This document shows positions 1-64,000 of a DNA stretch of 64,000 nt, piece by piece. The position numbers and the translations under genes are program-made. The DNA lies in the NCBI RefSeq assembly GCF_014982715.1, contig NZ_JADCJY010000002.1, positions 186,001 through 250,000 of the forward strand. Direction: 5' to 3'. Under the pieces are notes generated by a model. That model did not search any database and had not been told where the DNA came from. It was given only the letters and a program-made list of their open reading frames with translations. Within the stretch, counting starts at the first letter, position 1. The number at the start of each line of letters is the position of its first letter. This DNA is from Gallalistipes aquisgranensis (lineage in GTDB: Bacteria; Bacteroidota; Bacteroidia; Bacteroidales; Rikenellaceae).

Positions 1-1
1 G

Positions 2-679
2 AGAGCCCTATTCCGCTATCTGCGCAAAACGGGAGCCGTCCGGCACGATCCGTTCCTGAAGATCGGACAGATGAAAACCCCGAAACCGCTGCCGGTTTTC
101 ATCGCAGAAAGCCGGATGGAACAGGTACTGCGGCAATCCCCGGAGCATCCCGACGATTTCGACACCCTCCGCAACCGTCTGATCGTACTGTTTTTCTACA
201 CGACCGGTCTGCGTCTGGCAGAGCTCGTCGCCATCGATACCGACGACTTCTCGCCCGGTTTTCGTGAACTGAAAGTCCGGGGCAAGGGCGACAAGGAGCG
301 GATCGTACCGATCATGCCGCAGGTACGGGAACGTATTTCGGAGTATCTCGATGAAATTATGCGGCAAAACATTTGCATTACCGGAGGAAAATCCCTATTT
401 TTAACCAAGCAAGGGAGACGCATCAGCCGCAGCACGGTGTACCGGATCGTCCGCGCGGAACTGGCGGCGGCGGGTGTACAGGGCAAGCGCAGTCCGCACG
501 TACTGCGGCATACGTTTGCCACCCACCTGCTCGACGGAGGAGCCGACATGCGGGAAATCCAGCAGCTGCTGGGGCACAGTTCCCTTCGGGCGACGCAGGT
601 GTACACGCACAACAGCATCGCCCGACTGAAAGAGACATACAACACCGCCCATCCGAGGGCGTCACATAAAAAAGATTAA
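2..679 (+). CDS. Tyrosine recombinase, XerC/XerD type (5' end outside window)
   Basis: Site-specific tyrosine recombinase of the kind that resolves chromosome dimers. The reading frame is open from base 2, so the N-terminal SAM-like DNA-binding domain is cut by the window edge; 225 residues are visible. Catalytic elements are in place: the Arg in TTGLRLAEL, a Lys in the VRGKGDKER turn, the HVLRH box (His-x-x-Arg), LLGH, and the nucleophile Tyr in QVYTH. The gene stands directly before hpf with 13 bases between them, an arrangement usual in Bacteroidales, which argues for a housekeeping Xer protein rather than a phage or transposon integrase. XerC and XerD cannot be told apart from this fragment. 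Confidence 0.9.
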   Translation, partial: RALFRYLRKTGAVRHDPFLKIGQMKTPKPLPVFIAESRMEQVLRQSPEHPDDFDTLRNRLIVLFFYTTGLRLAELVAIDTDDFSPGFRELKVRGKGDKERIVPIMPQVRERISEYLDEIMRQNICITGGKSLFLTKQGRRISRSTVYRIVRAELAAAGVQGKRSPHVLRHTFATHLLDGGADMREIQQLLGHSSLRATQVYTHNSIARLKETYNTAHPRASHKKD

Positions 680-692
680 GGAGGAGAAAGCT

Positions 693-989
693 ATGAACGT
701 GAAGATTCAATCCGTAAAGTTCGATGCAGATCAGAAACTCATCGAATTCATTCAGGCCAAGATGAACAAACTGGACCGTTTTGCGGAAAACGCCATTTCG
801 GCCGAAGTCATCATGAAGCTGGACAAGGATACCGAACGGGGCAACAAGGTGGTGACGATCAAACTCGTCGTTCCGGGAGGAGATCTGGTCGCGGATTATC
901 GCAGCAAGAGCTTCGAGGAGTCGGTGGACGAGGCCATCGACGCACTGAAGAAACAGATCGAAAAGCACAAGGAACGCTATAACAAATAA
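693..989 (+). CDS. hpf: Ribosome hibernation promoting factor, short HPF/RaiA family
   Basis: 98-residue protein of the HPF/YfiA family, which binds the 30S decoding centre and inactivates or dimerises ribosomes in stationary phase. The sequence starts MNVKIQSVKFDAD, has the beta-alpha-beta-beta-beta-alpha pattern with basic residues in the second helix (KKQIEKHKERY), and lacks the C-terminal dimerisation domain of long HPF, so it is the short form. The start is set by a strong Shine-Dalgarno AAGGAGGAG 6 bases upstream, which is unusual for Bacteroidota genes. It follows the recombinase gene by 13 bases and is followed at once by a rho-independent terminator. Confidence 0.93.
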   Translation: MNVKIQSVKFDADQKLIEFIQAKMNKLDRFAENAISAEVIMKLDKDTERGNKVVTIKLVVPGGDLVADYRSKSFEESVDEAIDALKKQIEKHKERYNK

Positions 990-1001
990 TCCGGACCCAT
1001 C

Positions 1002-1043
1002 AAAAAACGGAAGCCGACCCGGGCGGGTCGGCTTCCGTTTTTG
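1002..1043 (+). terminator. Rho-independent terminator after hpf
   Basis: A perfect 18-bp stem (1003-1020 with 1025-1042) with a GGGC loop, A-rich on the left arm and ending in five T on the right arm. It closes the recombinase-hpf unit. Confidence 0.93.
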
Positions 1044-1062
1044 CCGTTTCACCGGATAATTC

Positions 1063-1093
1063 TTTCTGATTCCGGCAAATATCCCTATCTTTG
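1063..1093 (+). promoter_or_regulatory. Bacteroidota-type promoter of the outer-membrane protein gene
   Basis: TATCTTTG at 1086-1093 matches the -7 consensus TAnnTTTG. TTTC at 1063-1066 lies 19 bases upstream as a weaker -33 element. The predicted RNA start near 1100 leaves a leader of about 35 bases before the ATG at 1135. Confidence 0.7.
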
Positions 1094-1134
1094 GACGACT
1101 ATAAAAAAAACCCGAGACTATTTCCCCAACTGCA

Positions 1135-4100
1135 ATGAAGATAAGACATTTCCTGATTTCCGCGATTCTCATACTGGCCGCCGCCCCCCTCCTGCATGCC
1201 GAACAGCCTTCGGGCGGCGTGAAGGGACGGGTGATCGACAGCCGCAAACGCTCGGCGCTGGCCGGGGCCGTCATCGCCGTCCGGACGGAACGGGATTCCG
1301 TCTTCAAGGTGACCGACACGAAAGGGGCGTTCACCATCACGGGACTTCCGCGCGGCAACGCACGGCTGCGGATCTCCTTCATCGGGTACCGGCCGGCCGA
1401 AATGCCCGTCTCGATCGAGGGACAGGTACTCGACGTGGGCACCGTCACCCTGACCGAAGCGGACAATGCGATCGACTCGGTAACGGTGGAGTACAAGGTC
1501 CCGCTGATGACCCAGACCGGGGACACGATCAAATACAACCCGCTGGCCGTAAAGACCGAACCGTACGACTATGCGATCGACCTGGTCGAGAAGCTGCCGG
1601 GCATCACCCTCGACGACAACGGAAAGGTGACGGCGCTGGGAAAAGACGTGACATGGGCGTTCGTGGACGGGAAACTGCTCTTCGGACGGAACGTGATGAA
1701 CGCGCTGGACAACGTCAAGATATCCGACATCAAGTCGATCAACATCTACGACGTGGCCAATCCCGAAAAACCGCTGCCCGAAGGCGACCTGCAGGACGAG
1801 GACAAGCAGCGCGTGCTGGACATCAAGACCAAGAGCCGGTTCCGCCATGCCTACAATGCGGAGGCCTATGGAGGGTGGGGGCAGGATATGAACAAATCAC
1901 CCGGAACGCCGCGCCAGAACCGTTACCTGGCCGGAGGGAACATCCGCAAGTTCTCCGAGAAACTGGTGATGACGGCCGACGTGCAGGGCAACAACATGAA
2001 CCGGCAGAGGATGGGATACCGCCGGATGTTCCTCGACCACGGAGGCTCCTCATCCGGGTACTTCCGCAACAACCGGGTCGAAGCGTCCGTCGACCGCAAC
2101 AACCCGTTCATCAAACGCAAAGGCCCCGGATTCAACTTCCGGTACTCTTTCACCAACAACCACAGCAACAGCGGCAGCGTGAGCGAAAAGGTCTATTTCG
2201 AAGACAACGCGGACGAGGCGAGCAGGGACATCTCCCGCACACGGGACACCTCGTTCAACCGCTCCGACTCGTACGACCACAACTTTTCCCTCTCCCTCAA
2301 CCAGAGGTTCTCGAACCGGACGTTCCTCTCGTTTTTTCCCTCTTTCACGCTGACCGACAACCGTTCGGCGGGCCAGCAGGTCACCAGCGTCTTCTCCCGC
2401 GAGGACGACGCCCTGAAGACCCGCACCGGAACCAGCAACCGCAGCAAGAAGACCGGATTTTCCTCTTCGGGCCGGCTGACCCTCTTCACCCCGCTGCGCA
2501 AACCCAAGCCGACTGCGGCCGACACGACCCGAAACAAAGATCGGGAACAGCCCCCCGGACGCCCGGACGGCCCGCCGATCCCGCCGAACGGCGGAGGACC
2601 GCGCAGTTTCGGAGGAGGAGGATTCTCCCCCGGACGATTTCCGGGCGGGAGGGGACCGGGCCAGATGCGCATGCGTTCCAGAAGAGCCGTGCAGATGCTT
2701 CCCCTGCTGATGGCTGAAGTGAACTGGAACTATTCGGACAACAAAGGAACCGGATGGCAGATGGACACGGTATCCTCGGCGAACAACACACAGAAATATC
2801 TCACGACCAACTCTTCGGGATACACGAAAAACTTTGGCGGAGGTGTCCGTTTTGCAAACCTCAAACTGGGCAAACAGGTCAGCATGGGAGCCAATTACAA
2901 TCTGAGCTACGATCACTCAAAAAAACTGAGGACGGCACTCGACACACTGACCATGCAGATCGACACGGCCCAGACTTACGAATACACCCGCAGCTACATC
3001 ACCCAGAACGTAGGGGTGGAGGCCGAATGGTACAATCCGGAGGCTTCGTTCCAGATGAGGGCCGGCGTCGCGCTGAAAACTTCGTGGTCGGACCGCGACG
3101 AAGTGGTTCCGGAACAACTGTTCGACCGACGGTCGTTCGTATCCGTACTGCCCTCACTCTCCATTTCGTCCCGTTACGAAGAGTCTTTCTCCGGCAAACC
3201 CAACTGGAACATCAGCTACTCGACCTCGTCGGACGAACCGTCGCTGGAGAACATGCGAAACTGGCTCGACATCAAAGACCCCATGTCGCTCAAACGGGGC
3301 AATCCCGACCTGAAACAGAGCTATACCCACTCGATCAGCATGAGTTTTTTCAGAAACAGGACGGAAACGGCCTCCGAAACGCGGCTCAGCCTATCGGCCA
3401 GCTACACGCAGAACGACATGGCCACCAAACAGGTGCTGTTCGGAGAGGAGACCTACCTGCCGGAATACGACTACACGGCCGCGGCAGGTTCGACCCTGAC
3501 CACTTACGAGAACATCGACGGAGCCGTGTCGGTCAATCTTTCGGGCGGACACGAACGGTCGGCCTTCCGCGAAAAATTCATCTTCCGGAGCAGTCTCTCT
3601 TATTCGTTCACCCGGCGCCCCGCCTACATCCGCGACGTAAAGAACTTCACCCTCAGTTCCTCTCCCTCGCTGAACCTGACCCTGCAAAGCAACAACTCCC
3701 GCAAACTGGAGTTCCGTATCGCATCGCAAACCGGATTCATCGGTTCGTCCAACACGGCCGGAGGCACCGACCAGACATTTACGCAACGCGCCACGGCCAA
3801 CGTCACGGCCCGGTTTCTGCGTCACTTCACCCTCTACACCTCCTACCAATACTATTATTACCACAGCTCGAAAGCTGCCGACCTGAACAACAACCTGCTC
3901 AGCGCCGCACTCTCCTACCGGTTCATGAAAAACAGCGGGGAGGCCCGTTTCACGGTTTACGACATTCTGAACCGCAACAGCGATTTCTCTTCGTCGGTCT
4001 ACTCATCCTATGTGCTGAACAGCTGGCGCCAGCTCATGAGCCGCTATTTCACCCTGACGCTCAGCTACCGGTTCAACAAGACCGGAGGCGGACCGGGAGG

Positions 4101-4137
4101 GTTCCGGCCCGGGCCGAGAGGGGGCGGGCCGTTCTGA
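1135..4137 (+). CDS. Outer-membrane beta-barrel protein with carboxypeptidase-regulatory and plug domains
   Basis: 1000-residue outer-membrane protein related to TonB-dependent receptors of the OMP_b-brl_3 kind; substrate unknown. Residues 1-22 form a signal peptide (ending LLHAEQ). A CarboxypepD_reg-like domain follows at about 28-110 (GVKGRVID, FIGYRPAE), then a plug-like region at about 120-220 (KLPGITLDDNGKV). The rest is beta-barrel rich in Tyr, Asn and Ser. A Gly/Pro/Arg-rich insert lies at about 463-520, and the last 17 or so residues after the barrel-like TLTLSYRF are again Gly/Pro/Arg-rich. No SusD-like partner gene is adjacent. It has its own promoter and stands alone between hpf and the tRNA-tuf operon. 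Confidence 0.85.
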   Translation: MKIRHFLISAILILAAAPLLHAEQPSGGVKGRVIDSRKRSALAGAVIAVRTERDSVFKVTDTKGAFTITGLPRGNARLRISFIGYRPAEMPVSIEGQVLDVGTVTLTEADNAIDSVTVEYKVPLMTQTGDTIKYNPLAVKTEPYDYAIDLVEKLPGITLDDNGKVTALGKDVTWAFVDGKLLFGRNVMNALDNVKISDIKSINIYDVANPEKPLPEGDLQDEDKQRVLDIKTKSRFRHAYNAEAYGGWGQDMNKSPGTPRQNRYLAGGNIRKFSEKLVMTADVQGNNMNRQRMGYRRMFLDHGGSSSGYFRNNRVEASVDRNNPFIKRKGPGFNFRYSFTNNHSNSGSVSEKVYFEDNADEASRDISRTRDTSFNRSDSYDHNFSLSLNQRFSNRTFLSFFPSFTLTDNRSAGQQVTSVFSREDDALKTRTGTSNRSKKTGFSSSGRLTLFTPLRKPKPTAADTTRNKDREQPPGRPDGPPIPPNGGGPRSFGGGGFSPGRFPGGRGPGQMRMRSRRAVQMLPLLMAEVNWNYSDNKGTGWQMDTVSSANNTQKYLTTNSSGYTKNFGGGVRFANLKLGKQVSMGANYNLSYDHSKKLRTALDTLTMQIDTAQTYEYTRSYITQNVGVEAEWYNPEASFQMRAGVALKTSWSDRDEVVPEQLFDRRSFVSVLPSLSISSRYEESFSGKPNWNISYSTSSDEPSLENMRNWLDIKDPMSLKRGNPDLKQSYTHSISMSFFRNRTETASETRLSLSASYTQNDMATKQVLFGEETYLPEYDYTAAAGSTLTTYENIDGAVSVNLSGGHERSAFREKFIFRSSLSYSFTRRPAYIRDVKNFTLSSSPSLNLTLQSNNSRKLEFRIASQTGFIGSSNTAGGTDQTFTQRATANVTARFLRHFTLYTSYQYYYYHSSKAADLNNNLLSAALSYRFMKNSGEARFTVYDILNRNSDFSSSVYSSYVLNSWRQLMSRYFTLTLSYRFNKTGGGPGGFRPGPRGGGPF

Positions 4138-4294
4138 CAATCTGACACAAGGTGGGGCCTTCCGCAAGAGGCTCCATTGTACTCTTCCCGCTTCGCCCCC
4201 GGAATTCGTTCTCTTCCGGAGAGGGAAACGGACGTATTCCGCATACGTAAAAATCAGGAGGAATCCCCCGGCTAAAAAAATAGTGCCGCAAAAA

Positions 4295-4326
4295 GTTGCC
4301 GGATTGTAAAAAGAATTGTACTTTTG
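4295..4326 (+). promoter_or_regulatory. Upstream promoter candidate for the tRNA-tuf operon
   Basis: TACTTTTG at 4319-4326 fits the -7 consensus TAnnTTTG; GTTG at 4295-4298 lies 20 bases upstream as an imperfect -33 box. It would give a transcript with about 145 bases before tRNA-Thr. Confidence 0.5.
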
Positions 4327-4423
4327 GACGCAAATTGCCCATGGCTGAATTGCATACAGGTCAGCGATACGGCGATGTTTTTAGAGTTTCTGGCAAAAAT
4401 TCGTCAAATTTTAATCCGCATTT

Positions 4424-4454
4424 TTTGCGTATTAATAATTTATTCGTATTTTTG
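4424..4454 (+). promoter_or_regulatory. Strong Bacteroidota-type promoter of the tRNA-tuf operon
   Basis: TTTG at 4424-4427 and TATTTTTG at 4447-4454 match both consensus boxes exactly with a 19-base spacer in very AT-rich DNA. The RNA start is expected near 4461, some 16 bases before tRNA-Thr. Confidence 0.85.
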
Positions 4455-4476
4455 CAGCCCTAAAATGCTGTAAACT

Positions 4477-4550
4477 GCCGATGTAGCTCAGTTGGCCAGA
4501 GCAGCTGATTTGTAATCAGCTGGTCGTGGGTTCGAATCCCTCCATCGGCT
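4477..4550 (+). tRNA. tRNA-Thr (anticodon TGT)
   Basis: 74-base cloverleaf. Acceptor arm GCCGATG pairs with CATCGGC; D arm GCTC/GAGC; anticodon stem GCTGA/TCAGC around loop TTTGTAA, giving anticodon TGT; T loop TTCGAAT. The discriminator is T and no CCA is encoded. First gene of the tRNA-tuf cluster. Confidence 0.95.
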
Positions 4551-4654
4551 CGGAAGGGGAAGGGATGCGGAACGCGCAAGCGGACCGGTCTCCGCAAAAA
4601 ATGCAAGGAAACGCTCCGGCGACGGAGAGATTCCGGCAAGGTTCTCAGACATAC

Positions 4655-4737
4655 GGGAGAATACCAGAGTGGCCAAATGGGGCAGACTGTAAATCTGCTG
4701 GCGTACGCCTTCGGTGGTTCGAATCCATCTTCTCCCA
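4655..4737 (+). tRNA. tRNA-Tyr (anticodon GTA)
   Basis: 83-base class II tRNA with a long variable arm. Acceptor GGGAGAA pairs with TTCTCCC; anticodon stem GCAGA/TCTGC around loop CTGTAAA, giving GTA; T loop TTCGAAT. Discriminator A, no encoded CCA. Separated from tRNA-Thr by about 104 bases. Confidence 0.95.
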
Positions 4738-4742
4738 CACAA

Positions 4743-4818
4743 GCGGAAGTAGCTCAGTTGATAGAGCATTAGCCTTCCAAGCTAAGGGTCGCGAGTTTGA
4801 GCCTCGTCTTCCGCTCCA
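4743..4818 (+). tRNA. tRNA-Gly (anticodon TCC)
   Basis: Acceptor GCGGAAG pairs with CTTCCGC; anticodon stem TTAGC/GCTAA around loop CTTCCAA, giving TCC. Discriminator T at 4815; the 3' CCA is encoded at 4816-4818. It starts five bases after tRNA-Tyr. Confidence 0.95.
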
Positions 4819-4844
4819 GGTACCGGGAAACCGAAACCGCAAAC

Positions 4845-4866
4845 GGCGGAGAGTACGCTCTCCGCC
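4845..4866 (+). other. Hairpin between tRNA-Gly and tuf
   Basis: GGCGGAGAG (4845-4853) pairs perfectly with CTCTCCGCC (4858-4866) around a TACG loop. There is no T-run after it, so it is more likely a processing or stability element in the tRNA-tuf transcript than a terminator. Confidence 0.6.
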
Positions 4867-4933
4867 CCATAAACGAAATGAAAGAAAAGAGAAGCATATA
4901 CGCAGAAATTAATTCCTAAATAACTTTCAGATT

Positions 4934-6121
4934 ATGGCAAAAGAAAAATTTGACCGGTCCAAACCGCATGTAAACATCGGTACCATCGGACACGTTGACC
5001 ACGGTAAAACCACCCTTACCGCTGCAATCACCACCGTTCTGGCAAAGAAAGGTCTCTCCGAGCTCCGTTCCTTCGACTCTATCGACAACGCTCCCGAGGA
5101 GAAAGAGCGCGGTATCACGATCAACACTTCGCACGTAGAGTACCAGACGGCTAACCGTCACTACGCTCACGTAGACTGCCCGGGACACGCCGACTATGTG
5201 AAGAACATGGTAACGGGTGCAGCCCAGATGGACGGTGCCATCCTCGTGGTAGCCGCTACCGACGGTCCGATGCCCCAGACCAACGAGCACGTGCTGCTGG
5301 CCCGTCAGGTGAACGTTCCGAAGATCGTCGTATTCCTGAACAAATGCGACATGGTTGACGATCCCGAAATGCTCGACCTGGTCGAGATGGAGGTTCGTGA
5401 CCTGCTGAACAAATACAACTTCGACGGCGACAACGCCCCCATCATCCGCGGTTCCGCTCTGGGCGCCCTGAACGGCGATCCGAAATGGGAAGAGAAGGTA
5501 ATGGAGCTTATGGACGCTGTCGACGAGTACATTCCCATTCCTCCCCGCGACAATGAGAAACCCTTCCTGATGCCCGTCGAGGACGTATTCTCGATCACCG
5601 GCCGCGGTACCGTGCTGACCGGACGTGTCGAGACCGGCGTCATCAAAGTCGGCGATCCCGTCGAAATCATCGGTCTGGAAGAGAAGACGCTGACTTCGAC
5701 CTGTACGGGTGTCGAGATGTTCCGTAAGCTGCTCGACAGCGGCGAAGCCGGCGACAACGTAGGTCTGCTGATGCGCGGTATCGACAAGAAAGAGGTTAAG
5801 CGTGGTATGGTCGTTGCCAAACCCGGTTCGATCACCCCGCACACCAAGTTCGAGGCCGAGGTCTATATCCTGAAGAAAGAGGAAGGCGGCCGTCACACTC
5901 CGTTCCACAACAAATACCGTCCCCAGTTCTATCTGCGTACGATGGACGTAACGGGCGAGGTGGAACTGCCCGCAGGCGTTGACATGGTAATGCCGGGCGA
6001 CAACGTGACGATCACCGTAACCCTGATCTACCCCGTCGCTCTGAACGTAGGTCTGCGTTTCGCTATCCGCGAGGGCGGTCGTACGGTAGGTGCCGGTCAG
6101 ATCACCAAGATCATCGAATAA
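4934..6121 (+). CDS. tuf: Translation elongation factor Tu
   Basis: 395-residue GTPase that delivers aminoacyl-tRNA to the ribosome. G1 is GHVDHGKT at residues 19-26, G2 [11 protein letters not shown] near 60, G3 DCPGH near 81-85, and G4 NKCD near 136-139. Domains 2 and 3 follow with [15 protein letters not shown] and the C-terminal GQITKIIE. Length is normal. The ATG at 4934 has the usual MAKEKFDR start and only a weak ribosome site. Codon choice is strongly biased (ggt, cgt, gac), as expected for a highly expressed gene. It is cotranscribed with the three tRNA genes before it. Confidence 0.98.
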
Positions 6122-6154
6122 TTTCCGCATAGGAATTTAGGAGATATTTCCACC

Positions 6155-6197
6155 GAAGAGGGGCCCGTGCCCCCGGCAAGAGCCCCTCTTCCTTTTT
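6155..6197 (+). terminator. Terminator/attenuator between tuf and tRNA-Trp
   Basis: GAAGAGGGGC (6155-6164) pairs with GCCCCTCTTC (6182-6191) around a 17-base loop and is followed by CTTTTT (6192-6197). tRNA-Trp starts at the very next base and no clear promoter lies between them, so partial read-through is likely. Confidence 0.75.
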
Positions 6198-6271
6198 ACG
6201 AGTGTAGTTCAAGGGTAGAATAGCGGTCTCCAAAACCGTTGATGGGAGTTCGAATCTCTCCACTCGTGCCA
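6198..6271 (+). tRNA. tRNA-Trp (anticodon CCA)
   Basis: Acceptor ACGAGTG pairs with CACTCGT; anticodon stem GCGGT/ACCGT around loop CTCCAAA, giving CCA. Discriminator G at 6268; 3' CCA encoded at 6269-6271. It lies between tuf and secE, the standard place in Bacteroidota. Confidence 0.95.
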
Positions 6272-6285
6272 AATTTACAGGAATT

Positions 6286-6477
6286 ATGAAGATCGTAAAT
6301 TACGTCAAAGAATCCTATGCGGAGCTCGTTCAGAAAGTGTCGTGGCCCACGTGGAGTCAGTTGCAAAATTCGGCGATAGTTGTTATGGTAGCTTCCCTGC
6401 TGTTCGCCATTGTGATTCTGGCCATGGACCTGACCTTCGAGAACGTGATGAAGGCAATATATAGTCTGCTTTACTAA
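6286..6477 (+). CDS. secE: Preprotein translocase subunit SecE
   Basis: 63-residue single-span form of SecE, the clamp subunit of the SecYEG channel. An amphipathic N-terminal helix (MKIVNYVKESYAELVQKVSWPTW) carries the conserved KVSWPT motif, followed by one membrane helix (residues about 28-55, AIVVMVASLLFAIVILAMDL). It is much shorter than the three-span E. coli protein, as is usual outside the enterics. Starts 14 bases after tRNA-Trp and precedes nusG by 18 bases. Confidence 0.95.
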   Translation: MKIVNYVKESYAELVQKVSWPTWSQLQNSAIVVMVASLLFAIVILAMDLTFENVMKAIYSLLY

Positions 6478-6495
6478 TTCGTAACCCCTCAGGCG

Positions 6496-7059
6496 ATGAG
6501 TGAAAAAGAGCAGAAACAGTGGTATGTGATACGTGCCATCGGCGGAAAGGAAAAGAAAGTGAAGGAGTACATCGAATCGGAGATTCGTCACTCCCATCTG
6601 GAAGATTACATTTCGCAGGTACTGATTCCCACCGAGAAGGTCTATTCGATCCGAAACGGTAAAAAAATCAGCAAGGAACGTGTTTCGTACCCTGGGTATG
6701 TATTGGTGGAAGCGGCTTTCGTAGGAGAAATTCCGTTTATTCTTCGCAACGTACCTAACGTCTTAGGCTTCCTCGGAGACACCAAAGAATCGAGCCAGAA
6801 AATGATCGCTACACCCCTCCGCCCTCAGGAGGTGAGCCGCATTCTGGGCCGTGTCGACGAAATGAGCGTTAGCGAGGAGGAGAACGAGATTCCTTTCTTC
6901 GTAGGCGAAACGGTGAAAGTGACCGACGGCCCGTTCTCGAGTTTTTCGGGCACGATCGAAGCCGTGGACAACGACAGGAAGAAGCTCACCGTCTCCGTGA
7001 AGATATTCGGACGCAAGACTCCCATGGAGTTGAGCTTTATGCAAGTTGAAAAAGAATAA
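6496..7059 (+). CDS. nusG: Transcription termination/antitermination protein NusG
   Basis: 187-residue NusG. The NGN domain (KQWYVIRAIGGKEKKVKEYIE, then the VSYPGYVLVEA strand) binds RNA polymerase, and the KOW domain near residues 135-185 (FVGETVKVTDGPFSSFSGTI) binds S10 or Rho. NusG sits between secE and rplK as in most bacteria. Length and motif order are normal. Confidence 0.97.
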   Translation: MSEKEQKQWYVIRAIGGKEKKVKEYIESEIRHSHLEDYISQVLIPTEKVYSIRNGKKISKERVSYPGYVLVEAAFVGEIPFILRNVPNVLGFLGDTKESSQKMIATPLRPQEVSRILGRVDEMSVSEEENEIPFFVGETVKVTDGPFSSFSGTIEAVDNDRKKLTVSVKIFGRKTPMELSFMQVEKE

Positions 7060-7075
7060 TTAACCAAGGAAAATT

Positions 7076-7516
7076 ATGGCAAAAGAGGTTGCTGCGTTTA
7101 TCAAACTGCAGATCAAAGGTGGTGCTGCCAATCCTTCACCCCCGGTCGGACCTGCTCTGGGTTCCAAAGGTGTCAATATCATGGACTTCTGCAAGCAGTT
7201 CAATGCACGGACACAGGACAAAGCCGGTAAGGTGTTGCCCGTCATCATCACTGTTTACAGCGATAAGTCTTTCGATTTTATCGTTAAGCAGCCGCCTGTA
7301 GCCGTACAGCTCAAAGAGGCTGCCGGTCTGAAATCGGGTTCCGCCGAACCGAACCGCAAGAAAGTGGGTCAGGTGACGTGGGAGCAGGTGGAGGCCATCG
7401 CGAAGGACAAAATGTCCGACCTGAACAGCTTCACGCTTGAGTCCGCAATGCGAATGGTGGCCGGTACGGCACGCAGCATGGGCATCAATGTCGTTGGTGA
7501 ATTTCCTAAATTGTAA
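7076..7516 (+). CDS. rplK: 50S ribosomal protein L11 (uL11)
   Basis: 146 residues. The N-terminal domain has the Pro-rich [20 protein letters not shown] signature and the C-terminal RNA-binding domain ends [13 protein letters not shown]11 forms the GTPase-associated centre with 23S rRNA and takes part in the stringent response. It begins 16 bases after nusG. Confidence 0.98.
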
Positions 7517-7533
7517 TTTTAAATTACTGAAAA

Positions 7534-8232
7534 ATGAGTAAGCTGACCAAAAATAGAAAGACAGCTCTTGCCAAGGTGGAAGCCGACAAGGTGTACAAGC
7601 TCAGCGAGGCGGCAGCTCTTCTGAAGGAGATTACCTTTACGAAATTCGATGCTTCCGTTGACGTGGACGTACGCCTGGGGGTAGACCCCCGCAAGGCCAA
7701 CCAGATGGTCAGAGGTGTCGTCACCCTGCCGCACGGTACGGGAAAACAGGTAAGAGTGCTTGTCCTTTGTACTCCCGACAAGGAGAACGAAGCGAAGGAG
7801 GCCGGTGCCGACTACGTGGGCCTGGACGAATACGTCGAAAAAATCAAGGGCGGCTGGACCGACGTCGACGTAATCATCACCACCCCCAACGTAATGGCCA
7901 AGGTCGGTGCGCTGGGCCGTATCCTCGGTCCCCGCGGACTGATGCCGAATCCCAAAACGGGTACGGTGACCATGGAGGTCGGAAAGGCTGTCTCCGAAGT
8001 GAAAGCCGGTAAGATCGACTTCAAGGTCGACAAATTCGGTATCGTTCACACTTCGATCGGAAAGGTTTCTTTCACGGCCGATCAGATTGTCGATAACGCC
8101 AAGGAGTTCCTCCAGACGATCAACAAACTGAAACCGAGCGCTGCTAAAGGTACGTATGTACTGAGTATCTATCTCTCGTCGACGATGAGTCCCGGCTTGC
8201 AGATCGACCCCAAATCCGTTGAAACCAAATAA
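7534..8232 (+). CDS. rplA: 50S ribosomal protein L1 (uL1)
   Basis: 232 residues. The family signature is the stretch [18 protein letters not shown]; the first domain begins [22 protein letters not shown]1 forms the stalk at the E site and in many bacteria represses its own operon. It lies 17 bases after rplK and 11 before rplJ. No separate L1-binding leader was identified here. Confidence 0.98.
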
Positions 8233-8243
8233 ATCGAGAAACG

Positions 8244-8765
8244 ATGACAAGGGAAGAAAAAACAGTTATTATCAATAGCTTAGCCGAGAAACTCACGCAA
8301 TATCCCCATTTCTACCTGACGGACATCTCCGAACTGAATGCCGAGCAGACCGCAGCTCTGCGCCGCAAATGCTTCGAGCAGGAGATCAATCTGGTAGTCG
8401 TTAAGAACACCCTGTTCGAAAAGGCTCTGGAGAAGGTGGAAAAGGCGGACGAGCAGCTCAAGAGCGTATTGGAAGGAGCTACCGCCGTTATGTTCTCGAA
8501 CGTAAACAAGGGTCCCGCAGTGCTGATCAAGGAGTTCCGGAAAACGAATCCGAAACCGATCCTGAAAGCAGCCTATGTCGAGGAGTCGATCTACGTGGGC
8601 GACCAGACGGTGGAGGAACTCTCCAAGATCAAGAGCAAAGAGGAACTTATCGGCGATATCATCATGTTGCTGCAATCCCCGGCGAAGAACGTCATTTCCG
8701 CTCTGCAGGGATCGGCAGGACAGAAAATTGCGGGCCTCGTGAAAGCGCTCGAAGAAAGAAACTAA
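8244..8765 (+). CDS. rplJ: 50S ribosomal protein L10 (uL10)
   Basis: 173 residues; starts MTREEKTVIINSLAEKL and has the conserved VVVKNTLFEKAL segment. It is the base of the stalk that carries L7/L12 dimers on its C-terminal helix (NVISALQGSAGQKIAGLVKALEE region). Only 11 bases separate it from rplA, so there is no room for a separate rplJ leader of the enterobacterial kind. Confidence 0.97.
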   Translation: MTREEKTVIINSLAEKLTQYPHFYLTDISELNAEQTAALRRKCFEQEINLVVVKNTLFEKALEKVEKADEQLKSVLEGATAVMFSNVNKGPAVLIKEFRKTNPKPILKAAYVEESIYVGDQTVEELSKIKSKEELIGDIIMLLQSPAKNVISALQGSAGQKIAGLVKALEERN

Positions 8766-8807
8766 TCACAATCATTTTCGTAAAACATTTTAAAAATTTC
8801 TATAACG

Positions 8808-9185
8808 ATGGCAGATGTAAAAAAATTAGCTGAGGAGTTGGTTAACTTGACAGTTAAGGAAGTAAATGAATTGGCCACTATTCTGAAAGACGAGTACGGT
8901 ATCGAACCCGCTGCTGCTGCAGTCGCAGTTGCTGCTGCACCCGCCGCTGCTGGCGAGGCTGCCGCTGCCGAGAAGACCGCTTTCGACGTGATCCTGAAGA
9001 ACGCCGGACAGGCTAAACTCCAGGTTGTGAAGGCCGTTAAGGACATCACCGGTCTGGGTCTGAAAGAGGCCAAAGACATGGTTGACGGTGCTCCCAAAGC
9101 CGTGAAGGAGGGCGTTTCCAAAGAGGAGGCCGAGTCCATCAAAGCACAACTGGAAGAAGCAGGAGCTGAAGTTGAAGTTAAGTAG
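8808..9185 (+). CDS. rplL: 50S ribosomal protein L7/L12 (bL12)
   Basis: 125 residues. N-terminal dimerisation helix pair ([21 protein letters not shown]), an Ala/Glu-rich hinge (residues about 37-53) and the C-terminal factor-binding domain ([30 protein letters not shown]). Present in several copies per ribosome; recruits translational GTPases. The 42 bases after rplJ contain no strong promoter. Confidence 0.98.
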
Positions 9186-9212
9186 CAAATACTTATAATT
9201 CAGAACATATCG

Positions 9213-9250
9213 GGTATAGAGCTTATGCAGATAAGCTCTATGCCTTTTCT
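9213..9250 (+). terminator. Attenuator-like hairpin after rplL
   Basis: GGTATAGAGCTTAT (9213-9226) pairs with ATAAGCTCTATGCC (9231-9244) around GCAG: 14 pairs with one T-G wobble, followed by TTTTCTT. This resembles the partial terminator known between rplL and rpoB in enteric bacteria. Confidence 0.75.
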
Positions 9251-9332
9251 TCGTTTATCGAATTGCAGTATTTAAGAAAAGTCCAGCTTCCGGCCCTTAC
9301 TTCCGCCCTTTCCTGAACTTTCCTCCCCCCGC

Positions 9333-9355
9333 AACCTTGCCTCAGCAAGGTTTTA
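9333..9355 (+). other. Second hairpin upstream of rpoB
   Basis: AACCTTGC (9333-9340) pairs with GCAAGGTT (9345-9352) around CTCA, followed by TTATCTT. It is a compact 8-bp stem about 75 bases before the rpoB start; terminator, pause site or processing signal cannot be distinguished by eye. Confidence 0.55.
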
Positions 9356-9426
9356 TCTTCGGAAGACGAACCGAATTGCGAAATCCGGACGCTTTTCCGC
9401 CACTTCAACTTTAATCTCAGGATACG

Positions 9427-12400
9427 ATGTCCCAAAAAGCGAATAATCAAAGAATTAACTTCTCTTCAGTAAAAAACAGGATGCACTATCCTGATTTCCT
9501 GGAGATACAGTTGAAATCATTTCAAGATTTTTTCCAGTTAGACACCACCGCCGAAAACCGCAAGAACGAAGGCCTCTACAAGGTGTTCATGGAAAATTTC
9601 CCCATTACCGATACACGGAACAATTTCGTTCTGGAATTTATAGATTATTACATCGATCCGCCCCGTTACTCGATCGAAGAGTGTCTGGAACGCGGACTCA
9701 CCTATAGCGTACCACTGAAAGCCAAACTCAAGCTCTACTGTACGGATTCGGAGCACGAGGATTTCGACACCGTGGTGCAGGACGTCTATTTCGGGACGAT
9801 TCCCTACATGACTCCCCGCGGAACCTTCGTCATCAACGGAGCGGAACGCGTGATCGTATCCCAGCTACACCGCTCGCCCGGCGTATTTTTCGGACAGAGC
9901 ATGCACACCAACGGAACGAAACTCTATTCGGCCCGTATCATTCCGTTCAAAGGCTCCTGGATCGAATTCGCCACGGACATCAATAACGTGATGTACGCCT
10001 ATATCGACCGGAAAAAGAAACTGCCGGTAACCACTCTCCTCCGTGCCATCTGTTTCGAGAGCGACCGTCAGATTCTGGAGATATTCGACCTGGCCGATGA
10101 AGTGAAGGTGAGCAAATCCACCCTGAAAAAGGCGGTTGGCAGAAAACTCGCCGCACGTGTCCTGAAAACGTGGGTGGAGGATTTCGTGGACGAGGACACC
10201 GGCGAAGTGGTATCCATCGAACGTAATGAAGTGATTATCGACCGCGAGACCGAACTCACGGAAGAGCATATCGACGACATCATCGAGAGCGGCGCCAAAA
10301 GTATTCTCCTGCATAAGGACAACCAGAGCGGCGTCGATTACTCCATCGTATACAATACCCTGCAGAAAGACCCCTGCAACTCGGAAAAAGAGGCCGTGGT
10401 ATATATCTACCGCCAGCTGCGCAACTCCGAGCCGCCCGACGAGGCCACAGCCCGCGACGTGATCGAGAAGCTGTTCTTCTCGGACAAGCGGTATGACCTG
10501 GGCGACGTGGGCCGTTTCCGCATCAACAAGAAACTGGGGTTGGACATCGACCCTTCGGTGCGGATTCTGACCAAGGAGGATATCATCGCAATCATCAAGT
10601 ACCTGATTTCGCTGATCAACTCCAAGACCGACGTGGACGACATCGACCACCTGAGCAACCGCCGTGTCCGCACGGTGGGCGAACAGTTGTCGAACCAGTT
10701 CAGCGTGGGCTTCGTCCGCATGGCCCGCACTATCCGCGAGCGGATGAACGTGCGTGACAACGAGGTCTTCACCCCGGTAGATCTGATCAACGCCAAGACG
10801 CTTTCGAGCGTCATCAACTCGTTCTTCGGGACCAACCAGCTTTCGCAGTTCATGGACCAGACCAACCCGCTGGCCGAAATGACGCACAAACGCCGTCTGT
10901 CGGCTCTGGGTCCCGGCGGTCTTTCGCGCGAACGGGCCGGTTTCGAGGTGCGGGACGTACACTATACCCATTACGGCCGTCTCTGCCCGATCGAGACTCC
11001 CGAAGGTCCGAACATCGGTCTGATCTCTTCGCTCTGCGTCTTTGCGAAAGTGAGCGACATGGGATTCATCGAAACGCCCTACCGGAAAGTGACGGAGGGG
11101 AAAGTGGACCTGACGGACAAAGGCATCTCCTACCTGAGCGCCGAAGAGGAGGAGGGACTGATCATCGCACAGGCCAACGCGCCGCTGGATGACGAGGGCC
11201 ATTTCCTCGAACCGGACCGCATCAAGGCCCGGTCGGAAGGAGACTTCCCCGTGGTAACGGACAAGGAGGTGAACCTGATGGACGTGGCACCGAATCAGAT
11301 CGCTTCGATCGCCGCCAGTCTGATCCCCTTCCTCGAACACGACGACGCCAACCGGGCCCTGATGGGATCGAACATGATGCGTCAGGCCGTGCCCCTGATC
11401 ACGTGCGAAGCACCGATCGTGGGAACCGGTCTGGAAAAGGATATGATCAGCGACAGCCGGATTCAGATCGTGGCCGAACGCGACGGCGAAGTGGTATTCG
11501 CCGACGCAAGCGAAATCCATGTCAAATACGAACGGACTCCGGACGAAATTCTGGTGAGCTTCGATCCGGAAGTGACGGTTTACAAGTTGCCGCGTTACCG
11601 CAAGACCAACCAGAACACCTCCGTGACGCTGAAGCCCATCGTCATGACGGGCGACAAAGTGGTCAAGGGACAGATCATGACCGAAGGCTATTCGACCCAG
11701 AACGGGGAACTGGCCATCGGCCGCAACCTGAAGGTGGCCTTCATGCCCTGGAAAGGATACAACTTCGAGGATGCCATCGTGATCTCGGAGCGCATCGTAC
11801 GCGAGGATATTTTCACCTCGGTACATGTGGACGAATACATCATGGAGGTGCGCGACACCAAACGCGGTGTGGAAGAGCTCACTTCGGACATTCCCAACGT
11901 GAGCGAAGACGCCACGAAGGATCTGGACGAGAATGGTATCATCCGCATCGGAGCCAACGTCAAACCGGGCGACATCCTGATCGGCAAGATCACGCCGAAG
12001 GGAGAGAGCGATCCTTCGCCCGAGGAGAAACTGCTCCGGGCCATTTTCGGCGACAAGGCGGGCGACGTGAAGGACGCTTCGCTGAAAGCGCAGCCGTCGC
12101 TCTACGGCGTGGTGATCGACAAGAAACTGTTCAGCCGTGCCAATAAGGACTCGAAGAAAGGCAAGCAGGCCGAAAAGGCCCAGCTGGAGAAGCTGGATGC
12201 CCAGTTCGTCGCCGACACGACCCAGCTCAAGGACCGTCTGGTCGAGAAACTGTGGACGCTGCTCAAGGACAAGACGACCGTCGGCATCAAGGACTACTTC
12301 GGCGTGGAGCTGGTACCGAAAGGAGCCAAGTTCACCCAGAAGATGCTCGCCGACATCGACTACATGAACCTCAGCACCGAGAAGTGGACGGGAGACGCGC

Positions 12401-13245
12401 ACACCGACATGCTCATCGAGCAGGCCGTGAACAACTACACGATCAAATTCAAGGAGTTCGACGCGCACGTCAAACGTGAAAAATACAACATCACCAACGG
12501 GGACGAACTTCCGGCAGGCATCATCCAGCTGGCCAAGGTCTACATCGCCAAGAAGCGCAAGCTGAAAGTGGGTGACAAGATGGCCGGCCGCCACGGTAAC
12601 AAAGGTATCGTGGCCAAGATCGTCCGGGATGAGGACATGCCGTTCCTCGAAGACGGAACGATCGTGGACATCGTGCTGAACCCGCTGGGCGTACCTTCGC
12701 GTATGAACCTGGGACAGATTTACGAAACCGTGCTCGGATGGGCCGGCAAGGAATTGGGTCTGAAGTTCGCCACCCCGATTTTCGACGGTGCCACGCTGGA
12801 CGAGATCAACGAATACACGGCCAAGGCGGGCGTACCGCGCAGCGGCCGCACCTACCTCTACGACGGCGGCACGGGCGAAATGTTCGACCAGCCGGCTACG
12901 GTGGGCGTGATCTACATGCTGAAACTGGGCCACATGATCGACGACAAGATGCACGCCCGTTCGATCGGTCCCTACTCGCTCATCACGCAGCAGCCTCTGG
13001 GCGGTAAGGCCCAGTTCGGAGGCCAGCGTTTCGGAGAGATGGAGGTGTGGGCGCTGGAAGCCTTCGGCGCCGCCAACATCCTGCAGGAGATCCTGACCAT
13101 CAAGTCCGACGACGTGATGGGACGCGCCAAGGCGTATGAGGCGATCGTCAAGGGAGACAACCTTCCCACGCCGGGCATTCCCGAGTCGCTCAACGTGCTG
13201 CTGCACGAACTGCGGGGTCTGGCCATCAGCGTGAAGTTGGACTAA
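9427..13245 (+). CDS. rpoB: RNA polymerase beta subunit
   Basis: 1272 residues, the usual Bacteroidota length. Hallmarks include the rifampicin-region block [25 protein letters not shown], then [21 protein letters not shown], the [13 protein letters not shown] box, [10 protein letters not shown] near the active centre, and the C-terminal [24 protein letters not shown]. At the rifampicin site the usual drug-contact residues (Gln, Asp, His, Arg, Ser) are all present, so no resistance substitution is visible. The ATG at 9427 is preceded by GGATACG rather than a good Shine-Dalgarno. Confidence 0.98.
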
Positions 13246-13272
13246 AGTTTGAAAAAATAAACAGTAAAGTAT

Positions 13273-17529
<4,257 letters not shown>

Positions 17530-17545
17530 TTCCGTCGTACCCGAC

Positions 17546-17577
17546 AAAAGCCCCGGAATATTCCGGGGCTTTTTTTA
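17546..17577 (+). terminator. Rho-independent terminator after rpoC
   Basis: AAAAGCCCCGGAA (17546-17558) and its exact complement through 17573 form a perfect palindromic stem, followed by a T-run to 17577 (seven T in a row from 17571). Confidence 0.95.
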
Positions 17578-17746
17578 TTCCCCCATGACAGGAAAATAAA
17601 AAAGAGAAAAAAATTTCGGGAAAAAATCGGAATCCACCGCACGCTCAGGCGGCTCAGAGGGTATCCGCGGCGGAGTTTTTCACTCCGACCTCCGAAACGG
17701 AGCGCCATTATGGAAAAAGGCTGTAGGCAATGCTGAAAAAATTTAT

Positions 17747-17754
17747 TACTTTTG
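17747..17754 (+). promoter_or_regulatory. -7 promoter element of lipA
   Basis: TACTTTTG fits TAnnTTTG; no clear -33 box 19-21 bases upstream. Two small hairpins (CGGAGT/ACTCCG and CTCCG/CGGAG, 17670-17704) lie just upstream in untranscribed or poorly transcribed DNA. The element overlaps a possible TTG start at 17752, which is therefore unlikely to be used. Confidence 0.6.
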
Positions 17755-17781
17755 TATCAATTGGAAAATAATAAACCAGAA

Positions 17782-18663
17782 ATGCCTGATGCCTATGACA
17801 AGGTAACGACTCCGAAAAAACCCTCCTGGCTCAAAATCCGGCTCCACGGAAACGACTCGTTTGCCGACGTAGCGCGAATCGTCGAAAAACATGCGCTGCA
17901 TACCATTTGCAGCAGCGGAATGTGTCCCAATAAAGCCGAGTGCTGGAGCCGGCGTACGGCCACGTTGATGATTCTGGGCGACATTTGTACCAGACATTGT
18001 AAATTCTGTGCCACACAGGGAGGGAAACCGTTACCGATCGACAGCCGAGAACCCGAACGGGTTGCCGACTCCATCCGTCTGATGGGGTTGCGTCATGCCG
18101 TTATTACCTCCGTGACACGCGACGACCTGCCCGACGGCGGAGCCTCCCATTGGGCCGCCGTGATCCGGGCTGTCCGAGCGATGAATCCGGAAACCACCGT
18201 GGAAGTCCTCATTCCCGATCTGGACGCAAAAGAGGAGCTGCTGGACATCGTATTGGAGGCACGTCCCGATATCGCAGGACACAACATCGAAACCGTCCGG
18301 AGGATCACCCCTGCCGTACGCAGTCGTGCCACCTATGCCACCAGCATGAAGACACTCACCTATATGGCTTCCTGCGGGGCTCTTACCAAAAGCGGACTGA
18401 TGCTCGGGCTGGGCGAAACCGAAAAGGAGATTCTGGAAACACTGGACGATCTGGCCGCTGCCGGCTGCCGCATCGTCACGCTCGGACAGTACCTGCGGCC
18501 GACGCTGACCCATGTACCGGTGGCGGAATACGTCACTCCCGAAAAATTCGAATATTACCGCGAACAGGCGCTCGCACGGGGCTTCGGCTACGTGGCCAGC
18601 GCTCCGCTCGTGCGTTCCTCCTACCTGGCGGAAGAGGCGCTGCGTTGCGGAAAACTAAAATAA
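17782..18663 (+). CDS. lipA: Lipoyl synthase
   Basis: Radical SAM enzyme that inserts two sulfurs into octanoyl-protein to make lipoate. 293 residues from the ATG at 17782. Auxiliary cluster cysteines are C43, C48 and C54 (CSSGMCPNKAEC) and the SAM cluster is C69, C73, C76 (CTRHCKFC); GLMLGLGET and the C-terminal RSSY motif are present. A longer frame opens at TTG 17752, but that codon lies inside the -7 promoter box, so the ATG is chosen. lipB follows after 7 bases. Confidence 0.96.
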   Translation: MPDAYDKVTTPKKPSWLKIRLHGNDSFADVARIVEKHALHTICSSGMCPNKAECWSRRTATLMILGDICTRHCKFCATQGGKPLPIDSREPERVADSIRLMGLRHAVITSVTRDDLPDGGASHWAAVIRAVRAMNPETTVEVLIPDLDAKEELLDIVLEARPDIAGHNIETVRRITPAVRSRATYATSMKTLTYMASCGALTKSGLMLGLGETEKEILETLDDLAAAGCRIVTLGQYLRPTLTHVPVAEYVTPEKFEYYREQALARGFGYVASAPLVRSSYLAEEALRCGKLK

Positions 18664-18670
18664 GAGGCCC

Positions 18671-19492
18671 GTGGAATCCGTTATCCATACAGATCTGGGC
18701 CTGGTCGGATACAAAGAGTGCTGGGAACTCCAGCAGAAGTTCTTTGAAGCCCTGATCGCCGCCAAAAGCGTTCCGGGAAGTGCCATTTCGCAATCGGCAC
18801 GCCTGCTCCTGTGCGAACATCCCCACGTCTATACGTTGGGTAAAAGCGGGCACGCGGAGAACCTGCTCGTGAACGAGACATTCCTCGCCCGCATAGGGGC
18901 CGAACTGTTCCGGATCGACCGGGGCGGCGACATCACCTATCACGGTCCCGGCCAACTGGTCGGTTACCCGATTCTGGACCTGCAAAGGCTGAATCTGGGG
19001 CTGAAAGAGTATGTGCACGCGCTCGAACAGTGCGTGATCGACACGATCGCCGATTTCGGCGTGCACGGAGGAAGAGTCGCGGGAGCTACGGGCGTATGGC
19101 TCGGAGACGCAGTCCCGCAGGAGGGAACGGAGCCGGCAACCGGAGGTCCGCTGCGCAAAATATGTGCGATCGGCGTACGCAGTTCCCGTTTCGTGACCAT
19201 GCACGGGTTTGCCCTGAATGTCAACACGCAGCTGGATTATTTCGGATACATCAATCCCTGCGGGTTCACCGACCGGGGAGTCACCTCCCTGGAAAAGGAG
19301 CTGGGCCACAAGGTGGAGATGAAAGAGGTCAAAGCCTCTTTCGTCCGTCATTTTGAGAAGATTATAAATATAAAAATAATAAATAATAACGAGTATGCCA
19401 ATAGCAAAACGTTGGGTTATGAAGGAGCAGGGGGACCCCCGGAAGGTGGCTCAGATGAGCGCTGCGCTGGGGATCGCACCCGTGCTCGCTAA
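18671..19492 (+). CDS. lipB: Octanoyl-ACP:protein octanoyltransferase
   Basis: Transfers octanoate from ACP to lipoyl domains, feeding LipA. GTG start at 18671 with AAGAGG upstream. Motifs: HPHVYTLGKSG, RGGDITYHGPGQLVGYPI, catalytic Lys in RKICAIGVR and catalytic Cys in NPCGFTDRGVTSL. The family normally ends near FVRHFEKI (about base 19365). Here the frame continues through an AT-rich linker and for 98 bases into recJ in another frame, adding about 42 residues without family resemblance. The core identification is firm; whether the tail is real is unclear. Confidence 0.93.
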   Translation: MESVIHTDLGLVGYKECWELQQKFFEALIAAKSVPGSAISQSARLLLCEHPHVYTLGKSGHAENLLVNETFLARIGAELFRIDRGGDITYHGPGQLVGYPILDLQRLNLGLKEYVHALEQCVIDTIADFGVHGGRVAGATGVWLGDAVPQEGTEPATGGPLRKICAIGVRSSRFVTMHGFALNVNTQLDYFGYINPCGFTDRGVTSLEKELGHKVEMKEVKASFVRHFEKIINIKIINNNEYANSKTLGYEGAGGPPEGGSDERCAGDRTRAR

Positions 19493-21161
19493 CCTGTTGG
19501 TTCAGCGTGGCATAGAGACTTTGGACGAGGCTCAGCGGTTTTTCAACCCCCGGTTGGAGGACCTGCACGATCCGTTCCTGATGAAGGATATGGACCGGGC
19601 CGTGGAACGCATTGCGCAGGCTGTGGAACACCATGAGAAGATCATGGTGTACGGAGACTACGACGTGGACGGAACCACGGCGGTAGCACTCGTTTACAGT
19701 TTCCTGCGCCGGCTGGGCCATACCGATCTGATGTTCTATATCCCCGACCGCTACACCGAAGGGTACGGTATTTCGGTCAAGGGGATCGACCTGGCCCACC
19801 GCAAGGGCGTGTCGCTCATCATCACGCTCGACTGCGGAATCAAAGCCGTCGAAAAAGTCGCCTATGCCGCCGAAAAAGGGATTGATTTCATCATCTGCGA
19901 TCACCACCTTCCGGGCGAGAAGATCCCTGAAGCGGTAGCCGTGCTCGACCCCAAACGGGCCGACTGCCCCTATCCGTTCAAGGAACTTTCGGGATGCGGA
20001 GTAGGTTTCAAAATGATGCAGGGATACTGCCTGTACAAGGGACTACCCTTTTCGGAAGTGGAACGACTGCTCGACCTGGTCGTCGTGAGCATCGCCTCGG
20101 ACATCGTGCCTCTTACCGGCGAGAACCGCATTCTGGCTCACTACGGACTGGAACGCCTCAACACCAAACCGGGTAAAGGGCTCCATTCGATCATCAAAAT
20201 CTGCGGACTGGATACCCACACCATCACCATCGACGACATCGTCTTCAAGATCGGCCCCCGGATCAATGCGGCCGGCCGGATGGAAGTCGAGTCCGACGGC
20301 GAACACCCGGTCCCCTCGGGCGGCCATTCCGCAGTGAAAATGCTGATCGAACGGGATGAGAACATGGCCGAGGAGTTCGGCAGTTTCATCGACACCTGCA
20401 ACCAGGACCGTAAAAACATCGACCGGTCGATCACCCAGCAGGCACACGACTACATCGAGAGCAATCCCCATCTGAAAAAGCTCAAAAGCACGGTGATCTA
20501 CAATCCGGGATGGATGAAGGGCATCGTAGGCATCGTCGCCTCGCGGCTGATCGAGACCTACTACCGTCCCACCGTCGTGCTGACCAAAAGCAACGGATTC
20601 GCCACGGGCTCGGCCCGCAGCGTACCCGGTTTCGACCTCTACCAGGCCGTGGAGTCCTGTGCCGACCTGCTGGAGAATTTCGGGGGACACATGTATGCTG
20701 CCGGACTGACGATGAAACCGGAAAATGTGGAAGAGTTCACCCGCCGCTTCAACGCCTATGTCGAAGAACACATCGACCCGCAGATGCTGATTCCGCAGGT
20801 GGAGATCGACGCACCGCTGCTCTTCAGCGACATCACGCCGACTTTCCGGCGCGACCTGTGCCGTTTCCAGCCCTTCGGCCCGGGCAACACGGCCCCCGTG
20901 TTCGTCACCAAAGGGGTCAGCAACCGCGGCGATGCCCGTCTCGTAGGCGCCGAATGCGAACACCTGCGCATGGACCTGATGCAGGGTGAAAAGCCCAACA
21001 CCACGATCGGGGCGATCGCCTTCCAGCAACCGACCCATTACGAATGGATTCGCAGCGGAAAACCGGTCGATGTCTGCTACTGCGTGGTGGAAAACCACTA
21101 CCGGGGCACCGTAACCCCCCAACTCCGGATCAAGGACATCAAGACCGTAGACTGGCATTGA
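19395..21161 (+). CDS. recJ: Single-stranded-DNA-specific exonuclease RecJ
   Basis: 5'-3' exonuclease of the DHH phosphoesterase family used in recombination and mismatch repair; 588 residues. Motif I is YGDYDVDGTTA, motif III CDHHLPG, then SGCGVGFK; the DHHA1 domain has GSARSVPGFDLY and FGGHMYAAGLTM. A polar insert of roughly eight residues (SDGEHPVPSGGH) follows INAAGRM, where most RecJ proteins go straight into the next helix. The start MPIAKRWVMKEQGDP matches the family and lies inside the end of the lipB frame. Confidence 0.95.
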   Translation: MPIAKRWVMKEQGDPRKVAQMSAALGIAPVLANLLVQRGIETLDEAQRFFNPRLEDLHDPFLMKDMDRAVERIAQAVEHHEKIMVYGDYDVDGTTAVALVYSFLRRLGHTDLMFYIPDRYTEGYGISVKGIDLAHRKGVSLIITLDCGIKAVEKVAYAAEKGIDFIICDHHLPGEKIPEAVAVLDPKRADCPYPFKELSGCGVGFKMMQGYCLYKGLPFSEVERLLDLVVVSIASDIVPLTGENRILAHYGLERLNTKPGKGLHSIIKICGLDTHTITIDDIVFKIGPRINAAGRMEVESDGEHPVPSGGHSAVKMLIERDENMAEEFGSFIDTCNQDRKNIDRSITQQAHDYIESNPHLKKLKSTVIYNPGWMKGIVGIVASRLIETYYRPTVVLTKSNGFATGSARSVPGFDLYQAVESCADLLENFGGHMYAAGLTMKPENVEEFTRRFNAYVEEHIDPQMLIPQVEIDAPLLFSDITPTFRRDLCRFQPFGPGNTAPVFVTKGVSNRGDARLVGAECEHLRMDLMQGEKPNTTIGAIAFQQPTHYEWIRSGKPVDVCYCVVENHYRGTVTPQLRIKDIKTVDWH

Positions 21162-21183
21162 GAATCCGTCACCCTATCGCATA

Positions 21184-21217
21184 CGAAAGCGGCCGGAACT
21201 TATTCCGGCCGCTTTCG
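21184..21217. terminator. Convergent terminator hairpin between recJ and the flippase-like gene
   Basis: CGAAAGCGGCCGGAA (21184-21198) pairs perfectly with 21203-21217 around CTTA. It is a strong 15-bp stem between two convergent genes; the T-tracts on both sides are short. Confidence 0.75.
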
Positions 21218-21230
21218 GTTTATGTCCGTA

Positions 21231-22322
21231 TCACTTTCCTTTCGAAAAATTACGTTTCAGCCAGCGGGGAAATATGATCGCCCCGGCAACCAGATAGGGA
21301 TAGTAGGTCACCAGCCGCCACAACACGGCGATCAGTGTGGCCGCACCCAGTTGCAGGGCGGCCGGAACGGCAATCAGGTCGCTGCAATAGTTCGTAAAGA
21401 CGTACTCGGCGAATCCGCTCCCTCCCGGCGTGGGCATCACAAGCATCATGATCCACATGACCAGCTGGCGGGCGAAGAGCAGGAACTGGTCGCTCACCGA
21501 GAAAAAGGCCATGACGAGGGCGTTGGCCACCAGATAACGGGAGCTCCAGGAGAGAAAGGTGGCCAGTCCGCTTTTCAGCCAGAAACGGAATCCGTAACGC
21601 CGGATTTCGTAGGAGCTGAGCACGATATCCTCGCCCACGTGATAGGCGGCCCGGTACCAGCGGCGCAGCCACCGGAGCCGGAATATCCGCATGAGCAGCC
21701 ACTTGAGTCCCTGCGGATTGAAGAAAAGCCCGTAGGAAAGCAGCAGCACGTACCCGAATTTCAGAAAATACCCGACCAGCGCAAACGTGACGAGCCCTTT
21801 GGTCACCACTCCGCCTCCGGCCACGATGTCGAACAGATTGTCGAATCCCACGACCGCCATCAGCAGAGGAAACATCACGATGAAATAGACTTCGTCCAGA
21901 AAAGAGGTCAGCATCACGATAGCCGAGCTGCGCCCCACGCTGATCCCCTCCTTGTGTACGTAGATGACCGCCACACTGGTTCCCCCAACGGCCGACGGGG
22001 TGATGGCCGAGGTAAACTCCCAAAGCATGATGATCCGGAACGCCTGCCGCCAGGAGAGATGTCCGCCGCTCAGCACCCGGATACGGATCATGTAGCCCGC
22101 ATCGCGTCCCATAATAAACAGCACGGCGACCGCCAGCCAGAAAACGGTCCAACCCGTCACGCGAATGTCCCGGAAAACGGCGGGATCGAAATCCCGGTAG
22201 AACATATAAGCCACCACGGCCAGTCCGATGAGGACCGGATAGAGCGCATTGCTCAATCGGATCTTGCCGAGCGGGCTGCCCTGCGGAGGCCGTACGCGTG
22301 CGGATTTTTCGGAGGATCTCAC
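21231..22322 (-). CDS. Integral membrane protein, LPG synthase TM-domain / UPF0104 family
   Basis: 363-residue polytopic membrane protein with about 8 hydrophobic segments (for example LYPVLIGLAVVAYMFY, VFWLAVAVLFIMG, VYFIVMFPLLMAVVG). The segment EFTSAITPSAVGGTS and the C-terminal PTPGGSGFAE match the lysylphosphatidylglycerol synthase transmembrane (flippase) domain. No soluble aminoacyl-transferase domain is present, so a lipid transport or flipping role is more likely than lipid synthesis; substrate unknown. The start is GTG at 22322, just downstream of a good -7 box. Convergent with recJ. Confidence 0.85.
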   Translation of the reverse strand: MRSSEKSARVRPPQGSPLGKIRLSNALYPVLIGLAVVAYMFYRDFDPAVFRDIRVTGWTVFWLAVAVLFIMGRDAGYMIRIRVLSGGHLSWRQAFRIIMLWEFTSAITPSAVGGTSVAVIYVHKEGISVGRSSAIVMLTSFLDEVYFIVMFPLLMAVVGFDNLFDIVAGGGVVTKGLVTFALVGYFLKFGYVLLLSYGLFFNPQGLKWLLMRIFRLRWLRRWYRAAYHVGEDIVLSSYEIRRYGFRFWLKSGLATFLSWSSRYLVANALVMAFFSVSDQFLLFARQLVMWIMMLVMPTPGGSGFAEYVFTNYCSDLIAVPAALQLGAATLIAVLWRLVTYYPYLVAGAIIFPRWLKRNFSKGK

Positions 22323-22342
22323 ACCGGAAGGTTTTTGACCTC

Positions 22343-22350
22343 CAAAGATA
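22343..22350 (-). promoter_or_regulatory. -7 promoter element of the flippase-like gene
   Basis: CAAAGATA on the plus strand reads TATCTTTG on the minus strand, an exact TAnnTTTG. RNA would start near 22336, about 14 bases before the GTG. The -33 element is weak. Confidence 0.6.
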
Positions 22351-22418
22351 TAATTTTTATGCCAGACTGCAATCCGGGAAGGCAGTCTCTTTCGTCCGGA
22401 CTCTCCTTCGTTCCGGCG

Positions 22419-25136
22419 CTACTTCCGACGTTCGAGAGAAACGACCCTGCGGCACAACTCACCCTCCTGCGTCACGCCTTCCAGTGTGACGTCGTAGGTC
22501 GACGGCCGGTCGGCCGTGTAAAACGACACCGTGGCGACACCGGTGGAATCGGTTTTGATCCGGGGGTCCCAGCAGATCGTGGTACGCAGGTCGGGCGTCC
22601 GGCTCTCGCGCACTTCAGCCACTTCATATTTGGGCTGATAGAACTGTTCCGGTTTTTTGTATCCCAAATGCTGCACCTTCGCCAGCGAAGGGAGCGCCGA
22701 TACCGACGAAGAGACCGAGGCCCCGTCCTTGAGCGAAATGAGAATCACGCCGCCCGAAGCCCCGAGTCCGAAGATGGCGGCCTCCGGCCCGGCCACCAGA
22801 TCGACCGACTGCACGTCCGCCATGTTGACCGCATCGAGCGATTCCGGCTCCACGGCCATTTCGTCGATATAGACCAACGGAGGATCGGTACTGTTCCTCA
22901 CGGATATGTCATGTCCTATCACACGCACTCCCGGAAGGGTCTGCAGCACGGCATAGATGTCCTGCCCCACATAACGGTCGATCACATCCTGCGGTATGGA
23001 ACGGGTGGGGCTCACGTTGTAGAGAAGATTCTTGTTCTCCCGGCGCTGCGTGGTGACCACGACCTCGCGCATGTCGATCACCCGCATCCCCCCTTCGTAA
23101 TAATAGCGCTCCTTGGACTGGTTCAGGAACGCTTCGGGAAGCGCACTTTCGCTCCGGCCCACCAACGGCCGGGGAATATGGACCTGTCGGGAGGGAAACA
23201 CCTCCGGACGAATGTTCAGGGAGACCGAACGGGTACCGCCCGACTTGTTCATCGCCTGCAGGATGAACGACGTGCTGTCGGCGAAATCCAGTCCCGACAT
23301 ATTGAAACGGTTGCTTCCCTCCAGCTGGAACACTTCCAGATAACGCGTGGTCGGCGAAAAGATCAGAATGGAAGGACGTTTGGCGGCTCCGCCGAAAAAT
23401 CCCGTGATGGAACCCGAAATGGACTGGCTCTCCTCCACCGCAAAACGTTTCGGAGGCAGATCCCCTTTCAGTATCTCCGGCAGGGAGAACCGCGTCCACC
23501 CCTGCGTCAGCATCAGCAGATCGAGACACCGCAGCGTTTCAGGTGCATCGTTCCGAAAATACCATCCGGGACTCTCGACATACCCTTTCAGATCGGAAGA
23601 GAGCAAGAGGCCCGAAAGGATATTCTCCTGTGTCGAATCCTGCACCACGGCATGACGGTCCGTCACCGAAAGAGCGAACGTTCCTACGGCCGGATTTCCC
23701 TGGCTGTCGGTCACTTTCAGTTTCAGCTCGACCCGCTCCCGTTTGTAATAGTCCGGTTTGTCCGCGGTCACGGCAGCCGCGGCTCCCCTCTTGCGGACGA
23801 ATACCAGCCGTTCGGAGACGGGGGCACCCGTCACCTTGTCCACCAGTGCGAAATGCGTGATGCCTTCCGGTAACTGTTCCGTACCGATCGCCTTGGCTCC
23901 TTCACCGCCGACGCGATCCAGCGCCACCATGATCTTCCCCCTCGAATGTACGATCAGTCCCAACCGTGACAGGTCCACGTCCGGAGTCGCATAAACCTGA
24001 TACAGCAACCGGCCCCGCATCTGCGCGACCCGAAGGGAGCATCCCGAAGCGGCCACGGGTGGCAGTTCGAACCGCTTGGTCTTCCCGCCCTCCGAAGTAA
24101 GCTCGGCATAATACCTCTTCCCCTGCTGGGCCAATATGTTGAACCGGCCCATCCCGAGATGCTCGGACTCCAGTTCCGCGATCTCCTCGCCCTCCTCGGA
24201 GAGAAGTCGTCCTTTCACCCCGACACCCAGTCCGTTGCTTCCGATCGCCTTGAAGGCCACGAGTTGCGCCGGACCCGGAATCAGATGCCCTCCTTCCGGG
24301 AAGAACTGCACATCGAAATCATCGCTGAACGCAGGAAGGTAGACCGTCCGGTCGAAATGGCGGTCGGGTTCGTCTATGACGAAACGGATCGAATTTTCCA
24401 GACTGTCGGCGGGCGGGGCGAACGAGATGCGGAACTCCCCCCGGTCGTCCGTCCTCTGATTGTAATTCCGTTCCCGACCCCCGAAACAGGTGCTGTAAAC
24501 GAGCCGCTGCCCGGCCAACGGGTCGAGCGCGCTGTTGGTCAGCCGGCACCGTACCTCGACCAGACTGTCGGCCGTCCATCCGTAGTCCACGGCGAGATTG
24601 ACGGCATCGTCGATCGGATTGACGATCCGTATGTTGCGCTCGAAAAAATAATCGGGTCCGTCGTTCTGCATCCACTGTGTATAAGCCCTCAGACAGTAAT
24701 CGCCCCACGGGAGGTCGGGCGACAGTTTCAGACAGTTGTGGAATCCCCACTCGTCCGCCTTGATCTTCACACGCTGGACGAGCGAATCGCGTCGGTCGAT
24801 CAGCTCCACATAGATGTACCTGGAAGCCGAAGTGGGGGTCAGCGTAATGGCGTTCACCAGAAATCCCTTGAACCAGATATTCTCTCCGGCGCTGTAATAG
24901 GGTTTGTCGGTCTGCAGATAGAGTTTCTCCGACACCCCCCGTCCATAGAATTTCATGAATCCGTCGAAAACGCGCTGTCCGAAACTCTCCGGAGCTTCGG
25001 AGACCGCCGTATCGGCCGGAATCTCTTTCGCCGACGGTTTCGCCGCGGCACGGGAAGCCTTCGGAGGACGTGCCTGCACGGCAAGGACACCGAAAAACAG
25101 GGCACAGAGCAACAGGAACCGGACGGATGTTTTCAT
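22419..25136 (-). CDS. Secreted MG2-domain protein with TonB-receptor plug domain
   Basis: 905 residues from the ATG at 25136; a longer in-frame start at 25217 would bury the signal peptide (MKTSVRFLLLCALFFG, residues 1-22). A macroglobulin MG2-like domain lies at about 70-140 (YLQTDKPYYSAGENIWFKG), further beta-sandwich domains follow, a plug-like domain at about 705-810 (EVVVTTQRRE, PLVYIDEM, ASGGVILISLKDG), and a C-terminal segment like the A2M end domain (FYTADRPSTYDVTLEG). There is no beta-barrel. Such proteins are common in Bacteroidota; function unknown, probably exposed in the periplasm or on the outer membrane. Confidence 0.85.
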   Translation of the reverse strand: MKTSVRFLLLCALFFGVLAVQARPPKASRAAAKPSAKEIPADTAVSEAPESFGQRVFDGFMKFYGRGVSEKLYLQTDKPYYSAGENIWFKGFLVNAITLTPTSASRYIYVELIDRRDSLVQRVKIKADEWGFHNCLKLSPDLPWGDYCLRAYTQWMQNDGPDYFFERNIRIVNPIDDAVNLAVDYGWTADSLVEVRCRLTNSALDPLAGQRLVYSTCFGGRERNYNQRTDDRGEFRISFAPPADSLENSIRFVIDEPDRHFDRTVYLPAFSDDFDVQFFPEGGHLIPGPAQLVAFKAIGSNGLGVGVKGRLLSEEGEEIAELESEHLGMGRFNILAQQGKRYYAELTSEGGKTKRFELPPVAASGCSLRVAQMRGRLLYQVYATPDVDLSRLGLIVHSRGKIMVALDRVGGEGAKAIGTEQLPEGITHFALVDKVTGAPVSERLVFVRKRGAAAAVTADKPDYYKRERVELKLKVTDSQGNPAVGTFALSVTDRHAVVQDSTQENILSGLLLSSDLKGYVESPGWYFRNDAPETLRCLDLLMLTQGWTRFSLPEILKGDLPPKRFAVEESQSISGSITGFFGGAAKRPSILIFSPTTRYLEVFQLEGSNRFNMSGLDFADSTSFILQAMNKSGGTRSVSLNIRPEVFPSRQVHIPRPLVGRSESALPEAFLNQSKERYYYEGGMRVIDMREVVVTTQRRENKNLLYNVSPTRSIPQDVIDRYVGQDIYAVLQTLPGVRVIGHDISVRNSTDPPLVYIDEMAVEPESLDAVNMADVQSVDLVAGPEAAIFGLGASGGVILISLKDGASVSSSVSALPSLAKVQHLGYKKPEQFYQPKYEVAEVRESRTPDLRTTICWDPRIKTDSTGVATVSFYTADRPSTYDVTLEGVTQEGELCRRVVSLERRK

Positions 25137-25276
25137 AGGGCAGAGGGTTTTGTCGGCACAGTCGTTTAAATTTAACTGCAATGTAAACATTTTCCGGCAA
25201 AAATGTCCATCCGCCACCGAACAATTTCAGGCAAAACGCCCGATTCAGCAGGTGAACCGGCATCCGCCTCCCCTCG

Positions 25277-26608
25277 CTACGAACGCCCCCACGCCTTTCC
25301 GGCGCGGGAGGGGTCGGCATCCCCGACGACCACGGTCGTAAAACGCTCCGGAACCAAATATTTGCGGGCCGTGGCCAACACCTCTTCGGGCGTCGTGCTG
25401 CGCACCCGCTCCAGAAAACGGCCGATGTAGCCGTTGTCCGTCCCGTTCTGCACATTTTCAATAGTGACGTCCGCAATTCCGAACGGACCGTCAAGAATCC
25501 GCATCACCTCTCCGGCCACGATGTTCTTTACCATCTGCAGTTCCCGTTCCTCCACCGCTTCGTTCCGAAGCCGCTCCATTTCGCGGAATATCTGATCCAC
25601 GGCGTCCTCCGCAGCCGCTGCGGCCACTTCGGTCGCTATCGCCATATATCCTTCGTACTCCAGGTTGACCATACCCGCGAAGACCCCGTAGGTATATCCC
25701 CGCTCCTCCCGCAGGTTGCGCACCAGCCTCGAACCGAAATAGCCGCCCAGAACGGTGGTCACCACCTGCATCGGGATGAAATCGGGATGGGTCCGGGGAA
25801 ACAGGCGTGTACCCACCCGCAGGGCCGATTGCAGGGCTCCCGGATGGCTGCCGAAAGCATAGCGGAGAGAGACGGGTTCCGCCATTCCGGAAAGCCCGGC
25901 CGCATCCCCCGCCGGCAGTTTTCCGGCCAGCGCGGCGATCCGCCGCCGGGCATCGGGATTCACGTCGCCGCTGGCTACCGCAAAACAGTTCCTCCCCGTG
26001 TAGTACCTGCGGTAAAAGCGGATCAGGTCGTCCCTTCCGAGCGTATCGTACCGTTCGGCCGGCGAAGATACCCCGTACGGATGTTCCGCCCCGAACAGCG
26101 TCCGGGAAAAGAGCTCCCGTGCCTGGAAAGCCACCTTCGTCCGCTCCACAGCAAGACGCTGTTTCTGTTTGGAACAATATGTCCGCACTTCGTCCTGCGG
26201 GAACTCCGGAGCCAGCAGGATCTCCTCTGCGACCTCCATCGTCTCCGCGAAGAAACGCGAAAGCGAACAGAAAGTCACCACGGCATAATCCCGGTCGGTG
26301 CTCACTTCGTAATAGGAGCCGTAAAAGTCGAGCCGTTCGGCGATCTGTGCCGCCGTAGACCTGCGCGATCCCTCGCTGAGCAGATTCACCGCCGCCGAAG
26401 CGGAGAAGGGCACCTCCTGCAACGAGGTTCCCGCCCGGAACACGAAGCTGACGCGGACCACCTCCTGTCCGGGAATATCGACCATATAGAGCCGCACGCC
26501 GTTGTCCAGCACGTCTTCGCAAACCGGCGGCATCTCGGCCCGGCCGGGCGTCACGATCGCAGGAGGCACCGGACGTCCGGCCCCCGTCGTATTCTCTTTT
26601 CCTTTCAT
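25277..26608 (-). CDS. M16 family peptidase-like protein, non-catalytic partner
   Basis: 443 residues from ATG 26608, whose ATG overlaps the stop of the gene before it (ATGA, 26605-26608). It has the M16 fold but the zinc site is lost: where HxxEH is expected it has SAAVNLLSEGS. The C-terminal Arg/Tyr pair that contacts substrate in M16 partners is kept (EERGYTYGVFAG). This is the pattern of two-gene M16B heterodimers, where one subunit carries zinc and the other the Arg/Tyr motif. No signal peptide, so cytoplasmic. Confidence 0.9.
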   Translation of the reverse strand: MKGKENTTGAGRPVPPAIVTPGRAEMPPVCEDVLDNGVRLYMVDIPGQEVVRVSFVFRAGTSLQEVPFSASAAVNLLSEGSRRSTAAQIAERLDFYGSYYEVSTDRDYAVVTFCSLSRFFAETMEVAEEILLAPEFPQDEVRTYCSKQKQRLAVERTKVAFQARELFSRTLFGAEHPYGVSSPAERYDTLGRDDLIRFYRRYYTGRNCFAVASGDVNPDARRRIAALAGKLPAGDAAGLSGMAEPVSLRYAFGSHPGALQSALRVGTRLFPRTHPDFIPMQVVTTVLGGYFGSRLVRNLREERGYTYGVFAGMVNLEYEGYMAIATEVAAAAAEDAVDQIFREMERLRNEAVEERELQMVKNIVAGEVMRILDGPFGIADVTIENVQNGTDNGYIGRFLERVRSTTPEEVLATARKYLVPERFTTVVVGDADPSRAGKAWGRS

Positions 26609-27879
26609 TCCGTTTCCGTTTTCGCATCCGCGGGCACCCCGTCGCCGGACGCCCGGTAAACGAGCGTCGAACTGCATTCCGGCACGAACACCTCCGCAGC
26701 ACACTCCATCAGCCGCTCCGGGGTGAGCGACCGGTATATCTCCACCTCCCGGTTGATCAGCGGCAGGTCGCCCAGCATTTCGTAAAACCCGAGGTTCATC
26801 GCCTTGTTCATCACATTGATCTCGCCGAAGGTGGTGTTCGCCTCGAACTTGTTCTTCACCTTCTCCGCCTCTGCCGCCCCGACGGGTTCCCGTTTCAGCG
26901 ACTCCAACTGCTCCCACAGGGCCGCTTCGGCCGCCTCCGGCTCCACTCCGGGCAACAGATTGCCCGTCACCACGAAAAGTCCGGGGTCCACGTCTCCCGT
27001 CACGTAGGCATTGGCGCTGGCGAACAGCCGTCCTTCCTGCACCAGTCGACGGTACAGCCGCGAGGACGTTCCCCCGGCCAGCAGATCGGAAATCATGTCC
27101 AACGGATAGAAATCCTTCCCCGTACGGCCGCACATCCTGAAAGCGACCGTCACCACCGTGGCCGGCACATCCCTTACCACCTCCAGCCTGCGGGAAACGG
27201 TCTGGAGCGGTTCCTGCGGAATCTCCGGCTTCGGATACGACACGTCGGGAAGGGGACCGAACCACTTTTCGGCCAATGCGAAGACCCGTTCCGGATCGAG
27301 ATCGGCCGCCACCGAAAGAATCGCATTCGAAGGATTGTAAAAACGGCGATAGAACTCCCTGACCTCCCGGAGCGTCGCCCCCGCGATGTGTTCCGGCGTG
27401 AGCCCGATGGTCGCCCACCGGTAGGGATGCTCCTTGAACGCGAGCGCCCGCAGCAACAGCCAGAGATCACCGTAAGGCTGGTTCAGATAACGCTGCTTGT
27501 ACTCCTCGATCACCACTTTCTTTTCCGCCTCCAGATTCTTCCGGTCGATTGCAAGTCCCGTCATCCGGTCGGATTCCAGCCACAGGGCGGTCTCCGTGTT
27601 GTCCACCGGAAGCGTGATGTAATAATCCGTGTAGTCGTTGTTGGTAAAGGCGTTGTTCTCCCCGCTGGCCATCTGGACCGGCACGTCGAAGTCGGGCACC
27701 TGCCCCGTTCCCCGGAACATCAGGTGCTCGAACAGGTGGGCGAACCCCGTGCGGTGCGGATCTTCATCGCGGGCCCCCACCCGGTAGAGCATGTTGACGG
27801 CGGCCATCCGGGAAAACTTCTCCCGGTGGGCCAGCACCGTAAGCCCGTTGGCGAGCGTATGTCTTTCGTAGGTTATCAT
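26605..27879 (-). CDS. M16 family zinc peptidase, catalytic subunit
   Basis: 424 residues from ATG 27879. The inverted zinc motif HxxEH is present as HLFEHLMF, with a downstream Glu in the EEYKQRYLNQPYGD region. It likely forms a heterodimer with the downstream zinc-less partner and degrades small unfolded peptides. No signal peptide is visible. The gene is coupled at both ends by ATGA overlaps: its start overlaps the mtgA stop (27876-27879), and its stop overlaps the start of the partner. Confidence 0.92.
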   Translation of the reverse strand: MITYERHTLANGLTVLAHREKFSRMAAVNMLYRVGARDEDPHRTGFAHLFEHLMFRGTGQVPDFDVPVQMASGENNAFTNNDYTDYYITLPVDNTETALWLESDRMTGLAIDRKNLEAEKKVVIEEYKQRYLNQPYGDLWLLLRALAFKEHPYRWATIGLTPEHIAGATLREVREFYRRFYNPSNAILSVAADLDPERVFALAEKWFGPLPDVSYPKPEIPQEPLQTVSRRLEVVRDVPATVVTVAFRMCGRTGKDFYPLDMISDLLAGGTSSRLYRRLVQEGRLFASANAYVTGDVDPGLFVVTGNLLPGVEPEAAEAALWEQLESLKREPVGAAEAEKVKNKFEANTTFGEINVMNKAMNLGFYEMLGDLPLINREVEIYRSLTPERLMECAAEVFVPECSSTLVYRASGDGVPADAKTETE

Positions 27880-28607
27880 CGTTTCTGTCTCTTTTTCGGA
27901 GCGGACGGATCGACCGGATGCTCGAAATCCACGGGCGGCAGTTTCCTCATCAGCGACCGGATGGCCGCCGACCGCCGCACCATGTAGGCGGACGGAGCCG
28001 CCAGATTCATACGCCGGGGATTGGGCAGGACCGTGGCGATCATCGCCGCATCGTAGTTGTTCAGATGCTCGGCCTCCTTGTCGAAAAAACGCCGGGCTGC
28101 CGCCTCCACTCCGTACACGTTCGGATGGGTCTCGATCACGTTCAGGTAGACCTCCACGATCCTCTGTTTGTTCCAGAACAGTTCGATCAGCACGGTGAAC
28201 CACCCCTCAACCCCCTTGCGCAGCCATGTCCGGTCGGGATAGCAGAAGACATTCTTGGCCGTCTGCTGACTGATCGTGCTGGCTCCCAGCTTCCTCTTAC
28301 GGTCCTTGCGGCGGTTGTGTTCCAGCGCCTTGTCGATCGCCTCCCAGTCGAATCCGTGATGGATCAGAAAATTATTGTCTTCGGAAGCCATCACCGCCTT
28401 GACCATTGACATGTTGATCCGGTGGAGCGGCCGCCAGCGCGAGTCGATCCGGACTCCTTCGTCGGACGCGTTTTCGAACAGCCTGATGATCTTCAGCGGG
28501 GTGAAAGTGACCGGCACCAGCCGCAGCATCAGCACATAACTCACCGAAAAGGAGAGAAAAAAGAGCGTGAAATAGACCACTATGCGTCCCAGATACTTCA
28601 TCGGCAA
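27876..28607 (-). CDS. mtgA: Monofunctional biosynthetic peptidoglycan transglycosylase
   Basis: 243-residue GT51 enzyme that polymerises lipid II. One N-terminal membrane anchor (residues about 8-30, IVVYFTLFFLSFSVSYVLML) is followed by the GT51 motifs: catalytic Glu in ASEDNNF, GASTISQQ, KNVF, and RIVEVYLNVIE. There is no transpeptidase domain. It is the first gene of the mtgA-M16-M16 operon. A -7 box lies about 35 bases upstream. Confidence 0.95.
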   Translation of the reverse strand: MPMKYLGRIVVYFTLFFLSFSVSYVLMLRLVPVTFTPLKIIRLFENASDEGVRIDSRWRPLHRINMSMVKAVMASEDNNFLIHHGFDWEAIDKALEHNRRKDRKRKLGASTISQQTAKNVFCYPDRTWLRKGVEGWFTVLIELFWNKQRIVEVYLNVIETHPNVYGVEAAARRFFDKEAEHLNNYDAAMIATVLPNPRRMNLAAPSAYMVRRSAAIRSLMRKLPPVDFEHPVDPSAPKKRQKR

Positions 28608-28641
28608 TTCCCGGACCGCAGCCGGGCTGAAAATTCCGTTG

Positions 28642-28649
28642 CAAATTTA
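28642..28649 (-). promoter_or_regulatory. -7 promoter element of the mtgA operon
   Basis: Minus-strand TAAATTTG fits TAnnTTTG; no -33 box at the right distance. RNA start expected near 28636. Confidence 0.5.
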
Positions 28650-28735
28650 ACCGAATTTCCGCAAAAAAGAGCGTTTCCCGCCGGCCGGGCCCGAAATTAT
28701 CCCTCCAGGGATAGGAAAATTACAGGAAAAAACGC

Positions 28736-28743
28736 TATCTTTG
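28736..28743 (+). promoter_or_regulatory. -7 promoter element of the PFOR gene
   Basis: TATCTTTG, an exact TAnnTTTG match; the -33 region is AT-rich but lacks TTTG. RNA would start near 28750, giving a leader of about 97 bases. The divergent gap 28608-28846 holds this and the mtgA element. Confidence 0.6.
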
Positions 28744-28846
28744 CGGTCGCAGGTACGTATCCGCGAATATCGTACCGGAGAGTGCTATCGGTAAATTATC
28801 GTAAAAACGCAACTCAATAAAAGCAAATCTTATTCTAAAAATTAAG

Positions 28847-31800
28847 ATGGGACAGAAAAAATTCATTACGTGTGACGGTAACTACGCCGCAGCCCACATC
28901 GCCTACATGTTCAGCGAGGTAGCTGCTATTTACCCCATCACACCGTCGTCCACGATGGCCGAATACGTGGACGAATGGGCGGCCGGCGGTCGCAAGAACA
29001 TCTTCGGCGAGACCGTCAAGGTGGTCGAAATGCAGTCGGAGGCAGGTGCCGCAGGAGCCGTTCACGGTTCGCTGCAGTCGGGTGCGCTGACCACGACCTT
29101 CACCGCATCGCAGGGTCTGCTGCTGATGATCCCCAACATGTACAAGATTTCGGGCGAGCTGCTCCCGGGCGTGTTCCACGTATCGGCGCGCGCACTGGCC
29201 GCACAGTCGCTCTCCATCTTCGGCGACCACCAGGACGTCATGGCCACCCGCCAGACCGGATTCGCCATGTTGGCCACCAGTTCCGTTCAGGAAGTGATGG
29301 ACCTGGCCGGCGTCGCCCACCTGGTCGCCATCAAGTCCCGCGTTCCGTTCCTGCACTTCTTCGACGGTTTCCGGACCTCCCACGAGATCCAGAAGATCGA
29401 ACTGATGGACCAGGAGGTGCTCGAAGGCCTGCTCGACAAAAAAGCGCTGGCCGAGTTCCGTGCCCGTGCACTGAACCCCGAACACCCCGTTACGCGCGGT
29501 ACGGCCCAGAATCCCGACATCTATTTCCAGACCCGCGAGGCTGCCAACAAATTCTACGACGCCGTGCCCGACATGGTCGCCGAGGCAATGAAGGAGATCA
29601 GCAAGATCACCGGACGCACCTACAAGCCCTTTACCTATTACGGGGCCCCCGATGCGGAAAACATCGTCATCGCCATGGGCTCCGTTACGGAGACGATCAA
29701 GGAGACGATCGACTATCTGAACGCACAGGGCGACAAGGTGGGTCTGATTACCGTACACCTCTACCGTCCGTTCTCGGCCAAATATTTCCTCGACGTGCTG
29801 CCCGCCAGCGTGAAACGCATCTGCGTACTCGACCGCACCAAGGAACCGGGAGCCAACGGCGATCCGCTTTACCTGGACGTGAAAGACGTTCTGTACGGAC
29901 AGAAAAACGCTCCGCTGGTCATCGGCGGCCGTTACGGTCTTTCGTCGAAAGACACCACTCCGGCCCAGATGCTGGCCGTATTCGCCAACCTGCGTGCCAA
30001 TGAGCCGAAGAACCAGTTCACGGTCGGCATCACCGATGACGTGACCTTCAAGTCGCTGCCCGTCGGCCAGGAGATTTCGCTGGCCAAACCCGGCACGTTC
30101 GAGGCTCTCTTCTTCGGTCTGGGTGCCGACGGTACGGTGGGTGCCAACAAAAACTCGATCAAGATCATCGGCGGTTCGACCGATAAATACTGCCAGGCCT
30201 ATTTCTCGTACGACTCGAAGAAATCGGGCGGTTACACCTCTTCGCACCTGCGTTTCGGCGACCAGCCCATCACGTCGCCCTATCTGGTGACCACCCCCGA
30301 CTTCGTGGCCTGCCACGTTCCCTCGTACGTTGACAAGTACGACGTACTGAAAGGTCTCAAGAAGGGCGGTTCGTTCCTGCTGAACAGCGTGCACGATGCC
30401 GAGACGACCAAGGCTTCGCTGCCCGACCACATGAAGAAATACCTGGCCGAAAACCAGATCAACTTCTATATCATCAACGCCACGAAGATCGCCGCAGAGC
30501 TGGGTCTGGGCAACCGCACCAACACCATCATGCAGTCGGCCTTCTTCAAGATCGCCAATGTGATTCCCTTCGACAAAGCCGTCGAGGAGATGAAGAAAGC
30601 CATCTACAAATCCTACGGCAAGAAAGGCGAGGACATCGTGAACATGAACTACGCCGCCGTGGACAAGGGCGGAGCCGAAGTGATCAAGGTAGAGGTTCCT
30701 GCCGAATGGGCCAGCCTCGAGGACAAGCCGATGGAAGGTTTCCACAATCCCCGCGCCACGGAATTCGTGACCAAGATCGTGGAGCCGATCAACGCCCTCA
30801 AGGGCGACGACCTGCCCGTGAGCGCCTTCAACGGCCGCGAAGACGGAACGTGGGAGAACGGCACCGCCCAATACGAAAAACGGGGTATCGCCGTGAACGT
30901 GCCGGAGTGGCTCGTGGACAACTGTATCCAGTGTAACCAGTGTGCCTACGTCTGCCCCCACGCAGCCATCCGTCCGTTCCTTATGACCGAGGAGGAGGCC
31001 GCCGCCGCACCCGAAGGCACTACCTGCAAGCAGGGCGTAGGCCCCACCAAGGAGTACAAGTTCCGCATCCAGGTGAGCCCGCTCGACTGTACGGGTTGCA
31101 GCAACTGCGTGGACGTCTGCCCGGCCCCGACCAAGGCGCTGAAAATGCAGCCGCTCGAATCGCAGCTCAAGGAGGAGGTTCGCTGGGAATACCTCAACTA
31201 CAAGGTGGGTTACAAGGACACCGTGGTGGACAAGACCAAGACCGTGAAAAACCTTCAGTTCGCACAGCCCCTGTTCGAATTCTCGGGAGCCTGCGCCGGT
31301 TGTGGCGAAACGCCCTATATCAAGGCCATCACCCAGCTCTTCGGCGACCGCATGATGGTAGCCAACGCCACGGGATGTACCTCGATTTACAGCGGTTCCG
31401 CTCCTTCGACCCCCTACTGCACCAATGCTCAGGGTCAGGGTCCCGCATGGGCCAACTCGCTGTTCGAGGACAACGCCGAGTTCGGTCTGGGTATGCACAT
31501 CGGTGTCGAGAAACTGCGCGACCGCGTAGCCGAGAAGATGAAATATGCCATCGAGAACTGCTCCGAGTGCTCGGCCGAACTGAAAGCCGCCATGGGCGAA
31601 TGGCTGGAAGGCAAGGACAACAGCGCCCTGAGCGCTGCCGCCAGTGCCAAGCTGATCCCGATGATGGAGGCCTGCGGATGCAAGACCTGCAAGGAACTGC
31701 TCGATCTGAAACAATATTTCGTGAAGAAGTCGCAGTGGATCATCGGCGGCGACGGTTGGGGTTACGACATCGGCTTCGGCGGTGTGGACCACGTACTGGC

Positions 31801-32392
31801 TTCGGGTCAGGACGTCAACATTCTGATCGTCGACACCGAGGTTTACTCCAACACCGGCGGACAGTCGTCGAAAGCCACCCCCGTGGGTGCCGTGGCCAAA
31901 TTCGCTTCGGCCGGTAAACGGATCCGCAAGAAGGATATCGGCGCCATCGCCATGACCTACGGTTACGTTTATGTGGCACAGGTTTCGATCGGCGGCAGCC
32001 AGAACCAGTTGTTCCAGGTGCTGAAAGAGGCCGAGGCCTATCCGGGCCCATCGCTCATCATCGCATACGCTCCCTGTATCAATCACGGTATCAAGGGCGG
32101 CATGACCCGCACGCAGACCGTCGGCAAGGAGGCTGTTGAGTGCGGATACTGGCACCTGTGGCGTTACAACCCGCAGCTGGAAGCCGAAGGCAAGAACCCC
32201 TTCAAGTACGACTCGAAAGAGCCCGATTGGAGCAAGTTCCAGGCCTTCCTGAACAAGGAGGTTCGCTATACGTCATTGCTCAAAGCCTTCCCGGCAGAGG
32301 CACAGGAACTGTTCGCCGCAGCCGAGGAAAATGCAAAATGGCGTTACGAAACCTACCAGCGTCTGGCTAAAATGAGTTACGACAAAGAGTAG
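28847..32392 (+). CDS. nifJ: Pyruvate:ferredoxin (flavodoxin) oxidoreductase
   Basis: 1181-residue homodimer-type PFOR that converts pyruvate and CoA to acetyl-CoA, CO2 and reduced ferredoxin. The N-terminal TPP pyrimidine domain starts ITCDGNYAAAHIAYMFSEVAAIYPITPSS. Two 4Fe-4S ferredoxin motifs lie near 695-760 (CIQCNQCAYVCPH; CTGCSNCVDVCP). The proximal cluster cysteines start at CAGCGETPY near 815. The TPP-Mg site is GDGWGYDIGFGG with VYSNTGGQ. Single-gene unit with its own promoter and a strong terminator; central to anaerobic fermentation. Confidence 0.97.
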   Translation: MGQKKFITCDGNYAAAHIAYMFSEVAAIYPITPSSTMAEYVDEWAAGGRKNIFGETVKVVEMQSEAGAAGAVHGSLQSGALTTTFTASQGLLLMIPNMYKISGELLPGVFHVSARALAAQSLSIFGDHQDVMATRQTGFAMLATSSVQEVMDLAGVAHLVAIKSRVPFLHFFDGFRTSHEIQKIELMDQEVLEGLLDKKALAEFRARALNPEHPVTRGTAQNPDIYFQTREAANKFYDAVPDMVAEAMKEISKITGRTYKPFTYYGAPDAENIVIAMGSVTETIKETIDYLNAQGDKVGLITVHLYRPFSAKYFLDVLPASVKRICVLDRTKEPGANGDPLYLDVKDVLYGQKNAPLVIGGRYGLSSKDTTPAQMLAVFANLRANEPKNQFTVGITDDVTFKSLPVGQEISLAKPGTFEALFFGLGADGTVGANKNSIKIIGGSTDKYCQAYFSYDSKKSGGYTSSHLRFGDQPITSPYLVTTPDFVACHVPSYVDKYDVLKGLKKGGSFLLNSVHDAETTKASLPDHMKKYLAENQINFYIINATKIAAELGLGNRTNTIMQSAFFKIANVIPFDKAVEEMKKAIYKSYGKKGEDIVNMNYAAVDKGGAEVIKVEVPAEWASLEDKPMEGFHNPRATEFVTKIVEPINALKGDDLPVSAFNGREDGTWENGTAQYEKRGIAVNVPEWLVDNCIQCNQCAYVCPHAAIRPFLMTEEEAAAAPEGTTCKQGVGPTKEYKFRIQVSPLDCTGCSNCVDVCPAPTKALKMQPLESQLKEEVRWEYLNYKVGYKDTVVDKTKTVKNLQFAQPLFEFSGACAGCGETPYIKAITQLFGDRMMVANATGCTSIYSGSAPSTPYCTNAQGQGPAWANSLFEDNAEFGLGMHIGVEKLRDRVAEKMKYAIENCSECSAELKAAMGEWLEGKDNSALSAAASAKLIPMMEACGCKTCKELLDLKQYFVKKSQWIIGGDGWGYDIGFGGVDHVLASGQDVNILIVDTEVYSNTGGQSSKATPVGAVAKFASAGKRIRKKDIGAIAMTYGYVYVAQVSIGGSQNQLFQVLKEAEAYPGPSLIIAYAPCINHGIKGGMTRTQTVGKEAVECGYWHLWRYNPQLEAEGKNPFKYDSKEPDWSKFQAFLNKEVRYTSLLKAFPAEAQELFAAAEENAKWRYETYQRLAKMSYDKE

Positions 32393-32419
32393 TAGTCTCC
32401 CGGAATTCGAATTCCGTAC

Positions 32420-32458
32420 AAAAAGGAGGACGTCCGCAATGCGGACGTCCTCCTTTTT
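32420..32458. terminator. Bidirectional terminator between nifJ and the esterase gene
   Basis: AAAAAGGAGGACGTCCGC (32420-32437) pairs perfectly with 32441-32458 around AAT; T-runs lie on both strands. It serves nifJ on the plus strand and the ffh-esterase unit on the minus strand. Confidence 0.93.
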
Positions 32459-32499
32459 ACATCAGGCACAATGGATATTCGGCATCCACACCCGAAATT

Positions 32500-33291
32500 T
32501 TATCGTTCCAATACGCGAAACAGGAAATCCATCTTCTCCTGCCGTATTCCGGCAGGAATCGGCCCGCAATGCCTTCCGCCTTCGATCTCCTTATAGATGA
32601 CATGACGATGTCCGCTTTCGCGCATCGCCTTCACGAACCGGTCCGCATGATGCACCTTGCTGACCGACCGGTCGCCCGAAGTCTGCATGATAAAGAAAGG
32701 AATATCGGGAATCTCCCGAACCTGATCCATCGGGTTATGCTCGGTCATGCTCTCCTCGAACGTGTTGCCATATCCCCAATAGGCACACCGGAAAGTCCGG
32801 GGCAGATCGGGGCGTTCGGTAAAGTGATATTTGATATCCGTCACGGGACAGTTCGCCACACAGGCGCTGACCGGGCGCCGTGCATAACGGGTGTACAGAA
32901 TGGCGCAAAAACCTCCCATGCTGCCGCCCGTCGTGACCAACGGGATCGAATCGGGAATCCCGTAGGCTTCATAAACGGCATCCACAATCCCGTCTACCAT
33001 CTCCCGGGCCTGCCGGTTCATCCAGTGCCAGGGTCCACAATAAGGATAAACGATCAAATATCCCTTCTCCGCCAACATCTTCTCTTCCGAGGAAGGGGCC
33101 TCACGGAGCCTGGTATTATTCAGACCGTGGAACGAAATCATTACACCCCGGTAAGGTCCGGGCACCGAATCGAAAATCCACGCCATCTGCCGGGCTTCCC
33201 CGATCGTCAGGCCACCCCGTTCCTCCCCGACGGCGGACACCGCGACAGGAAGGGCGATACAGAAGAGGAAAAGAATGAACGACCGCTTCAT
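32500..33291 (-). CDS. Secreted alpha/beta-hydrolase, prolyl-oligopeptidase/esterase-like
   Basis: 263 residues with an N-terminal signal peptide (MKRSFILFLFCIALPVAVSA). The nucleophile elbow is GGSMGG (Ser in GxSxG), the acid probably Asp in MQTSGDRSV and the base His in EGGRHCG; the oxyanion region is SFHGLNN. The substrate cannot be told: carbohydrate esters or peptides are both possible. It lies 25 bases after ffh on the same strand, so it is probably cotranscribed with it despite the unrelated function. Confidence 0.8.
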   Translation of the reverse strand: MKRSFILFLFCIALPVAVSAVGEERGGLTIGEARQMAWIFDSVPGPYRGVMISFHGLNNTRLREAPSSEEKMLAEKGYLIVYPYCGPWHWMNRQAREMVDGIVDAVYEAYGIPDSIPLVTTGGSMGGFCAILYTRYARRPVSACVANCPVTDIKYHFTERPDLPRTFRCAYWGYGNTFEESMTEHNPMDQVREIPDIPFFIMQTSGDRSVSKVHHADRFVKAMRESGHRHVIYKEIEGGRHCGPIPAGIRQEKMDFLFRVLER

Positions 33292-33316
33292 ACGCTGATT
33301 TTCATATACGCATACG

Positions 33317-34624
33317 TTATCTCAACCGGGGTTTTCCTCCTGCGGCCACGGCTTTCATCATCTTGCGCGTGTCTTCGAACTGCTTGAGCAGGCGGTTCAC
33401 CTCCACGATCGTCACCCCGCTGCCCTTGGCGATCCGATTCTTACGGCTGGTATTGATCAACGAAGGATTTTCCCGCTCGGCCGGAGTCATCGAAAAGATG
33501 ATCGACTCGGTCTGCTTGAAGACGTCGTCGCTGATCTCCACATTCTTGAGCGCCTTGCCCACGCCCGGAATCATCGAAGCCAGATCCTTCAGATTGCCCA
33601 TCTTCTTGATCTGTCCGATCTGGGTAAGGAAATCGTTGAAATTGAACTGATCCTTGATGATCTTCTTTTTCAGTTTGCGGGCCTCATCCTCGTCGTACTG
33701 CTCCTGCGCCCGCTCTACCAGCGAAACGATGTCACCCATACCGAGAATCCGGTCGGCCATACGTTCCGGGTGGAACACCTGCAAAGCATCCATCTTCTCA
33801 CCCGAAGAGATGAATTTCAACGGTTTGTTAACCACCGCACGGATCGAAATGGCCGCACCGCCCCGTGTATCGCCGTCGAGCTTGGTCAGCACCACGCCGT
33901 CGAAATCAAGACGGTCATTGAATTCACGGGCCGTATTCACCGCATCCTGCCCCGTCATGGCATCCACGACGAAAAGGGTCTCGCTCGGCCGGACCGCCTG
34001 CTTGATCGCCGTGATCTCCTGCATCATCTCCTCGTCCACGGCCAGACGTCCGGCCGTATCGACGATCACCGTATTGAGTCCCTTGCTACGGGCATACCTG
34101 ATGGCGTTCTCGGCGATCTGCACCGGATTCCGGTTCCCCTCCTCCGTGTAAACCTCCACACCGATCTGGCTCCCGAGCACCTTCAGCTGCTCGATGGCGG
34201 CCGGACGGTAAACGTCACCGGCCACGAGCAACACGCCGCGTCCCTTCTTGCTTTTGATCAGATTGGCCAGTTTCCCGGAAAAGGTCGTCTTACCGGAACC
34301 TTGCAGACCGGCGATCAACACCACGGCGGGACTTCCCTCCAGCCGGATATCGGTCATCGTTCCTCCCATCAACCGGGCCAATTCGTCCCGGACGATCTTG
34401 GTCATCATCTGACCGGGCTTTACGGCTTTCAACACATCGGCCCCCAACGCCTTCTGTTTCACTTCGTCGGTGAACGATTTGGCCACCTTATAGTTGACGT
34501 CGGCGTCGATCAACGCCCGGCGAATCTCCTTCAGCGTTTCGGCCACGTTGATCTCGGTGATACGCCCCTCGCCCTTCAGAATCTTAAAGGAACGCTCCAG
34601 TTTATCGGTTAAATTCTCAAACAT
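33317..34624 (-). CDS. ffh: Signal recognition particle protein Ffh
   Basis: 435 residues. N domain (FENLTDKLERSFKILKGEG), G domain with P-loop GLQGSGKTTFSGKLA, DTAGRLAVDE, and TKLDGDTRGGAA, then the Met-containing M domain that binds 4.5S RNA and signal sequences (GSGVTIVEVNRLLKQFEDTRKMMK). Works with FtsY to bring nascent membrane proteins to SecYEG. Length is at the short end of the family because the Met/Gly-rich tail is absent (ends GGKPRLR). Confidence 0.97.
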   Translation of the reverse strand: MFENLTDKLERSFKILKGEGRITEINVAETLKEIRRALIDADVNYKVAKSFTDEVKQKALGADVLKAVKPGQMMTKIVRDELARLMGGTMTDIRLEGSPAVVLIAGLQGSGKTTFSGKLANLIKSKKGRGVLLVAGDVYRPAAIEQLKVLGSQIGVEVYTEEGNRNPVQIAENAIRYARSKGLNTVIVDTAGRLAVDEEMMQEITAIKQAVRPSETLFVVDAMTGQDAVNTAREFNDRLDFDGVVLTKLDGDTRGGAAISIRAVVNKPLKFISSGEKMDALQVFHPERMADRILGMGDIVSLVERAQEQYDEDEARKLKKKIIKDQFNFNDFLTQIGQIKKMGNLKDLASMIPGVGKALKNVEISDDVFKQTESIIFSMTPAERENPSLINTSRKNRIAKGSGVTIVEVNRLLKQFEDTRKMMKAVAAGGKPRLR

Positions 34625-34649
34625 CGTTTCGGATTTTCAATTCTTTCCA

Positions 34650-34680
34650 CAAATATAATCAATTTCGCGTGCAAGTCAAG
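34650..34680 (-). promoter_or_regulatory. Promoter of ffh
   Basis: Minus-strand TATATTTG (34657-34650) matches the -7 box; CTTG (34680-34677) is 19 bases upstream as the -33 box with one mismatch. Expected RNA start is about 20 bases before the ATG. Confidence 0.65.
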
Positions 34681-34803
34681 AACGCACGCCGGGACACGAA
34701 ACCGCCCTGCGGCACAGGATGCGCGAACCCGTCGCAAATATACGAAATAGTTCCGGGATGCAGGCTTTCCGAGCCGATTTTCAAAGGCTTCTTTCCTGCA
34801 TAC

Positions 34804-34832
34804 GAAAAGCGGCCTCTTTCCGAAGCCGCTTT
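34804..34832 (-). terminator. Terminator of the mmd operon
   Basis: AAAGCGGC (34806-34813) pairs with GCCGCTTT (34825-34832); on the minus strand the stem is followed by TTTTCG. It lies about 25 bases after the mmdB stop. The loop also holds the partly self-complementary CTTTCCGAAG. Confidence 0.75.
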
Positions 34833-34857
34833 CCGTATTCCGTATCTCTCCGTCCGT

Positions 34858-36045
34858 CTATCCCAGGAAGCTGAGCAGCACACCGGCCGCCACGGCACTT
34901 CCGATCACACCGGCCACATTGGGCCCCATGGCGTGCATCAACAGGTAATTGGTCTTGTCGTACTTGATACCCATATCCTGCGACACGCGTGCGGCCAGCG
35001 GTACGGCCGAAACACCCGCATTGCCGATCAGCGGATTGATCTTGTTTCCCTCCTTCAGGAAGAGGTTCATGAACTTCACGAACAGCACGCCCGAAGCCGT
35101 AGCGATGAAGAAGGCACAGGCGCCGATAGCGAACGTACCGACCGATTTCAAGGTCAGGAAGGTGGTCGCCTGGGTGGAGGCACCCACCGTCAGACCGATC
35201 AGAATCGTCACGATGTCGATCATCGGGCCGCTGGCCGTATTGGCCAGACGTTTCGTCACGCCGCACTCCTTGAGCAGGTTCCCGAAGAACAGCATACCCA
35301 GCAGGGGCAAAGCCGAAGGCACCAGGAAAGCCGTGAAGAGCAGTCCGATAATCGGAAAGAGGATTTTTTCGGTCTGCGAAATCTGACGGGGCGGCTTCAT
35401 ATGGATCACGCGCTCTTTCTGGGTGGTCAGCAGGCGCATCACGGGCGGCTGGATCAAAGGCACGAGCGCCATGTACGAATACGCCGAAATAGCAATGGCA
35501 CCCATCAGGTCGGGAGCCAGCCGGCTCGACAGGAAGATGGCCGTGGGACCGTCCGCACCGCCGATGATACCGATAGCCCCGGCCTCAGCTGCCGTATAGT
35601 CGAAACCCAGCGCTCCCAATCCGAGCACCGCCATGTAGGCAGCGAAAATGCCGAACTGCGCAGCAGCGCCCACCAACATCAGTTTAGGATTGGAAATCAG
35701 GGCCGAGAAGTCGGTCATCGCACCGATTCCGAGGAATATCAGCGGAGGATACACCCCTTTCACCACCCCGAAATAGAGGTAGTTGAGCACCGAACCCTCT
35801 TCATAGATGCCCACCTCCATGCCGGGAAAGAACGGGATATTTCCCACGATGATACCGAACCCGATCGGAACCAGCAGCATCGGTTCGAAGTGTTTGGCGA
35901 TCGCCAGATAGATGAAGATCATACCGATCACGATCATGACCAGATGGCCCCACGTCAGGTTGGCGAAACCCGTGAAAGTATAGAACTGCTGAAGATTATC
36001 CCCCAGGAAAGAGAAGAATCCCGGATTTGCTGCTTCTGCCAACAT
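34858..36045 (-). CDS. mmdB: Sodium-translocating decarboxylase beta subunit
   Basis: 395-residue polytopic membrane protein of the OadB/MmdB/GcdB family, the Na+-pumping subunit that decarboxylates carboxybiotin. Conserved stretches include GIGAMTDFSALISNP, IGIIGGADGPTAIFLSS (with the conserved Asp for Na+) and the end MGPNVAGVIGSAVAAG. About ten hydrophobic segments are visible. The neighbouring carboxyltransferase, biotin carrier and epimerase genes identify the substrate as methylmalonyl-CoA. It is the last gene of the operon, 4 bases after the biotin carrier gene. Confidence 0.95.
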   Translation of the reverse strand: MLAEAANPGFFSFLGDNLQQFYTFTGFANLTWGHLVMIVIGMIFIYLAIAKHFEPMLLVPIGFGIIVGNIPFFPGMEVGIYEEGSVLNYLYFGVVKGVYPPLIFLGIGAMTDFSALISNPKLMLVGAAAQFGIFAAYMAVLGLGALGFDYTAAEAGAIGIIGGADGPTAIFLSSRLAPDLMGAIAISAYSYMALVPLIQPPVMRLLTTQKERVIHMKPPRQISQTEKILFPIIGLLFTAFLVPSALPLLGMLFFGNLLKECGVTKRLANTASGPMIDIVTILIGLTVGASTQATTFLTLKSVGTFAIGACAFFIATASGVLFVKFMNLFLKEGNKINPLIGNAGVSAVPLAARVSQDMGIKYDKTNYLLMHAMGPNVAGVIGSAVAAGVLLSFLG

Positions 36046-36049
36046 ATGC

Positions 36050-36490
36050 CTAACCGATTGTCATCAGCACGTCGCCTTCGAGCACCGAATCGCCCTGGTT
36101 GACGCTGACAGATTTCACAATACCTTCCACGTCGGAGTCGATGTTGTTCTCCATCTTCATGGCCTCGAGGATCAGCAGACGCTGGCCGACCGACACGTGG
36201 TCACCCACCTTGACGGCAAGATTCAGCACCACTCCCGGCAGCGGACTCTTCACCGGCGTCCCGGCTCCGGCGGCCTGCGGTTTGGCGGTTTTAGCCACGG
36301 CGGGATGCGCATCGGTCGAAGGAACGACGGGACTCTGCACCAGTTTCGGGGTTTTGGTCTTGGCGGCCACGCCCTCCACTTCCACCGTGTAATCGACCCC
36401 GTTCACCGTCACGTTGGCCTCGTTGTCGTCAACGCTGTTCACCGCCACGGTGTAGTCGTTTCCGTTTATCTTGAATTTATACGTTTTCAT
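36050..36490 (-). CDS. mmdC: Biotin carboxyl carrier protein of the decarboxylase (gamma/BCCP)
   Basis: 146 residues. The C-terminal biotinyl domain has the LEAMKMEN motif with the acceptor Lys, preceded by a Pro/Ala-rich flexible linker (residues about 50-78, with TPKLVQSPVVPSTD and KPQAAGAG). The N-terminal 45 residues form a beta-rich segment starting MKTYKFKINGNDYTV. It shuttles CO2 from the alpha subunit (MmdA) to the beta subunit (MmdB). Confidence 0.93.
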   Translation of the reverse strand: MKTYKFKINGNDYTVAVNSVDDNEANVTVNGVDYTVEVEGVAAKTKTPKLVQSPVVPSTDAHPAVAKTAKPQAAGAGTPVKSPLPGVVLNLAVKVGDHVSVGQRLLILEAMKMENNIDSDVEGIVKSVSVNQGDSVLEGDVLMTIG

Positions 36491-36501
36491 ACTGTTTCTG
36501 C

Positions 36502-37401
36502 TTATTTTTTATTGGGAATTTGACGTAACCCGTAGATCTTGGAACTCCACGGAGAGTATGCCCGGGCCACCCGGTTGATGGTCAGTACGGTAGACTCCTT
36601 GTCGTGCATCTCGCTGCGATACATGTGAAGAGCCATCGCTATGGCGGCTATTTCCGCTTCGCCGCTGAACGTATTGCCTTTCACCTTGTTCAACAACGGT
36701 TCGGAAACCTTGCCGGCAGCATTCTGGTTCTTCTGCGTCACCTTCTTCATGGTCTTGCCCAGCAGGCTGAACAGGATATAGAGGATCAGCAGCGCCGAAA
36801 ACACCACGCTCATGGCCGTAATGGCCATAATGATTCCCGAAGGGTCCATCCGACGGAACTTCTCATGTTTAGGCACCTCGTCGATCACGTCATTCGTAGC
36901 TCCCGGCGTCGTCCGGGGCAGTTTCCCGAATACGGGACCTTCGTCCGTTTCCAGCACGCCGATCGAAACGTCAGGCTCCTGTTCGGAAACCTCGTAACGG
37001 ATTTCATCAATCGGTTTCCCCTTTCCGCTGGCATCCAACAGGGCCAGATAACCCGTCTGGTCCAGCGTGAAATTGGTATGGAACGTTCCCTTGGTGTCGG
37101 TTCCGTCGCAGAAAAAGACAACGTAATCCCGGGGAGCGACCACCGTACGCGGATCGCCCGAAGGAATCCGGTAGGTGTACCGGTTGTCGCCCAGTTTCAC
37201 CGAAAGGTGGGCCCCGGCGAGGTTGACCTTCGAATACCCGGTATTGAAGAGCTCGATCCAGCCGATCCGTTTTCCGTAGTCGTCCTCATAGTTGTCTACG
37301 TTGCGGACCATGACCTCGTTGATCCTGATGTCCTTGATGCCCTGCGCCGAAACGCCCGCACCCAGCATCAGCATCAATCCTAATGCGAACAGTCTCCTCA
37401 T
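36502..37401 (-). CDS. OadG-like decarboxylase subunit fused to an N-terminal lamin tail domain
   Basis: 299 residues. Signal peptide 1-19 (ending GVSAQG). A lamin-tail domain (LTD) fills about 22-178: INEVMVRN, IGWIELFNTGYSKVNLAG, the HTNFTLDQTGYLALLD block and the closing TTPGATND. A membrane helix lies at about 188-210 (GIIMAITAMSVVFSALLILYIL) in the style of OadG, followed by a cytoplasmic tail of about 88 residues with EAEIAAIAMALHMY and YSPWSSKIYGLRQ. Its place between mmdA and mmdC supports a role as the small delta/gamma membrane subunit that anchors the complex. The LTD would lie in the periplasm. Confidence 0.85.
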   Translation of the reverse strand: MRRLFALGLMLMLGAGVSAQGIKDIRINEVMVRNVDNYEDDYGKRIGWIELFNTGYSKVNLAGAHLSVKLGDNRYTYRIPSGDPRTVVAPRDYVVFFCDGTDTKGTFHTNFTLDQTGYLALLDASGKGKPIDEIRYEVSEQEPDVSIGVLETDEGPVFGKLPRTTPGATNDVIDEVPKHEKFRRMDPSGIIMAITAMSVVFSALLILYILFSLLGKTMKKVTQKNQNAAGKVSEPLLNKVKGNTFSGEAEIAAIAMALHMYRSEMHDKESTVLTINRVARAYSPWSSKIYGLRQIPNKK

Positions 37402-37404
37402 AGC

Positions 37405-38967
37405 CTACAACGGAATATTAGAGTGTTTCTTGGCCGGATTGACCAGCTTCTTGGTGGCCAGCGACTGCAGGGCGCGGATGATCCGGAACCGGGTATTGCG
37501 CGGCTCGATCACGTCGTCGATATAACCGTATTTGGCAGCCACGTACGGATTGGCGAACTTGCGCCGGTACTCCGACTCCTTCTCGGCCATGAACTTGGCC
37601 TTCTCCTCCGGATCTTCGATGGCGGCGATCTCCTTCGAAGAGAGCACCTCGATCGCTCCGGCCGGACCCATTACGGCGATTTCGGCCTGCGGCCATGCAT
37701 AGTTGATGTCGCCCCGCAGATGTTTGGAACTCATCACACAGTAGGCACCTCCGTAGGCCTTGCGCAGGATCACCGTCACCTTGGGCACCGTCGCCTCGCC
37801 GTAAGCGAAAAGCAGTTTGGCCCCGTGGATAATGATACCGCCGTATTCCTGGGCCGTTCCCGGCAGGAAGCCCGGTACGTCCACCAGCGTCACGATCGGA
37901 ATATTGAACGCATCGCAGAAACGCACGAAGCGGGCGGCCTTGCGCGAAGCGTTGATATCGAGCACACCGGCCAAATACTTCGGCTGGTTGGCGATAATTC
38001 CCACGCTCTGTCCGTTGAAACGGGCGAAACCCGTCACGATATTGGGAGCGAACAGGCTCTGACTCTCGAGGAATTCCCCGTTGTCCACGACGGCGCGGAT
38101 CACTTCCAGCACGTCGTACGGTTTGTTCGGATTGTCGGGAATGATCTCGTTGAGCGCATCCTCCAGACGGTCGATATCATCGGTGCAGACGGTCAGCGGG
38201 GCATCTTCCAGATTATTCTGGGGCAGATAGCTCAGCAGTTTACGAATCAGCCCCATACCGTCTTCCTCCGTGTCGGCCACGAAATGGGCCACACCGCTTT
38301 TGGCTGCATGGATCGAAGCGCCGCCCAGCTGCTCCTGGCTTACCTCCTCGCCCGTCACCGTCTTCACCACCTTCGGCCCGGTCACGAACATATAGCTCGT
38401 ACCCTTGCTCATGATGATGAAATCGGTCAGCGCCGGCGAATAGACGGCACCACCCGCACAAGGGCCGAAAATAGCCGAAATCTGCGGAATCACGCCCGAA
38501 GCCAGAATGTTGCGCTGGAAAATCTCCGTATAGCCGCTCAGGCTGTTCACACCCTCCTGGATACGGGCACCGCCGGAGTCGTTGATGCCGATCAGCGGAG
38601 CACCGGCCTTCATGGCCATATCCATCACCTTACATATCTTGGCCGCAAAGGTTTCGGAAAGCGAACCGCCGAAGACCGTGAAATCCTGGGCGAAAACATA
38701 GACCAGCCGACCGTCCACGGTGCCGTATCCGGTCACCACGCCGTCGCCGTAATAGGTCTCGTTCTCCAGCCCGAAATTGTGGCAACGGTGCGTGACGAAC
38801 ATGTCGAACTCCTCGAAACTGCCTTCGTCCAGCAGCATTTCGATCCGCTCGCGGGCCGTATATTTACCTTTCTTATGCTGCGAGTCGATCCGTTTCTGTC
38901 CTCCGCCCAGTTTGGCCTGTTCGCGCAGGCGGATCAACTCCTCGATTTTACCCTGATTGCTGCTCAT
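37405..38967 (-). CDS. mmdA: Methylmalonyl-CoA decarboxylase alpha subunit / acyl-CoA carboxyltransferase
   Basis: 520-residue carboxyltransferase with two crotonase-like halves. Motifs: [62 protein letters not shown], and in the second half [23 protein letters not shown] and [15 protein letters not shown]. It moves the carboxyl group from methylmalonyl-CoA to biotin, giving propionyl-CoA. The order with mce upstream and the sodium-pump subunits downstream separates it from a propionyl-CoA carboxylase that works in the ATP-using direction. Confidence 0.95.
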
Positions 38968-38979
38968 AATCCCGTCAGA

Positions 38980-39393
38980 TTATTTCTTGTTCTTATCCTC
39001 GCACAGTTCGGTCAGCACGCCGAAAGTCGATTTCGGGTGCAGGAAAGCGATGCTCAGCCCCTCGGCGCCCTTGCGCGGAGCCTTGTCGATCAGCTGCACG
39101 CCCTTGCTCTCGGCATCAGCCAGCGCATCCTCGACACCCTCCACGGCGAAAGCCACATGATGCACACCGGCCCCCTTCTTTTCGATGAACTTGGCGATCG
39201 TACCGTCTTCCGAAGTCGATTCCAGCAATTCGATCTTGGTCTGCCCCACCTTGAAAAACGCGGTCTTCACCTTCTGGTCGGCGACCTCCTCGATGTTATA
39301 GCACTTCAGGCCCAATACGTTTTCCCAGTACGGAATGGCTTCATCGAGACTCTTGACGGCAATCCCGATGTGTTCGATGTGTGAAACTTTCAT
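38980..39393 (-). CDS. mce: Methylmalonyl-CoA epimerase
   Basis: 137-residue VOC-fold enzyme that interconverts (R)- and (S)-methylmalonyl-CoA. Metal ligands are seen as His in HIEHIGIAV, His in GVHHVAFAV and Glu in VLTELCED. First gene of the mmd operon, with its own promoter. The (R)-isomer made by the B12-dependent mutase must be epimerised before MmdA can use it; the mutase genes themselves are not in this window. Confidence 0.95.
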
Positions 39394-39469
39394 GATTTTT
39401 GAAATTTTTTATAATGTAAATATAATTTATTGTTTTTCAGCATCTTCCCCTTTACACGGAAGCCTCTTA

Positions 39470-39500
39470 CAAAGATAGAGGGAATATCCGGATTAATAAA
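39470..39500 (-). promoter_or_regulatory. Promoter of the mce-mmd operon
   Basis: Minus-strand TATCTTTG (39477-39470) is an exact -7 box; TTTA (39500-39497) is 19 bases upstream with one mismatch to TTTG. Leader about 70 bases, very AT-rich. Confidence 0.75.
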
Positions 39501-39557
39501 TATTTTCATCATATTTTTTTCGTCTTTTTTACGGATTTTCCGACCGATTTCCCCCGA

Positions 39558-40670
39558 TCACAAACTCTGGTAAACCCGCATCAGACTGGCAACGATATGC
39601 TCCTGCCGGAAACGGGCCGCATGACGATATCCCCTTTCGGCCAGTTCCGCACGCAGGGCAGTGTCGCCCAACGCCCGCCCGATCGCATCCGCCATCTCTT
39701 CCGTACTGGCCGGATCGACATAGAGGCAGGCATCGCCGCCCGTCTCGACAAAGACGCCCCCCCGGGTCGTAATGACCGGAATCCCCGAATTGAGCCCTTC
39801 GAGAATCGGGATGCCGAACCCTTCGAACAACGAAGCGTAGACCAGTGCATCCGCCATCTGGTAAAGGGCAGGCAGATCGGACGTCTCGACCCCGGTCAGA
39901 AAATGAATCCGGTCCGCAAGCCCGTGGCCGGCGGCATAACTTTCGACCCGGTCGGCATAGGGTGTCCGCCGCCCGCACACCACGAGTTCCGTATCCAATC
40001 CGTTTTCGGCGATCGCACGCACGGCAAGCAACAGGTTCTTGCGCTCCTCCACGGTACCCACACTCAACAGATAGTGTCCGGGCAGCCCGTATTTCATCCG
40101 CACGCGCCGACGCTCCCCGTCGTCCGCCCGGTCATAAAAAATCGGATTGCAGCCCTGGTAGACCACGTCTATTTTCTCGGAAGGGACTCCCCAGAATTCC
40201 ACCAGGTCATTCCGGGTCTGGCCGCTGATGGCGATAATCCGGTCGGCATTCCGGCAGCTTCCGGCATACTTCCGGGTGTACAGCCAACGATCGGCCGGCC
40301 TGTAAAGCCGGGGATAACGCACGAATATCAGATCGTGGATCGTCACCACGCTCCGCACCCCCGATCGGCGGATGTCGGCAGGCAGCTCGTTGCTCAATCC
40401 GTGATAAATGTCCAACCCTGCCCGACGCAGGCTGCCACTCATGGCATAACTCCTCCACAGGGAGGAAAAACGCCGGGACACGCCTTCGGGATAGAGCGTC
40501 CGCACGCCCTCGGGCACAGCGAATCCGACGGGATTACCCTCTTTCGGAGAAAAAAGCAGATACTCGTGGCCGGGACAATAACGGCTGAGCAGTTCCACAC
40601 TGTCGCGGCTGTACGCTCCCAATCCGCTGCGGTTGAAAAAGACACGCTTGGCATCGAACCCTATACGCAT
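39558..40670 (-). CDS. Glycosyltransferase family 4 protein
   Basis: 370-residue GT-B glycosyltransferase of the GT4 type. N-terminal acceptor domain starts GFDAKRVFFNRSGLGAYS. The donor-binding domain has GTVEERKNLLLAVRA and the E-x7-E motif in SLFEGFGIPILEGLNSGIPV, followed by ITTRGGVFVETGGDACLYVDP. Donor and acceptor sugar cannot be told. It is a single gene, not part of a capsule or O-antigen cluster, standing between the mmd operon and the meaB pair. Confidence 0.9.
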   Translation of the reverse strand: MRIGFDAKRVFFNRSGLGAYSRDSVELLSRYCPGHEYLLFSPKEGNPVGFAVPEGVRTLYPEGVSRRFSSLWRSYAMSGSLRRAGLDIYHGLSNELPADIRRSGVRSVVTIHDLIFVRYPRLYRPADRWLYTRKYAGSCRNADRIIAISGQTRNDLVEFWGVPSEKIDVVYQGCNPIFYDRADDGERRRVRMKYGLPGHYLLSVGTVEERKNLLLAVRAIAENGLDTELVVCGRRTPYADRVESYAAGHGLADRIHFLTGVETSDLPALYQMADALVYASLFEGFGIPILEGLNSGIPVITTRGGVFVETGGDACLYVDPASTEEMADAIGRALGDTALRAELAERGYRHAARFRQEHIVASLMRVYQSL

Positions 40671-40752
40671 AGGTCAGAAAGTTTTACGATTTCGACGGTG
40701 GGTAAAGTTACAACTTTAGCCCGGATATACGGCCCGAAACGGAATAATTTGT

Positions 40753-40760
40753 TATCTTCG
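40753..40760 (+). promoter_or_regulatory. Weak -7 element before the thioredoxin-fold/meaB pair
   Basis: TATCTTCG has one mismatch to TAnnTTTG; no matching -33 box. Placement about 18 bases before the ATG at 40778 is suitable. Confidence 0.35.
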
Positions 40761-40777
40761 CAGAAAATGAGCGGCCC

Positions 40778-41236
40778 ATGAAACAGATCGCCTTGTTTGC
40801 GTTCGCCGCACTGGCATTGCTCCAGACGGTTAGCGCCCAGAAACTTATCGTGGGGGAACGCGCCCCGGAACTCAGAATCGGGGAGTGGCTGTCCAAGGCC
40901 CCGGCCGAGGGAGACATGCCCCGGCTGGTGGAATTTTTCCATTCGGCCAGCAAGCCCTCCACCGACCGGATTCCCAACCTGAACGCCCTGGCCAAAAAGT
41001 ACGACGGAAAGCTCCATGTCATCGTCGTCACCCGCGAGTCCCGCGACAAGGTGGCCCCGGCGCTGGCCGACCGCAGCAATCTGTTCTATGCGGGACTGGA
41101 CGACGCGGGCAAAACCTTCTCCGCCTATGGGGTACGCTATCTTCCGTTCAGCGTGCTGATCGACGCGAAAGGACGCACCCGCTGGTTCGGCAACTCCGCC
41201 CACCTCACCGAAGAGATCATCAACCAAAACCTGTAA
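40778..41236 (+). CDS. Secreted thioredoxin-fold protein without catalytic cysteines
   Basis: 152 residues with a signal peptide (MKQIALFAFAALALLQTVSA). The remainder looks like a TlpA/redoxin fold: EFFHSASKPSTDRIPNLNALAKKY stands where a CxxC motif would be, VIVVTRESRDKVAPAL follows, and a cis-Pro loop is seen in VRYLPFSVLIDAKGRTRW. There is no cysteine at all in the mature part, so it cannot act as a thiol oxidoreductase. Located 7 bases before meaB and probably cotranscribed. Function unknown; a structural or binding role is possible. Confidence 0.75.
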   Translation: MKQIALFAFAALALLQTVSAQKLIVGERAPELRIGEWLSKAPAEGDMPRLVEFFHSASKPSTDRIPNLNALAKKYDGKLHVIVVTRESRDKVAPALADRSNLFYAGLDDAGKTFSAYGVRYLPFSVLIDAKGRTRWFGNSAHLTEEIINQNL

Positions 41237-41243
41237 CACGACC

Positions 41244-42371
41244 ATGCCCAAGCACAACTTTCCGGACGACCACATAGACCACTACGAAAATCACCACAAG
41301 GAGCATTTCGACAGCGCCCTCAACGTCAATTCGGGCGTGGAACAGCCTCCGGTGGTGAATCCTCATTTCCGGCGGGTAAAACGCCACACGCTCACCACGG
41401 ACGAGTATGTCGAAGGCATCCTCGCATCCAATATCACGATCCTCTCACAGGCCATCACGCTTATAGAAAGTCACAATCCGGCCCACTACACCCAAGCGCA
41501 GGAGATCATCGAACGCTGCCTGCCCCACAGCGGACGTTCGGTGCGCATCGGCATTACGGGTGTACCCGGTGCCGGCAAATCGACCTTCATCGAGGCGGTC
41601 GGCGGCATGGTCACGGCAGACGGGCACAAACTGGCGGTACTGGCCATCGACCCCAGTTCGGAGCGGAGCGGAGGATCGATCCTGGGCGACAAAACCCGCA
41701 TGGAGAGCATATCCTCGAATCCGGACGTCTTCATCCGGCCCTCCCCGTCGGCCGGATCGCTGGGCGGCGTGGCCCGCAAGACGCGCGAGACGATCGTCCT
41801 GTGCGAAGCGGCCGGTTTCGACGTGATCTTCATCGAGACGGTAGGCGTGGGACAATCCGAGACGGCCGTCCATTCGATGGTGGACCTCTTCATGCTGCTC
41901 CAGATTTCCGGAGCGGGCGACGAATTGCAGGGCATCAAACGGGGCATCATGGAGATGGCCGATCTGGTGGCCATCACCAAGGCCGACGGCGAAAATGTCG
42001 CCAAGGCGCAGATCGCACGCACACACTTCATCAATGCGCTGATGCTCTTTCCGACCCCCGAATCCGAGTGGCGTCCCAAAGTCTACACCTGCTCGGCAGT
42101 GGATAAATCGGGACTGAGGGAGGTATGGGAAGGCGTGGAAGAGTTCCTCTCCTTCACCAAAAACAACGGATACTTCCACCGGAACCGCCAGCGGCAAAGC
42201 AAATACTGGATGTACGAAACGATCAACGAAGCGCTGAAGGAACACTTTTACCGCAATCCCGCCGTGGAGAAGGCCCTGCCGGGTTACGAACAAAAAGTGT
42301 TGGAGGACCGGATAAGTTCCTTCATCGCAGCCAAAGAGCTGCTGACGGCATACTTTTCCAAAACGGAATAA
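41244..42371 (+). CDS. meaB: Methylmalonyl-CoA mutase-associated GTPase MeaB
   Basis: 375-residue G3E GTPase that guards and reloads the B12 cofactor of methylmalonyl-CoA mutase. P-loop GVPGAGKSTF, then DPSSERSGGSILGDKTRM, the switch segment ETVGVGQSE, and TKADGEN for guanine binding. About 50 N-terminal residues precede the family core. It belongs to the same pathway as the mce-mmd operon 2 kb away on the other strand. Confidence 0.95.
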   Translation: MPKHNFPDDHIDHYENHHKEHFDSALNVNSGVEQPPVVNPHFRRVKRHTLTTDEYVEGILASNITILSQAITLIESHNPAHYTQAQEIIERCLPHSGRSVRIGITGVPGAGKSTFIEAVGGMVTADGHKLAVLAIDPSSERSGGSILGDKTRMESISSNPDVFIRPSPSAGSLGGVARKTRETIVLCEAAGFDVIFIETVGVGQSETAVHSMVDLFMLLQISGAGDELQGIKRGIMEMADLVAITKADGENVAKAQIARTHFINALMLFPTPESEWRPKVYTCSAVDKSGLREVWEGVEEFLSFTKNNGYFHRNRQRQSKYWMYETINEALKEHFYRNPAVEKALPGYEQKVLEDRISSFIAAKELLTAYFSKTE

Positions 42372-42393
42372 GAAGACCCTCCATCCGGGTATG

Positions 42394-42424
42394 AAAAAGG
42401 GTGCTCTCCTGAGAGCACCCTTTA
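42394..42424. terminator. Bidirectional terminator between meaB and topA
   Basis: AAAGGGTGCTCT pairs with AGAGCACCCTTT around CCTG within 42396-42423; A-run on the left and T-run on the right serve both convergent genes. Confidence 0.88.
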
Positions 42425-42479
42425 TTCACATTTCCTGTCTGCGGACAGCCGGGCTCCCTGCCCCGCCCGCAGGATGAGG

Positions 42480-44780
42480 CTACTTTTTGGATGTCTCGAT
42501 GATCCGGCGGCACTCCTCGAGCGACAGCTCGGCCGGAACCGCACCTTTGGGAATCCGGTAGTTCTTTCCCTTGTAGGCGATATACGGTCCGTAACGGCCG
42601 TTGAGCACCTGCAGATCGGGCTCCTCGGAGAAGGTCCGGATCGGGGTCTTCGCCGAAGCGTCCTTGTTCTTCTTCTCCTCGATCAGCTGTACGGCCCTCT
42701 CCAGCGTAATAGTATAAGGATCGTCCGTCCTGGCCAGCGAAGTAAATTTACCGTCGTAACGGACATAGGGACCGAACTTGCCGATACCGATCACCACGTC
42801 CTTTCCGTCGATCTGACCCGCCACTCGGGGCAGAGAGAAGAGTTCGAGCGCCTCCTCGAGCGTGATGGACGCAATCAACTGACCCTTTTTCAGGCTGGCA
42901 TACCGGGGTTTTTCACCCTCCTCGTTTCCGCCGATCTGCACCATCGGACCATAACGGCCGATACGGGCCGACACCTCCTTGCCTGTCGCGGGATCGACGC
43001 CCAGCACGCGCACCGGGTGCGTATGCTGGGGAACGGCCCCCATCGCCTCCTCGACCGTGGCATGGAACGAGTCGTAGAACGAACGGATCATCTCCTGCCA
43101 TCCCTTCTTGCCCTCGGCGATCTCGTCGAACTCCTTCTCCACGCTGGCCGTGAAATTATAATCCAGAATCGCCTTGAACTGCGCCTCCAGATAATCGTTC
43201 ACCAGCATGCCTATATCGGTAGGAGCCAGACGCCCCTTCTCCCGGCCGACATTTTCGGTACCCGTCTTCTCGGTGATCTTTCCCTTTTCCAGTTTCAACT
43301 GAAGATACTCGCGCTTGACACCCTCGCGGTTCTGTTTGACCACATAACCGCGATTGATGATCGTCGTAATGGTCGGGGCATAAGTCGAAGGCCGGCCGAT
43401 CCCCAACTCCTCCAGACGCTTGACGAGGGAGGCCTCGCTGTATCTCGGAGGCGACTGGGTGAAACGCTGCGTCGCGGTGACATTCACATCCGTCAGGGCA
43501 TCGCCCACGGCCATACGCGGAAGCACGCCCTCGGCCGACTGTTCCCCTTCGTCGTCCACCCCTTCGGAGTAGAGCCTCAGGAAACCGTCGAAACGGATCA
43601 CCTCGCCCGTAGCCACGAACAACTCTTTCGCACCGCTGACGTCGATCGTCACCGTCGTCCGGTCGATCCGGGCAGCGGCCATCTGCGAAGCGACCGTCCG
43701 TTTCCAGATCAGTTCATAGAGCCTTTTTTCAGCGGGCGACCCGTCGATCTCGGTTTTATTGATATAAGTGGGGCGAATCGCCTCGTGAGCCTCCTGCGCA
43801 CCTTTGGTTTTGGTCTTGAAATTACGGGGTTCGGAATATTTTTCGCCGAACAGTTTGGTGATCTCCTCCTTCGAGGCGGCGATGGCCTGGGCGGCCAGAT
43901 TCACCGAGTCGGTACGCATGTAGGTAATCGAACCCTGCTCGTAGAGTTTCTGTGCCACGGACATGGTTTGGGAAACCGACATACCCAACTTGCGGGCGGC
44001 CTCCTGCTGGAGGGTCGAGGTGGTGAAGGGAGGGGCCGGCGATTTCACGGCCGGTTTCTGCTCGCTTTTCACCACGGAAAACGAGGCTCCGTCGCATTTT
44101 TCGAGAAAAGCCCGGGCCTCTTCCAGCGTATCGAAACGCCGGTTCAGCTCGGCACGGAACAGCGTCTTGTCCGGATCGGAAGTGACGTAAAACTGGGCCA
44201 CCACCCTGAAATAAGGAGTCGGTACGAAACCTATGATCTCCCGTTCGCGCTCCACCAGCAGACGCACGGCCACGCTCTGCACACGCCCGGCCGACAGGGA
44301 AGGCTTTACCTTTTTCCATAACACGGGCGAAAGTTCGAACCCGACGAGCCGGTCGAGAATCCGGCGGGCCTGCTGGGCGTTGACCAGATTCATGTTCACG
44401 GTACGGGGCTTTTCGATGGCAGCCAGAATGGCCGGTTTGGTGATCTCGTGGAATACGATCCGGCGGGTCTCCTCCACCGGCAGCCCCAACACCTGCGTCA
44501 GATGCCAGGCAATAGCCTCCCCTTCGCGGTCTTCATCGGAGGCGAGCCACACCCGTTTGGCGCTTTTGGCCAGTTTGGAAAGCTCGGCCACCACCTTTTT
44601 CTTGTCGTCCGAAATTTCGTAGGTCGGAGCGAAACCGTGCGGAATGTCGATTCCCAGATCCTTCTTGGCCAGATCGCGGATATGCCCGAAACTGGACTTA
44701 ACCGTATATTCCTTACCGAGAAACTTTTCGATGGTCTTGGCTTTGGCCGGCGACTCAACGATCACTAAATTTTCCGTCAT
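42480..44780 (-). CDS. topA: DNA topoisomerase I (type IA)
   Basis: 766 residues. The Toprim domain begins LVIVESPAKAKTIEKFLG with the acidic DEDREGEAIAWHL motif; the active-site Tyr is in GSITYMRTDS; LSAGRVQSVAVRLLVERE is conserved. The C-terminal third carries three Toprim_C repeats (IGRYGPMVQIG, IGKFGPYVRYDG, NGRYGPYIAYKG) instead of tetra-cysteine zinc ribbons, as usual in Bacteroidota. It relaxes negative supercoils. It follows the DUF4270 gene after a terminator-like hairpin. Confidence 0.97.
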   Translation of the reverse strand: MTENLVIVESPAKAKTIEKFLGKEYTVKSSFGHIRDLAKKDLGIDIPHGFAPTYEISDDKKKVVAELSKLAKSAKRVWLASDEDREGEAIAWHLTQVLGLPVEETRRIVFHEITKPAILAAIEKPRTVNMNLVNAQQARRILDRLVGFELSPVLWKKVKPSLSAGRVQSVAVRLLVEREREIIGFVPTPYFRVVAQFYVTSDPDKTLFRAELNRRFDTLEEARAFLEKCDGASFSVVKSEQKPAVKSPAPPFTTSTLQQEAARKLGMSVSQTMSVAQKLYEQGSITYMRTDSVNLAAQAIAASKEEITKLFGEKYSEPRNFKTKTKGAQEAHEAIRPTYINKTEIDGSPAEKRLYELIWKRTVASQMAAARIDRTTVTIDVSGAKELFVATGEVIRFDGFLRLYSEGVDDEGEQSAEGVLPRMAVGDALTDVNVTATQRFTQSPPRYSEASLVKRLEELGIGRPSTYAPTITTIINRGYVVKQNREGVKREYLQLKLEKGKITEKTGTENVGREKGRLAPTDIGMLVNDYLEAQFKAILDYNFTASVEKEFDEIAEGKKGWQEMIRSFYDSFHATVEEAMGAVPQHTHPVRVLGVDPATGKEVSARIGRYGPMVQIGGNEEGEKPRYASLKKGQLIASITLEEALELFSLPRVAGQIDGKDVVIGIGKFGPYVRYDGKFTSLARTDDPYTITLERAVQLIEEKKNKDASAKTPIRTFSEEPDLQVLNGRYGPYIAYKGKNYRIPKGAVPAELSLEECRRIIETSKK

Positions 44781-44796
44781 AAATCCCTTATTGCAT

Positions 44797-44831
44797 AAAA
44801 AGCGAAAACCTAAAGAAGTCTTTAGGTTCGC
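44797..44831 (-). terminator. Terminator between the DUF4270 gene and topA
   Basis: AACCTAAAG (44807-44815) pairs with CTTTAGGTT (44820-44828) around AAGT, with outer GCG/CGC pairs; read on the minus strand it is followed by CGCTTTTTA. Confidence 0.82.
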
Positions 44832-44838
44832 CTTTAAC

Positions 44839-46251
44839 TTATTTCATTAAAGTGTATGTCAGTATCAATTTCATCCTTCCCTCTCCCGTAGCGGGACTCC
44901 GCAGAGCCACTTGCCCGAAAGTGTAGGTCAGGGAGACGTCCGGCGTGAGATAAACCGTCTCCTGTTGGGCCGTGTGGCCCGGTTGCCAGCCGATCACCAT
45001 CTTCTGGATATAGTTGGTGATGTCCATCAGATAGTAGTAATTACTACGGTTCAGGTATCCGTCGTAGGCGAGCGTACCGCCCTGCTGCTGTTCGTACTGG
45101 TAATAGTAATCCGGGATCGGGTCCAGATCGGAATAGTTGAAGAACATGCCCAGGCGTGAAGGAGCCTTGTCCATCGACTCGGCCCAGGTCAGCGGCGGCT
45201 GAGGCTCATCCATCTCGACGATCAGGCGGGCCTGGTTGATCACCATGCTCGCATTCCGGTACTCCTCGCCGTGTTTGTCGCGCAGTGCTTCGATCTCGGA
45301 TTTCAATCGCTCGGAAAAACGCAGATAGGTCGTCACACCGGCCAACGTCTGCACGTAAGCCGTGGAGACCGGATTATCCGAAGGCAGCGTATCGTTCAGC
45401 AGAGTTTCGATCTCGGTTCCGGCATAATCGTGCAGAATCCGGGAGATGGACGTGTTGTACGAGTAGGTTCCGTCGTCGAAATAGTAACTGAGCGAAACGG
45501 TGCTGTCCTTGTCGGTCTCCGTATCCCGGAAATGGGTATACAGCGTCATGTAGGACTCTTCGAGCGTGATACTCGAAAGGGCCGCATCCGTCTCCGTATC
45601 GGCAGGGGCCGGTGCGATATAAAGTCCGTTGAACATGCTGAGGAAAGCGGTATCCGCTTCATAGACCGAAGCGGGAGCATCGGCCAGCCGCTGCATGAAA
45701 GCCCGGCCTTTCTCGCCGCTCTCTTCCGCCTTGAGCGTAATCAGGAAATGTTCACCGGCCTTGTGCGTAAAGGTAAACAGGGGCTCCTGGTCGATCACCT
45801 CTTCCGCCGGAAAATCGACGTAATAGGTGGAATCCATCGCAATCGGTTTGTTCACCTCGTAGATATTGTATGTCAGCGTCTTGGACGAATCGCCCGAATA
45901 ACTGCCCACATAGAGATTGAGCTGAATCGAATCGGCCTTCGGGCTCGGTCCGAACCGGTTTTCCGTATCGGTGAAGGCCCCGGGCACATACTGCATGAGG
46001 GCGCTGGCCGTAGTCTTGCCGTACGTGTCGGACAGAGTGTTGCCCAGAAAGGTAACCCCCAGATTGTTGGAGGGGATCTTATTGGTCTGGGTCAGATAGG
46101 CGTCTATGCTGTAAACGGTATCCACGGCAAAGGCGGGACGGAAACTGTCCGGCAGGAAATTCAGCCCCAGCGAATCGTCCACGGAGGTACACGCCGACAG
46201 CGAAACAGACAGTATCGCCGTTACGCACAGATATCTCGTTGTCCGCCTCAT
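44839..46251 (-). CDS. DUF4270 family surface lipoprotein
   Basis: 470 residues from ATG 46251. The N-terminus is a lipoprotein signal: MRRTTRYLCVTAILSVSLSACTS, lipobox LSAC. Family features follow: DDSLGLNFLPD at the start of the mature protein, then a long beta-rich region rich in Asp, Thr and Tyr, and LTYTLMK at the end. Function is unknown. Its start lies five bases after the stop of the glycogen-synthase-like gene (a start at 46272 would overlap that gene), so the pair is translationally linked. Longer in-frame starts would destroy the signal peptide. Confidence 0.85.
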   Translation of the reverse strand: MRRTTRYLCVTAILSVSLSACTSVDDSLGLNFLPDSFRPAFAVDTVYSIDAYLTQTNKIPSNNLGVTFLGNTLSDTYGKTTASALMQYVPGAFTDTENRFGPSPKADSIQLNLYVGSYSGDSSKTLTYNIYEVNKPIAMDSTYYVDFPAEEVIDQEPLFTFTHKAGEHFLITLKAEESGEKGRAFMQRLADAPASVYEADTAFLSMFNGLYIAPAPADTETDAALSSITLEESYMTLYTHFRDTETDKDSTVSLSYYFDDGTYSYNTSISRILHDYAGTEIETLLNDTLPSDNPVSTAYVQTLAGVTTYLRFSERLKSEIEALRDKHGEEYRNASMVINQARLIVEMDEPQPPLTWAESMDKAPSRLGMFFNYSDLDPIPDYYYQYEQQQGGTLAYDGYLNRSNYYYLMDITNYIQKMVIGWQPGHTAQQETVYLTPDVSLTYTFGQVALRSPATGEGRMKLILTYTLMK

Positions 46252-46255
46252 CGCA

Positions 46256-47065
46256 TCAAAACAATTCTTCATAAAATTTCTGATAATTATCAAGGTATTG
46301 TGCCGTCGATTTGTCCTGATACGGAAGCACGGGCTTTCCCGTTTTGCCGAGATATTCCATAACCGCGGGATCGGGATTGTGCGCTTCGATGACAACACCG
46401 TCTGCGTAATCAATAACGAACTTCATCAGGTTTTGGTATGAAGGCTGCGCGATTAATTCCAGTTTATCACTCTGGACACCTTCGTTTTGTATCTTGGTTC
46501 CAAAATTCTCGTCGAGCTGTCCCCCGAATCCGTCGTCGTAGAGCGAAACGACGATCTTCGCGTCGCGGAACAGGGGGTCGTCCACGAAAGCGCCCCGCAG
46601 GTAGAGGGGCACGATCGCCGAAAACCACCCGTGGCAATGGACCACATCGGGCTGCCAGCGCAACTTCTTCACGGTCTCGAGCACACCGCGCGCAAAGAAA
46701 ATAGCCCTTTCGTCGTTGTCCGGGAACCACGTCCCGTCGGCATCGGTCAGCACGGCCTTGCGGCTGAAGTAGTCGTCGTTGTCGATGAAATAGATCTGGA
46801 CCCGCGCGGCCGGAATCGAAGCCACCTTGATGATGAGCTGGTGGTCGTTGTCGTCGATGATCAGGTTCATCCCCGAAAGGCGGATCACCTCGTGCAACTG
46901 GTTGCGGCGTTCGTTGATACAGCCGTACCGCGGCATGAACGTCCGGATCTCGTAACCCCGTTCCTGCATGGCCTGCGACAGTGTCCGGCACAGCGAGGAC
47001 ATTTCGGTCTCCGGAAGATAGGGGGTGATCTCCTGGCAGACGTAAAGGATTCTGGTACTGCTCAT
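46256..47065 (-). CDS. Glycogen/starch-synthase-like protein, N-terminal GT5 domain only
   Basis: 269 residues resembling the first Rossmann domain of GT5 glycogen synthase: ILYVCQEITPYLPETEMSSL, DVVHCHGWFSAIVPLYLR, and a C-terminal helix pair. The usual KxGGL donor-binding motif is absent (the position reads ETEMSS) and the second GT-B domain is missing altogether, so normal ADP-glucose transfer is doubtful. No second-domain remnant is seen downstream; the DUF4270 lipoprotein gene starts at once. The same short form next to DUF4270 is, to my knowledge, usual in Bacteroidales, so this is a family rather than a broken gene. Confidence 0.85.
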   Translation of the reverse strand: MSSTRILYVCQEITPYLPETEMSSLCRTLSQAMQERGYEIRTFMPRYGCINERRNQLHEVIRLSGMNLIIDDNDHQLIIKVASIPAARVQIYFIDNDDYFSRKAVLTDADGTWFPDNDERAIFFARGVLETVKKLRWQPDVVHCHGWFSAIVPLYLRGAFVDDPLFRDAKIVVSLYDDGFGGQLDENFGTKIQNEGVQSDKLELIAQPSYQNLMKFVIDYADGVVIEAHNPDPAVMEYLGKTGKPVLPYQDKSTAQYLDNYQKFYEELF

Positions 47066-47100
47066 CGATGATTTCTGTTAATTCGGCGACTTTCCATGCA

Positions 47101-47132
47101 CAAAGGTACTAAAAAATTACCATTCCGACAAC
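47101..47132 (-). promoter_or_regulatory. Promoter of the glycogen-synthase-like/DUF4270 pair
   Basis: Minus-strand TACCTTTG (47108-47101) is an exact -7 box; GTTG (47132-47129) is 20 bases upstream with one mismatch to TTTG. Confidence 0.7.
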
Positions 47133-47167
47133 TCCTGCCGGGACACCCGTTCCGCAACCGTCAACCG

Positions 47168-48217
47168 TCAGATTATCAACATGGCATCCCCGTAGGTTCC
47201 GAAGCGGTATTTCTCCTCTTTGGCCACCTTGTAGGCATTCATCACCGTGTCGTAGCCGCCGAAGGCGGCCACCATCATCAGCTGAGTGGAGTAGGGCAGA
47301 TGGAAATTACTGATCATCGAATCGGCCACGCTGAATTCGTAGGGACAAAAGATGAACTTGTTGGTCCAGCCTTCGTAAGGCTTGAGGAATCCTTCGGTCG
47401 AAACGGAACTTTCGATCGTCCGCATCACCGTGGTCCCCACGGCACAAACCCGGCGTCCCTTCTCCTTGGCATGATTGACGGTCTGCGCCGCATCCTCGGG
47501 AATGAAAATCTGCTCGGAGTCCATCTTATGCTTGGTCAGATCTTCGACATCCACCGTACGGAAATTGCCGAGCCCCACGTGCAGGGTGATTTCGGCCGTC
47601 TGAATTCCCTTGATCTCCATCCGTTTGAGCAGATGCTTGCTGAAATGGAGACCGGCCGTCGGGGCCGCCACGGCCCCCTCGTGTTTGGCGAAAATGGTCT
47701 GGTATCGTTCGTCGTCGATCGGTTCCACCTTTTCCCTCACCCATTTGGGCAGCGGCGTCTCACCCATCTTGTAGAGCGTGGCCTTGAACTCTTCATAACT
47801 GCCGTCGAACAGGAAGCGCAGCGTACGACCCCTCGACGTCGTATTGTCGATCACCTCGGCCACCAGCAGGTCGTCGTCCCCGAAATAGAGCTTGTTCCCG
47901 ATCCGAATCTTCCGGGCGGGATCCACCAGCACGTCCCACAGGCGCAGGTCGCGGTTCAGCTCACGGAGCAGGAAAATCTCGATTTCGGCGCCGGTCTTCT
48001 CCTTGTTGCCGTACAGACGGGCAGGAAAAACCTTGGTATTATTGAAAATAAAGACGTCGTTCTCATCGAAATAGTCGATCACATCCTTAAAAATCCGGTG
48101 TTCGATCTCCCCCGTGTCCCGGTGCACGATCATCAGGCGGGACTCGTCGCGGTTCTCGGTCGGATACTTGGCCAGCATATCCGGCGAAAAGGGGTAGTTG
48201 TACTGGGATAGCTTCAT
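47168..48217 (-). CDS. queA: tRNA preQ1(34) S-adenosylmethionine ribosyltransferase-isomerase
   Basis: 349 residues. Forms epoxyqueuosine at position 34 of tRNAs with GUN anticodons. Starts [19 protein letters not shown]; conserved [25 protein letters not shown] and the closing [30 protein letters not shown]. Length is normal. It lies 53 bases after truB, so two tRNA-modification genes are probably cotranscribed. Confidence 0.96.
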
Positions 48218-48270
48218 AGCGTTCGAAATTCGATTTTACATGCGCATAACAAAATATATACGCGAAAAAT

Positions 48271-48984
48271 CTAATTTTGTTTCGCGGAACCCAGAATTTT
48301 TTCGATCTCCTCCAGCGCGTAACACTCCTCCACCCGAAAATTCCCGCTGCGCGTACGGCACAAAGCGGAAAGATAGGCCCCGCTTCCGAGTTTTTCGCCC
48401 AATTCCTGTGCGATGGACCGGATATAAGTCCCCTTGCTGCATGCGATCCGCACTTCGACCGCAGGGGGCGCCCAACGCAGGATCTCCATCGAATAGACTG
48501 TGATGAGCGCACGCCGCATGGCGACCTCCCGGCCGGCCCGGGCATATTCGTAGGCCCGCTTCCCTTCGATCATCTTGGCGGAATAGACGGGAGGGGTCTG
48601 CAACCTCTCTCCGCACAGAGCCCGGAGAGCCTCTTCGGTCATCTCCCGGGTAATATGTTCCCACGGATAAGTCCGGTCCACCGGATGTTCCATATCGAAA
48701 CTGGGGGTAGTGGCCCCCAGCGTGAATTCAGCCACATACTCCTTCGCCTCGGCCTGCAACGCCTCGGCCTGTTTGGTCGCCTTTCCGACACACAGGATCA
48801 GCACGCCCGAAGCGAGCGGGTCCAGCGTTCCCGCATGTCCGATCTTGATTTTCCTGTACCCAAGATGCTTCAGGAGCACCTTTACCTTGCGCACCACATC
48901 GGCTGAAGTCCATCCGAGCGGTTTATCGACGGGGATCACCGCCCCTTCCGGAAAATCGAGTTCTTTCGATAAAATCTTTTCCAC
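48271..48984 (-). CDS. truB: tRNA pseudouridine(55) synthase
   Basis: 237 residues from a GTG start. Makes pseudouridine in the T loop of tRNAs. The catalytic Asp is in HAGTLDPLASGVLILC; VDKPLGWTSADVV at the N-terminus and GTYIRSIAQELG later are conserved. Slightly shorter than enteric TruB because the C-terminal PUA domain is missing. It lies 58 bases after the unknown lipoprotein gene. Confidence 0.95.
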   Translation of the reverse strand: MEKILSKELDFPEGAVIPVDKPLGWTSADVVRKVKVLLKHLGYRKIKIGHAGTLDPLASGVLILCVGKATKQAEALQAEAKEYVAEFTLGATTPSFDMEHPVDRTYPWEHITREMTEEALRALCGERLQTPPVYSAKMIEGKRAYEYARAGREVAMRRALITVYSMEILRWAPPAVEVRIACSKGTYIRSIAQELGEKLGSGAYLSALCRTRSGNFRVEECYALEEIEKILGSAKQN

Positions 48985-49042
48985 AATATTTCAACTGTCA
49001 ATCATACCGCGCCCCAAGGCAGACGAAAAGAAACGCCCTCCG

Positions 49043-50128
49043 TCATTTCATATAAACGCGATGGACTCCCGACTTGGCGATATTACGGGCTACATCGAGA
49101 TACGCCGGCTTGCCGATCGTATAATATCCCAGGCAAAAAGCCGTAATACCCTCGCTGTAATTGAAACGCTTGGGACTTCCGTCCCGGTGAACATGCGTAC
49201 CGCCCACCCGGGTATCGCCCCGCGTATCGACATTTCCTTCCGAGTCCACGCGCCCGCTCACGTAATCGAGGGTCCGGCCTGCCATGTAAGCGATCCTGTC
49301 ACGCGTCTCCCTGTCAGGACAGACCAGACGGTAGCGCATGGCCATCATGGCTCCCGCATCCATGTAACTGGCATCCAGCCCGCCCAGCTCGGGACTCAGC
49401 CCGTCGGGCGTCATCAGATCCAGTCCTTCGCGGGAATAGGCCAGTGCGGCGTCCGACAGATATTCGTCTCCGGTCAGCCAGGCAATAGTCCCCAACGCCT
49501 CGCTGATGATATGCTTACGATGCGTATAAGGCTGATTGGTCTTTTTCCCTTCCCTGGCGATATCGGAATCGACCAGCCAATACCCGGTCTTGTGCAACCG
49601 GTCAAGATACCTATCTACTATATACTGATACTCGGGAAGTTCCGATTGCCGGATCAACAGCAATCCGCGCGCTACGGACCCGGCGAATATCTCGGTGCTG
49701 TGGAACGGATCGGCACATCCGGGAAAGCCCCCGTCTTCGCCCTGACGGGAGAAAGCCCAGTCCAACTCCCTGACCGCCCGATCGATCAACCCCTTATCGT
49801 CGCCATCCAACATCCGATGCACGATCCCTGCCTCAATCCGGTCCCCCGCGATACGCTGCTCCTCAATATACCAGCGATCACGTTCTCCCCGCTCGTATTT
49901 CAGATTGGCTCCGGCCGCTCCCGTCTCCGAAACGGGCTGAAAGCGATCCGGTACGAAAATCTCCTCCTGCAGAATCCGGCAATCGCACAGCACGTCCAAC
50001 AGCCGCACCGTGTCCGGGACAGGCACGGCAAGTGCCGTCTTTTTATCCGCAGAGACACAGGACAGGAATCCCGCTATCACCGACAGCAGCAAAACCGATT
50101 CCGCTCCTCTCCACAACACTCGTTTCAT
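49043..50128 (-). CDS. Unknown lipoprotein with a probable alpha/alpha-toroid fold
   Basis: 361 residues. The N-terminus is a lipoprotein signal (SVLLLSVIAGFLSC, lipobox FLSC). Motifs such as FSRQGEDGGFPG, SEALGTIAWLTGDEYLSDAALAY and LSPELGGLDASYMDAGA recall alpha/alpha-barrel glycosidases and polysaccharide lyases, whose helices pair in this way, but no known catalytic set was recognised. Lies between the ROK kinase and truB on the same strand. Carbohydrate processing is a guess based on fold and neighbour. Confidence 0.7.
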   Translation of the reverse strand: MKRVLWRGAESVLLLSVIAGFLSCVSADKKTALAVPVPDTVRLLDVLCDCRILQEEIFVPDRFQPVSETGAAGANLKYERGERDRWYIEEQRIAGDRIEAGIVHRMLDGDDKGLIDRAVRELDWAFSRQGEDGGFPGCADPFHSTEIFAGSVARGLLLIRQSELPEYQYIVDRYLDRLHKTGYWLVDSDIAREGKKTNQPYTHRKHIISEALGTIAWLTGDEYLSDAALAYSREGLDLMTPDGLSPELGGLDASYMDAGAMMAMRYRLVCPDRETRDRIAYMAGRTLDYVSGRVDSEGNVDTRGDTRVGGTHVHRDGSPKRFNYSEGITAFCLGYYTIGKPAYLDVARNIAKSGVHRVYMK

Positions 50129-50173
50129 CGTATTTATTTTTAGGTCCGCAATTTTTCACATACTTATCACATC

Positions 50174-51142
50174 CTACCGGTTCTCTCTGAGACGCTGCCA
50201 GATCAAAGCCGAAGCCCCCAGAATGGCGGCATTTTTTCCGTCGATCCCCGAGGGAAGCAGTTTCACCTTGTTGCGAAAATTGGCCAACATGTGCATTTCC
50301 ATATACTTCTTGGTGGGTTCGAAAAGATACTTGCCAGCCTTGGCCAGACCGCCGAAAAGGAAGATCGCCTCCGGACTGGTGATGGTCACGGCATTGGCCA
50401 GCGCCCTCCCCAGCAACATTCCCGTATATTCGAATGCTTCGATAGCCAGAGGGTCGCCCGCCAAAGCCGCCTTGGTAATCATTTCGGCCGTCAGGTCGTT
50501 GAAGCTGACGTCGCGGAACTCGCTGTTCTCCGTATGGTCGGCCAGCAGTTTGAAAACCGTCCGTTTGATACCGGTAGCCGAAACGTAGGTTTCCAGACAC
50601 CCTTTCCGGCCGCAACCGCACACGCGGCCCGTATGGTTGACGATCACGTGGCCCAACTCGCCGGCAAAACTGTCGTGCCCGTAGATGATCTGCCCGTTGG
50701 CCACGAATCCGCTGCCGAGCCCGGTCCCCAGCGTGATGACGATGAAATCCTTCATCCCCTTCGCTCCGCCGTAAACCATTTCCCCCACAGCCGCAGCCTT
50801 GGCGTCATTGGTCATGATTACAGGAACCGACGGGAAAAAACGCTGCAGTTTTTCCACCACGGGCACGACCCCCTTCCAGACCAGATTGGCCGCATTTTCG
50901 ATCGTACCCCGGTAGTAGTTGGCGTTCGGGGCACCGATACCCACGCCGATCAGTTCATGTTCGATGTCCAGCTGTTTGAGCAGCGACTGGATGCCGATAT
51001 AAAGCTCTTCGATGTATTGATCGAAATCGGGATATTGGCGGGTGGAGATGACCGACTCACCATACATGTTTCCCTGGTCGTCCACCAGTCCGAACGCCGT
51101 ATTCGTGCCGCCGATATCGACGCCGATTGCCAGTTTTTTCAT
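50174..51142 (-). CDS. ROK family sugar kinase (glucokinase-like)
   Basis: 322 residues. ATP-binding GVDIGGTNTAFG at the N-terminus, NDAKAAAVGE, LGTGLGSGFVANG, and the ROK zinc site CGCGRKGCLETYVS, preceded by ELGHVIVNH with its His. No helix-turn-helix domain, so it is an enzyme and not a ROK repressor. Glucose is the probable substrate; N-acetylmannosamine or fructose are alternatives. It has its own promoter and heads the minus-strand unit that runs towards truB. Confidence 0.92.
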   Translation of the reverse strand: MKKLAIGVDIGGTNTAFGLVDDQGNMYGESVISTRQYPDFDQYIEELYIGIQSLLKQLDIEHELIGVGIGAPNANYYRGTIENAANLVWKGVVPVVEKLQRFFPSVPVIMTNDAKAAAVGEMVYGGAKGMKDFIVITLGTGLGSGFVANGQIIYGHDSFAGELGHVIVNHTGRVCGCGRKGCLETYVSATGIKRTVFKLLADHTENSEFRDVSFNDLTAEMITKAALAGDPLAIEAFEYTGMLLGRALANAVTITSPEAIFLFGGLAKAGKYLFEPTKKYMEMHMLANFRNKVKLLPSGIDGKNAAILGASALIWQRLRENR

Positions 51143-51185
51143 TCCGTTTCAGGTTGTTGAGTTTTTAAATAATTTTAATTTCAAC

Positions 51186-51216
51186 CAAATATAGCGTTTT
51201 TTCGGCTCCTTCCAAA
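51186..51216 (-). promoter_or_regulatory. Promoter of the ROK kinase gene
   Basis: Minus-strand TTTG (51216-51213), 19-base spacer, TATATTTG (51193-51186): both boxes match the consensus exactly. Confidence 0.85.
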
Positions 51217-51236
51217 ATTTTTTTGCCGGGAGAGCG

Positions 51237-51244
51237 TATCTTTG
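51237..51244 (+). promoter_or_regulatory. -7 promoter element of the polyprenyl synthetase gene
   Basis: TATCTTTG, exact TAnnTTTG, no TTTG at the -33 distance. The RNA start falls near 51251, so the TTG at 51242 cannot be the start codon. Back-to-back with the ROK kinase promoter. Confidence 0.65.
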
Positions 51245-51265
51245 CGCCGAATAACCATTCGGATC

Positions 51266-52240
51266 ATGTACACACCAGAAGAGATATCCGGCATCGTCCG
51301 GCAATACATGGCCTCGCTCGTCTTCCCGCCCCACCCCCGGGAACTGTTCGCCCCGATCGAGTATTCGCTCGAGGAGGGGGGAAAGCGGCTGCGTCCCACC
51401 CTGCTGCTGATGGCCTGCAACCTGTTCAGCGAACAACCGCGCGAAGCACTCCCGGCAGCGGCGGCCGTCGAGGTATTTCACAACTTCACTCTGCTGCACG
51501 ACGACATCATGGACAATGCCGACGTGCGGCGTGGAAAACCTTCGGTGCACCGCCGGTGGGGAGCCAACGCCGCCATCCTTTCGGGCGATGCCATGATGAT
51601 CTACGCCTACACCCTGCTCGGGCAATGCGATCCTAAGCTTCTGCCGGCCCTGCTCGAAACGTTCAACCGCATGGCCATGGAGGTGTGCGAAGGACAGCAA
51701 TACGATATGGATTTCGAAAGCCGCGAACAGGTGAGCGTGGACGAATACCTGAACATGATCCGGCTGAAAACCTCCGCCCTGCTCTCCGGATCGGTCGCAC
51801 TGGGAGCCATGATCGGCGGCGCGGACGGGGAAAGCCTCGACAAGCTCGACCGGTTCGCCACTCAGTTGGGACTGGCTTTCCAGCTGCAGGACGACCTGCT
51901 GGACACCTACGGCGATGAAAAAACGCTGGGCAAGGCGATCGGCGGCGATATTCTCGAAGGGAAAAAGACCTTTCTGATGATCCGGGCACTGGAACTGGCG
52001 GCTCCGGCCCAACAGGAGACGCTGAAAAAAACGGCAGGGGACGCCTCGCTGACGACAACGGAAAAGATTCTCCGCGTCAGAGCCGTGTACGACCGGCTGG
52101 GCATCGCCCGCCTGACCCGGGAAGCGATCGCCCGCCATACCGCAGCAGCCATCGAAGCGCTCGACGCCCTCCGGCTTCCGGAAGAGAGAACGGCTCCCCT
52201 GCACGTTCTGGCTACCGGCCTGCTGGAACGGGCCAAATAG
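51266..52240 (+). CDS. Polyprenyl synthetase family protein (short-chain prenyl diphosphate synthase)
   Basis: 324 residues from ATG 51266. Both Asp-rich motifs are present: DDIMD at residues 79-83 and DDLLD in QLQDDLLDTYGDE, with GGKRLRP for IPP binding. The first motif lacks the two-residue insert of typical bacterial farnesyl synthases, and an aromatic residue (Phe74) stands five positions before it, which tends to limit chain length to C15-C20. It starts isoprenoid chains for quinones or undecaprenyl phosphate. The exact product length cannot be read from sequence. Followed by the U32 gene after 12 bases. Confidence 0.92.
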   Translation: MYTPEEISGIVRQYMASLVFPPHPRELFAPIEYSLEEGGKRLRPTLLLMACNLFSEQPREALPAAAAVEVFHNFTLLHDDIMDNADVRRGKPSVHRRWGANAAILSGDAMMIYAYTLLGQCDPKLLPALLETFNRMAMEVCEGQQYDMDFESREQVSVDEYLNMIRLKTSALLSGSVALGAMIGGADGESLDKLDRFATQLGLAFQLQDDLLDTYGDEKTLGKAIGGDILEGKKTFLMIRALELAAPAQQETLKKTAGDASLTTTEKILRVRAVYDRLGIARLTREAIARHTAAAIEALDALRLPEERTAPLHVLATGLLERAK

Positions 52241-52252
52241 AAAGGCAGGAAC

Positions 52253-53509
52253 ATGGAAAACAAACCGACTCTCACACGCGACCGGATCGAAATCATGGCT
52301 CCCGCCGGATCGTATGAATCGCTGCGGGCCGCCATCGCCGCGGGAGCCGATTCGGTCTATTTCGGCGTGGAAGGGCTCAACATGCGGGCCCGCTCCTCGT
52401 CGAACTTCACGCTCGACGACCTGACCCGCATCGCGGCGATCACACGCGAGCACGGCCTCAAAAGTTACCTGACGGTCAACACGATCATCTACGACGAAGA
52501 TCTTCCCGTAATGCGCCGCGTGATCGACCGGGCCAAAGAAGAGGAGATTTCGGCAGTCATCGCCTCGGATATGGCGGCGATCCTCTACGCCCGGGAAGCG
52601 GGCGTGGAAGTGCATGTCTCCACCCAGCTCAACGTCTGCAACACGGAAGCGGTCCGCCACTTCGCCCGATGGGCCGACGTGATGGTACTGGCCCGCGAAC
52701 TTTCCCTGCCCCAGATCGAACGCATCCATCGGGCGATCGAGGAGGAGGACATACGGGGTCCTCTCGGCGAACGGGTCAAAATCGAGATGTTCGCCCACGG
52801 CGCACTCTGCATGGCCGTATCGGGGAAATGCTATCTGAGCCAACACATCGCGGGCTGTTCGGCCAACCGGGGCGCTTGCCAGCAGATATGCCGCCGCTCC
52901 TACGAACTGCGCGACCGCGAGACGGGCGAAGAGATTCTGGTGGAAAACCGTTACCTGCTTTCGCCCAAAGATCTCTGCACGATCGGTTTTCTCGACAAAT
53001 TCCTCGCCGCAGGCGTGCGCGTTCTGAAAATCGAAGGACGGGCACGCTCGGCGGAGTATGTGAAACGGGTCTGCGAATGTTACGACGAAGCGGTGCGGGC
53101 GGTCTGTGAGGGCACCTACACCCGGGAACGCTGCGAGGCATGGACGCGAAGACTCTCCACGGTCTTCAACCGGGGATTCTGGGAGGGATACTATCAGGGG
53201 ACGCCACTCGTGGAACTCAACCGGGAGTACGGATCGTCAGCCACCAAACGTAAGGTCTACGTCGGCAAGGTGACCAATTTCTTCCGGCGGCCGCAGGTGG
53301 CCGAAATTACGACGGAAGCCTCGGGTCTGGACGAAGGGGACGAAATCCTCTTTCTGGGAGAGACTACGGGTGTGGTGGAGAGTTTCGCCACAGGCATCCG
53401 CATAGCGGAGAAACCCGTCCTGCACGTCGCCCGCAAAGAGGTCTGTTCCCTCCACACGCCGGAACCCGTCCGGCGGGGCGACAAACTCTACAAACTGGTG
53501 GATGCCTGA
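52253..53509 (+). CDS. Peptidase U32 family protein, TrhP-like
   Basis: 418 residues. The U32 signature is EMFAHGALCMAVSGKCYLS, followed by Cys-rich SANRGACQQICRRSY; N-terminal MAPAGSYESLRAAIAAGADSVYFG is typical. Members of this family (TrhP/YegQ, RlhA) are now known to be needed for prephenate-dependent tRNA or rRNA hydroxylation rather than proteolysis. The C-terminal 80 residues form a beta-barrel-like domain (VYVGKVTNFF). Its last 22 bases overlap, tail to tail, the lipocalin gene. Confidence 0.9.
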   Translation: MENKPTLTRDRIEIMAPAGSYESLRAAIAAGADSVYFGVEGLNMRARSSSNFTLDDLTRIAAITREHGLKSYLTVNTIIYDEDLPVMRRVIDRAKEEEISAVIASDMAAILYAREAGVEVHVSTQLNVCNTEAVRHFARWADVMVLARELSLPQIERIHRAIEEEDIRGPLGERVKIEMFAHGALCMAVSGKCYLSQHIAGCSANRGACQQICRRSYELRDRETGEEILVENRYLLSPKDLCTIGFLDKFLAAGVRVLKIEGRARSAEYVKRVCECYDEAVRAVCEGTYTRERCEAWTRRLSTVFNRGFWEGYYQGTPLVELNREYGSSATKRKVYVGKVTNFFRRPQVAEITTEASGLDEGDEILFLGETTGVVESFATGIRIAEKPVLHVARKEVCSLHTPEPVRRGDKLYKLVDA

Positions 53510-54042
53510 GGATTCGGCCCGGTCTGATCGCAGTAATAGAGCCTGCTCACGTCGAATCCCCGTTCGCGGGCCCGCTGCAACAGACGGTCGAGCACCTCGC
53601 GGGGCAAGGTCGGCGTACGGCTCAGTATCCACAGATAGTCGGGAGAAGAACTTCCCACCAACGCATAGGCATAATCCTCCGTATCCAGCTCCAGAATATA
53701 GTAGGTCATCGAGAACCAGAGGAAATAGACGGCCTTAAACTTTCCCTCCACAGGCGGTGGCGGCAGGCGGATCGTACCTTCGGCCGACCACAGTTTCCCG
53801 TTGGGCTTGTAACCCCGGTTGATGATGGTGACGGTTCCGTCCGGGTTCTTCAGATACTCGGCCGTCACGCGATCGAGATTCCGTTCGAGCGCATTGTCGA
53901 AACGGGCGATTTCGTACCATGTACCGAAATAGCGGTCTACCTCGATATTCTGCACCACGCTCAAATCCACCTCCCCGCCCCGGGCGTAGGAGCACACGAA
54001 ACCCAGCAGGACGAATGTCCCGCACAATACGATGCTTTTCAT
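53488..54042 (-). CDS. Lipocalin family protein (Blc-like)
   Basis: 184 residues with an N-terminal secretion signal (MKSIVLCGTFVLLGFVCSYA). The lipocalin signature GTWYEIARFDN is present, then GTVTIINRGYKPNGKLWSAEG and a C-terminal WILSRTPTLP with the conserved Arg. No clear lipobox, so it may be a free periplasmic protein, unlike E. coli Blc. It may carry lysophospholipid or other lipids during membrane stress. Confidence 0.9.
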   Translation of the reverse strand: MKSIVLCGTFVLLGFVCSYARGGEVDLSVVQNIEVDRYFGTWYEIARFDNALERNLDRVTAEYLKNPDGTVTIINRGYKPNGKLWSAEGTIRLPPPPVEGKFKAVYFLWFSMTYYILELDTEDYAYALVGSSSPDYLWILSRTPTLPREVLDRLLQRARERGFDVSRLYYCDQTGPNPQASTSL

Positions 54043-54112
54043 GGTCTGACATTTTAGAATGAAAAAGCATAAACAGTGCCGGAAAGAACCCCCGCCTTCC
54101 TCTGCGGCGGTG

Positions 54113-55202
54113 TCACTCGCCGCCGAACTGCATCAGGTAGCTCTTGATGAAACCGTCGATCTCGCCGTCGAGCACCGCTCCGGTATCGGAAGTTTCGTAT
54201 CCGGTACGGTGATCCTTCACCAGTTTGTAGGGATGCAGCGTATAGCTGCGTATCTGGGAACCCCACTCGATCTTCTTCTTCTGTCCCTCCAGTTCGTTCT
54301 GCTTCTCGCGCCGCTTCTCCAGTTCGATCTGGTAGAGACGCGATTTCAGGATACGCATGGCATTCTCGCGGTTCATCAGCTGCGAACGGGTCTCGGTATT
54401 CTCCACCACGATCCCCGACGGAAGGTGACGCAGACGCACGCCCGTCTCCACCTTGTTGACGTTCTGACCGCCCGCTCCGCTGCTGCGGTAGGTATCCCAC
54501 TCGATATCGGCAGGATTGACCACGATCTCGATCGTATCGTCCACGGCAGGCGAGACGAAAACCGACGCGAAAGTCGTCTGGCGCTTGTTGTTGGCATTGA
54601 ACGGAGAGAGTCGCACCAGCCGGTGCACGCCGCTCTCGCTCTTGAGATAGCCGTAGGCGTACTCTCCCTCGAATTCGAGCGTGGCCGATTTGACGCCCAC
54701 CTCGTCGCCCTCCTGCATGTCCTGCAGACGCACCTTGTAGCCGTTCAGTTCGCCCCAGCGGGTGTACATGCGAAGCAACATGGCGGCCCAGTCCAGACTC
54801 TCCGTACCGCCCGCCCCGGAATTGATCTCCAGAATAGCGCCCAATTTGTCCTCCTCGCTGCGCAGCATGTTCCGCATCTCCAGCGCTTCGGTCTTTGCAA
54901 GGGCTCGCCCGTACAATTCGTCGAGTTCGGCCTCCGAAGCGACACCCTCCTTCACGAAGTCAGGCATCAACTGGAGATCGTCCACGAGCGACGCCACCTC
55001 CCGGTAATCGGTGATCCAACCCCGCAGGGAAGCCACCACCTTGAGTTGTTTCTCGGCGGCGGCGGGATCGTCCCAAAAGTCGGGCGCCTGCGTTTTCTGT
55101 TCCTCTTCTTCTAATTCGATAACCCTGTTATCGATGTCAAAGATGCCTCCTCAGCGAATCCTGTCGCCTTACAAGCTCTTTAATCTGTTCGGTAGTAATC
55201 AT
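54113..55202 (-). CDS. prfB: Peptide chain release factor 2 with programmed +1 frameshift
   Basis: Full product 362 residues. The first frame starts at ATG 55202 (MITTEQIKELVRRQDSLRRHL) and hits an in-frame TGA at 55139-55137. The context AGG AGG CAT CTT TGA C is the classic RF2 slippery site: ribosomes shift +1 on CTT and continue with GAC at 55138, guided by the upstream AGGAGG. Domain 2 has the SPF stop-codon motif (RLSPFNAN) and domain 3 the GGQ motif (SSGAGGQNVNKVE). RF2 reads UGA and UAA, so the shift lets the protein limit its own synthesis. Confidence 0.97.
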
Positions 55203-55233
55203 GTTCTATCTCTTGATTCGTTGAATATTCGTT

Positions 55234-56007
55234 CTATCCGGCCACGGAGCAAGGGATTCCCAGCGCCTCGACCCGGTCGGCGATCCGGCGGAGCTCCTCC
55301 ACGGGGACCTTTTCCAGGTTCTCGGCCGGCGTATCGCGGTCGATCGTATAGATCATCACCTGGCGGGGACGGATCTGACCGATCAGCTCCAGCCAGGCAT
55401 CCACCTCGCGCGGCGTGGCGTTATCCACCCGCCTCCCGCCGTACTCGCCCCGCAGGAACATGGTTTGGACGATCAGCCGGCCCCCGAACAGTTTCATGTT
55501 CTCCACCGTCTCCGCCACCGAATAACGGCCATTGGGATTATCGACCAGACGGACCGTTTCATCGAAAGCGGAATCGAGTTTCAGGATATTGTTGTCCACT
55601 TTCATCAGTGCCTTCCGTACGGATTCGCGGCCGATCATCGTGGCATTGCTCAATACGGAGACCTTCGCCGAGGGACATACCGCATCACGCAAGGCGATCG
55701 TATCGTCGATAATGGCCGGAAAGTCGGGGTGCATGGTCGGCTCGCCGTTTCCGGCAAAAGTGATGACGTCGGGAGGCGTCCCGGCGGCCACCATTTCCTG
55801 CAATTTCTCTCCGAGCAGACACCGTACGTCCTCCCTCCGGTTGAAGCGAGGCCACAGACCGTGCCGTGCCCAGCCGCATTCGCAGTAGATGCAGTCGAAA
55901 CTGCACAGCTTACTCTCCAGCGGAAGCAGGTTCACCCCCAGCGAAAGCCCCAGCCGGCGGCTGTGCACCGGTCCGAAAATGATATCGTGATACAATGAAG
56001 TAGCCAT
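55234..56007 (-). CDS. Radical SAM protein
   Basis: 257 residues. The cluster motif is CSFDCIYCECG (a Cys-x3-Cys-x2-Cys pattern), followed by FAGNGEPTMHPDF as the SAM-binding GGE equivalent and KVSVLSNATM. The N-terminal HDIIFGPVHSRRLGLSLGVNLLP is typical of the COG0731-like group, which has members acting on tRNA or other unknown substrates. The C-terminal ends soon after the barrel. Single gene 31 bases after prfB-side leader; no pathway partner is adjacent. Confidence 0.85.
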   Translation of the reverse strand: MATSLYHDIIFGPVHSRRLGLSLGVNLLPLESKLCSFDCIYCECGWARHGLWPRFNRREDVRCLLGEKLQEMVAAGTPPDVITFAGNGEPTMHPDFPAIIDDTIALRDAVCPSAKVSVLSNATMIGRESVRKALMKVDNNILKLDSAFDETVRLVDNPNGRYSVAETVENMKLFGGRLIVQTMFLRGEYGGRRVDNATPREVDAWLELIGQIRPRQVMIYTIDRDTPAENLEKVPVEELRRIADRVEALGIPCSVAG

Positions 56008-56014
56008 ACCGGAA

Positions 56015-56041
56015 CAAAGATACTAATTTGTCGCAAATATA
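56015..56041 (-). promoter_or_regulatory. Two -7 promoter elements of the radical SAM gene
   Basis: Minus-strand TATCTTTG (56022-56015) and TATATTTG (56041-56034) both match TAnnTTTG. The first would give an almost leaderless mRNA for the ATG at 56007, so the second is the likelier one; neither has a clear -33 box. Confidence 0.5.
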
Positions 56042-56128
56042 CATTATCGCCCAACAATCCATTCCCAATAAATCTTGCACCCGGTCACAAAGCCGCCGAA
56101 TCGTTGTGCACCAGAACGATTAAAACCG

Positions 56129-56136
56129 TATCTTTG
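56129..56136 (+). promoter_or_regulatory. -7 promoter element of the GH110-like gene
   Basis: TATCTTTG, exact match; GTTG at 56103-56106 is 22 bases upstream, slightly too far for a standard -33 box. Leader about 22 bases. Confidence 0.6.
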
Positions 56137-56164
56137 AAAAATCAACCCTAACCCTATACGACCC

Positions 56165-58015
56165 ATGAAAAAACGACTGTCCCGTATCATCTTTCCACTT
56201 CTTGCCGGCTGGATCATGACCGCCTGTTCCGCCACCGATCCGTTGTCGATAAAGATTTCCGCTCCGGCCGACACCGACGATCCCCGTAAGGATTACACCC
56301 GGATCTTATACGAAACACTCGAAAACCATCCTGCCCAAAAGTTGCGAATCGTGTTCGAACCGGGAATCTATCACTTCTATCCCGACCACGCGGCAGGGAA
56401 ATACCATGCCATCACGAACCACTCCAACCTGTATCGCTATTTCGCATTTCCGCTCGTCGGATACGATTCCGTAGAGATCGAAGGCAACGGAGCCGAATTT
56501 ATCTTCCACGGAGTCATCACACCGTTCCTGATAGAGAGATCCAGCGGCATCACGATCAAAAACATACGGATAGACTGGGAATACCCGTTTTACCTGCAAG
56601 CCGAAATCACCCGCAAAAACGAAACGACGAAGGAGGTCGGCATCAGAATCGACACCACGATCTCCAAACCCGTCTATCGGGACGGCCGGCTTCGCATCCA
56701 AGGTCCCGGCTGGCAGTTCGACTACCTGGGCCAGAACATCACCTTCGATCCGGCCACGCGCGCAGTGGCTTTCATGGCTGAAACAGCACGCCTGCCGGTC
56801 GATGATCTCTATGCCGAAAAGATCAACGAACTGAACTATACGATAAAGTGGGACCGTTCGGCCACCTTGCCGGAACCCGGACACATCGTCACCTTCCGGG
56901 GCGCCATGTCCGAGAACCGGCTCGCCCCGGCCATCCACATCAGCGGCTCACGCAACGTCACCCTCCAGGACATTACCATCCATCACTGCCCGGGCATGGG
57001 AATCATCGGGGAAAAAAGTGCGGACATCACGCTCGACCGTATCCGGGTAATGCCACGGGAGGGCTCGGGACGCATCGTATCCAGCATGGCCGATGCCACT
57101 CATTTCTGTAACTGTGCCGGCAAACTGACCGTACGGGACTGTCTGTTCATGAATATGCTCGACGACGGTATCAATGTCCACGGCACCTACACCTCGGTCG
57201 AAGAGATCCGGAACCGGTCCGAAATCATCGCTTCGCTGAATCATTTCCAACAGAGCGATTTCCATTTCGCCGACCGGGCGGACACCCTTCGCATCGTCGA
57301 TGCCGAAACCATGCTTCCCAAACAGACCTGCGTGGTAAAAGAGGTCGTGAAGATCAACGAATATCTGTTCCGCATCATCACGGAAAATCCCTTGTCCGGG
57401 GAGATAAAACCCGGCGACGGCATCGAAAACATCTCCTGGTACCCCACGGAATTTCTCTTCAGCGGCAACACGATCAAAAACAACAGGGCCAGGGGTATCC
57501 TGTTGAGCGTTCCCTCGAAGTGCCTGATCGAGAACAACACCATATCGGTCATGAAAAATGCGATCCTCCTCGAAGGCGACCTTCTGCACTGGTTCGAATC
57601 GGGAGCCGTACGCGATGTCGTGATTCGGAACAACCGTTTCGGAGAGTGCTCCTACGGAGGGGGAAATTTTCCGCTGATTTCGATCAATCCCCAGATGCTC
57701 GCTTTCAAGCAGAATGAATATTACGAAAAAAACATTCTCGTCACGGACAATATCATCGCCTCGTCTTTTTCCAATCTTATCCAGGGACATGGCGTGTACG
57801 GACTGACCATCCAAGGGAACAAATTCATCAAAACCGACACATACGACGATCCTTTCCGCGGTCAGCCGATCATCCAGCTCCATCATTGCGGCGGGACAAA
57901 GATCATCCGAAACCAATTCGACAACCTGTCGCCGGCAATCGAAGTCGACCTCCCCACCTTTAACGACGATTTCCAGACCGATATCCGCAACGTAATCACT
58001 GAAAAAAACGAATAG
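56165..58015 (+). CDS. Lipoprotein with right-handed beta-helix, probable GH110 alpha-1,3-galactosidase
   Basis: 616 residues. The N-terminus is a lipoprotein signal (LLAGWIMTACSATD, lipobox MTAC). A pectate-lyase-like beta-helix follows, with repeats such as GVITPFLIERSSGITIKNIRIDW and NVTLQDITIHHCPGMGII. The conserved acidic motifs SSMADATHFCN and MLDDGINVHGTY are as seen in GH110 alpha-1,3-galactosidases of Bacteroides that act on blood-group B or linear alpha-Gal epitopes. Stands alone with its own promoter and no SusC/D pair, so it may serve glycans taken up elsewhere. Another beta-helix glycosidase family is possible. Confidence 0.78.
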   Translation: MKKRLSRIIFPLLAGWIMTACSATDPLSIKISAPADTDDPRKDYTRILYETLENHPAQKLRIVFEPGIYHFYPDHAAGKYHAITNHSNLYRYFAFPLVGYDSVEIEGNGAEFIFHGVITPFLIERSSGITIKNIRIDWEYPFYLQAEITRKNETTKEVGIRIDTTISKPVYRDGRLRIQGPGWQFDYLGQNITFDPATRAVAFMAETARLPVDDLYAEKINELNYTIKWDRSATLPEPGHIVTFRGAMSENRLAPAIHISGSRNVTLQDITIHHCPGMGIIGEKSADITLDRIRVMPREGSGRIVSSMADATHFCNCAGKLTVRDCLFMNMLDDGINVHGTYTSVEEIRNRSEIIASLNHFQQSDFHFADRADTLRIVDAETMLPKQTCVVKEVVKINEYLFRIITENPLSGEIKPGDGIENISWYPTEFLFSGNTIKNNRARGILLSVPSKCLIENNTISVMKNAILLEGDLLHWFESGAVRDVVIRNNRFGECSYGGGNFPLISINPQMLAFKQNEYYEKNILVTDNIIASSFSNLIQGHGVYGLTIQGNKFIKTDTYDDPFRGQPIIQLHHCGGTKIIRNQFDNLSPAIEVDLPTFNDDFQTDIRNVITEKNE

Positions 58016-58053
58016 CGTTACCGACAGCTCCGCGGTTTCATACCGCAATCCCG

Positions 58054-58092
58054 AAAAAAATACGACAACCCACAAAGGGTTGTCGTATTTTT
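58054..58092. terminator. Bidirectional terminator between the GH110-like gene and eno
   Basis: AAAAATACGACAACCC (58056-58071) pairs perfectly with 58077-58092 around ACAAA; A-run before and T-run after make it work for both convergent genes. Confidence 0.93.
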
Positions 58093-58132
58093 CACCCGCC
58101 GCCCCTTCTGAAAGGGTGGCTTCAAAACTTTT

Positions 58133-59449
<1,317 letters not shown>

Positions 59450-59532
59450 TTAATTGGTTATATCGTTTCCTTTTGCTTCAACGACTTCCTTCTTCCGGCC
59501 TCCGCTTCCGACGAACCGGCCGAAAAACGTTT

Positions 59533-59564
59533 CAAAGATACAACATTGCCGGTTATTAAACAAA
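59533..59564 (-). promoter_or_regulatory. Promoter of eno
   Basis: Minus-strand TTTG (59564-59561), 20-base spacer, TATCTTTG (59540-59533): both boxes exact. Confidence 0.85.
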
Positions 59565-59616
59565 TTTAAAAAAACCGAAATGACACTCTTCCGGAACCGA
59601 CACCACAGGGATCCGT

Positions 59617-60435
59617 TCAACGGGACTTTCGGACGACCACATCGTCCCATAAGTTTTTGAAATAGGCGATGGTATGCAACCTCCATTCCGTATAGCGGGA
59701 ATGTCGACGGCGGGGCGGGGCGGGAGCCGGCGGAGCAGGCGTGAACCAGGAGAGGGAAACCAGATGGATCGCCACGGTATTCTCCGTCACGGACATATCA
59801 CCCGGATGCCCTCCCTGCGTAGTGAAATAGTCGTAAGGATAGAGATGGTAATCGTGTTCCAGCACCTGGGGATACCGGTATTCATCGTTCCGGAAACCGA
59901 ACCGGAACGCCGTCCGGCTCAGGAGCCAGGGCATGACATATTCGCCGATCTTTTCCGGAACGAACGAACGCCCCTCATAATAGTCCAGAAAGGCACGGAA
60001 CACGGGATGGCCCTTCTCCGCCCCCATGATGGCGGCTTCGATATTGATTCCGGTATTTCCCGACATGACCAGCGAATCGAACGTACCTTCATTCTTCTTC
60101 CATATCAAATGATCCTCCCACAGTTCGATCCCTCCGAAGGCCCGATGTTCCAGATAGGGATCGAACCGTTTCAGCACCCGCACATCCGAATCCAGATAGA
60201 TCCCGCCACAGTGGTACAAGGCGTAAAGCCGGATATAATCGGCCGCGAAAGCCCACTTTCCGTGCTTGCAGGCCTGTTCCACCCAAGGCACGCTGTGAAT
60301 ATCGAACCGTTCCATATCCCAGCATACGATTTCGTAATCGGGCATCACCCTCCGCCACGACTCAATACAATCGAGAATACGCTGCGGTTTCTCTTCGCCG
60401 CTCAGCCAACAGTAATGAATGATTTTCGGAATCAT
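59617..60435 (-). CDS. Glycosyltransferase with DXD motif, GT32 / capsular polysaccharide type
   Basis: 272 residues. Begins MIPKIIHYCWLSGEEKP, the typical GT32 opening; the metal-binding DXD motif is YLDSDVRV after AFAADYIRLYALYHCGG. Acts on a nucleotide sugar in the cytoplasm; substrate unknown. A Pro/Ala-rich hinge (PAPPAPAPPRRRHSR) lies at about 228-245, between the catalytic domain and the last 25 residues, which could be a membrane-associating helix. Single gene, not in a polysaccharide cluster. Confidence 0.88.
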   Translation of the reverse strand: MIPKIIHYCWLSGEEKPQRILDCIESWRRVMPDYEIVCWDMERFDIHSVPWVEQACKHGKWAFAADYIRLYALYHCGGIYLDSDVRVLKRFDPYLEHRAFGGIELWEDHLIWKKNEGTFDSLVMSGNTGINIEAAIMGAEKGHPVFRAFLDYYEGRSFVPEKIGEYVMPWLLSRTAFRFGFRNDEYRYPQVLEHDYHLYPYDYFTTQGGHPGDMSVTENTVAIHLVSLSWFTPAPPAPAPPRRRHSRYTEWRLHTIAYFKNLWDDVVVRKSR

Positions 60436-60758
60436 ATCTTTAAAATCGAAAAAAATCGTTTCAATCCAAACAACGGCTGCCAGCCAGCGGATTGCTTACC
60501 GACAACCTGCATACGAGTTTTCCATCCGACTTCCGGTCCAAATTTCCATACCGGTCCGCAGAGACGGCCGGGCCGTCTCTCTTCCGCCTCGCTTCTTTCG
60601 GACAGCACCGTCTCAATGGCCTCCGGATCCGTCAACACAACGGCAATCCACTTTTCTCTCCGGCAAAAATAAATCATATCCGCCGAAACAAAAAATAAGA
60701 GGTCCCGAAAGACCTCTTATTCCGTCCGTTCCGCAGAACGGCTCATATTTCCGTTCAC
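60436..60758 (-). other. Non-coding gap between rplQ and the glycosyltransferase gene
   Basis: About 320 bases. The part nearest rplQ holds that operon's terminator (60689-60721). No promoter of the TAnnTTTG type was found for the glycosyltransferase, and the short open frames (up to 81 codons) have no family resemblance. A palindrome-like run (ATATCCGCCG near 60678) is unremarkable. Confidence 0.5.
60689..60721 (-). terminator. Terminator of the rpmJ-rplQ operon
   Basis: AATAAGAGGTC (60694-60704) pairs with GACCTCTTATT (60711-60721) around CCGAAA; read on the minus strand it is followed by TTTTTTG. Confidence 0.92.
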
Positions 60759-61397
60759 TTAAGCCTTTTTGCTGGCCGCAGTACGGGGAGCTACCTTCTT
60801 GGCGCCCGAAGTCTTCGGGGCTGCCGTACGGGGAGCTGCCGGTTTCGCCTTGGGAGCCGCAGGCTTCTTGGCCGCCTTGGGAGCGGCTTTAGGAGCTTCG
60901 CCTTCCGCACCCTCCGCGGTCTCTTCCACTACTACGGCGTCGGTCACGTTATCGGTTGCGGCAGCAGCCTTCTTCGCACCTCCGCGGCTGCGGCGGGTAC
61001 GCGTCTTGGCGGCTGCGGTAGCCTCTGCCGAATAGGTCTCGTTGAAGTCCACCAGTTCGATGAAACAGGTCTCGGCAGCATCGCCCAAGCGGAAACCGGT
61101 CTTCAGGATACGGGTATAACCGCCCGGACGATCGGCGATCTTGGGTGCCACCACGCGGAAGAGCTCCGATACGGCCTCTTTGTTCTTGAGGTAGCTGAAC
61201 ACGACACGGCGCGAGTGCGTAGAGTCGTCTTTCGACTTGGTAATCAGGGGCTCGACATACATCCGCAGCGCCTTCGCCTTAGCGAGCGTAGTGTTGATCC
61301 GCTTGTGCATCACGAGCGAGCTGGCCATGTTTGCGAGCAGGGCTTTACGGTGTGCGCTCTGGCGGCCGAGGTGGTTGAATTTCTTGTTATGTCTCAT
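60759..61397 (-). CDS. rplQ: 50S ribosomal protein L17 (bL17) with long basic tail
   Basis: 212 residues. The bL17 core fills about residues 1-122 ([39 protein letters not shown]). The remaining 90 residues are low-complexity Ala, Lys and Pro ([25 protein letters not shown]-like, [13 protein letters not shown]). Extended L17 proteins are common in Bacteroidota, but this one is long. It starts two bases after the rpoA stop and is the last gene of the operon. Confidence 0.96.
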
Positions 61398-61399
61398 AA

Positions 61400-62392
61400 T
61401 TAATCCTTGTCAAGTTTGTAGATAGATACGTCCATTCCGAAGTGCAGGTTGAGCGAAGCGAGCAGGTCGTCCAACTCCGTGAGCGATTTCTTGCCGAAGT
61501 TGCGGAACTTCAGCAGATCGTTACGGTTGAAACGCACCAGATCGCCCACCGTGTCCACTTCCGCCGCTTTCAGACAGTTGAGCGCACGCACGGAAAGATC
61601 CTGATCGGAGAGCTTCGTCTTCAGCAGCTGACGCATGTGCAGCACGTCTTCGTCGAACTCCTCAGCGGCGGCGTTCTCTTCCATGTTCAGCGTGATCTTC
61701 TCGTCGGAGAAGAGCATGAAGTGGTGGATCAGAATCTTGGCAGCCTCCTTCAGCGCATCCTTCGGATGGATCGAACCGTCGGTCGTGATCTCCAGATTGA
61801 GTTTCTCGTAGTCGGTCTTCTGTTCGACACGGTAGTTCTCAATCGAATACTTCACATTTTTGATAGGCGTATGAATCGAGTCAATCGGCAGCAGACCAAA
61901 TTCGGCGTCGGCGGGACGGTTCTCCTCTGCGGGAACGTATCCGCGCCCTTTCCCGATCGTCAGGTCGATCTGGAGTTTGGTCTCCGGCGAAAGGCGGCAG
62001 ATCACCAGCTCGGGATTCAACACCTTGAAATTCGTGAGAAAGTTGGAGATGTATCCGGCGGTCAGTTCCGATTGACCCGCCACATTGACGGTCACCTTTT
62101 CACCGTCCACGTTGTCGACGGTCTTGATGAATCGCACCTGTTTCAGGTTCAGGATGATGTCGATCATCCCTTCCATCACACCGGGGATAGCGGCAAATTC
62201 GTGGTCGACGCCCGCGATCTTCACCGTAGTGATCGCATACCCCTCCAGCGAGGAGAGCAGAATGCGGCGCAGGGCATTTCCGACGGTCATCCCGAAACCG
62301 GGCTCCAACGGACGGAATTCGAATTTTCCGAACGTGGAGGTCGATTCGAGCATGATCACCTTCTCAGGTTTCTGGAATGCTAATATTGCCAT
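61400..62392 (-). CDS. rpoA: RNA polymerase alpha subunit
   Basis: 330 residues. The N-terminal domain ([28 protein letters not shown]) drives dimerisation and assembly; the C-terminal helix-hairpin-helix domain ([39 protein letters not shown]) contacts UP elements and activators. With rpoB and rpoC in the same window, all core subunits except omega are present. Lies in the usual rpsD-rpoA-rplQ order. Confidence 0.98.
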
Positions 62393-62416
62393 AATATTGT
62401 TCTCTCGATTAATTTA

Positions 62417-63025
62417 CTACTTAGAATACAATTCGACGATCAGCTGCTCCTTGATATTCTCGGGAATATCGGCACGGTCGGGTTTCTGCAGGAAGCGGCC
62501 GCTCATGGTGCTGCCGTCCCATTCGAGCCATGCGTAACGGCTCCGACGCCCGCCCTGGAGCGAATCCTGAATCACTTCGAGACTCTTCGACTTCTCGCGG
62601 ACAGCCACCACGTCGCCGACCTTCAGACTGTACGAGGGAACATTCACCACCGCACCGTTCACCGTGATGTGACGGTGCGAAACCAACTGACGGGCAGCGG
62701 CACGCGTGGGAGCGATACCCAAACGGTACACCACGTTGTCCAGACGGCACTCGAGCAGTTTCAGCAGGTTCTCACCCGTGATACCGCCCATACGGGAAGC
62801 CTCTTCGAACGTTCTGTGGAACTGTTTCTCCAGAATCCCATAGGTCGATTTGGCCTTCTGTTTCTCGTTGAGCTGCGTACCGTACTCCGATACCTTCTTG
62901 CGCTTGCGGGCGAGTCCGTGCTGTCCGGGAGGATAGTTCTTCTTCTCGAGCCCCTTATCCGCACCGAAGATAGCTTCGCCGAACTTTCTGGCGATTTTGG
63001 TTTTTGGTCCTATATATCTTGCCAT
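62417..63025 (-). CDS. rpsD: 30S ribosomal protein S4 (uS4)
   Basis: 202 residues. Begins [21 protein letters not shown]; the S4 RNA-binding domain contains [30 protein letters not shown]. The zinc-binding cysteines of some S4 proteins are absent, which is the C-minus type. S4 starts assembly of the 30S body. Confidence 0.98.
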
Positions 63026-63084
63026 TTTCTTAACTTTTAACTTTTAAATACATGGATGTTCACTTGCAACACACGGCGCCGAAA

Positions 63085-63474
63085 TTAGACGCGACGACGG
63101 TTGGGCGGACGGCACCCGTTGTGGGGCAGCGGCGTAACATCAATGATTTCGAGCACCTCGATACCGGCTCCGTGAATGGTACGGATCGCCGACTCACGGC
63201 CGGCTCCGGGTCCCTTCACATACACCTTCACCTTGCGCAGACCCATATCGTAAGCCACCTTGGCACAATCCTGAGCGGCAGTCTGAGCGGCATAGGGCGT
63301 ATTTTTCTTAGAACCGCGGAAACCCATCTTCCCGGCCGAGCTCCAGCTGATCACTTCGCCGACGCCGTTGGTGAGGGTTATAATCACGTTGTTGAAGGTC
63401 GAGTGGACATGGGCAGCACCCACGGCGTCAACCTTGACGACCTTCTTTTTAACTGTTCCAGTCTTTTTTGCCAT
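63085..63474 (-). CDS. rpsK: 30S ribosomal protein S11 (uS11)
   Basis: 129 residues. Conserved [18 protein letters not shown]-like start ([20 protein letters not shown]), then [24 protein letters not shown]-like stretch and the basic end PPNRRRV. Platform protein of the 30S subunit. Confidence 0.98.
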
Positions 63475-63486
63475 AACTCTCTAAAA

Positions 63487-63867
63487 TTACTTAGTTGCTT
63501 TTTTCTTGTTAGCGACGGTTTTCTTCCTTCCCTTGCGGGTACGTGCATTGTTCTTGGTGCTCTGACCGCGAACGGGAAGGCCCAGACGGTGACGAATTCC
63601 GCGGTAGCAGCCGATGTCCATCAGTCGTTTGATGTTCAGCTGAACCAGCGAACGGCATTCGCCCTCCACCTTGTAACCGTTGCTCGCGATGATGTTACGG
63701 ATCGCAGCAACCTGGTCGTCAGTCCAATCCTGCACCTTGGTATCGTAGCTGATACCGGCCTGGTCCAGAATCTGGCGAGCGGTACTTCTTCCAATACCGT
63801 AGACATAGGTCAGACCTATCTCGCCTCTCTTGTTTTTGGGTAAATCTACACCAACTATACGTGCCAT
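63487..63867 (-). CDS. rpsM: 30S ribosomal protein S13 (uS13)
   Basis: 126 residues. Starts [26 protein letters not shown]; conserved [27 protein letters not shown]-like C-terminal region with basic tail. It contacts tRNAs and helices at the subunit interface. Lies 12 bases before rpsK. Confidence 0.98.
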
Positions 63868-63900
63868 AAATCTTTGTTCTCTGTGGTTTAAATTAAACGA

Positions 63901-64000
63901 TTATCCCTGGCGCATCTTCAGTTTGGGATTCTTCTTGCAAATCACGTAAAGTCTGCCCTTACGTTTCACGATCTTGCAATCCTCACTTCTCTTCTTGATG
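63901..64000 (-). CDS. rpmJ: 50S ribosomal protein L36 (bL36), 5' end outside window
   Basis: The last 32 codons plus stop of rpmJ, too short for most gene finders. The visible protein reads [19 protein letters not shown], then [13 protein letters not shown]. The zinc-binding residues in this part are Cys in EDCKIV and Cys in VICKKN; the usual later Cys/His pair is absent, so this is the zinc-less form (C-minus). It precedes rpsM by 33 bases, the conserved order. Confidence 0.95.

Follow-up and report, generated by a model that had tools for sequence, protein, structure and literature searches.

What is a lamin-tail domain doing on the small membrane subunit of a sodium pump? The question is raised by a gene in the window, the stretch of 64,000 nucleotides from Gallalistipes aquisgranensis analyzed here, in which a lamin-tail domain (LTD) and an OadG-type subunit are encoded in a single frame. 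In the Bacteroidales, which are abundant members of the human gut community, propionate is formed by a pathway whose Na+-pumping step is catalyzed by methylmalonyl-CoA decarboxylase. A sequence-only reading of the locus had drawn attention to the fusion as something exceptional and suggested that the LTD may be a tether between the pump and the cell wall or outer membrane.

The gene (36502..37401, minus strand) starts with ATG, codes for 299 amino acids and is located in an operon with the order epimerase, mmdA, LTD-OadG, biotin carboxyl carrier protein (BCCP) and oadB, all on the minus strand, which agrees with the operon position expected for such a subunit in the sequence-only reading. The mmdA gene for the carboxyltransferase (alpha) subunit (37405..38967, minus strand) matched PF01039 with 681 bits and TIGR01117 with 832.8 bits, below the cut-off of 998.8. 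Downstream of the fusion are the genes for BCCP (36050..36490, minus strand; PF00364, 70.4 bits), with the biotin motif AMKM, and for the membrane-embedded, Na+-translocating beta subunit OadB/MmdB (34858..36045, minus strand), which scored 494.2 bits against TIGR01109 (cut-off 190.6) and 494.1 bits against PF03977. The adjacent methylmalonyl-CoA epimerase (38980..39393, minus strand) is above its own cut-off (TIGR03081, 160.9 bits versus 114.95), which supports methylmalonyl-CoA as the probable substrate of the decarboxylase. Furthermore, the BCCP of Porphyromonas (PG1609) serves as an inner-membrane marker, which places the complex at the inner membrane in the Bacteroidales. We are close to certain that the gene codes for an OadG/MmdD-type subunit of a Na+-translocating decarboxylase pump.

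The protein begins with a signal peptide (residues 1-19; 37345..37401, minus strand) that ends at a signal peptidase I site, VSA/Q, a pattern shared by most homologs and in line with the Q rule for the Bacteroidetes (PMC5837995). The LTD follows (residues 20-171; 36889..37344, minus strand) as a beta-sandwich of predicted periplasmic location; its Pfam match (PF00932) covers residues 20-136 (E 6e-11, 43.1 bits versus a cut-off of 34.3), and the conserved columns of 106 homologs extend the full unit to residue 171, or about 152 amino acids, close to the 155 or so proposed from the sequence. After a short linker with an interfacial helix (residues 172-188; 36838..36888, minus strand), nearly constant in length, comes a single transmembrane helix (residues 189-214; 36760..36837, minus strand), which is expected to pack on OadB, as judged from the match to OAD_gamma (PF04277, residues 189-262, E 5e-12, 46.7 bits versus a cut-off of 27), the positive-inside flank and the beta3gamma3 structure of oxaloacetate decarboxylase (OAD; PMC7274780). 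The C-terminal part (residues 246-299 plus stop; 36502..36666, minus strand), which would bind MmdA, comprises an amphipathic helix predicted to be cytoplasmic and a YSPWSSKIY tail, and no other region of the protein is as conserved as this tail. The fusion and its signal peptide are therefore as first described, both Pfam matches being above their cut-offs. Since the protein scored only 29.7 against the NCBIfam model oadG_fam (TIGR01195, cut-off 36.05) and 13.3 against the MmdD equivalog model (cut-off 150), it represents a divergent member of PF04277 rather than an MmdD equivalog. A fused scaffold subunit that is this divergent and falls below the cut-offs of the standard models is easily overlooked. 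NCBI uses the name “OadG family transporter subunit” for a relative from Parabacteroides, so that the subunit is already known to annotators.

In an AlphaFold model built from 33 aligned fusions, with no partner chains included, most of the LTD block has pLDDT values of 90-96, and helices were predicted at residues 178-185 (short), 190-240 (long) and 247-268 (amphipathic). The best Foldseek matches of the LTD in the PDB were the immunoglobulin-like (Ig) domains of lamin A/C and lamin B1 (E 1.7e-4 to 9e-4), with alignments that span the domain but at an rmsd of 4-7 A. The similarity was recovered by the fold search only; sequence searches of the PDB, whether they started from the protein or from its profile, returned no relevant chain. 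The pump LTD thus has the same fold as the tail of the eukaryotic lamins (1ifr, 3gef, 3umn), but is only 13-17% identical to it and has neither the coiled-coil rod nor a nuclear role.

The exceptional status of the fusion did not survive a broader survey, although the fusion itself is real. An LTD and an OadG domain were found in one frame in 68 of 247 genomes sampled from the Bacteroidales. Among 395 genomes from across the phylum, the fusion was present in 6 matching Bacteroidales, all other OadG matches consisted of the helix-and-tail half only, and LTD matches outside the Bacteroidales were located in other, mostly long, proteins; no fusion was identified in the other sampled genomes of the phylum. 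The architecture is common to 106-108 distinct proteins, which excludes an assembly or frameshift artefact. A scan of named genomes yielded 80 Bacteroidales loci from the Rikenellaceae, Tannerellaceae, Bacteroides, Phocaeicola, Prevotellaceae, Muribaculaceae, Prolixibacteraceae and other Bacteroidales, with the window showing 92% identity to a Rikenellaceae MAG. The fusion adjoins mmdA or BCCP, with the gene order retained, in 80 of these 80 loci as far as the contigs reach, in agreement with its earlier assignment as a probable decarboxylase subunit. The fusion is an order-wide feature of the Bacteroidales and not a local oddity.

During the survey, long open frames in two genomes (G350, G241) were rejected as fusions because they read through upstream of a short OadG, and a frame of 447 amino acids (L244) was rejected as an OadG. 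One Parabacteroides record labeled as a plasmid (L259, NZ_OY725771.1) contains the core operon together with tsaB and gmk and looks like a mislabeled piece of the chromosome. A second, weak LTD match in the same genome as the window, but outside it, is located in a 729-amino acid frame with a lipoprotein-like start (L002) and is no close kin of the pump LTD.

Where, then, is the LTD located? The cytoplasmic flank of the membrane helix is the more positive one in 106 of 106 homologs, and together with the signal peptide ahead of the LTD this predicts with high confidence that the domain is located in the periplasm, as the sequence-only reading had assumed. How far it can reach from the membrane is another matter. 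In 105 of 106 sequences, 18-19 residues lie between the last invariant residue of the LTD (N170) and the start of the membrane helix (G189). In about 14 of 108 proteins, as judged by eye with a pattern list, the AxAQ site is replaced by a lipobox just ahead of the LTD; these forms include members of Bacteroides, Phocaeicola, Mediterranea and the Muribaculaceae, and both ends of the LTD are thus probably at a membrane in Bacteroides and its relatives. Given the constant spacing and the lipobox at its N-terminus, the LTD is most likely positioned on the periplasmic face of the pump. Nine of the lipobox loci, mainly in Bacteroides, Phocaeicola and relatives (L004, L005, L143, L144, L149, L150, L153, L159, L164), combine a lipid anchor with a membrane helix.

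These observations bear directly on the tethering role suggested for the LTD, with the cell wall or the outer membrane as the anchor. Close relatives of the pump LTD occur in secreted proteins of the envelope that have type IX sorting tails, and the lipobox in some members could also be read as a tether. However, the short and near-constant linker keeps the LTD close to the inner membrane, lipidation at the start of the LTD would more simply set both of its ends on that membrane, and the Pfam search of the window protein returned the LTD and OAD_gamma only, with no domain known to bind the wall or the outer membrane. Some closely related pumps, moreover, are found without the LTD and have either no head or an unrelated one. 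We therefore consider the tether unsupported and very unlikely.

The pattern of conservation provides some hints to what the LTD does instead. The mean column entropy is 1.68 bits in the LTD and 1.41 bits in the membrane helix, versus 2.4-3.1 bits in the linkers. One stretch of the domain (Y77, I79-P80-K-G-D83, R91) is conserved in the pump LTDs but varies in the secreted LTDs, which makes it a candidate docking surface; in the window protein itself, several positions of the LTD (S81; 149-153) do not follow the consensus of the pump LTDs. In OadB, many candidate sites are associated with the presence of the LTD, and these are inseparable from phylogeny. Motifs for O-glycosylation in the Bacteroidota were uninformative: they were observed 93 times in the periplasmic parts, compared to 72 expected by shuffling, and none of them is in the window protein.

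The conserved loop could also mean that the head links the pump with a separate partner in the periplasm or the membrane, such as a protein of the envelope or a second Na+ complex (for example Rnf or Nqr), with different heads serving different partners. Both the LTD and the propeller are folds that typically serve in interactions, and three unrelated heads (LTD, propeller and DUF6263, see below) are joined at the same point of the subunit, as would be expected if this were so. However, no partner gene joins the operon along with the head, and sister pumps manage without any head, so that we regard docking to a separate partner as rather unlikely, and retain as the preferred reading that the LTD is held on the periplasmic face of the pump itself.

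The greater surprise is not the single fusion but that a conserved pump operon bears interchangeable heads. The MmdA and OadB proteins of the relatives are mostly about 70-80% identical to those in the window, whereas the N-terminus of OadG differs. Many relatives with the same operon have an OadG with only a short N-terminus and no head. In six genomes (L171-L175, L240), the OadG in the same operon carries a beta-propeller-like head, which in L171 matched the Pfam family choice-of-anchor I with 47.2 bits and in the other five is homologous by sequence; its model contains three four-stranded repeats, or about three blades, at moderate confidence (mean pLDDT 67.6), and its Foldseek matches are propellers. 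A third type of head, observed in two genomes, is a DUF6263 lipoprotein domain fused to OadG, again in the same operon (L176:1357-2673, minus strand, 131.4 bits; L245:499-1827, plus strand, 119.3 bits). We conclude that the pump stays unchanged while its periplasmic head can be exchanged as a module.

On a tree of MmdA, OadB and BCCP, which is approximate because of partial sequences and some weak nodes, the presence of the LTD changes 7 times, as compared to a mean of 38 and a minimum of 30 for random labels; an alternative count on the same tree gives one gain of the LTD and 9 losses. The propeller head appears in two separate places and the DUF6263 head in one. These losses and swaps indicate that the head is dispensable in some lineages, and pumping as such appears not to require it. 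They also raise the possibility that the head has no specific role and came along with a signal peptide that secured the N-out orientation of a short subunit with a single helix, to be kept thereafter by drift and mild selection. Some short OadG proteins (L206, L009) do have a signal-peptide-like start and no folded domain, as this would predict. Yet, the conservation of the LTD is near that of the helix and its pump-specific sites are fixed, which makes the lack of a specific role very unlikely.

At the other end of the protein, the tail also occurs by itself. It is found without the helix beside mmdA and BCCP in two loci with no oadB in the fetched stretch (L261, L263), and between mmdA and BCCP in two others with just a distant relative of oadB nearby (L262, L264). 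Since the tail here stands alone next to mmdA and BCCP without an adjacent oadB ortholog, MmdA/BCCP are indicated as its partners, and these tail-only relatives of OadG may be members of soluble carboxylase complexes. Another genome (L162) has both a tail-only gene (4963-5151, plus strand) and a full LTD-OadG fusion. Its operon (L162:3399-8590, plus strand) consists of mmdA, the tail-only gene, BCCP, the full fusion, a second BCCP and oadB. In Xylanibacter, the scaffold subunit of the decarboxylase was reported as missing, with an unexplained gene of about 50 amino acids between mmdA and mmdC (PMC11575231); we suggest that this gene may represent a stand-alone MmdA-binding tail. We found no paper that links an LTD to OadG or to a decarboxylase and no biochemical evidence on the pump LTD, and searches by the locus tags of B. 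thetaiotaomicron and P. gingivalis returned the biotin carrier only.

From the domains, operon, conservation, linker and alternative heads, all of them directly observed, we infer the topology, complex membership, stoichiometry and role of the subunit as follows. The membrane helix would bind OadB, while the cytoplasmic helix and tail would retain MmdA at the membrane, and with it the biotin carrier. The N-terminus would exit the cell via a cleaved or lipidated signal peptide and, in most Bacteroidales, end in a lamin-tail domain that derives from the secreted LTD proteins common in the Bacteroidota, most simply by fusion of one of these to OadG. The short linker would keep this domain at the pump, on its periplasmic face. 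In the characterized OAD, three gamma subunits surround the beta trimer (beta3gamma3) and the gamma tail binds alpha (PMC7274780); by analogy, a beta3delta3 complex would place three LTDs around the beta trimer. The most likely task of the LTD would be to steady the pump on this face, or to offer a conserved docking surface there, a role for which we regard the chances as even. For the explanation as a whole, that is, a scaffold subunit with an LTD held on the periplasmic face of the pump for steadying or docking, we estimate a probability of roughly 0.55. A bolder and more doubtful hypothesis is that the biotin-dependent Na+ pumps of the Bacteroidota bear their interchangeable heads (LTD, propeller fragment, DUF6263) in order to gate, stabilize or position the pump from the outside.

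If true, a layer of periplasmic control or docking has been added to the biotin-dependent Na+ pumps, and to our knowledge no such layer is known in the characterized pumps of Klebsiella, Salmonella, Veillonella and Clostridium. Our survey charts the form of the scaffold subunit across the Bacteroidales, with a swappable module at its periplasmic end. The secreted LTD proteins of the Bacteroidota, which either have a type IX sorting tail (such as L182 and L183) or are long with at least one LTD, belong to the same subfamily of about 150 residues and score 93-139 bits with the pump-LTD profile, but they are soluble or surface proteins, whereas the LTD of the pump is attached to a pump helix and shows conserved sites of its own that are specific to the pumps. 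The short OadG of other Bacteroidota (for example L188 and L189) has the same gene order and tail, with MmdA and OadB mostly about 70-80% identical, but unlike LTD-OadG it has no folded periplasmic head. Finally, the scaffold subunits OadG, MmdD and GcdD (PF04277) share with LTD-OadG the single helix, the cytoplasmic amphipathic helix and tail, and the location of the gene between those for alpha and the biotin carrier, from which LTD-OadG differs by about 190 additional N-terminal residues (signal peptide and LTD), a tail of the YSPWSSKIY type and NCBIfam scores below the cut-offs. With LTD-OadG, a known subunit thus has a variant that is both real and conserved.

Follow-up and report, generated by a model that had tools for sequence, protein, structure and literature searches.

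In the Bacteroidota, a gene annotated as 'glycogen synthase' encodes half of a GT5 enzyme (here the half GT5 protein) that has lost its catalytic parts, is retained throughout the phylum, shows low dN/dS and is kept without BamH, in some genomes also without detected Omp85, GlmS or intact SecY. There is close to an even chance that it is a near-universal housekeeping factor of this phylum, overlooked because of its name. Its non-catalytic role would have arisen in a full-length synthase of the FCB ancestor and catalysis would have decayed later, with the KxGGL loop lost in Chlorobi and the donor domain in Bacteroidia, leaving a remnant that survives in a 263-kb genome without secretion and outer-membrane machinery. 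Slightly more tentative is the function proposed, that of a domesticated pseudoenzyme that binds rather than transfers and serves a likely macromolecular partner in a core cytosolic process, the link to bamH reflecting a shared transcription unit and not an obligate complex. The copy analysed lies beside bamH in a 64,000-nucleotide stretch of Gallalistipes aquisgranensis DNA (the window), with these features:

46256 to 47065, minus strand: half GT5 protein, 269 aa, from PF08323 and a structural model; no signal peptide seen.
47000 to 47014, minus strand: PETEM at the KxGGL donor-loop position, codons 18-22 of the half GT5 gene, from the alignment.
46757 to 46945, minus strand: segment of residues 41-103 with ten invariant positions, from the alignment and the model.
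44839 to 46251, minus strand: bamH (DUF4270), a 470-aa lipoprotein, from PF14092, the fold and Cys21 with D25 and D26.

The half GT5 protein matches the starch synthase catalytic domain (PF08323) over residues 5-224, with 157.8 bits against a cut-off of 22.7. All 11 of its matches to NCBIfam GlgA models fall below their cut-offs, the top score being 163.2 bits against 754; TIGR02095 gives 112.2 bits (cut-off 328.45). The top NCBIfam match is PRK14098, a starch synthase model of Chlorobi origin. The best named match has 91% identity and comes from an uncultured Rikenellaceae MAG, followed by Alistipes at 72%. In GlgA the KxGGL donor loop and a catalytic His are functional elements. K.GGL is found in none of the 126 half proteins aligned; the commonest reading at this position is PETEM, as at residues 18-22 of the window protein. 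The columns of the C-domain motif (PCGLTQLY in E. coli) are empty in all 125 halves from the loci, and the catalytic His column (H161) holds Tyr in 100 of 126 halves and His in 7. The protein is presumably cytosolic, since no signal peptide is visible. Free-living genomes encode an acidic form (pI 4.88 for the window protein), and the high pI of the symbiont proteins may come from A+T bias alone.

The AlphaFold2 model of the protein has a mean pLDDT of 87.9, with low confidence at about residues 51-80; it was built from a shallow alignment of 49 sequences. Its closest structural matches are starch synthases, 6gne for example (range 23..513, Z 26.9, rmsd 2.6, 251 residues aligned). Because the model spans whole starch synthases from first to last residue, yet only about 250 residues align, the donor domain has been excised and the closing helix kept; the model thus describes a GT5 N-domain with the final GT-B helix, donor domain and KxGGL being gone. 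GT5 proteins and glycogen phosphorylases fill its table of structural matches (VIA-align), so folds of another type may also match. Compared with GlgA (GT5; E. coli GlgA, A. tumefaciens 1rzu, A. thaliana SSIV 6gne), the N-terminal GT-B domain, the final helix and PF08323 are shared, but the C-domain, KxGGL and, mostly, the catalytic His have been lost. Judged from these losses and the missed GlgA cut-offs, normal glycogen synthase function would be impossible. The original prediction of an N-terminal domain that lacks KxGGL and makes no glycogen agrees with this, the model adding the closing helix. It is very improbable that the protein is still an enzyme that uses another donor or teams up with a C-domain supplied by a second protein. 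In favour of this, the fold of the N-domain has been preserved, as have residues found in every GT5 protein; against it, there is no donor domain, KxGGL is missing in 126 of 126 halves and the catalytic His column is mostly Tyr.

What has been conserved lies elsewhere in the protein. The alignment comprised the 126 halves, 31 Chlorobi-type full-length proteins (L073, L179-L208), four other full-length proteins and eight non-FCB GT5 proteins, one of them partial. The loop motif K.GGL occurs in 0 of 126 halves, 0 of 31 Chlorobi-type proteins (RISxL in 31 of 31), 4 of 4 other full-length proteins (as KTGGL) and 5 of 8 non-FCB proteins. Ten positions (G48, R53, L57, H58, V60, R62, L63, K80, V81 and Q90) never vary among the 161 FCB proteins, 11 symbiont sequences included. 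Among the eight non-FCB GT5 proteins, which lack the LHEVIRL...K...Q segment, H58 and Q90 occur in none and the other eight positions are not conserved; P45, R120, H143 and W147 are common to GT5 N-domains generally. Because the segment has been kept with the loop intact, with the loop lost and with half of the protein gone, the alignment favours a function that is independent of catalysis and predates the truncation. Its low model confidence at about residues 51-80 could reflect a fold that depends on a partner, or just the shallow alignment of 49 sequences. The Chlorobi-type starch synthase (PRK14098) carries the same invariant segment and is likewise without KxGGL; unlike the half GT5 protein, it is full length (about 489 aa) and retains the His161 column. 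D116 is lost in 31 of 31 Chlorobi-type proteins and N117 in most; these full-length synthases, with RISxL and without D116, are probably impaired or dead enzymes. One of them (L073) has neighbours that, by eye, resemble bchL and bchB.

The second gene of the pair had been described as a surface lipoprotein of unknown function, a description that no longer fits: from sequence family, predicted fold and lipoprotein signal, its product is identified as BamH of the Bacteroidota BAM complex. It scores 147.2 bits against PF14092 (DUF4270; cut-off 27), is the sole DUF4270 copy in the window's genome and is matched by 9hjm_G, a chain of the P. gingivalis BAM complex, in a phmmer search (E 5.8e-08). 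Its structural model (pLDDT 84.9) retrieves three solved BamH chains at Foldseek ranks 1-3 (9n2d_C, 9his_G and 9hjm_G; prob 1.00, E 4.8e-23 to 8.1e-19), the fourth match dropping to prob 0.54. These chains, from F. johnsoniae (9n2d), B. thetaiotaomicron (Bt4306, 9his) and P. gingivalis (9hjm), correspond to the window lipoprotein in family, fold and lipoprotein signal, although identity in the structural alignments is 14-18%. The NCBIfam models BamH_fj (62.6 bits, E 2.7e-17, cut-off 420) and BamH_bt (19.7 bits, cut-off 670) stay below their cut-offs, which speaks against these two lineage-specific subfamilies rather than against BamH and fits a divergent family. The lipoprotein signal, C21-T-S-V-D-D-S, places the acidic residues D25 and D26 just past Cys21, which agrees with the acidic-residue rule for surface lipoproteins given in PMC12578637. 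BamH was described in 2025 as a surface lipoprotein of the Bacteroidota BAM complex (PMC12611786, PMC12578637), the B. thetaiotaomicron protein being Bt4306 (PMC12578637). The gap between the half GT5 stop and the lipoprotein frame measures four bases (46252-46255), not the five first given, if translation starts at MRRTTRYL; an in-frame ATG further upstream would make the two genes overlap.

The surroundings of the pair in the window are as follows:

47101 to 47108, minus strand: TACCTTTG, a consensus match to a -7-type promoter motif, 5' of half GT5.
44806 to 44829, minus strand: terminator-like hairpin 3' of the bamH stop, a consensus match.
47168 to 48217, minus strand: queA, the gene immediately 5' of half GT5, an arrangement seen in 10 of 120 loci.
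42480 to 44780, minus strand: topA (DNA topoisomerase I), downstream neighbour, from a profile match.

By its consensus TACCTTTG is presumably a Bacteroidota-type -7 motif. It sits 35 bases 5' of the half GT5 start and, together with the terminator-like hairpin after the lipoprotein stop, makes one promoter common to both genes plausible. The common promoter of the original prediction is sustained to that extent, both signals being consensus matches: the window holds 28 TANNTTTG motifs against 14.25 expected, about double, so that a lone -7 motif is weak evidence, and the region holds four terminator-like hairpins against 2.6 expected. Further upstream, positions 49043-50128 (minus strand) hold a lipoprotein-like reading frame of 361 aa that has no Pfam or NCBIfam match.

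Used as a query, the half protein found a match in 294 of 296 Bacteroidota genomes, a count that takes in the full-length forms of deep lineages. Within one large order it matched 355 of 395 genomes, among them 289 of the 297 that are at least 90% complete. Neighbours were counted by HMM and BLAST clustering over 120 loci, made up of 40 diverse ones (about one per family, from the rows of the Bacteroidota search) and the best 80 of 579 named matches, a narrow set that is nearly all Bacteroidales. The bamH gene is next on the same strand in 97 of the 120 loci (30 of 40 diverse, 67 of 80 named) and at most four genes away in 101 (34 of 40 and 67 of 80). Counted by HMM only and within 400 bases, it follows in 60 of the 78 named loci that have at least 700 bases downstream. 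The pair, expected to recur in Bacteroidales, is therefore far from unique to the window's genome and spans the phylum Bacteroidota. Divergent panC is found in 51 of 120 loci and downstream glmS in 44. An operon of half GT5, bamH and a BamG-like gene occurs in 15 of 120 loci, all among the 40 diverse ones (L055-L066, L068, L070, L075); one BamG-like representative scores 234.2 bits against NCBIfam BamG (E 2.7e-69), slightly below the cut-off of 250. A TPR protein is often encoded next to this operon (12 loci). Within the full-length lineages L054, L071 and L072, a HAD phosphatase or other gene separates the GT5 gene from that of a BamH-like or DNRLRE protein. Exceptions to the pairing are four loci with glmS directly after half GT5 (L087, L100, L109, L128) and eight with other genes in that place (L088, L092, L093, L094, L098, L121, L140, L146); the lipoproteins that directly follow in L141 and L143 have no Pfam or NCBIfam match.

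Reduced genomes of insect symbionts separate the half GT5 protein from its neighbours. Genomes of 0.3-0.6 Mb turned out to keep it in the search of the large order, and 14 symbiont genomes of one family were hand-chosen from the order list, 13 of this size and one (G578) of 1.3 Mb. Eleven of them carry an intact gene and two have none; the remaining one has a fragment interrupted by two stops. DUF4270 was found in none of the 14; GlmS exceeds its cut-off in 7, Omp85 is present in 9, PGK in 10, transketolase above the cut-off in 10, and SecY in all 14, in G582 merely as a piece with four stops. This last genome (263,431 bp) has an intact half GT5 protein of 242 aa despite its broken SecY, and BamH, Omp85 and GlmS were not found in it. 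The same size is listed for Uzinura diaspidicola in Table 1 of PMC3971599, along with 309,299 bp for Walczuchella, the size of G590; Table 2 of that paper has glgA kept by Uzinura and absent from Walczuchella, and Uzinura has 227 CDS (PMC3971599). A genome of 227 CDS without working Sec export thus retains the half GT5 protein. No GlmS above the cut-off was found in four genomes with an intact copy (G309, G582, G586 and G606), although G606 is merely 77% complete and absences there are weak. The half GT5 gene of G309 is kept with no PGK match and only a sub-cut-off transketolase match. The absence of Omp85 from G309 is doubtful because L168 holds a BamA-like open frame of 788 aa (10663-13029, minus strand), by a Skp-like gene in a 345-kb symbiont genome that gives no PF01103 match. 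The reverse case is seen in G496 and G511, with Omp85 present and half GT5 absent.

Three dependencies were considered against these genomes. An obligate partnership with BamH is rejected, DUF4270 being found in 0 of 14 symbionts while half GT5 is intact in 11; one with GlmS is rejected as well, GlmS exceeding the cut-off in just 7 of 14. A tie to central sugar metabolism is not upheld either: PGK and transketolase accompany half GT5 in most of the 14, but not in G309.

A dedicated cytosolic helper of BamH, acting as precursor chaperone or translational coupler and hence as part of outer-membrane assembly, is what the gene order would suggest, with bamH next in 97 of 120 loci, a four-base gap in the window and a BamG-like third gene in 15 loci. 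This reading is improbable, since the symbiont genomes contradict an obligate role, half GT5 being intact in 11 of 14 where DUF4270 is missing throughout, one of them without intact SecY, and since half GT5 lies away from bamH in some lineages (e.g., L088, L092, L093, L098, L109 and L128). The envelope or glycan assembly role first proposed is borne out in part: the partner is indeed an envelope-assembly protein, but half GT5 is not tied to envelope assembly, since reduced genomes keep it in the absence of DUF4270, some of them also with no detected Omp85, GlmS or working SecY.

The coding sequence itself is constrained. By the Nei-Gojobori method, dN/dS is 0.07-0.18 for L158 against six other genomes of Blattabacterium size and 0.21 to 0.46, still below 1, for pairs with L164 or L165 (345-kb and 263-kb genomes); most of the free-living pairs compared had reached saturation at synonymous sites. 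It is scarcely credible that the gene survives as a mere passenger of the operon genes around it. These are important genes in the case of bamH (PMC12611786, PMC12578637), but half GT5 outlives them in shrinking genomes with low dN/dS, which contradicts this reading.

A non-catalytic sensor of a sugar nucleotide or phospho-metabolite, tuning envelope precursors (GlmS, PanC) or BamH expression and reused later, is unlikely, though less so than the other alternatives. The GT5 fold is a nucleotide-sugar fold, the half GT5 protein has invariant positive residues, and glmS lies downstream in 44 of 120 loci, with panC divergent in 51; in L171 and L172, from the symbiont family, glmS directly follows half GT5 and bamH is gone. 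BT_4307 of B. thetaiotaomicron, which two screens with a vitamin B12 photoprobe captured (PMC8941943, Table 1), is probably the half GT5 ortholog, its locus number adjoining that of Bt4306, the BamH protein, and its annotation being the same; the likeness is one of position and name. This capture may hint at a ligand pocket, but many common enzymes are in the photoprobe list (PMC8941943). Against a sensor, four genomes (G309, G582, G586 and G606) keep an intact copy without GlmS above the cut-off, G309 also without a PGK match, and a genome of 227 CDS (PMC3971599) is unlikely to retain a protein that only regulates.

The pseudoenzyme reading would explain these observations as follows. The protein would be the N-half of an ancestral FCB-type starch synthase, stripped of the donor domain and the KxGGL loop and in most cases of the catalytic His, and would now work by binding and not by glycosyl transfer. 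The segment of residues 41-103, rich in Arg, His, Lys and Gln, would contact, with R120 and H143, a partner in a core cytosolic process. That partner would most likely be macromolecular, e.g., part of the machinery for translation/RNA or protein folding; a genome with 227 genes is less likely to keep a regulator than a component of such machinery, so a macromolecular partner is favoured with moderate confidence. The bond to bamH, glmS, panC and bamG would be an old common transcription unit that provides joint expression with no obligate complex. Several observations speak against this pseudoenzyme reading. An acidic pI such as that of the window protein (4.88) is not what general RNA binding would lead one to expect, and the lasting neighbourhood of bamH, bamG, glmS and panC fits an envelope role. 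Moreover, G496, G511 and G590 live without an intact copy, and the residues common to all GT5 N-domains mean that part of the conservation is that of the fold.

A paper on the function of the half GT5 protein was not found in the open-access literature, most subscription journals lying outside it, nor was one there that joins Blattabacterium and glycogen synthase. A term search for the word 'glycogen' in the main texts of two 2025 BAM papers (PMC12611786, PMC12578637) found no occurrence. BamH itself is known, and public genomes already show the pair and its half enzyme under the name 'glycogen synthase'. In PMC10797578 this label carries an argument: BT_4307, as the 'putative glycogen synthase' of B. 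thetaiotaomicron, is cited as a sign that this species may store glycogen. Among the P. gingivalis genes with signs of positive selection, PMC10394638 lists a 'glycogen synthase' orthogroup, which may be the half GT5 enzyme. A gene present in nearly all Bacteroidota examined and kept in some very small genomes offers a direct target for studies of the core machinery of a major gut phylum, and its link to bamH hands the new BAM field a conserved operon of half GT5, bamH and bamG or glmS.

Glycogen in the window's own genome can, from its gene content, be served by another cluster, in which a separate full-length GT stands beside GDE-like and GH57-like genes (the GDE and GH57 names were given by eye). 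Two other loci, L036 and L146, have half GT5 without adjoining bamH, and facing it on the opposite strand are GT and GH57-like genes that resemble those of this glycogen cluster.
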